A DNA stretch of 22,638 bases from a virus. A program made the translations under genes and the position numbers. The notes beneath the pieces are model-generated. The model searched no databases. It saw only the letters and a program-made list of their open reading frames with translations, and was not told the origin of the DNA. Below, piece after piece: positions 1 to 22,638 of this stretch (the first letter of the stretch is position 1; each line of letters starts with the position of its first letter). The stretch is from the IMG/VR virus record IMGVR_UViG_3300042197_001094, positions 1 through 22,638 of that record. One strand, given 5' to 3'.

Positions 1-110
1 TGGATCGGGCGGGATTCGAACCCGCTGGGGCGATTGACTTCTCGCTGGCTCCCACGGCCCTCCCCGAGGGCAGTGCCGTCACAGTCACCTGGCCGCTGTG
101 CCGCCGATCC
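1..110 (-). tRNA. tRNA-like element, unusual 110-nt form, anticodon not assigned
   Basis: On the minus strand a perfect 7-bp acceptor stem (GGATCGG with CCGATCC), an A discriminator and a perfect T-arm (GCGGG, loop TTCGAAT, CCCGC) are visible. A D-arm-like stem CACAG/CTGTG encloses an 11-nt loop. The middle is abnormal: CGGC/GCCG encloses 16 nt instead of a 7-nt anticodon loop, and a long hairpin (TGGG..GCGA/TCGC..CCCA with a 5-nt bulge) sits where the variable arm should be. A loop containing CGG or GGG (proline-type) is possible, but I cannot fix the register. It is longer than any usual tRNA. It could be a functional odd phage tRNA, a decayed tRNA or a tRNA mimic. The window edge cuts directly after the discriminator. 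Confidence 0.5.
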
Positions 111-286
111 GTTGCCGTCTCTCCGGCTGTCACCCACTCTGCAATCTTATCCCGGGTTCGGGGGTGCGCTACGTGTGCAGCCACGCCAACGGTTACCGTG
201 ATAGCCGTTGATTCTGGCCTGTTTTTTCCCGGTCTCCCGGTAGGTCATGTCGAGACCATTCGCACGGCCAGACAGTCACATCCAAA
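111..286. other. intergenic spacer between the two tRNA-type elements
   Basis: No convincing gene is seen here. The spacer holds an imperfect 8-bp inverted repeat (188-195 with 202-209, one G-T pair) and a 6-bp inverted repeat GGTCTC/GAGACC (231-236 with 252-257, 15-nt loop). A 33-residue minus-strand open frame crosses it but has no ribosome binding site. The hairpins may be processing signals in a tRNA-bearing transcript. That role is inference. Confidence 0.3.
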
Positions 287-371
287 TGGGTAGGGCGGGA
301 TTTGAACCCGCAGGTTTAGCACGTGGCACCAGCTTTACAGGCTGGCCTCTTCACCATTCGAGCACCTACCC
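287..371 (-). tRNA. tRNA-Tyr(GUA)
   Basis: Read on the minus strand this is an 85-nt class II tRNA. It has a 7-bp acceptor stem GGGTAGG/CCTACCC with an A discriminator, a D-arm CTC/GAG, and an anticodon stem CCAGC/GCTGG with loop CTGTAAA. That loop gives U33, anticodon GUA and A37. A long variable arm follows, as expected for bacterial tRNA-Tyr, then a T-arm GCGGG-TTCAAAT-CCCGC. CCA is not encoded. It lies at the downstream end of the small-gene minus-strand operon and may share its transcript. A phage tRNA-Tyr could compensate for codon use or for host tRNA cleavage (inference). Confidence 0.93.
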
Positions 372-430
372 CCAAACGCCAGTCTCTGCACGGCCCTGGC
401 TGCCGTAGCGTGTGTTCCCGCAGAGTGGGG

Positions 431-628
431 TTAGTCAATCACCGTCCTGCTTTCGTCGACCTGCACAAGGCGAAAGTCCCAGAAAAGACCTAGTCGCGTT
501 TCGCGAAACACCGCCAATCGTCGCGCCGCCTTATCTCCATCCGTCCATGTCTCGACGTATCCCCACTCCTGTTTGTGCTTTGGTGTCTGCTCAATCAGAT
601 ACGACACCCGCCGCTCCGATTCGCTCAC
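431..628 (-). CDS. small hypothetical protein, last gene of the minus-strand small-gene operon
   Basis: The product is a 65-residue protein read from a GTG start. The GTG overlaps the upstream gene's stop in a GTGA arrangement, and GGAGGTG lies just upstream, which decides this start over a longer open frame reaching 682. The protein is charged, with several tryptophans and aromatics in its second half (YVETW, LGLFWDFRLV), suggesting a small folded soluble domain. There is no signal peptide, membrane segment or motif I recognise. It is the last coding gene before the tRNA genes, and no clear terminator follows. Confidence 0.65.
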   Translation of the reverse strand: MSESERRVSYLIEQTPKHKQEWGYVETWTDGDKAARRLAVFRETRLGLFWDFRLVQVDESRTVID

Positions 629-846
629 TCCACCACCTCCCGCGTCACAGTGTACAACGTGGTCTCGTGCACGATCCGCCACGCGACGATCAACTCATAG
701 ATTGCCTGCGATTTTTGAAGGGCTGCTCTCGCATCCTCCAGCGTGACGTGGCAGTAGTCCAAAGCCCACGGCTTCCAGCGATCGCCTTGACTCGCCTGGT
801 ACTCAATCAGCCATTCTTCCTCAGTATCCGTCTCTGGTTCCGCCAT
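625..846 (-). CDS. small acidic hypothetical protein
   Basis: The protein has 73 residues. It starts at an ATG that overlaps the preceding gene's stop as TGATG, with GGGGAGG upstream. The N-terminus is strongly acidic (MAEPETDTEEEW) and is followed by an aromatic-rich stretch and a likely helix (LEDARAALQKSQAIYELIVAW). The size and composition resemble the many small soluble proteins of phage early regions that bind or inhibit host proteins. I recognise no family. It is translationally coupled on both sides, upstream through TGATG and downstream through GTGA. Confidence 0.75.
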   Translation of the reverse strand: MAEPETDTEEEWLIEYQASQGDRWKPWALDYCHVTLEDARAALQKSQAIYELIVAWRIVHETTLYTVTREVVE

Positions 847-1001
847 CAATCATCCTCCCCGAACAGCGACAGCCCGACGTCATCCCGCTCGCGTTGCCGT
901 CTTTCGATCTCGTCCGCCCACTCCAGCAGCGTGCCAGCCAGCACAAGAGCGCCGGCCAGACAGACCACGCACGCCGAGGTAATCGCCAAGAATGTATTCA
1001 T
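846..1001 (-). CDS. small single-pass membrane protein
   Basis: This 51-residue protein has an excellent ribosome binding site (GGAGGG, 6 nt before the ATG), which strongly supports it although it is short. Residues 4-26 (FLAITSACVVCLAGALVLAGTLL) form one hydrophobic segment. A charged cytoplasmic-type tail rich in E, R and D follows (EWADEIERRQRERDD), probably helical. The topology suggests a signal anchor with the C-terminus either in the cytoplasm or outside. It could be an early membrane-active protein, for example for superinfection exclusion, or a lysis-accessory protein. Neither role can be shown from sequence. Its stop overlaps the next gene's start. Confidence 0.8.
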   Translation of the reverse strand: MNTFLAITSACVVCLAGALVLAGTLLEWADEIERRQRERDDVGLSLFGEDD

Positions 1002-1025
1002 GTTGCACCCTCCAAAATTGGTTTG

Positions 1026-1436
1026 TTATCCACACCACGAACATTGAGTTTTGCAGTAAGGACACCTGCGAAACTCTGCGGCTCTGTCGGGATTCAGGTT
1101 GTATGTGTCTGCGTATCCGTACGCCTCTGCGCGTCCGGAAAGTGTATGGTCAAACACGGAGTCCACCTTCCCCGATGGGTCCACCAAAATATGCCGAAAG
1201 CCCTCGACGTCGCCGTCCCATTCTCTGAAGACTCGCCAATCCTTGTGTGAACCCAGCTTACGGTACCCATTTTTCTCCAACCATGCCTGCGTACCGTGCT
1301 CATTACGCCCGACAATATGCAATTCGATGTTTCCATCAAGATTCACAATCGACTCAATCTCTCTGATCAAGTTGACATGATCGGACCCTTGGAATTGGAT
1401 GTAATCCCCGACCTTCCACTTCCTATCGTCCGCCAT
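1026..1436 (-). CDS. hypothetical protein with C-terminal cysteine cluster
   Basis: The 136-residue protein starts at the ATG of a repeated start cassette (TCGGGAGGGTGAGTGATG), with the SD 7 nt upstream. Residues 1-45 look like a small beta domain (WKVGDYIQF..REIESIV..GNIELHIVGRNE). The middle carries aromatic and charged segments. The last residues hold CPYC and CSWC, a compact zinc-ribbon-like or treble-clef-like four-cysteine cluster right at the C-terminus. I do not recognise the family. It is the largest protein of this operon. Metal binding is inferred from the cysteine spacing. It follows csrA after about 120 nt in which I find no convincing gene. Confidence 0.78.
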   Translation of the reverse strand: MADDRKWKVGDYIQFQGSDHVNLIREIESIVNLDGNIELHIVGRNEHGTQAWLEKNGYRKLGSHKDWRVFREWDGDVEGFRHILVDPSGKVDSVFDHTLSGRAEAYGYADTYNLNPDRAAEFRRCPYCKTQCSWCG

Positions 1437-1556
1437 CACTCACCCTCCCGAGGAACTTGGAAAACATGCCCTGCCGTCGATTCGATCCGGGCTCAGACCG
1501 TCGTATTTGTGCTGGCCGATTGCCACGCCAGCCCACCCACCAGCCCGCTCTGGGGC

Positions 1557-1730
1557 TCACTCACTCCGCCGTTGCACCTCGCCACGGTGGATCGTGCAAT
1601 CCCCCGGGGCATCCACACCGATCCGCACCTTGCCCGCTGACCCGAATGAGGCAACCATCACCGTGATTCGGTCACCACTTCCCGTGGTGATCTCGATTGT
1701 CTGGCCAACCTTTCGACCCAACACAAGCAT
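1557..1730 (-). CDS. csrA: CsrA/RsmA-family translational regulator
   Basis: The 57-residue protein matches CsrA along its whole length. It has the opening MLVLGRKVGQ (family: ML(I/V)LxRKxGE), the central KVRIGVDAPGD and the ending IHRGEVQRR (family: VxIxAPxx..xHRxE(I/V)). Leu4 and Arg49, equivalents of the RNA-contacting Leu4 and Arg44 of E. coli CsrA, are present. The beta1-beta2 loop carries about five extra residues (TTGSG). CsrA dimers bind GGA motifs in mRNA leaders and block or stabilise translation. Its own SD region contains two GGA triplets (CAGGGAGGAAAG), so autoregulation is possible. It starts 1 nt after the RHH gene's stop and so lies in the same operon. The frame stays open for 38 more codons beyond its TGA. 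Confidence 0.92.
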   Translation of the reverse strand: MLVLGRKVGQTIEITTGSGDRITVMVASFGSAGKVRIGVDAPGDCTIHRGEVQRRSE

Positions 1731-1731
1731 C

Positions 1732-1899
1732 TCACTTTCCTCCCTGAACTGCTTGGGCCAACGCCCGCTGTATCCACCATGTCATTGACCGGCCCTCCGC
1801 AGTTGCCAGCCGCTTGATCTCGGCATGCACCGCGCGAGGTACTCGCATGTAAATCGACTTGCCAGCAACTGGCGGGCGTCCCTGTTTCCGTTTGGCCAT
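1732..1899 (-). CDS. ribbon-helix-helix (CopG/Arc-like) DNA-binding protein
   Basis: A 55-residue basic protein. After a KRKQGRPP arm comes the pattern of a ribbon-helix-helix domain. The short beta strand is KSIYMRVP at residues 14-21. Helix A is RAVHAEIKRLATAEG at 22-36. Helix B is SMTWWIQRALAQAV at 38-51. Such proteins dimerise, insert the paired strand into the DNA major groove and act as repressors, often of their own operon. It overlaps the upstream gene's stop (TGATG) and sits directly before csrA, pairing a transcriptional with a translational regulator. An antitoxin role is conceivable, but no toxin partner is recognised next to it. Confidence 0.8.
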   Translation of the reverse strand: MAKRKQGRPPVAGKSIYMRVPRAVHAEIKRLATAEGRSMTWWIQRALAQAVQGGK

Positions 1900-2057
1900 C
1901 AGTCAAACACCAGTTCCTGAATCCGTTCTTCGACATTGAAATCGAGAACCTCATTGGCCTCGCTCACAGCAAAGTCGATCGCCTTGCGAATCTCGATCGC
2001 TGTCTTGTGAATCAACTCTTCCGCGACACGTCGCTGCTCAATCTGATCAACGTCCAT
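1899..2057 (-). CDS. small helical hypothetical protein
   Basis: A 52-residue protein whose start lies in the repeated cassette CTCGGGAGTGAGTGATG, with a TGATG overlap on the upstream stop. It is almost wholly predicted helix and strongly amphipathic (QIEQRRVAEELIHKTAIEIRK and EANEVLDFNVEERIQEL), with a charged surface. It is likely to oligomerise or to bind a partner helix. I recognise no family. Its stop overlaps the start of the RHH gene, so the two are probably made in fixed proportion. A small regulatory partner of the RHH protein is one possibility (inference). Confidence 0.75.
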   Translation of the reverse strand: MDVDQIEQRRVAEELIHKTAIEIRKAIDFAVSEANEVLDFNVEERIQELVFD

Positions 2058-2251
2058 CACTCACTCCCGAGGTTAGGCGACTTGGGCCACGTCTGGCGGA
2101 CCCGGCCCAGCAGACCCGACATGATGATGCTGACATACCACCAGTCCGGATACTGCCCACCATGTGACGCCTTGACCCTGTCACAGTTGGCTTCCCATTC
2201 CGCCTCGCTGCGGCTCGACTCCATCAACGCATACGCTGCCGCACTGTTCAT
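2057..2251 (-). CDS. small hypothetical protein
   Basis: The protein has 64 residues and starts at the ATG of a repeated cassette (TTGGGAGGGTGAGTGATG). The first half is a likely helix rich in Ala, Glu and Arg (YALMESSRSEAEWEANCDRVKA). The second holds the aromatic run YPDWWYVSIIM. It has no membrane segment long enough to be certain, and no recognised motif. It overlaps the neighbouring genes by TGATG on both sides, which makes coupled translation likely. Confidence 0.72.
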   Translation of the reverse strand: MNSAAAYALMESSRSEAEWEANCDRVKASHGGQYPDWWYVSIIMSGLLGRVRQTWPKSPNLGSE

Positions 2252-2469
2252 CACTCACCCTCCCAAGGAAAAACGGAAGTTGCCTCAAACACCGGTTCAA
2301 CCCCCTCGCCACCCGGGCCAGTGTAAAAGCCCTCCGAGTCGAACCAGTCCGCCCAGTTCAAACACTTGGCCTCGTACTCGTAGCCGTCACTTTCAACGAA
2401 ACACAGAAATTTCAGGCGGACCACTTCGTACGCTTTGCCTTCCACCAGCTTCACCGGTGCGGGTCCCAT
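2251..2469 (-). CDS. small acidic hypothetical protein
   Basis: The product is a 72-residue acidic protein. The start ATG lies in cassette CTCGGGAGTGAGTGATG, directly after a GC-rich stem-loop (2493-2515). The first half reads like a short beta-sheet domain (KLVEGKAYEVVRLKFLCFVESDGYEYEAKCLNW). The second half is rich in Gly and Glu. The opening VxLxxGKxYEVVRL resembles small SH3-like or OB-like folds, but this is only a visual impression. There is no signal peptide. Its stop overlaps the next start (TGATG). Confidence 0.72.
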   Translation of the reverse strand: MGPAPVKLVEGKAYEVVRLKFLCFVESDGYEYEAKCLNWADWFDSEGFYTGPGGEGVEPVFEATSVFPWEGE

Positions 2470-2492
2470 CACTCACTCCCGAGGTTAGAGAA

Positions 2493-2515
2493 GCCCCCCG
2501 GATCTCCCGAGGGGC
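2493..2515 (-). terminator. GC-rich stem-loop between two small genes
   Basis: The transcript strand reads GCCCC, a 13-nt loop, GGGGC and then TTCTCT, directly before the start cassette of the next gene. There is no U-tract, so it is not a classic intrinsic terminator. It is better seen as an attenuator, insulator or RNA processing site. A stem-loop at 5165-5187 on the other strand has the same tail (GGGGGGCTTC, then a pyrimidine-rich stretch, then SD). Confidence 0.45.
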
Positions 2516-2522
2516 AGGGCCA

Positions 2523-2780
2523 CTAGGCAACCGGCATCTCGCCAACACACCGCGACAGCCATTCCTTGCACACCGTATGCACCTCCCACTCTGACGCCAT
2601 CCAATCTGACCGGTTGCCATCGCAATCGAAGAACCGCAAGCGACCATTGTGCATCTCGATACTGACGCCGTAGGCCGACTGCCCAGCACAATAGGCCATT
2701 CCGACCTCCGCCGCCCTCTGCTCAATACGTTTCGCACACTCTTGCGCCACCAGCAGCAAGCTTTGGCTTATCTTTGCCAT
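2523..2780 (-). CDS. hypothetical protein, first gene of the minus-strand small-gene operon
   Basis: The 85-residue protein is taken from the ATG whose SD (GGGAG) lies 8 nt upstream. Two nearer upstream codons, ATG and GTG, are too close to the SD. Residues 1-27 form a helix (KISQSLLLVAQECAKRIEQRAAEVG). A compact beta-like part follows (YGVSIEMHNGRLRFFDCDGN), then a helix with cysteines (VHTVCKEWLSRCV). Four or five cysteines in a small protein may bind metal. I recognise no family. It leads the operon, so a promoter should lie in 2781-2960. The best candidate -10 is TAAAAT near 2837-2842, without a convincing -35. Confidence 0.72.
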   Translation of the reverse strand: MAKISQSLLLVAQECAKRIEQRAAEVGMAYCAGQSAYGVSIEMHNGRLRFFDCDGNRSDWMASEWEVHTVCKEWLSRCVGEMPVA

Positions 2781-3173
2781 CGTCATCACTCCCGAGTCTT
2801 GATCGCCACTCGCGTTTTGCGTTTGGCATGTGCGTATTTTACCTTCCGATCGATTCGCGTCTAGAGAAAACTAGAAAAATTATCCGGCTTTGTCCCAAGT
2901 CACTGCCACGCATAGACTTGCGTCGACAGATTTTCCAGTTTGCCGCTCGGTTTCCGCTCGCCCGATCGCTTTCGACTCGGGAAAACAAGGGTGGAATTGA
3001 CTTCGCGAATTCCGATGGATTGCGTCCAGTTCGGTTTTCCTAGCGTGAATCGCACCTCGTACCATCAACGTATGCTCCTCCTTCTGCCCTTACCCGCTGT
3101 CGCCTGGCTCGACCCCGCCTCTGCTGTGGCCGGGGTCGCGGTCGGTCTTGCCCTCGGGGTGGCGGTGCGACTG
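2781..3173. other. gene-poor divergent regulatory region, left part
   Basis: No protein gene is well supported here. The stretch separates minus-strand genes (left) from plus-strand elements (right). It contains a direct repeat CTAGAGAAAA/CTAGAAAAA near 2861-2880, two copies of TTCCGAT (2844-2850 and 3010-3016) and the perfect palindrome TTCGCGAA (3002-3009). TTCCGAT also sits just upstream of both plus-strand promoters at about 4.4 and 4.9 kb, so this region may carry operators for the same regulator. That is inference. Confidence 0.4.
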
Positions 3174-3200
3174 TTGACGCAGGGGCCGAGGGCGATATAA
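3072..3200 (+). CDS. possible small membrane protein
   Basis: An open frame for 42 residues, mostly hydrophobic (LLLLPLPAVAWL, then AVAGVAVGLALGVAVRLL), ending inside the -10 box of the following promoter. It would make one or two membrane segments with a short basic tail, as in small holins. No ribosome binding site precedes the ATG and no clear promoter is seen. Valine- and alanine-rich frames arise by chance in G+C-rich DNA, so I hold this call weakly. Confidence 0.22.
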   Translation: MLLLLPLPAVAWLDPASAVAGVAVGLALGVAVRLLTQGPRAI

Positions 3201-3201
3201 T
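3174..3201 (+). promoter_or_regulatory. near-consensus sigma70-type promoter of the small RNA
   Basis: TTGACG (-35, 3174-3179), a 16-nt spacer, then a perfect TATAAT (-10, 3196-3201). This is the strongest promoter match in the window. Transcription would start near 3208. No gene begins within 100 nt, but an intrinsic terminator ends at about 3304. Confidence 0.8.
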
Positions 3202-3207
3202 GCCCGC

Positions 3208-3306
3208 ATGCGACGAGGGTACTAGACTCGTCACACAGACCGAACATGCTTCAACCCGCTTGGACCTTCAGCCGCTAGTACCGGCGAGTCCCAGCGGGTT
3301 TTTTCA
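3208..3306 (+). ncRNA. predicted ~100-nt phage small RNA with complementary loops
   Basis: The element runs from a near-consensus promoter to a strong intrinsic terminator, and no real gene lies between. Hairpin 1 has the 6-bp stem GACGAG/CTCGTC (3212-3217 with 3227-3232) and a 9-nt loop. Hairpin 2 is the terminator, topped by GCCG/CGGC with loop CTAGTAC. Loop 1 contains GGTACTAG (3218-3225), the exact reverse complement of CTAGTACC at 3275-3282. A loop-loop (kissing) contact of 7-8 bp could therefore form inside the RNA or between two copies. A five-codon open frame (MRRGY) starts at 3209. I recognise no known RNA family. It may regulate phage or host mRNAs in trans, or be a structural or defence-evasion RNA. 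Confidence 0.65.
3253..3304 (+). terminator. intrinsic terminator of the small RNA
   Basis: AACCCGCT (3253-3260) pairs with AGCGGGTT (3293-3300). After one T-C mismatch, GGAC (3262-3265) pairs with GTCC (3288-3291). An inner 4-bp stem (3271-3274 with 3282-3285) closes loop CTAGTAC. Six T residues follow from 3299. This is the clearest rho-independent terminator in the window. Confidence 0.85.
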
Positions 3307-3685
3307 TGTACGGCAGACATAGCCAATGTGGCACCCGTCGCGACAGCGGTAGACCTGCGGGTCATGTCGTCACAGTACCGTCGGCTGTGAGCAATCGACG
3401 AGTAGGGCTTGTGGGAACTTCCAGCGGTGACTTCCACCCACCGGTGATCGGGGCTGTCTCGGTTGCTGTGCCCGGCGTGTGAAGCGTGCTGCGTTATCGA
3501 AGTGGCACGGATCGGAGACGCCTACAAGAAATAGCCGGTCTCACGCAAAACGCCATACGTCCGGGACGGTCGGCAGACTGCGGTGATTTCCAGATTTGAC
3601 CCTCTTTCCGGGGGTTTGTCTGGAAGTCACTGTTTCACCACCATCCGAACAATCGGCAGGAGCCTTTACCAGAGGAGATGACACG
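3307..3685 (+). other. leader region of the plus-strand operon with a long stem-loop
   Basis: I find no supported gene here. Just before the first plus-strand gene lies a hairpin. TTCCAGA (3588-3594) pairs with TCTGGAA (3619-3625), and an inner ACCC (3599-3602) pairs with GGGT (3612-3615). It probably lies in the mRNA leader and may affect stability or translation. No good -35/-10 pair is visible upstream, so the promoter of the first plus-strand genes remains unknown. Confidence 0.4.
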
Positions 3686-3919
3686 ATGACACCCCTGACC
3701 ATGACCGCCTTGACCGAGGCCTGGAAGAACATCACCCGAATCCCGGTGGAGCGTATCCGGTCTGATGGCAGCCACAGTGCCTACTATGGATTTCCAGCGA
3801 CCATTCAGCGACTCGAACACGGCTACGTCTCGATCACACTGGCCCACTGGAATGAGGACGGCCCGACCGTTATGTACCGCCTCATTGGCGACGGGGAAAC
3901 GCTGGAGCCTGTGCAATGA
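3686..3919 (+). CDS. small hypothetical protein, first gene of the plus-strand operon
   Basis: The product has 77 residues. The ATG is chosen because AGAGGAG lies 8 nt upstream; the frame is open further 5' but without an SD. After a helix (MTALTEAWKNI), the protein is rich in beta-type segments (AYYGFPATIQRLEHGYVSITLAHW..PTVMYRLIGDG). No membrane segment or known motif is seen. Its stop overlaps the next start (ATGA). With the next two genes it forms a coupled trio of small soluble proteins of similar size and similar MT-x-L-start style. Confidence 0.78.
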   Translation: MTPLTMTALTEAWKNITRIPVERIRSDGSHSAYYGFPATIQRLEHGYVSITLAHWNEDGPTVMYRLIGDGETLEPVQ

Positions 3920-4128
3920 CCCTGCGCGAACTCCGTGACATGATTGCAAACCGCCAGCCCCTGATAAGCCGAATTGGGGAACCATACGAAGTCGTTCCCT
4001 ACGACTACACTCAGTATCGTGGACGGGTCGCCATTCACTGCACCAGCCCGGATGGTGGCTTCGATACGATCATTATGACCGCCGATCCCTCCCCCACCAA
4101 TGACCCCCTGGACGCCGAACTCCGATGA
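3916..4128 (+). CDS. small hypothetical protein
   Basis: A 70-residue protein coupled by ATGA overlaps to both neighbours. It opens MTLRELRDMIANRQPL, a likely helix. Beta-like segments follow (YEVVPYDYTQYRGRVAIHCTSPDGGFDTIIMTA), and the tail is rich in proline and aspartate. The opening and the alternation of helix then strands resemble the next gene (MTFTELTAAMW...), so they may be distant paralogues. There is no catalytic or metal-binding pattern I can name. Confidence 0.75.
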   Translation: MTLRELRDMIANRQPLISRIGEPYEVVPYDYTQYRGRVAIHCTSPDGGFDTIIMTADPSPTNDPLDAELR

Positions 4129-4334
4129 CCTTCACCGAACTCACCGCCGCCATGTGGCACCAAACACGCATCGAGATAGGTACTGTCTGCGGTAATCCCG
4201 TGTGCGGGGTGCCGATCACGGTAGACCGTCGCGAATCGGACGATACAGGCATCTATTGGCGTGTGCACTATCGCACCGACCGCGACACAGTAGCCAGTCT
4301 GCTGGTGATGATCGACTCGTTCGATTCCCACTGA
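4125..4334 (+). CDS. small hypothetical protein
   Basis: This 69-residue protein is translated from an ATG overlapping the upstream stop (ATGA). It starts MTFTELTAAMWHQ and then reads as beta strands (IEIGTVCGNPVCGVPITVDRR, GIYWRVHYRTDRD, VASLLVMID). Two cysteines spaced CGNPVC could bind metal but are not part of a fuller motif. It ends the first plus-strand transcription unit. The next gene has its own promoter about 60 nt downstream. Confidence 0.72.
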   Translation: MTFTELTAAMWHQTRIEIGTVCGNPVCGVPITVDRRESDDTGIYWRVHYRTDRDTVASLLVMIDSFDSH

Positions 4335-4375
4335 ACGCCCGTTAACCTTTTTGCTGGTCCCGACAAAATGCAAAA

Positions 4376-4420
4376 TTCTTCCGATTCTCTCTTGCAATTG
4401 TTTCCGCATGCCGATATATT
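4376..4420 (+). promoter_or_regulatory. promoter P1 with shared operator-like elements
   Basis: -35 TTGCAA (4392-4397), a 17-nt spacer and -10 TATATT (4415-4420). The element TTCTTCCGATT (4376-4386) lies 5 nt before the -35. The spacer and -10 hold TTCCGCATGCCGATATA (4402-4418). Both elements recur at identical spacing in P2 at 4854-4898. Conserved spacer sequence is not required by sigma factor, so a repressor or activator site is likely. GCATGC forms a palindromic centre. Confidence 0.78.
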
Positions 4421-4471
4421 TCTGACATGCAACGCGACTGACGCGAAGCGAAACCAACCGGGAGACGAGTG

Positions 4472-4807
4472 ATGACGACTGCCGCCCACAAGTGCTGTAA
4501 GTGCAACGGAACCGGACACATCGCCAAGTTCGACTGGATTCTTGGTGGCCGCTGTTTCGCCTGCAACGCCACCGGAACCGCAACATACGCCCCGGTCAAT
4601 CCCGAGATTCAAGCCAAGCAGGTCACCGAAGAAGATTGCAAGCGACACGCTTGGGTGATGGCCGCGTCGGCCTCTCAGATTGCCAGCCTGACCAAGGCAC
4701 AGCGGGAGCGGATGTATTGGTGGATTTGCGAGAACGACGCTGTCTGGCCCCAGATGTGGAAGAAATACGTGGCCCACTGCGGGGACGGGCAAGAGTTCCG
4801 AAACTGA
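4472..4807 (+). CDS. protein with DnaJ-type CxxCxGxG zinc-binding repeats
   Basis: The protein has 111 residues. Its ATG is preceded by GGGAG at 7 nt; a GTG three bases earlier is less well placed. Residues 9-16 (CKCNGTGH) and 27-34 (CFACNATG) form two copies of the CxxCxGxG pattern, or close to it, known from the DnaJ/Hsp40 zinc centre, where such pairs bind one zinc and act in protein or nucleic-acid contact. The rest is helical and tryptophan-rich (LTKAQRERMYWWICENDAVWPQMWKKYV). The true J-domain is absent, so this is not DnaJ itself. It has its own promoter (P1) and is followed by a stem-loop, so it is a self-contained expression cassette. Confidence 0.82.
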   Translation: MTTAAHKCCKCNGTGHIAKFDWILGGRCFACNATGTATYAPVNPEIQAKQVTEEDCKRHAWVMAASASQIASLTKAQRERMYWWICENDAVWPQMWKKYVAHCGDGQEFRN

Positions 4808-4821
4808 CACCACCCGCCAGA

Positions 4822-4862
4822 CCCCCGGGAATCGGCCCGGGGGACTTCGGAATTTCTTCCGA
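4822..4862 (+). repeat. stem-loop plus TCGGAA/TTCCGA inverted repeat (cassette copy 1)
   Basis: Perfect 8-bp stem CCCCCGGG/CCCGGGGG (4822-4829 with 4836-4843, loop AATCGG). A second hairpin, TCGGAA/TTCCGA (4847-4852 with 4857-4862), follows directly. A close relative stands at 5412-5454. There is no U-tract. It may terminate or insulate the upstream cassette, while the second repeat may be an operator, because it overlaps the conserved TTCTTCCGATT element of P2. Confidence 0.65.
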
Positions 4863-4898
4863 TTTCCTGTTGATAATCCTTCCGCATGCCGATATAAA
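4854..4898 (+). promoter_or_regulatory. promoter P2 with shared operator-like elements
   Basis: -35 TTGATA (4870-4875), a 17-nt spacer and -10 TATAAA (4893-4898). TTCTTCCGATT (4854-4864) and TTCCGCATGCCGATATA (4880-4896) are identical to P1, with the same distances. The leaders are also alike, ending CCAACC..GGGAG before the start codon. This indicates a duplicated control region. Confidence 0.8.
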
Positions 4899-4952
4899 TA
4901 CACCATGTCAGCCGCATGTCGCGGTTGACGCCAACCCCGGGAGATGATGACC

Positions 4953-5150
4953 ATGAAGACCACAACGAAACGTCCCGCGAATGTGACCGCCCGACTCTAC
5001 GTTACCCGCGACGGAAGCAATCTTACCCACGCACAGGCGCAGGCACTGGTAGCTAGGTACGGCTACTGTGAGGATGCCCTAGATTACATGCGGGTTGGCG
5101 AGGTCTATCACAATGGCCCGATGTGGCTCCAGCGGATGTACGACGCCTGA
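4953..5150 (+). CDS. small basic hypothetical protein
   Basis: The protein has 65 residues. Three in-frame ATGs (4944, 4947, 4953) follow the SD CGGGAG. The third has the normal 9-nt spacing and is preferred. The N-terminus is basic (MKTTTKRP) and the next part is strand-like (ARLYVTRDG). A helix then follows (THAQAQALVARYG), and the C-terminal half is tyrosine- and methionine-rich (YMRVGEVYHNGPMWLQRMYDA). I recognise no family. It is driven by P2 and followed by a GC-rich stem-loop. Confidence 0.75.
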   Translation: MKTTTKRPANVTARLYVTRDGSNLTHAQAQALVARYGYCEDALDYMRVGEVYHNGPMWLQRMYDA

Positions 5151-5164
5151 CCCCCACCCACCCC

Positions 5165-5187
5165 GCCCCCTGCACATCGCGGGGGGC
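5165..5187 (+). terminator. GC-rich stem-loop between cassettes
   Basis: GCCCCC (5165-5170) can pair with GGGGGC (5182-5187) across a loop of about 10 nt. The tail CTTCCTCTGACCTGGAG leads straight into the next gene's SD. No U-tract is present, so full termination is doubtful. Its design matches the minus-strand element at 2493-2515. Confidence 0.5.
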
Positions 5188-5213
5188 TTCCTCTGACCTG
5201 GAGATGATGACAG

Positions 5214-5384
5214 ATGCCGGAATACCAGATTGCGTTTGACGACTCGACAGCCCCAAACGGCTGGTACATCGTCGAGGACTTTGAAGCCGCAGATGACAGG
5301 GCGGCCAACGCATACGCCGACGAGCACTACGCCGATCAGGAATGGTGGGTGTTGGATGCCAGTGGACGCAACATCAACGGCTGA
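5214..5384 (+). CDS. small acidic hypothetical protein
   Basis: The protein has 56 residues. Its ATG has GGAG 10 nt upstream, inside the run GGAGATGATGACAGATG, which is also used before the 4953 gene. It is very acidic. A beta hairpin is likely in the first third (YQIAFDDSTAPNGWYIVEDF). An Ala- and Asp-rich helix follows (EAADDRAANAYADEHYAD), and it ends WWVLDASG. Small acidic phage proteins often mimic DNA or bind host enzymes, but nothing specific can be assigned. It has no promoter of its own visible and lies between two stem-loops. Confidence 0.72.
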   Translation: MPEYQIAFDDSTAPNGWYIVEDFEAADDRAANAYADEHYADQEWWVLDASGRNING

Positions 5385-5411
5385 CGCGATCAGGACAACT
5401 GATCCCCACAC

Positions 5412-5454
5412 GCCCCCGGGATTGGCTCGGGGGCAACTGTTCGGAAATTCCGAA
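5412..5454 (+). repeat. stem-loop plus TTCGGAA/TTCCGAA palindrome (cassette copy 2)
   Basis: Stem GCCCCCG/CGGGGGC (5412-5418 with 5428-5434, loop GGATTGGCT). Next comes the perfect 15-nt palindrome TTCGGAAATTCCGAA (5440-5454). The order and much of the sequence match 4822-4862, though no clear -35/-10 follows here. The palindrome is a good candidate repressor site. Confidence 0.62.
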
Positions 5455-5491
5455 TGGTTCAACTGTTCGAATTCCTCTAAGAGTTCACACG

Positions 5492-5674
5492 ATGACCTAC
5501 ACCACCGCAACCGCCGCCGCTGCACTCGGGCTGACCCCCCGGCAGGTCGGCCACCTCGCCAAACTGCACGGGCTCGGGCAGAAGATTGGCCGCGACTGGC
5601 AGTTCACCCCCGCCGAGGTCCGCCGCATGCGGAAGCGCCCGACAGTGGGACGCCCACGGAAGGAGGCGAAGTGA
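5492..5674 (+). CDS. excisionase/MerR-like helix-turn-helix protein with AT-hook-like tail
   Basis: A 60-residue basic protein. Residues 4-40 fit the short winged helix-turn-helix of Xis/MerR/HTH_17 proteins. The recognition-type segment is TATAAAALGLTPRQVGHLAK, and the wing is GQKIGRDWQFTPAEVRRM. The tail carries VGRPRKEAK, resembling an AT-hook (GRPRK) that binds the minor groove. Such proteins act as directionality factors, terminase-like adaptors or local regulators. No integrase is in the window, so a regulatory role for the early cassettes is at least as likely. The SD is weak (AAGAG). Its stop overlaps the next start. Confidence 0.8.
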   Translation: MTYTTATAAAALGLTPRQVGHLAKLHGLGQKIGRDWQFTPAEVRRMRKRPTVGRPRKEAK

Positions 5675-6027
5675 TGACCCAGCCAGCCCTCACCTACCAC
5701 ATTGCCGGGTTGGCCCGATACATCCAGCCTGCCGGGCTGCTGGTCCTCTCGCCGCAGGACGAACTCAACCGGCAGGAGTTCCTTGCCCTGACCGCCGCGA
5801 TAATCCACGCCCGAGAGTACCGCACTGACGTGATCGTCTGGCGGTGCAGTGACCGCTGGGAGTGGGCCACATCTGCCGATCCCCTGCCGATCAGCGCATA
5901 CATCGACGGTGTTCCGGAATGCCAGATTACCGTCACCGATGACACCCAGACCGTTCGCCGCGTGATCCAACTCGGCGAGTCCACCGTTACCCCTGTTCCT
6001 GTCCCCGAAAAAAGGAAGTCCCGATGA
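5674..6027 (+). CDS. hypothetical protein
   Basis: The 117-residue protein has a strong SD (GGAGG, 7 nt before the ATG), which overlaps the HTH gene's TGA. The first 60 residues read as a mixed fold (YHIAGLARYI..LLVLSPQDELNRQEFLALTAAIIHAREYRTDVIVWRC). A beta-rich part and a polar, proline-rich tail (TPVPVPEKRKSR) follow. Residues 19-60 look like a small alternating beta-alpha domain. There are no catalytic residues I can point to. It is coupled to the HTH gene, so a shared function is plausible, but none is assigned. Confidence 0.78.
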   Translation: MTQPALTYHIAGLARYIQPAGLLVLSPQDELNRQEFLALTAAIIHAREYRTDVIVWRCSDRWEWATSADPLPISAYIDGVPECQITVTDDTQTVRRVIQLGESTVTPVPVPEKRKSR

Positions 6028-6251
6028 CCCGTCTCTGCCTCGCTGCTGTCGCTCTAGGCCTCGCCTGTGCCGCTGGCCTGTATCTGGACGCCAAGCCCCG
6101 TCACGCCGTCCCAGGGGCCATCGTAGGGGCTTCCGCACGTACTCCCGTGCTGGGGCTCCTAGAATACCGATACGAACTTGCCCGCCTTGCCGAACAGGCT
6201 CGGGGTCAACAGGCCGAGATTGACGCCCTACCTGATCCACTCGCGGAATAG
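6024..6251 (+). CDS. small N-terminally anchored membrane or exported protein
   Basis: The protein has 75 residues. It overlaps the upstream stop (ATGA), with GGAAG as SD. Residues 3-20 (RLCLAAVALGLACAAGLYL) form a signal peptide or membrane anchor. No good lipobox precedes the cysteine. A helical charged domain follows (YRYELARLAEQARGQQAEIDAL), which could form a coiled coil. An anchor plus periplasmic helix is the layout of an i-spanin, but the protein is short and no lysis partners are visible. It is the last plus-strand gene, and its end overlaps the convergent late operon by 24 bp. Confidence 0.72.
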   Translation: MTRLCLAAVALGLACAAGLYLDAKPRHAVPGAIVGASARTPVLGLLEYRYELARLAEQARGQQAEIDALPDPLAE

Positions 6252-6977
6252 TGGGTGATAGAGTTCGCAGTCCTCAGCCAGTGGCCTAATCCCCCGCTGG
6301 CTGAATTCGTTTCGCCATGTGCGAAAAGCAGGGCAGATCGTCGATTTCCAAAAGTCGAGTTGATACAAGTGGGCTGTCTCGCCCCGATCAAAAAACAGAC
6401 AAGCCGACTCCCACGGCGAAAACGCCATGCCCGGGTATGACTCGGCCCCCCAGAAATCTTCATCCCATCGATCCCATTGGCGAGTAGACAGGGCCGCAAT
6501 GTTGGCCCACCAGAACGTACCCGCAAAATGGAATGAAGCCGTAGACAGCCCCACTTGCATCGTGCTGCGGAATGCTCCTGCAATGTGTTTCCGGGCCAGT
6601 GCAAACTCGACAAGCTGGGGATAATCAAGACAGGCCGCCGCCATCGCATCGCACCACAGATGAGACGGGGCCCCCGGTAGATGCGTGCAGCCTTTGGCAT
6701 GGCAATAGAACACAGCCCCAGATTCCGGCATGATGCTTTCCATCAACCACGGAAACGACACCATCTCCTGCCGTCCATCGTTGTAGACCTCTCGCACCTC
6801 CACTGCGTCACCAAACTCTGCCGCCACGTCGGCCGCTCGATCGGTAGAGGTGTCCACCGCGACAGACACCAGTCGACGCCCGGTAAATTGCGACAGCCTT
6901 GCTCGCACATGTCGCACCGCACGCCGCCACATGCCCGACGACTTGGGGTATACATGCATTGCAAGATGTCGTTTCAT
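6228..6977 (-). CDS. glycosyltransferase-like protein
   Basis: A 249-residue protein, last gene of the late operon. Its ATG overlaps the preceding stop (ATGA). It resembles nucleotide-sugar-dependent glycosyltransferases of capsule-type clusters. A Rossmann-like first half leads to GAVFYCHAKG (88-96), and FAGTFWWAN (151-159) then WGAESYPG (176-183) are conserved-looking aromatic blocks, with AESYPG as a candidate acceptor or catalytic loop. A clean DxD motif is not obvious. It could modify virion proteins, since it is co-transcribed with tail genes, or alter host surface glycans to block superinfection. Family placement is by visual resemblance only. Confidence 0.6.
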   Translation of the reverse strand: MKRHLAMHVYPKSSGMWRRAVRHVRARLSQFTGRRLVSVAVDTSTDRAADVAAEFGDAVEVREVYNDGRQEMVSFPWLMESIMPESGAVFYCHAKGCTHLPGAPSHLWCDAMAAACLDYPQLVEFALARKHIAGAFRSTMQVGLSTASFHFAGTFWWANIAALSTRQWDRWDEDFWGAESYPGMAFSPWESACLFFDRGETAHLYQLDFWKSTICPAFRTWRNEFSQRGIRPLAEDCELYHPLFREWIR

Positions 6978-7276
6978 TGTCCGCGTTTCTTCGGCCACAG
7001 ATTGTTAAGCCATTTTTTGCGGGCATCGCACCCACAGCCGGGGGCCTTTTTGATCATTCCGAACGTGACAACCTGAATCACTTTCTCAACAAGATCCCCA
7101 AGTCCCTCTGACGGTGGTGGCTCGACGCTTGCCAAGAAGTCTTCCAGTTCTGACATCGCGCACTGTGCCCGCAATGGGTACAGGCTGACTGTGTACACGT
7201 AACCGCATCGCCGACACTGGACTGTCTCGGGCGGATCGGCTCGACGTGGCGTGTTATCTGGGATGTCGCAGTTCAT
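6974..7276 (-). CDS. small protein with zinc-ribbon-like and CGC motifs
   Basis: The protein has 100 residues. The ATG overlapping the upstream stop (ATGA) is preferred to longer frames. CRRCGY at about 21-26 could be half of a zinc ribbon. Near the C-terminus comes GCGCDARKKWLN, a short Cys-x-Cys motif followed by a basic helix. I associate this tail with small phage proteins near tail and glycosyltransferase genes, but I cannot name a family. The centre holds a hydrophobic helix (GLGDLVEKVIQVVTFGMIKK). It is coupled by 4-nt overlaps to both the cysteine-rich protein and the glycosyltransferase-like gene, so a joint role is likely. Confidence 0.7.
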   Translation of the reverse strand: MNCDIPDNTPRRADPPETVQCRRCGYVYTVSLYPLRAQCAMSELEDFLASVEPPPSEGLGDLVEKVIQVVTFGMIKKAPGCGCDARKKWLNNLWPKKRGQ

Positions 7277-7950
7277 GCTGGGCTGATGGTAATTATTGCC
7301 GGGTCTGGAGCACAACACGCCGTTCGGGTTCCAATCTGGAAAGCCCATTGCTTGATCATCTCATTGGACCCGACACAGTTCGGATACTCTTTCTTCCACC
7401 ATCCGACCTGGTCATAGAATCCGCTGATTGGATCGAGAAACTGTAGTCGCAGGGCAGCGGTTGGGATGAAACCACCATAGATCGTGTTTTTGTAAAACTG
7501 AAGTGTCCACCGCATACTAACTGCATTGAGGCACTCGAAGCACCCTGAGGACACAAACCGATAAGGCCGCGCAGTAGCAGTGAAGATTGGACTAGAGAAC
7601 GTACACACCTCCGATGTCGGCACCGGAAAGCCCCCGGGGCTCGTCGTGTATGTCGTCACCGGATCTAACACAAACGTCCCGTTTAAACTCGCGCAGTCTG
7701 TTCCGCTAGCAGAACAGCCGGACTGTGTGTGGTTGGCGTATCCGCTCACCTCAATCTTCCATCGACACAATATAGGCTGGCCGCTTACCCCATCTATTGC
7801 GAAATCACAGACCGTACATTGGCAAAATTTTGGCAGGTAATACTGTGCCACGACTGGTGGCGGAGGGGGATCTGGCGGGCAGCAATAGCACCCCAGCTCA
7901 CCCGTAAAGAATTGCGTTGGCCCTCGCCTGTCTCGGATAATATTTAGCAT
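7273..7950 (-). CDS. cysteine-rich virion-like protein
   Basis: The 225-residue protein has about 15 cysteines, which is unusual for a phage protein. They occur as CYCC near the N-terminus (before a polyproline run DPPPPP), CQCTVC, several single residues, CFEC in the middle and CC near the C-terminus. The rest is beta-rich and aromatic (TTSPGGFPVPTS, ARPYRFVSSG, MRWTLQFYKN). No signal peptide is seen. Position in the distal tail block suggests an adhesin or fibre part stabilised by disulphides or metals. Its start overlaps the upstream stop by 7 nt. Function is unassigned. Confidence 0.75.
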   Translation of the reverse strand: MLNIIRDRRGPTQFFTGELGCYCCPPDPPPPPVVAQYYLPKFCQCTVCDFAIDGVSGQPILCRWKIEVSGYANHTQSGCSASGTDCASLNGTFVLDPVTTYTTSPGGFPVPTSEVCTFSSPIFTATARPYRFVSSGCFECLNAVSMRWTLQFYKNTIYGGFIPTAALRLQFLDPISGFYDQVGWWKKEYPNCVGSNEMIKQWAFQIGTRTACCAPDPAIITISPA

Positions 7951-8273
7951 TCTGCGGCAATCACGAGAAACCCAAAGTTAGTGGTGAAACACAAGACTTC
8001 CTTGTCTGCCGCAATTGATCCAAATCGATTTACCACCGTGATATTATCACCCGTATCAGCCCCTCCTAAATCTTGTGGCTTATCCCAAACGCTGACGGTT
8101 CCCGTGTCGCCTTTTGTGATTGCCGCATCGGTTTTTCCAAACACCACGTAGTCGAACTGCAGCGCGATCGAGTTCGCCCGCGATGTCTGCGGCAGTTCCT
8201 GCTGCCCCTCGACGTGTCGCACCGTCGCGCGAATGCGTTGGACCGCGTCACCGGAAAACGTGTAGCCTGCCAT
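7944..8273 (-). CDS. putative distal tail or fibre-associated protein
   Basis: A 109-residue protein with a TGATG overlap to the gene before. Its composition is beta-rich, with many small polar residues (AGYTFSGDAVQRIRATVRHVEG; FDYVVFGKTDAAITKGDTGTVSVW; GDNITVVNRFGSI). The pattern KGDTGTVSVW fits a small beta-sandwich or fibre-tip domain, as often found at tail ends. It ends with a lone cysteine (AAEC), directly ahead of the cysteine-rich protein. I do not recognise a family. The assignment rests on position and fold style. Confidence 0.72.
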   Translation of the reverse strand: MAGYTFSGDAVQRIRATVRHVEGQQELPQTSRANSIALQFDYVVFGKTDAAITKGDTGTVSVWDKPQDLGGADTGDNITVVNRFGSIAADKEVLCFTTNFGFLVIAAEC

Positions 8274-8728
8274 CAGGGAGCACCGTTCTCTTCAATCGTG
8301 CACCACGCAAACGGGCCCTGCATGCCAGTCGAAGACGACACGGCAAGGGCAATCGACAGCACGTCACCGACGGCCACGGTCGTGCTCGACAGCGTGCCAT
8401 CGACCACCGCCCGGTCTGCGGTGGCGTTCGTGATGGTGACGACCGAAGACAGAACTGTCGTGCCGTTCTTTTTCAGATCAAACGTGACCGATGCACTCGT
8501 GCCCGTGTCATTGCACAACGCCGCAAACTGCCGGATGGTCCCAGCCACTTCGCAGACATGGACGATCTCTTCTCGGGCCACTGGTGTAGCACCGATCGCA
8601 AGGGCGAAATTTGTCCAAGCCCGGTAGAGATGTTGGGCTTTGTCCGCGTCGATCTTCGTCCCACTGCTGATGTGCTGGTCTTCGACCGATCCCGCGTCGA
8701 GTTGCAGAGTTCCTACGAGTCTGGCCAT
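8273..8728 (-). CDS. putative tail fibre or tip beta-sandwich protein
   Basis: The protein has 151 residues. Its ATG overlaps the upstream stop (TAATG). After MARLVGTLQLDAGSVEDQHIS, a short hydrophobic pattern often seen at the N-terminus of phage structural repeats, comes a helix (DADKAQHLYRAWTNFAL). A long run of beta strands then fits a jelly-roll-like host-binding domain (ASVTFDLKKNGTTVLSSVVTITN...VAVGDVLSIALAVSSS). Similar KNGTTVL..VLSIA patterns occur in tail or decoration proteins. The assignment is by position and composition. Confidence 0.68.
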   Translation of the reverse strand: MARLVGTLQLDAGSVEDQHISSGTKIDADKAQHLYRAWTNFALAIGATPVAREEIVHVCEVAGTIRQFAALCNDTGTSASVTFDLKKNGTTVLSSVVTITNATADRAVVDGTLSSTTVAVGDVLSIALAVSSSTGMQGPFAWCTIEENGAP

Positions 8729-9606
8729 TATGTCACCCCTGGAAGGACGGAAAAGTTTCGTGCGTAGTAGACGGTGAATTCGCGGTAGACCGCGTTATCT
8801 GGCGTCGGGTTGCTCAACACTGCCCCGCTGCCATCGAGTAGCCGAGGGGAAGAGACTGGCCGGGGTGGACTAGACTGGTCCATGATGTGCTTGCGGTCGC
8901 TGCCCGACTTGAACCGCAAGCCCTGGTCAAGCACCTTGAACGGAATCCACTTCTCCCGCCGTCGCTCCAACGTGTAGGAGAACTCGAAGTATTGGTAATC
9001 GCCCTCGATTTTCAGCTCGCTGATCTCGATGTCTGACAGCTTAGCTTCATGCTCACCGATGACCACACCGCCGATTGTAATCGCCGCGTTGTTCACAGCG
9101 TTTTCGTAGTCCAGAATGAACGTCGGCACGTCCGGAACGTTCTTCGAGACAGACACCGTCCAATAGGCTCGGTCGACTTCCACGGGTGGATCGAAGTAAT
9201 CGCCCGCGGAATTGAGGATCGCCTTACTGTTGATGTCCTGCCAGATCGCCTTCTGGTAATTCGATGTCCGCCATCGAATCCGGGCCGGGCGATTCAACGG
9301 ATTCTCTTCGCTCTCATCCTCCTTGGTCGGCTTGCTGCTGTACTCCGCCTCGATGGTCCATTGCCGAGGAGCCCCATTGTCCTGCGTGATCTTGATAGAC
9401 CGGCAGAGATGCCCGACTAGGACCGGATGGAAACTGACATAGGGTAGCGGGAGGATGCTGTTATCGAGGCCGTATTGATACACATCCGAAGATGTGTGGA
9501 AGTTATGGCTCGTGACTGCCAGCCATTTCCGCGTGCTCGTCGAATCATATGGCTTCGAGTAGTCCAGCGACTGCCCGCTGACCTCACCCATTTTGATAAT
9601 TGCCAT
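8728..9606 (-). CDS. putative distal tail protein
   Basis: The 292-residue protein is encoded directly after the tape measure, where siphoviruses usually encode the distal tail (Dit-like) protein. It starts in a TGATG overlap. The sequence is mixed alpha/beta with many Tyr, Trp and Pro. It includes CRSIKITQDNGAPRQWTIEAEYSS, a typical strand-turn-strand block, and YQYFEFSYTLERRREKW, which resembles the beta hairpins of tail-hub proteins. No peptidase motif is seen. Tail hub or Dit function is inferred from gene order. The protein could also be a planctomycete-phage-specific tail component. Confidence 0.68.
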   Translation of the reverse strand: MAIIKMGEVSGQSLDYSKPYDSTSTRKWLAVTSHNFHTSSDVYQYGLDNSILPLPYVSFHPVLVGHLCRSIKITQDNGAPRQWTIEAEYSSKPTKEDESEENPLNRPARIRWRTSNYQKAIWQDINSKAILNSAGDYFDPPVEVDRAYWTVSVSKNVPDVPTFILDYENAVNNAAITIGGVVIGEHEAKLSDIEISELKIEGDYQYFEFSYTLERRREKWIPFKVLDQGLRFKSGSDRKHIMDQSSPPRPVSSPRLLDGSGAVLSNPTPDNAVYREFTVYYARNFSVLPGVT

Positions 9607-11153
9607 CAGTCGATTTCCACCCCTTCCGCCTGTGACATGTCTTCGAGGGCCGACAACTGCTGTTGCTGGATCGCCAATTGCTGCTGTTGGATCGACAGCA
9701 TCTCGGCCTCTTTATCCTGTGTCCGCATCGCCGAGAAGATCGCGGAGATAGCCGCACTGCTCCCTGCTTGCAGTGCAGTCGGTCCGGCCGTCTTCGGCTC
9801 GGTCACTGTGGCTTTGACTTCTTGTTCCGGAATTTCCACCCGGGGAGTGATCGGCTTTTTCTCGGTCGCGGTCTGCAATGCGTCGAGAGTCGTTGTCATG
9901 TCAGTAGCCAGCTTGGTTTTCAAACCGCTGACCATCTCTGTCAGACTCTTTTCCAGTTCCCCGGGAATCCTCTCGGCTACCTGCGGCAATGCTTCGACGG
10001 TCGCCTGGAATCCCTCCAGAAGGGGCGTCCATGCGATGGACAGCGACTCGGTGCCACCGCTGGCGATGTAATCCCAGATCGACACCATCGCGGTCCCGAT
10101 GTTCTCCGCGAGATTCGTGAACACCGTGCCGGTAAATGAGACAAGATCCGTGAACAGATTCTGCCAGTTGTCACCGAACCAACCTAGATAGGCGGGCAGA
10201 GTCGACGTGAAGAGGTGGGCCAACTCCGCCCCGATCTGCACGACAGACAGCACGGCACTCGCCCCCGCCAGCTCGAACGCTGTCCGCCAGTTTGCGACGA
10301 TGGCGATAGCCTGCTGCACTGCGGGAACCACGGTCTGGTAAAGGCTCGTCCCAATATTCACGAAGCCCGCCTGCATCGCGTCAATGTTGGGCAAGATTTG
10401 AGACGCCACCATCTCGGCCACAGCTTGCAGCGTCGGCAGAATCGCCCCGCCGATGCTCTCGCCGATGTCGCCGATCACGTTGGCCATCCGCGTGAACGGA
10501 TCGCTGACCGCCTGTGCCGCCCCGCCAAATTCCTTTTGCAGCTCCCCGAGGATGACAGCCTGTGCCCCGGCGATGTCGCCGACGGACATTAGCTGTTTGA
10601 TCTGCTGTTTCTGCTGTTCAGAGAAAGACACGCCCACGCGAGTCAGTGCCGTGATTCCCTTGATTGGATCGTTCAAGGCCTTGCCCACCTGCACGACAGA
10701 GGATTGCAGGTCCTGGCCCATGACCGCCGATAGGTCCTGTGCCGCGACAATGGCAGACTTGAAGGTGTCACCCCTGATCTGCGTGAATGTCGCCAGCACA
10801 CCGGCCGCCCCGATGGTGGCGTCGTCCTCAAAATCGGTCAGTCGTTGCAGGTCGCCAGCCATCTGGCGGATCTCTTCACCGCTCACGCCAGCAGCCCCGC
10901 CCGTTGCGGTCAATACGGCATCCAGCTTTTTACCCTCGCGCTCCGCATCGCGGGCAGACTGGATAAACGAGTTCATCGTGAACGCCGCCCCCAGACCCGC
11001 CAACGCTCCGCCGATCAATCCAATCGGGCCGAGGAGTCCAGCGGACAGCGTCCGGCCAAGACGGCTGATCGTACCTTCCGCCTGTCGCAGAGGGCCGGTA
11101 AACCCATCTGTGTTTGCGGTCAGATTCGCGACAAGATCACCGACTATCGCCAC
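9606..11153 (-). CDS. tail tape measure protein
   Basis: The product has 515 residues, starting at GTG inside the end of the GT chaperone frame. It follows the G/GT genes, as tape measures do. The N-terminal part (NLTANTDGFTGPLRQAEGTISRLGRTL) is the usual tape-measure helix start, followed by a hydrophobic Gly/Ala segment (about 38-60, GLLGPIGLIGGALAGLGAAF). Long alpha-helical stretches follow, including AAQDLSAVMGQDLQSSVVQ and FGGAAQAVSDP, patterns of phage_tail_L/TMP domains. The C-terminus is a Gln-rich coiled coil. At roughly 0.15 nm per residue the tail would be near 75-80 nm. It sets tail length and is ejected with the DNA. Confidence 0.9.
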   Translation of the reverse strand: MAIVGDLVANLTANTDGFTGPLRQAEGTISRLGRTLSAGLLGPIGLIGGALAGLGAAFTMNSFIQSARDAEREGKKLDAVLTATGGAAGVSGEEIRQMAGDLQRLTDFEDDATIGAAGVLATFTQIRGDTFKSAIVAAQDLSAVMGQDLQSSVVQVGKALNDPIKGITALTRVGVSFSEQQKQQIKQLMSVGDIAGAQAVILGELQKEFGGAAQAVSDPFTRMANVIGDIGESIGGAILPTLQAVAEMVASQILPNIDAMQAGFVNIGTSLYQTVVPAVQQAIAIVANWRTAFELAGASAVLSVVQIGAELAHLFTSTLPAYLGWFGDNWQNLFTDLVSFTGTVFTNLAENIGTAMVSIWDYIASGGTESLSIAWTPLLEGFQATVEALPQVAERIPGELEKSLTEMVSGLKTKLATDMTTTLDALQTATEKKPITPRVEIPEQEVKATVTEPKTAGPTALQAGSSAAISAIFSAMRTQDKEAEMLSIQQQQLAIQQQQLSALEDMSQAEGVEID

Positions 11154-11475
11154 CGGTCACCGTCATTTTCTTGATGCCCTTGACCAACTCATCGGGACTG
11201 AGTTCTGTGGGCTTTGGCTTGTCCATCGGCCTGTAGGCGTCCAACAGTTTGCCAAGGTCTGGAGTCTTGCCGCACATCGTGCGGATCATCACCGAGGAGG
11301 ACACAGCCGCCCTGAAATCGTCCGCCCGCTTGCCCCACCCCTCGATGTGAGCGAATGCCTGCAAGACGGCAACCTGCCGGGGGGTGAGTTCGTCCAACAG
11401 ATCCTCCCAGGTCGCCAGCCGATGATCCTGTGCCGCCAGCCTCATGAGGAACAACACAAGATCATCGGCAGCTAG
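11137..11475 (-). CDS. tail assembly chaperone T domain, expressed as GT by -1 frameshift
   Basis: This is the downstream frame of the G-GT pair. The coding path enters it by a -1 shift at 11475-11481, giving a 212-residue fusion (100 from G plus 112 here). The sequence after the shift is KLAADDLVLFLMRLAAQDHR, then TWEDLLDELTPRQVAVLQAF, similar in style to the DUF4035/T part of lambda-like chaperones. An ATG further down (about 11445) has no SD, so independent translation is unlikely. GT binds the tape measure and recruits tail tube subunits, but is absent from mature virions. It overlaps the tape measure start by 17 nt. Confidence 0.85.
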   Translation of the reverse strand, partial: LAADDLVLFLMRLAAQDHRLATWEDLLDELTPRQVAVLQAFAHIEGWGKRADDFRAAVSSSVMIRTMCGKTPDLGKLLDAYRPMDKPKPTELSPDELVKGIKKMTVTGGDSR

Positions 11476-11481
11476 TTTTTT
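11418..11481 (-). promoter_or_regulatory. programmed -1 ribosomal frameshift site (A_AAA_AAC) with stem
   Basis: The slippery heptamer AAAAAAC (11481-11475) lies in the 0 frame as GCA AAA AAC and is followed at once by the G stop TAG. Five nt after it, GCCGATGATC (11469-11460) pairs perfectly with GATCATCGGC (11427-11418), forming a 10-bp stem over a 32-nt loop that itself contains the palindrome CCTCATGAGG. The slip leads exactly into the T frame. Heptamer, spacer and stem have the canonical geometry. Confidence 0.93.
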
Positions 11482-11774
11482 GCGGCTTTCTCCACGCTTC
11501 CACCCGAGGAGACTTTCTGGATCGCCTCGCCGATCTGCCGCAACACATCAACCGGGATGTCGTCAATCTCGGCATCCCCTTCCGCAAACAGCGGTTTCCC
11601 TTCCTCGTCCACAACGGCAGTCTGAACAAGGTAGCGAAGGCTCCCGCTGTCATCGGTCTTGGCGAGTTCGTCGAACTTCAGCCCCTCCCGTAGCGTGAGA
11701 CTCCGTACGAACACTGGTTCGCCGTTGATCTCCACTCGCTTGGGGACACGCTTCAGCAATGCTTTTCGGCTCAC
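11472..11774 (-). CDS. tail assembly chaperone G
   Basis: The protein has 100 residues, starting from GTG in a GTGA overlap with the gene before. The layout is that of phage G chaperones: a basic start (SRKALLKRVPKRVEIN), a strand/helix core (EPVFVRSLTLREGLKFDELAKTD), LRYLVQTAVVDEEGKPLF, and then a helical end (VDVLRQIGEAIQKVSS). The last codons are the slippery sequence. Most ribosomes stop at TAG to give G, and some shift to give GT. The G:GT ratio controls tail tube polymerisation around the tape measure. Position between tail tube and tape measure supports the call. Confidence 0.88.
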   Translation of the reverse strand: MSRKALLKRVPKRVEINGEPVFVRSLTLREGLKFDELAKTDDSGSLRYLVQTAVVDEEGKPLFAEGDAEIDDIPVDVLRQIGEAIQKVSSGGSVEKAAKN

Positions 11775-12181
11775 TCTTCATCCTCGTCTTCGTCGTCTTG
11801 CGGCATCTGGTCCCAGTTCGGGCCGGGAACGTAGCTGCCGTCGGGGTTGTAGCCTGTGATGATGCCCGCGTCGTACAGTGGGAAGTCTTCCGGCGAGATT
11901 CCAGCCGTCACCCTGCGGGCCGCGTGCTGTGCCTCTCGTGCCTGCTCGGGAGTCATCGCCGCCCGCTGTAGGCATTCCTCGTCGTGCGGTTCGGCCACGC
12001 CCATTCGGACCAGCATGTACGAGTCAGGCCGCGAGACAATCGCACCCAATCGCCAGAACTGGACTGGCTCCATCCGCCCATTCCGCCACGTGTCACGCAT
12101 GACGGTCTGTGCCTGCTCGTCCTCAGACAGCACGGCCGAGGGGCTGATCTCGATGTCGTCGCGAATGATCTTGGCTTGCAT
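11771..12181 (-). CDS. tail-region hypothetical protein with acidic C-terminus
   Basis: The protein has 136 residues. The ATG overlapping the tail-tube stop (TAATG) is preferred. A GTG 12 nt further upstream is possible. It is a mostly helical protein (LSEDEQAQTVMRDTWRNGRMEPVQFWRLGAIV; MTPEQAREAQHAARRV) ending in an extreme acidic tail (QDDEDEDEE). A gene between tube and chaperones may encode a further assembly factor or a small accessory chaperone. I do not recognise its family. The acidic tail may engage positively charged assembly partners (inference). Confidence 0.75.
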   Translation of the reverse strand: MQAKIIRDDIEISPSAVLSEDEQAQTVMRDTWRNGRMEPVQFWRLGAIVSRPDSYMLVRMGVAEPHDEECLQRAAMTPEQAREAQHAARRVTAGISPEDFPLYDAGIITGYNPDGSYVPGPNWDQMPQDDEDEDEE

Positions 12182-12594
12182 TATGTGGGCCACCCAGGGT
12201 CGCCGCTGACGGTGTAGGTGATGGAGCCCTTGAGCCCGTCGTCCATCGCGACTGTAGCGCCAAACTCCACGCCCGCCGAGGTAAACGATTGGTTCGTAGC
12301 CGCCGTGTCAGCGTAAATCAACTTCATGGCGTTGGTGGCCGGTGTAGCGATCAGATCGGTAATCGCCTGGTGACCGACCAGCGCGGGGTCGTAAAAGATC
12401 TCAGCCGACACCTGGCCCGGGTTTGAATACCCCGTCGGGGCAAACGTCTTGTAGACGCCACCATCGAGCGTCGTCGACTCGAAGGTTTCCGATCCGCTCC
12501 CGCTGTGCTCGATGCTGAGGATCTGCGCGATGTCCACCAGACTCGCGGAAACCGTGTGCTGAAGTTTGGTTCCCTTACACTTCACAATCGCCAT
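12181..12594 (-). CDS. major tail tube protein
   Basis: The 137-residue protein has the best SD of the late operon (AGGAGGTG, 5 nt before the ATG), as expected for an abundant virion protein. The sequence is beta-rich: VSASLVDIAQILSIEHSGSGSETFESTTLDGG, VSAEIFYDP, KLIYADTAATNQSFTSAGVEFG and GSITYTVSGDPGW. The alternation and the SGSETFE...DGG turn are typical of lambda gpV/phage_tail_3-like tube subunits, which stack as hexameric rings. It is followed by the acidic-tail protein and chaperone genes, the normal siphovirus order. Confidence 0.87.
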   Translation of the reverse strand: MAIVKCKGTKLQHTVSASLVDIAQILSIEHSGSGSETFESTTLDGGVYKTFAPTGYSNPGQVSAEIFYDPALVGHQAITDLIATPATNAMKLIYADTAATNQSFTSAGVEFGATVAMDDGLKGSITYTVSGDPGWPT

Positions 12595-12605
12595 GAATGC
12601 ACCTC

Positions 12606-13040
12606 CTAAGTGTGCTGGATGGAGAACTGAAGACTCCGCACGTAGTGGCGTTGATCCCGACCATCGCCGGTCAAGATCACGTCATCCCGTGCATTTTCCC
12701 AGAGGACCGCGTTGATCGTGTCTGATGCTCCCGCAGCCCCCACGTAGTCGCGGAGAAACGTCTCAACGGCACCTGCCAGCGTGATCGATGCGGGCCGGTT
12801 GCTGGCGTAACAATCAATGTCCAGCTCTGTCTTGCGCAGTGTCCCGCCTGTGCCGTCGAGTCGCTTGTATGGATCGTGACCGGTCTGCGTGATGATGATG
12901 TATGGGGGCTTCACGCCCTCAGCCGGGTTGTCGAGAAAGATCGCGTCAAACACTACACCGCCAACAGTCTGCGACGGGGCCAGCGTCGTGATAGACGACT
13001 GTGCGAGTAGCAACGTGCGGAGCCCGATCTCAATTGCCAT
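12606..13040 (-). CDS. tail completion/terminator protein (DUF3168-like)
   Basis: The protein has 144 residues and overlaps the preceding gene by 11 nt. It matches the layout of tail terminator proteins that cap the tail tube at the head side. An N-terminal helix (MAIEIGLRTLLLAQSSITTL) leads to PPYIIITQTG, a typical strand in DUF3168. Then comes ELDIDCYASNRPASITLAGAVETFL, the strand-helix of the same fold, and finally HYVRSLQFSIQHT, a terminal strand. The family is well known but divergent. Position between the gp10-like protein and the tail tube supports it. Confidence 0.83.
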   Translation of the reverse strand: MAIEIGLRTLLLAQSSITTLAPSQTVGGVVFDAIFLDNPAEGVKPPYIIITQTGHDPYKRLDGTGGTLRKTELDIDCYASNRPASITLAGAVETFLRDYVGAAGASDTINAVLWENARDDVILTGDGRDQRHYVRSLQFSIQHT

Positions 13041-13635
13041 TCGGCTTCACCTTCGCCAGCTTGGCCCGGATCTCGTTGCGGATGACTTCTGCCGCCTTGG
13101 ACTGACCAGCAGCAAACCCACGCCGCACAACTCGACCGAGGATTGGCCACATCTCGCCGGTTGGCCAGTTGGTTACCTCGACGAGTCGCCCGTTGCGGTA
13201 CATCCTGGTTTTTTTGACCGTTCGCGACTTTGTCCCGAGAACCATCCAGTGGATATTGGCTCCGCTCATGCCGACGCCCTTACGCTTACCCTTCCCCCGC
13301 TTGGCTTCCTTCTTGGCCGTGTTGCCAACACCTGCCCCAGCCTTGGCCGCAAACATCCCGCCTTTGGCTCGCTGCATGCGAGAACCGAACAGAACCTTGG
13401 CCGCCTTAAACTGGACTGGCACCGCGTTTTTCATTTCCTTGGCGAGAATGCGGGCCGCCTTGGTGATCGCGGTCTTCATTGCACCACGGGCCACAGAGTC
13501 GCGCAGACCATCGAGTGTCTTCAGCAGCTTCCTATCGCCCGTCAGCTTCAGCGTTGTCAGCTTGAGCCCGGCGAGTGTTTTTGCCGCATTGGCTTTGCGT
13601 CCGGCGATCTTCTGGGCTCGTGTCGGCTCAGCCAT
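13030..13635 (-). CDS. HK97 gp10-like head-tail joining protein
   Basis: A 201-residue basic protein. The start ATG lies just inside the stop of the adaptor gene. Residues 25-70 (LKLTGDRKLLKTLDGLRDSVARGAMKTAITKAARIL) show the gp10 signature: a strand followed by a Lys- and Arg-rich helix. IHWMVLGTKSRTVKKTR matches the Y/W-x-x-LxxGT-K/R block of the family. The C-terminal helix (KAAEVIRNEIRAKLAKV) ends the domain. A Lys-rich, low-complexity insertion (AKKEAKRGKGKRKGVG) is unusual and may bind DNA. Gp10 proteins finish the head-tail interface. Confidence 0.87.
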   Translation of the reverse strand: MAEPTRAQKIAGRKANAAKTLAGLKLTTLKLTGDRKLLKTLDGLRDSVARGAMKTAITKAARILAKEMKNAVPVQFKAAKVLFGSRMQRAKGGMFAAKAGAGVGNTAKKEAKRGKGKRKGVGMSGANIHWMVLGTKSRTVKKTRMYRNGRLVEVTNWPTGEMWPILGRVVRRGFAAGQSKAAEVIRNEIRAKLAKVKPNGN

Positions 13636-13978
13636 CCTGCGCCAACTCCACGGCAGGAAACCTGACCATCTCGTCTCCCTCGTCCACATCCAGAGGGGGG
13701 CCGCTGATGTTGAAAATCCTGTCGTCCATCTTCAACCGCTGCTTGACCGTAAACGCCTTGCTCTGCGGGTCTGATCGCATCGTGATCTGGTGTGTGATGT
13801 CCGCCGCGACTTCAACACCACGGAAGAATTCCCGACTCCCCCGGGTGGTCATCTCGCACCACCGCACGGCGAACGTAACCCAGTTCCCCGCCGTCGTCTC
13901 GTCGATCTGGCCAGCGCTGTTGACCGAGGCGGACAGCCTTTGCACCTCCACGCGCTTCGAGAGTTTCCCCGCCCTCAT
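13628..13978 (-). CDS. head-tail adaptor (SPP1 gp16-like)
   Basis: The 116-residue protein uses the ATG overlapping the upstream TGA (ATGA), with SD GGGGGA 7 nt away. The layout is typical of phage head-tail joining proteins. It starts MRAGKLSKRVEVQRLSASVN. A W-containing beta strand follows (NWVTFAVRWCEMTTRGSREFF), then AADITHQITMRSD and RLKMDDRIFNISGPP, the common beta-barrel end. It seals the portal/connector and receives the tail. Its order with gp6-like, gp10-like and terminator genes is the standard one. Confidence 0.88.
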   Translation of the reverse strand: MRAGKLSKRVEVQRLSASVNSAGQIDETTAGNWVTFAVRWCEMTTRGSREFFRGVEVAADITHQITMRSDPQSKAFTVKQRLKMDDRIFNISGPPLDVDEGDEMVRFPAVELAQDG

Positions 13979-14595
13979 GCGTAGTTCCCCCACTTCAGCC
14001 GATCGGTAAGGGCCGTGTAAGACAACTCGATCTCCTTTGAGATTGTGCCACTCAGCACGGCTTCACGGTTCTCAATCCAGTGACTGGCCAGCAATAGGAT
14101 TGCCTGCTTCGCGTCCTCCGGCACGGCCGAGGCAGCACCGTATCCCGCCACCATCGTCACCGCGACAGCGTTGAATCGGTCGTATGTCGTGGGCCAAGTC
14201 TGCCCGAATGCGGGCCGAATGAGGATCGGCTCCGCGTACAGATCCGCTTCGTAGGTCGCAGAGGCAAGAGTCTGGAGTGTGTTGTTTGCGTCGTAGTAGG
14301 TGATGGACGTGATGCTCTGGATCGGCAGCACCTCCGGCACGATGTAGGTCGGCAGGTAGTCGAGATTGAGAACGACGGTCTGAGTGCACAGCTTCCGCCG
14401 CGTGTCCTTCTCGACCATCATGCGGGCCGTCTTGATCAACCCGGCAAGTCGCTCGTCTTCATGGCCGTGGTCAATGCGGGCGTGTTCTTTCAACTCTGCC
14501 ACACTGACCGGCTCGACCGTTGGCTGGACGCTCACGCGCACAGAAGAGCGAACGCTCTGCATCGATTCCAACGGTCTCGCACGGTCCCAAGGCAT
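13975..14595 (-). CDS. head-tail connector (gp6-like/phiE125 gp8 family)
   Basis: The 206-residue protein carries the family start VEPVSVAELKEHARIDHGHEDERLAGLIKTARMMVEKDTRRKL (about 27-70), a set of helices that dock to the portal ring. A beta-rich middle follows (YEADLYAEPILIRPAFGQTWPTTYDRFNAVAVTMVAGYG). Helices then end the protein (DAKQAILLLASHWIENREAVL). The ATG follows the previous stop after 3 nt with AGAGGG upstream. It builds the ring between portal and adaptor that DNA passes through. It is a confident member of the phage_gp6/connector class. Confidence 0.9.
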   Translation of the reverse strand: MPWDRARPLESMQSVRSSVRVSVQPTVEPVSVAELKEHARIDHGHEDERLAGLIKTARMMVEKDTRRKLCTQTVVLNLDYLPTYIVPEVLPIQSITSITYYDANNTLQTLASATYEADLYAEPILIRPAFGQTWPTTYDRFNAVAVTMVAGYGAASAVPEDAKQAILLLASHWIENREAVLSGTISKEIELSYTALTDRLKWGNYA

Positions 14596-14598
14596 GGC

Positions 14599-14784
14599 TT
14601 ATCGCCCTCTGTTCTGGCGACGGACTGCCCGCTCGTAATGAGGGACAGCCGTAGCCTGTTCGATTTGTTCCAATGCAGGTTTGGCAATCTTCCGCCTGAT
14701 GAGAAGGTTTCCCACCCCATCAGGCGGATCGATTGTCTTCCCCGCTCGGAATCCCTTCCAAGTCGTGAGGAGTTCCACACGCAT
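14599..14784 (-). CDS. small head-region protein
   Basis: The 61-residue protein starts in a TAATG overlap with the gene before. It is small and basic. It begins MRVELLTTWKGFRAGKTIDPPDG, the style of short SH3-like or cap proteins, where VELL..GF.AG..ID is a strand pair. It ends in a helix of charged residues (KPALEQIEQATAV). Small genes with this opening are common between capsid and connector genes. Possible roles are a minor head or connector-adaptor protein. I do not assign more. Confidence 0.68.
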   Translation of the reverse strand: MRVELLTTWKGFRAGKTIDPPDGVGNLLIRRKIAKPALEQIEQATAVPHYERAVRRQNRGR

Positions 14785-15242
14785 TAGGCGGGCACCCGCA
14801 GAATGTTACCGAAGTTTCGCTCGGTCGCAGTGACCGGGGTATCCTTCGCCCGCGAAAGCAACGCGAACGCCGTCGCATAGGTTCCAGCAGCACCGTCGCC
14901 ACAAGTCGCCACCAAGTCCAGATATCTCTTGCGCCCCCGCAAGTCGACTTCGAACTTAAAACACTTGTTGTCGTCGGTCGCCGTCGGAAGGGCCGAGGTA
15001 GATCCACCGATCCCGGCAGACGTGCCGTACACCAGACCTGTCACATCGGCGTAGCCGCTGTCGGTGTCGCTCTCCTGCACCTTCAGGACAGTCATGGCAA
15101 TGTCTGTCGCCCCGAGGTACAGATAGATTTCGCAGTAGTCGTAGCCGAGAGTATCGATGCTGGCTGTGGTAAGACTGGCATTGTCTACGATGGCAGCCGG
15201 GGGGGTGACGCTCACCCACTTCGTGTTCTGTGCGTTGATCAT
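14784..15242 (-). CDS. putative capsid decoration protein
   Basis: The protein has 152 residues, with SD GGAG 8 nt before the ATG. It follows the capsid gene directly. It has a beta-sandwich style, with many Thr, Ala and Asp and short strands: VSVTPPAAIVDNASLTTASIDTLGYDYCEIYLYLG, AMTVLKVQESDTDSGYADVTGL and RYLDLVATCGDG. Decoration (cement) proteins at this position are small beta proteins in many siphoviruses. A phage minor head or fibre protein is the alternative. I rely on position and composition, since no named family is certain. Confidence 0.6.
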   Translation of the reverse strand: MINAQNTKWVSVTPPAAIVDNASLTTASIDTLGYDYCEIYLYLGATDIAMTVLKVQESDTDSGYADVTGLVYGTSAGIGGSTSALPTATDDNKCFKFEVDLRGRKRYLDLVATCGDGAAGTYATAFALLSRAKDTPVTATERNFGNILRVPA

Positions 15243-15254
15243 GAATCAGGCTCC

Positions 15255-16616
15255 TTACGATCCGGGGGTCTTCAGCATGATCACCGGGCCAGCCACCGAG
15301 GCAGTTCCCTTCTCATGCACATTGATATCGAAACGCTCGGTGCCACGGATGGCCAACTGATCGAACTCGAAATACCGGCTTCCATCCACGGCAATCGAGA
15401 TGCCACGCCGCGAACCCATCGAGGCCGCAAGGTCGAGATTGCCAAGGTAGGCCAGCCCATCGGTCGAAGTCTGGGCCGTGGTCGTGCTGTTCATGACCTG
15501 CACGATTTCCACGGGAAACCCCAGGAACTGCAGGGGAGCACCGCCAGCGATCTGCGCCACCGTGTTGCCGCCAGCAGCTTCGGCCAGTCGCAGCATGGAG
15601 TTGGCCCAACCAACGCGGGAGATGTACCACCGCGCCCCATTCACAGCGTACTGAGGCAGCTTGCCCACCATCGCCTCGAAATCTTCGAGATCGAGAGTAC
15701 TGAACGCGGTGTTGCCGGTAATGGCAGTGACTTCGCTGCCATCGCCCAAGGCATTCTTCAGGCCGACGATCCCGCCGTAGGTGGAAGTCCCGTCGCCGTT
15801 GAACAAGCATTCGTCTTCCTTGTCCGCGAAGGCGTAGGCGATTTCCTGCGCCAGATCGTCGGCAATGGAAATCACCGAGTCTTCATTCAGCTCGCTGGAA
15901 TACTTGGTCAGTACCGCCAGCTTGCGGGCCGTCAGCGACACCGTGTCCCACCCCTTGTCACTGGCCGTGATCTCGGCATTCTCGCTGACGAAATACGCGG
16001 TCACGCCGGACTGTCGCCGCGGGACAATCAAGGTATCGGATTGCATCGGACGGATGCGTAGCACCCGACGGGCAACCCCCCGCTCTTCCCGAAGATCGAT
16101 GATCGCGGTCTCCATCTGCTCGGGGACCAAGAACCCGCCGAGGTTGTTGCTGGTTGTCTGCAGCGCTCGGGTCTCGATACCGTTGTCCGCACACCACTGG
16201 GCCGCTCTCTGGTCCCCGCCCAGGATGGCGAGACACCATTGGCCAGCCGCGTAGGCGTTATCCTGCGCGTTCGCCCCACGGAACGAACGCAACGCACCGA
16301 ACCGCCGAAGCGTGCGCACTTCCGTCTTCGGGGCGGGGGCCACAATCCCAGGGGCAGGAGTAGGAGCACTCCGCCGCCCTTCGCTGGCAGCCAAGGCCGC
16401 CTTCTCGGCAATCAGCTTCGCGAACCGGGCTTCCTCAGCACCCGCCTTCGACGCATCCTCCAGAAGCCCCTCGTACTTGCGCGTCTCATCGTCAGTGAGG
16501 GGCCGACTCTTGCCGCCCTCGCCACCGGTCGCCGCGGCCAGCAACACCCCTTCCGCTTCCGCCAGCTTGGCAGAACGCAATTCGCGGGCCGCGTCGGCCG
16601 CCTTTTGCAGATCCAT
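15255..16616 (-). CDS. major capsid protein, HK97 fold, with delta domain
   Basis: The protein has 453 residues. The ATG at 16616 has GGAGAC 6 nt upstream and is preferred to an in-frame extension reaching 16703. Residues 1-100 form a charged helical delta (scaffold) domain, ending in a Pro-rich linker (APTPAPGIVAPAPK). The mature part begins near 100-125. LGGFLVPEQMETAIIDL (about 159-175) is the classic start of the HK97 core. GVARRVLRIRPMQSDTLIVPRRQSG, LAQEIAYAFADKEDECLFNGDGTSTYGGIVGL and GGAPLQFLGFPVEIVQVMN follow, all family landmarks. It forms the capsid shell after delta removal by the protease encoded just upstream. Confidence 0.94.
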   Translation of the reverse strand: MDLQKAADAARELRSAKLAEAEGVLLAAATGGEGGKSRPLTDDETRKYEGLLEDASKAGAEEARFAKLIAEKAALAASEGRRSAPTPAPGIVAPAPKTEVRTLRRFGALRSFRGANAQDNAYAAGQWCLAILGGDQRAAQWCADNGIETRALQTTSNNLGGFLVPEQMETAIIDLREERGVARRVLRIRPMQSDTLIVPRRQSGVTAYFVSENAEITASDKGWDTVSLTARKLAVLTKYSSELNEDSVISIADDLAQEIAYAFADKEDECLFNGDGTSTYGGIVGLKNALGDGSEVTAITGNTAFSTLDLEDFEAMVGKLPQYAVNGARWYISRVGWANSMLRLAEAAGGNTVAQIAGGAPLQFLGFPVEIVQVMNSTTTAQTSTDGLAYLGNLDLAASMGSRRGISIAVDGSRYFEFDQLAIRGTERFDINVHEKGTASVAGPVIMLKTPGS

Positions 16617-16822
16617 AATGTCGTCTCCGTTTTGGCCGACGACCACCAGATAACACATCAGGCGTGAACCGTCGGCAAGTGCGAACACCTGCTGACAATC
16701 CACGCCTGCAACGGCAATTGCGGATGTCTCGCGGAATCAACACCATGCCAACGGGCTGGGAAGTTTCTTCCGGCAGCATCAATCTGGATTAAATCGTACT
16801 GAATTGCTCCAGACTGTCAACC
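16617..16822 (-). other. leader gap upstream of the capsid gene
   Basis: About 200 nt without a supported gene, in an operon where nearly all other genes overlap. The right part holds the candidate promoter at 16793-16820. The rest would be the capsid mRNA leader. A frame stays open upstream of the capsid ATG, but without an SD. Confidence 0.5.
16793..16820 (-). promoter_or_regulatory. candidate internal promoter before the capsid gene
   Basis: On the minus strand, TTGACA (16820-16815) is separated by 16 nt from TACGAT (16798-16793). The -35 is perfect and the -10 matches 4 of 6. It lies in the only gap of about 200 nt in the late operon, between protease and capsid. That would allow extra capsid mRNA, with a leader of about 170 nt. 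A match by chance is possible. Confidence 0.45.
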
Positions 16823-17725
16823 TTATTTTGTCGCCGCCTTGATTTGGTCTGCCTTGCTCGCGGACCATGACGCCCCGGCATCACCTCCCCAGAGTTGCCA
16901 CGCGACATACCCCGGCTTCTCCTCGCCAGCCTTGTCCCAGCCAGGCGATTTGCTGGCGGTTGCATGTCGTTTGAACCACGCCGCCATCTCAATCACGTGG
17001 TCTTCGGTAAGCGCTTCGCGGGCGGAAATCTTGCGGGCTCGTGCCACGGTCTCCGGCTTGAGTCCATCGCCGGATCGGCCAGCTTCGTGCAGCCGCAGCC
17101 CATCGCGTGCAGCCGCCGCCATGCCTGCCGAGGGCCTAGTACTGATCCCGTTGGCTCGCTCCTCCGCCAACGTCAGCCGCGCGAAGTGTGCTGCCAATGG
17201 ATCGCCCGCCGCCATTGCCGCCGCCTTGGCGCGTTCCAGCGAACGCAACGCCATTTCGGTAGCCTGATAGGCGGGGTACGTCACCGCGCTCACGTCGAAC
17301 AACTCCACGTTGTGCAGCTCGCGGATCTGCCGTTCGCCTTCCTGTCGCCAGATGTCGTTCTTCGTCGTGAACCCGAAACTCATCTGGTCCATGTCTCCGC
17401 GCCTGATCTTCGGGACCAACGCCTGCACGTCGGGGTCTGTCGGGTCGAGGTCTGCATCCATTCTCAGCCCGCGTTGATCCTCCGCCAGCCGCAGTGTGCC
17501 GGACTTGGTGCGGGCCAATGGGGTGCCCTCGTGATTGACCAACAGCCGCACGTCGGCACCGCTCGCCAGCGTTCTGGTAAACGCCCCGGGTCGGATGATC
17601 TCGACGAACCCGCCGAGGTCTTGAGACAGGCTGTTGAAGACTGCCGCGTATCCCCGCAGCGTCACTTTGCCGTCAGCCTCTGACCGAAGCTCGATCTCCG
17701 CACATGCTCTGTACTCTCGGTCCAT
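16823..17725 (-). CDS. HK97-type prohead protease with C-terminal extension
   Basis: The protein has 300 residues. Its start is the ATG overlapping the portal's TAA. The SD is GGGAGG. Residues 22-160 are the U35-type serine protease: LRGYAAVFNS (about 23-32), LLVNHEGTPLARTKSGTLRL with catalytic His65, then DMDQMSFGFT with catalytic Ser116, and ELFDVSAVTYPAY (141-153). It cuts the capsid delta domain during maturation. After a helical linker, residues 230-300 form an extra domain. ARKISAREALTEDHVIEMAAWF is followed by PGYVAWQLWGGDAGASW, a tryptophan-rich block that I have seen in other phage head proteins but cannot name. It may be a scaffold-like or portal-binding part. Confidence 0.9.
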   Translation of the reverse strand: MDREYRACAEIELRSEADGKVTLRGYAAVFNSLSQDLGGFVEIIRPGAFTRTLASGADVRLLVNHEGTPLARTKSGTLRLAEDQRGLRMDADLDPTDPDVQALVPKIRRGDMDQMSFGFTTKNDIWRQEGERQIRELHNVELFDVSAVTYPAYQATEMALRSLERAKAAAMAAGDPLAAHFARLTLAEERANGISTRPSAGMAAAARDGLRLHEAGRSGDGLKPETVARARKISAREALTEDHVIEMAAWFKRHATASKSPGWDKAGEEKPGYVAWQLWGGDAGASWSASKADQIKAATK

Positions 17726-19368
17726 TATCGCACCACCTCCCGGGCAAATTCGGTCGCCCTCCGTGCATCCCATCGGGACACAACCGATTCAACGCTTTCC
17801 GCCAACTTGTCCGCCGACACCTCGCACGCCGTCAACAGGGCCTGTCTGGACTGCTCGACATGCCGGGCCACGATGTCGGCCGGGTCGAGAGACTGCCGCA
17901 TGTGCAGCCCCAGGGCTCGCACCGTCGGGCCAATCGCCAGTTCGAGAGTCGCTGCGTGCTCCGTGTAGAACGCATCCAGCCACCCCAGGAACTCGCTTGG
18001 CTTGTTCGCTGCCCTGGTGGCCGCATTGCGTTCCTTGCTCAGCAGCCGGGTAAGGTCGTTCTCCAGAATGGACCGCAGCGCATCGCCCAGGTCTGGAGAA
18101 TCGTCCTCCTCCGCCTGTGCCACGCTGGTTTGTCCGACGCTCGGAGTCGGGGTCGCCTGCATGGCAGTCGTCAGCGGGACCATGTTCCCATTGATCAAAT
18201 AGGCGTCACCGTCTTCGGTCGGAATTGGATTCATGCCTTCGCGGTCCCTGATCTCGTTCGCGCTCATCCATCCATTCTGCCGGGCCACAGCGTAGGCATC
18301 ATACCGGCTCTTCAGGTCGGCCAGCGACAGATCATCTAGGTCGAGCTCGGTAAAGTAGGTGGGCTTCTCGCTGGGGCTGAACAGCTTGCGATGTGCCTCC
18401 TGCTGCATCGCCACGGCAAGGGGCCGGATGGTGTAGGTCTTGTACTCGATCGACTGATGCTCGATGTTGCCGAATGTCGCCCGGCTCAGATCCCGCAGAA
18501 GGTGGGGCGGGATGTTGAACCAGCGGGCTACCTCCGCAATCTGGAATTGCCGTTGCTCCAAAAGCTGGGCGTCCACCGCGCTCATCTGCATGGCCTGGAA
18601 TTCCATTCCCTCCTGAAGAACGGCAATCCTGCCCGCCTTGTCCGCCCCCCGGTGCATCGCGTCCCACTCGTCGCGGATGTTTCTCCGCGCGTCGGTCGTC
18701 AGTTTCCCAGGATGCTTCAGGATTCCCCCGGGCCGGGCTCCGTTCGCGAAACTGCTGCCGCTGTACTGCTCCATGCCGAGGGTGAGGCCGAAGCTGTCGC
18801 GGGCTCGCTGGACCAAGCCCTTGCCGACGATCCCATCAGCCGCCATCAGGGGGACATGGTACACATCGATCGGATCGAGGCGAACGGGATTCATCCCGTG
18901 CTCGTCGGTCACCTCGTAGTAGATGCGTTTCGTGGTGTCCCGCTTCATCGCCACGCGAGACGGATGAATCCACCACAGCGACACGGGCCGACCGCCCCGG
19001 TTGCGCTCGATCTCGGCGACCATATTCCCATGCAAATAGAAACTGGTCATCATGGCAACACGCCACGAAAACGCGGTCATTTCCGCGTTGGGCTCTTGGT
19101 CCAACAGCAGCCGCAACGGGTGATCGTATCGCTCGATGTTCGCCTCGTCCTGCCGCTCGTAGACCTCCCACTCCAATTGGGCGATGGTCTCGGCGATGAC
19201 TCGCACCGCAGCATAGACCGCTGAGACAGTCATTGCCGAAGTTTCAGTGATTGCCACCCCGCTCGAACTCTTAGGCATCAAGGCATCGGCCACCTGCTGC
19301 GACATGCCCCGGGCCTCCGGCGCGATCCAATTCGCCAGACCCCGCCGAATCCCCGACAGAATGCTCAC
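17725..19368 (-). CDS. portal protein (HK97 family)
   Basis: A 547-residue protein, starting from GTG overlapping the terminase stop (GTGA). It shows the HK97 portal layout. AMTVSAVYAAVRVIAETIAQLEWEVYER (about 45-72) opens the clip and stem region. YLHGNMVAEIERNRGGRPVSLWWIHPSRV follows, then DVYHVPLMAADGIVGKGLV and KAGRIAVLQEGMEFQAMQMSAVDAQLLEQRQFQIAEVARWFNIPPHLL, the most conserved block of the family. A long C-terminal extension (about 410-547, helical, acidic and rich in Arg) exceeds the usual crown. The dodecameric ring is the DNA channel and packaging motor base. Confidence 0.94.
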   Translation of the reverse strand: MSILSGIRRGLANWIAPEARGMSQQVADALMPKSSSGVAITETSAMTVSAVYAAVRVIAETIAQLEWEVYERQDEANIERYDHPLRLLLDQEPNAEMTAFSWRVAMMTSFYLHGNMVAEIERNRGGRPVSLWWIHPSRVAMKRDTTKRIYYEVTDEHGMNPVRLDPIDVYHVPLMAADGIVGKGLVQRARDSFGLTLGMEQYSGSSFANGARPGGILKHPGKLTTDARRNIRDEWDAMHRGADKAGRIAVLQEGMEFQAMQMSAVDAQLLEQRQFQIAEVARWFNIPPHLLRDLSRATFGNIEHQSIEYKTYTIRPLAVAMQQEAHRKLFSPSEKPTYFTELDLDDLSLADLKSRYDAYAVARQNGWMSANEIRDREGMNPIPTEDGDAYLINGNMVPLTTAMQATPTPSVGQTSVAQAEEDDSPDLGDALRSILENDLTRLLSKERNAATRAANKPSEFLGWLDAFYTEHAATLELAIGPTVRALGLHMRQSLDPADIVARHVEQSRQALLTACEVSADKLAESVESVVSRWDARRATEFAREVVR

Positions 19369-20918
19369 AGTGACAGACTCCCTTTCGTGTCGTACACACT
19401 GCCCACTTCATCCGCCACCATTGCCGCACCGAGGGCCATGATGGTAGCTACCACCCCGTCAATCTTGTCCGCCGATCTGGACTTGCTGGGCCGGATATTA
19501 TCGCTCCTGTCCCGCTCCGCCGCTACGTTTCCCGCCATCCAGCGTAGCACAGGGTCGCCGTCGTGGTGCAGTGTCTGATTGGCAATCCGCCGCTCGAACT
19601 CCTTCGAGGGGGCCGCGAATGATCCGATGGTCTGGCGGAATTCTTTCAGCCGATCGGCAGGGAACCCGGCCGCCGCGAGTTGTTGGGCCATCGCCCGGGC
19701 CGGTCCCCATGGGTCGTAGGCCAGACATTGCAGGTCAAACCGCTCGGCCACCTCGCACAGTTCCGCACAGATCACACCGTAGTCCGCGACATTGCCATCA
19801 GTCTGCGTGATCAGCCCTTGTGCTGCCCAGCGTTTGGCTTGTGCGCGGTCCTGTTTCCCCCGAATGTCTGCGACTTCCTCCGGCATCCAATAACGACACT
19901 TCACGAAGTAATCGCCATCGCGCTTGAACACCATCGAGAGGGCGTTGATATCGCGCGTTGACGCCAAGTCCAACCCACACCATACCGGCTCACCAGAGAA
20001 CTCCGAGAGGTCGAAGTCTGTGCGGCACTGGTCCCAGTGGTGCATCTGAATCCAGCGGACGGCCTGCTCGGTCCATTGGTTGAGGTAGAGGTTGCGAAAT
20101 GTGTTCTCTGCTGCTGGGTTGTTTTTGGCTGCTTCACATTCCTCTCTCAGGAAATCCAACGACACAGACGCGCCTAGATTTGGATTGGCTCTCCTCCATG
20201 TGTCTTCATTAGTCCAATCGTCTGCAATGTCCGCACCGAAAATACAGCCGTAGAAAGTCGGGTCGCCGTCCGGCTTTTCAATCGCCGCCTTTGCCCGTTG
20301 GTGCATCTCCCAACAGATCGAAGACCGGTCATGTCCTGCTGTCGTGATTGCCACCACCAGAGGATTAGCACGGGCTCCCCGGCCCGATAACATCGCGTCC
20401 CATAGCTGCCGGTTGGGCTGTGTGTGGAGTTCGTCGAATATGATGCCATGCGGTGACCGTCCATGTGCTGTGTATGCCTCCGCCGATGCCGCTTCGTACC
20501 ATCCTCCCGAAGACCTTGCGTGGATCTTGTATTGCCTTCGCTCCGTCTTGTCGGCCAATAGCGGGCTTCCTAGTTCAATCATTCTTCGGGCCATTCCATA
20601 AACGATAGATGCCTGCGCCCGATCCCCAGCACATGAATAGACTTGGGGACGCTTCTCTCCATCGCACAGTAGCAAATACAACGCCAATCCTGCTGCAAAT
20701 GTGCTTTTGCCGTTCTTTCGCGGGATTTCAATATAGGCAATGCGGTATCGACGTGTACCATCTTCCCGAACCCAGCCGAACAAGTCGCGGACGATCTTCC
20801 GTTGCCACGGTTGAAGAATGAAAGCCTGGCCGGCCCAGACTCCCTCGATGTGGCGCAATTCGCCTTCGAAGAATCGGACTGCACGATCAGCTTTCTTTTC
20901 ATCGAAGAAGTAGGCCAT
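19365..20918 (-). CDS. terL: terminase large subunit (Terminase_1)
   Basis: The 517-residue protein has both terminase parts. The ATPase has Walker A PRKNGKST (66-73, with K71) and Walker B GIIFDEL (158-164, D162 and E163). AITTAG near 190-195 is the coupling motif. The nuclease half has GLDLAST with D317, AYDPWG with D401 and ADKIDGV with D484/D487, the RNase H-like metal ligands. It cuts concatemeric DNA and pumps it into the prohead. The ATG overlaps the small-subunit stop (TGATG). The length and motif order are normal for HK97-like phages. Packaging strategy (cos or pac) cannot be decided here. Confidence 0.95.
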   Translation of the reverse strand: MAYFFDEKKADRAVRFFEGELRHIEGVWAGQAFILQPWQRKIVRDLFGWVREDGTRRYRIAYIEIPRKNGKSTFAAGLALYLLLCDGEKRPQVYSCAGDRAQASIVYGMARRMIELGSPLLADKTERRQYKIHARSSGGWYEAASAEAYTAHGRSPHGIIFDELHTQPNRQLWDAMLSGRGARANPLVVAITTAGHDRSSICWEMHQRAKAAIEKPDGDPTFYGCIFGADIADDWTNEDTWRRANPNLGASVSLDFLREECEAAKNNPAAENTFRNLYLNQWTEQAVRWIQMHHWDQCRTDFDLSEFSGEPVWCGLDLASTRDINALSMVFKRDGDYFVKCRYWMPEEVADIRGKQDRAQAKRWAAQGLITQTDGNVADYGVICAELCEVAERFDLQCLAYDPWGPARAMAQQLAAAGFPADRLKEFRQTIGSFAAPSKEFERRIANQTLHHDGDPVLRWMAGNVAAERDRSDNIRPSKSRSADKIDGVVATIMALGAAMVADEVGSVYDTKGSLSL

Positions 20919-21253
20919 CAGTCGTAAAGGTCTGCGTTTACCTGGACGTTGACCTGCGTTGTAGGTTGCGCCGGCTTGTTCTGGGCCATCATTGCCACAA
21001 GGACTTTGGCCGCATTGACTCGCGCCCGATCATCCTCCGATGTAATGACCAGCCGGATCATCTCATCTGGGATTCGCTTGAGTGCCTCGGGACGGATCTC
21101 CCATCCATTATGCAATGCCTGTTGAATCAGCCGCAGATCCTTCCCCGGTGTCCGAGGGTCGATCTGTGCCACGGTCGGAACAGGCGGGGGAGTCGGCTTC
21201 GCACTGCCCCCCAATCCCCCCTTCAGAAGCTTGTCGTCAGCGGGTCGGATCAT
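20918..21253 (-). CDS. putative terminase small subunit
   Basis: The 111-residue protein lies directly before terL. The ATG overlaps the methyltransferase stop (ATGA). The frame extends much further upstream but without an SD. The N-terminus is a flexible, Gly- and Pro-rich arm (KGGLGGSAKPTPPPVP). The helical core is DLRLIQQALHNGWEIRPEALKRIPDEMIRLVITSEDDRARVNAAKVLVAMMAQNK. The tail is VNVQVNADLYD. Small terminases bind the packaging site and pass DNA to terL. The usual helix-turn-helix is not evident, so the call rests mainly on position and size. Confidence 0.65.
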   Translation of the reverse strand: MIRPADDKLLKGGLGGSAKPTPPPVPTVAQIDPRTPGKDLRLIQQALHNGWEIRPEALKRIPDEMIRLVITSEDDRARVNAAKVLVAMMAQNKPAQPTTQVNVQVNADLYD

Positions 21254-22557
21254 TGCTCTTTCCCCCGTGTCGCCTGCCTTCCCGTCAGCGTCTCCCACCG
21301 CTTTACGATCACGTCGCAGTATGCCGGACTGATCTCCATGCCGTAGCACTTGCGGCCCAGTTGCTCGGCGGCGATCAGCGTCGTGCCGGAGCCGCAGAAG
21401 GGCTCGTATGCTAAACCGGGCCACGACTGTATCGCTATGGACGGTAGAGCGATTGGGAATGACGCCGGATGATCTATCTGCTGCCCCTTTGACGTTCCAC
21501 ACCGAAACACGTTGTCGTGGATCTTGTAAGGATGAACTGCGTCACCTCGCTTAGTCGAAGTGTGGACACGCAATTTTCCATCCACGCCGCGAGTACGCCC
21601 GGCGACAACTCGTCCAGCGTCCTTGCACTCAACGAACTTCTCTGGGTAGACGTGCTGCCTGTTGAAATGCCAGATGAACTCGTGAGCGGGGGCAAGCCTT
21701 CCATTCCAATCGCCCGGCATTCCTGACAGTTTGTCCCAAACATACCAGCCGAACCTTCGCCATCCTTGCTCTCGCATCCATTCGATCCATCCGTCCCAAT
21801 ACGGAATCCACTCTCCGTCTCGATGAATCATGCCGAGGTTCACCAGCACTTGCCCAGCGTCGGCCATCGGCAGATTACCGAACACGCCACGCATGAGCCC
21901 GTCCCAGTCCTTGCACTTCTCTTTGCCTTCCTTCGTGTAGTCGCGCTGCTGACCATACGGCGGCGAAGTGAAGCACAGGTCCGCCTTCGCCCCCGCCATC
22001 AGCCGCTCCACATCCTCGGCCTTCGTCGAGTCGCCGCAGAGCAACCGATGATTTCCGAGAATCCACAGATCGCCCGGCTTTGTGATCGGATCGACGGGAG
22101 GCTCTGGCGCTTCGTCTTCGGTGATCTCCGCATCATTCAGCCCATCAAGAATCCCCGCCTCTTCCGCCAACTCCGTGAACATATCCGCGAGTGCCTCAGA
22201 AGCCGTTTCGACCTCTTCCAGCAACTCCCGCAGCTTGTCCGCATCTGCTTCAGCCATCGCCCCGAGGGGGTCGATCGTCGCGAGGATCTTGTCAGCCTCT
22301 TCCTCGCTCACGTCCAGCACCAGCACCGGTATCTCGGCATTGTGCAGGGTCTCCGTTCTCAGGTGCCCGTCAATCAGCATTAGGCCGCCCTCTGGCGTTT
22401 CCCGGGCCAGCACAGCCGAGGCAATGCCAACCTCTGCCAGAATGCCGCGTAGTGCGTTTGCCTGCGACTCGGGATGCTTTCTCCAGTTCTTCGGGTTGGG
22501 CTGGAGTTGATCCGCTGGCACCCGCCGCAGTTCTTTGATCCGGTCCCTGATGTTCAC
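21250..22557 (-). CDS. ParB-like/DNA methyltransferase fusion (beta-class N4/N6)
   Basis: The 435-residue protein starts at GTG. Residues 10-100 form a ParB/Srx-like domain with the signature MLIDGHLRTETL (60-71). A very acidic linker (100-160) leads to the methyltransferase. Motif IV is FTSPPYG (196-202), and the AdoMet site FCGSGTT (387-393) comes after it, which defines the beta class. DHPASFPIALP near 362-372 is the usual block before the AdoMet site. Proteins of this build modify adenine-N6 or cytosine-N4. The target-recognition region lies at about 205-360. It may protect phage DNA from restriction or mark packaging sites. The gene is co-transcribed with the terminase genes, and no restriction enzyme is seen. 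Confidence 0.9.
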   Translation of the reverse strand: MNIRDRIKELRRVPADQLQPNPKNWRKHPESQANALRGILAEVGIASAVLARETPEGGLMLIDGHLRTETLHNAEIPVLVLDVSEEEADKILATIDPLGAMAEADADKLRELLEEVETASEALADMFTELAEEAGILDGLNDAEITEDEAPEPPVDPITKPGDLWILGNHRLLCGDSTKAEDVERLMAGAKADLCFTSPPYGQQRDYTKEGKEKCKDWDGLMRGVFGNLPMADAGQVLVNLGMIHRDGEWIPYWDGWIEWMREQGWRRFGWYVWDKLSGMPGDWNGRLAPAHEFIWHFNRQHVYPEKFVECKDAGRVVAGRTRGVDGKLRVHTSTKRGDAVHPYKIHDNVFRCGTSKGQQIDHPASFPIALPSIAIQSWPGLAYEPFCGSGTTLIAAEQLGRKCYGMEISPAYCDVIVKRWETLTGRQATRGKEQ

Positions 22558-22562
22558 GCACC

Positions 22563-22578
22563 GCCCCCCAATCCCCCC
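22563..22578 (-). repeat. G-rich 16-mer, also present at 21206-21221
   Basis: GGGGGGATTGGGGGGC on the minus strand stands upstream of the methyltransferase start. It recurs exactly within the small terminase gene, where it encodes GGLGG. Both copies are followed by a variable base and GTGCG. It may be a binding site or a trace of duplication. Confidence 0.6.
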
Positions 22579-22593
22579 GAGGTAAACAAAAGG

Positions 22594-22638
22594 CTAATCA
22601 TCGGCGGTCTCCAAACGTGTCAAAAATATGTGCGCGAG
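22594..22638 (-). CDS. possible C-terminal end of an upstream gene (partial)
   Basis: The minus-strand frame from the window edge reads 14 codons to TAG, ending LAHIFLTRLETADD. It is short and could be chance. The late operon probably continues beyond the edge, so a real gene may end here. The same stretch contains TTGACA (22618-22623) with a weak -10 candidate 15 nt on. A promoter for the methyltransferase is therefore the alternative. Confidence 0.3.
   Translation of the reverse strand, partial: LAHIFLTRLETADD

Follow-up and report, generated by a model that had tools for sequence, protein, structure and literature searches.

What lies in the short gap between two divergent blocks of small genes on the IMG/VR virus contig IMGVR_UViG_3300042197_001094? 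The window analyzed here is the whole contig of 22,638 bases (positions 1 to 22,638), and the element in question (3174-3304) sits in the gap that separates a minus-strand block (about 625-2789) from a plus-strand block (about 3686-6251). A first-pass annotation, made from the sequence alone, had placed it between two divergent small-gene operons, with which these block positions agree, and had described it as an orphan small RNA with two loops that are exact reverse complements. We ask here whether the contact between these loops is selected and what such an RNA may do. To our knowledge, small phage RNAs with a selected tertiary contact have rarely been found by sequence alone, and we know of hardly any phage biology in the Planctomycetota.

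Source phage and likely host

The contig derives from an HK97-like tailed phage, for which a large terminase, a portal, an S78 prohead protease, a major capsid protein, and a tape measure protein were found above the Pfam cut-offs. Its host was inferred with profile A2, built on one tail protein of the phage, which detects tail relatives in 7 of 392 Planctomycetota genomes and in none of 349 genomes of the Pseudomonadota, the phylum of a Salinicola record. Because of this difference, Planctomycetota is the likely host phylum, an assignment that draws on distant prophage relatives only.

Near the left end of the window, a tRNA-Tyr (GTA) gene (287-371, minus strand) may be either a phage tRNA or host flank. 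On the same strand, a CsrA homologue (Pfam CsrA, E 7e-15) adjoins a ribbon-helix-helix protein (1557-1730 and 1732-1899); homologues of both are present in the related contig L007, and a CsrA-like ORF was noticed by eye in another relative, L239. A CsrA-binding decoy was considered as a role for the element and rejected on inspection, as neither loop contains GGA and the sole GGA lies in the terminator stem. At 2807-2838, immediately within the promoter of the minus-strand operon, about 30 nt (TCGCCACTCGCGTTTTGCGTTTGGCATGT) are identical in L007, with flanks that are only partly alike; whether this block is an operator or a leader element is a question that we raise here. Upstream of the plus-strand block, a near-perfect inverted repeat (GTGATTTCCAGA ... 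TCTGGAAGTCAC, about 3580-3635) is a possible operator.

A predicted promoter-to-terminator unit

The element lies on the plus strand and opens with a sigma-70-type promoter, TTGACG-N16-TATAAT (3174-3201), in which a −35 box at 3174-3179 and a −10 box at 3196-3201 are separated by a 16-nt spacer. It matches 11 of 12 consensus bases, as the near-consensus promoter annotated at first should, and it is the top-scoring site within 3 kb. Transcription would start about 7 nt past the −10 box and give a small RNA of about 97 nt (3208-3304). Close to its 5′ end, folding predicts a hairpin (GACGAG-GGUACUAGA-CUCGUC, 3212-3232) whose stem covaries in relatives; in the DNA, GACGAG (3212-3217) and CTCGTC (3227-3232) enclose the loop GGTACTAGA (3218-3226). 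A 20-nt linker (3233-3252; 16 to 20 nt in close relatives) leads to an intrinsic terminator (3253-3304) composed of an outer stem AACCCGCU/AGCGGGUU (AACCCGCT/AGCGGGTT in the DNA), an inner stem GCCG/CGGC, the loop CUAGUAC (CTAGTAC, 3275-3281), and a U6 tract (six T at 3299-3304). A simple terminator scan did not pick up this terminator because of its internal loops. The minimum free energy of the element is −41 kcal/mol (z −3.4), and 0 of 200 shuffles were equally stable. Like an autonomous bacterial or phage sRNA, the unit therefore has its own promoter and intrinsic terminator, both recognized as sequence features, and the earlier description of about 100 nt bracketed by the two holds, with the 5′ hairpin and the terminator located within 3174-3304.

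A small hydrophobic ORF of 42 aa (MLLLLPLPAVAWLDPAS..., 3072-3200, plus strand) precedes the RNA, its stop codon lying inside the −10 box, and is conserved in five phages (the window, L007, L207, L234, and L239). The −35 box falls on a Leu-Thr codon pair of this ORF in five relatives. By our count, the Leu codon concerned is TTG in five of five, versus 6 of the 48 other Leu codons of the same ORFs, which argues that the promoter is constrained beyond coding. The motif TTGAC-N16-TATAATG is common to L007 (where the promoter reads TTGACT-N16-TATAAT), L207, L234, L238, and L239. The copy of the element in L015 has no such small ORF beside it but does carry a promoter-like site; the element is thus an independent unit, distinct from the end of the ORF.

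A coding role for the RNA was also rejected. The frame from an AUG near the RNA start is open in L199 and L239, but the differences between them mostly change the amino acid; by inspection, the same frame is shifted in L207 and L234 and is 4 to 5 codons long in the window.

Two exactly complementary loops

GGTACTAG (3218-3225) and CTAGTACC (3275-3282) are exact 8-nt complements, and each occurs once in the 22.6-kb window. In the RNA, complementarity and structural comparison mark them as the 5′ loop segment (GGUACUAG, 3218-3225) and the terminator loop segment (CUAGUACC, 3275-3282). The exact 8-nt match reported in the first-pass annotation stands; its account of the terminator loop has to be corrected, however, since the terminal loop comprises only 7 nt (CUAGUAC), and the eighth loop-loop pair would use the C that closes the inner stem of the terminator.

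By mononucleotide shuffling, the complementarity of the window element alone has a p of about 6e-4, and the values for four other loop classes are 0.015, 5e-4, 1.7e-3, and 6e-5. An architecture scan of 1022 terminator hairpins from the collected loci found loop-loop complements of at least 7 nt in this family, in L127 (described below), and in L235 only, and permuting the loops among the 1022 terminators gave none of this length in three repeats. Loop complements in L135 and L138 were discarded as simple tandem repeats. Within the same contigs, the loop segments have no consistent third match, which points to the RNA itself as their conserved partner.

Relatives fall into six loop classes

Seven further IMG/VR contigs contain relatives of the element, and the planctomycete prophage L286 carries a similar one. 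The search led from tail-gene relatives (L007) through a two-end pattern (L199, L207, L234, and L238) to a promoter pattern, which gave L239, a copy lying in a 44.7-kb contig. Eight independent contigs, the window included, and one prophage represent six loop classes, with exact complements in every class: 11 nt in L007, 8 nt in L199 and L239, 8 nt in L207, L234, and L238, 7 nt in L286, and 6 nt in L015, whose two loops read AUGCAG and CUGCAU. L007 keeps the promoter and the terminator, then TTTTTTCATG, and has its interior replaced; its 5′ segment CGTGACGGGCA and its terminator loop TGCCCGTCACG are nonetheless exact complements. No clear 5′ hairpin is seen in L007, and a 13-nt loop cannot accommodate full pairing of the 11-nt complement.

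A covariance model built from four relatives, with the window left out, recovered the window element at E 7.5e-4 and L015 at E 8e-5 in a search of 772 kb. It does not detect the L286 copy, which consists of a promoter-like TTGACA-N17-TATACA, a hairpin CAUCG UUCCCCAC CGGUG, and a terminator with GUGGGGA at its apex. The L286 prophage has a distant tail relative, and the element lies just upstream of predicted HTH and integrase-like genes, so named from their sequences; its kinship is one of architecture and position, not of sequence. The same model (R1) gave no match in 392 Planctomycetota genomes, but because it misses L286 too, this result argues only weakly that the family is absent from them. 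BLAST of the element against the collected loci and the phage and plasmid collections returned no relatives, the plasmid hits being short chance matches, and a promoter-pattern search of genome contigs yielded 26 chance promoters of other genes and no family member. A search with the loop sequences hit 97 contigs, nearly all by chance; one of them, L127, shares the architecture of the element.

The loop-loop pairing appears to be selected

When 5′ regions are tabulated against terminator loops in a 5 × 5 table, complements of 8, 6, 8, 8, and 11 nt fall on the diagonal, and none off the diagonal exceeds 6 nt. In a structure-aligned comparison of five sequences, a table (A7) hand-cut to the structure and hence biased towards it, no cell of the loop-loop helix is unpaired (30 of 30 pair), and two-sided changes mark 5 of its 6 pairs (4 of 6 in the stem of the 5′ hairpin). 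The loop-loop signal is lost when the partners are slid by 1 to 3 columns. The helix also pairs in all cells of A5, a MAFFT alignment of four close relatives, in which two rows have G-C and the other two U-A at loop pair 23-79. Whole-structure covariation in these four is not above that of shuffles, so that the case is carried by the wider set. Hairpin 1 has an alternative inner stem in L199, L239, L207, and L234, which is in competition with the contact between the loops.

The predicted helices hold compensatory changes of the kind that mark a structured sRNA conserved by base-pair covariation. The first-pass annotation had proposed that compensatory changes in both loops across related phages would support the contact, and the relatives do keep the terminator (and, where the contig extends that far, the promoter) with loops that differ yet are exact complements. 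The converse pattern, which it had named as counterevidence, with the frame kept and the complementarity lost, is seen in no relative. The comparison shows the predicted loop pairing to have been kept by compensatory change through six loop sequences, and the pairing appears to be under selection. A protein-bound DNA inverted repeat was rejected as an explanation, as the repeat sequence is replaced wholesale between relatives and its place in hairpin loops is kept.

Comparison with known RNAs

Rfam 15 covariance models, with a match at or above the gathering score as criterion, find only a tRNA in the window; the element itself has no match even at E ≤ 5, and none was obtained for the L239 and L207 elements. 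The earlier impression that the RNA belongs to no recognizable family is borne out, and it is well supported by these comparisons that the elements form a phage RNA family absent from Rfam.

The phi29-type packaging RNA is a small phage RNA with two mutually complementary loops, a property that the element shares. The element, however, has no Rfam pRNA match, its predicted fold consists of two hairpins with no three-way junction, and the terminase of the window phage is of the TerL type, not a phi29-like motor. ColE1 RNAI and RNAII are kissing antisense RNAs. Plasmid antisense RNAs start by loop-loop kissing (PMC4878617), and the element resembles ColE1 RNAI/II and the pT181 attenuator (PMC4878617) in that recognition would involve loop-loop pairing of 6 to 8 nt and that the loops differ between otherwise alike elements. 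In contrast to these systems, its partner loops are on the same transcript, and no opposite-strand partner gene was seen.

GOLLD and ROOL are likewise phage-encoded structured RNAs with covarying kissing loops and of unknown function, but GOLLD is often over 800 nt long, with elaborate folds and RNA-only cages (PMC12286853). The GOLLD and ROOL family covariance models match neither the window nor the element, L239, or L207. In the accessible part of its description, IsrK of Gifsy-1 is similar as a short promoter-to-intrinsic-terminator RNA at the start of a same-strand phage operon; it differs from our element in that IsrK, an attenuated prophage leader, is reported to pair with sequence past its terminator (orf45), and a matching loop pair within the IsrK short form is not among the features described there (PMC4825925). 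As far as the non-subscription literature extends on IsrK, GOLLD/ROOL, and pT181, which represent the kinds of RNA nearest to the element, an sRNA with a co-varying 5′ loop and terminator loop is not described for any of them.

Discussion

We favor, at a probability of roughly 0.6, a phage sRNA of about 95 nt with its own promoter and terminator, whose loops kiss most likely within one molecule and which regulates the downstream operon. Such an RNA would be transcribed from its strong promoter and ended by the intrinsic terminator, after which the loop of the 5′ hairpin would kiss the terminator loop through 6 to 8 pairs. The RNA would then close on itself, from 5′ hairpin to 3′ terminator, within one molecule. 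Closure would stabilize the RNA and hold both loops inactive through self-pairing, until a partner RNA competing for one loop opened it; the opened RNA could in turn regulate the early or integration operon that it immediately precedes on its strand.

Pairing within one molecule is most likely, being favored over dimers on geometric grounds. A linker of 16 to 20 nt reaches about 110 to 136 Å, and stacking hairpin 1, the kissing helix, and the terminator coaxially takes about 84 to 95 Å; since the linker is just long enough for this span, intramolecular pairing is possible. The comparison data by themselves would fit pairing between molecules equally well. As to function, we infer either a closed, stable sRNA with self-paired loops or the leader of an early or integration operon. 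On its own strand, the element precedes the small-gene block in the window and L239; in L286, it precedes an HTH gene and an integrase. Since these blocks follow it immediately, the element may plausibly be linked to early or lysogeny functions.

The loops may instead pair between copies into dimers, chains, or rings, in the manner of phi29 packaging RNA or of GOLLD and ROOL, with the RNA as a scaffold, an unlikely reading and still the alternative that we take most seriously. Ring-forming RNAs need mutually complementary loops on one RNA, and covarying intermolecular kissing loops occur in the phage-encoded GOLLD and ROOL (PMC12286853), yet the linkers here are long enough for cis pairing, for which the local concentration is higher. 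In size, the RNA also falls far short of GOLLD and ROOL, and the TerL proteins of these phages are of the ordinary kind. We consider it slightly less probable again that the element is an attenuated leader, in which the terminator loop, emerging as the polymerase comes to the U-tract, kisses the 5′ hairpin and so tunes termination; in a lysogen, the same RNA would act in trans when a second phage enters, on the leader that this phage is transcribing, with the loops setting the immunity group. Models for this are P4 CI and P1 C4 RNA, which provide RNA-mediated superinfection immunity by premature termination. A further model is the Gifsy-1 sRNA/leader IsrK (PMC4825925). The same-strand early or integration block just downstream, the divergence of the loops between related phages within a kept frame, and the HTH gene and integrase adjoining the L286 copy would all agree with such a leader. 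However, the terminator with its U6 looks complete, and no antiterminator conformation was found; about 300 to 380 nt separate the element from the first downstream gene, and pairing in trans of an RNA with its own copy is an expectation. Target segments of the P4 CI/P1 C4 type were not found in the flanking leader, nor was a further copy of the loop segments in the window. Somewhat more doubtful still is an RNA that forms its contact in cis and also, between identical copies, in trans, its fast-diverging loops serving phage immunity or self-recognition in the manner of P4-type immunity.

The neighboring 42-aa ORF invites two further explanations, both of very low probability. As a type I antitoxin, the sRNA would silence the hydrophobic peptide just upstream (3072-3200) or a similar one. 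The conserved ORF does adjoin the sRNA in five phages, an sRNA beside a small hydrophobic peptide is the hallmark of type I loci (PMC3919570), and the terminator loop of the unrelated contig L127 is also complementary to the region in which the following small membrane ORF starts. But complementarity between the sRNA and the peptide start region is no better than shuffled (p 0.06 to 0.78), each sRNA fits the start regions of other phages about as well as its own, and L015 has a copy without such an ORF alongside. The least credible reading of all is that nothing special is present and that the upstream ORF simply ends in a usual terminator whose loop match arose by chance. In its favor, terminators of the intrinsic type abound, and the ORF has its stop codon immediately ahead of the element. 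The reading is contradicted by the comparison, in which all relatives keep the complementarity through different sequences, and it leaves unexplained that the permuted-loop control gives none, that the promoter is constrained beyond coding, and that L015 has the element without the ORF.

What the family conserves is the contact itself, not a sequence. With two loops co-evolving on one transcript, it offers a compact (about 95 nt) and directly testable model of such co-evolution, and it would be a first structured RNA for phages of a phylum, probably the Planctomycetota. If the loops also act between copies, the RNA would constitute an RNA-based self-recognition system; if the immunity reading is true, planctomycete phages would possess an RNA counterpart of plasmid incompatibility, with each phage recognizing only its own kind.

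Neighboring elements

In L127 (IMGVR_UViG_3300029305_011434, 2250-2375), an unrelated phage, the same architecture carries the loop sequence of the window itself, in a hairpin UAGAGG UGGUACUAGC CCUCUA and a terminator loop CUAGUAC. A third copy, GGTACTAGC, follows a Shine-Dalgarno-like AAAAGG and stands ahead of the ATG with which the next small membrane ORF begins; a third loop copy of this kind was found nowhere in the window's family. The arrangement suggests that in L127 the terminator loop may act as an antisense seed and the 5′ loop as a target mimic, L127 having been retrieved by its two complementary 8-mers, so that the independent evidence consists of the hairpin placement and the third copy only.

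A second conserved stretch of about 300 nt is located downstream of the element in L007, L015, L199, L207 (minus strand, about 10400 to 10100), and L234. It reads CTCGGTCGTAAAACTA ... GTCGACTGA, followed in four of the five by TTGAATCCGGGCTCTGTCC.ACCCTGACA.CCCGGGCC, and was not seen in the window or L239. This stretch is possibly another structured RNA, a leader, or an origin.

The L239 record (44.7 kb, L271-L273) is like the window in the sRNA and the small-gene region and unlike it in most structural genes, so that the sRNA module moves among phages whose morphogenesis genes differ. Directly after the sRNA terminator, at 8205-8260, L239 holds a tRNA-like fragment (CCCGGTTCGATTCTGGG), recognized by eye and flanked by GGACTG/CAGTCC, that is perhaps the remnant of an att site.
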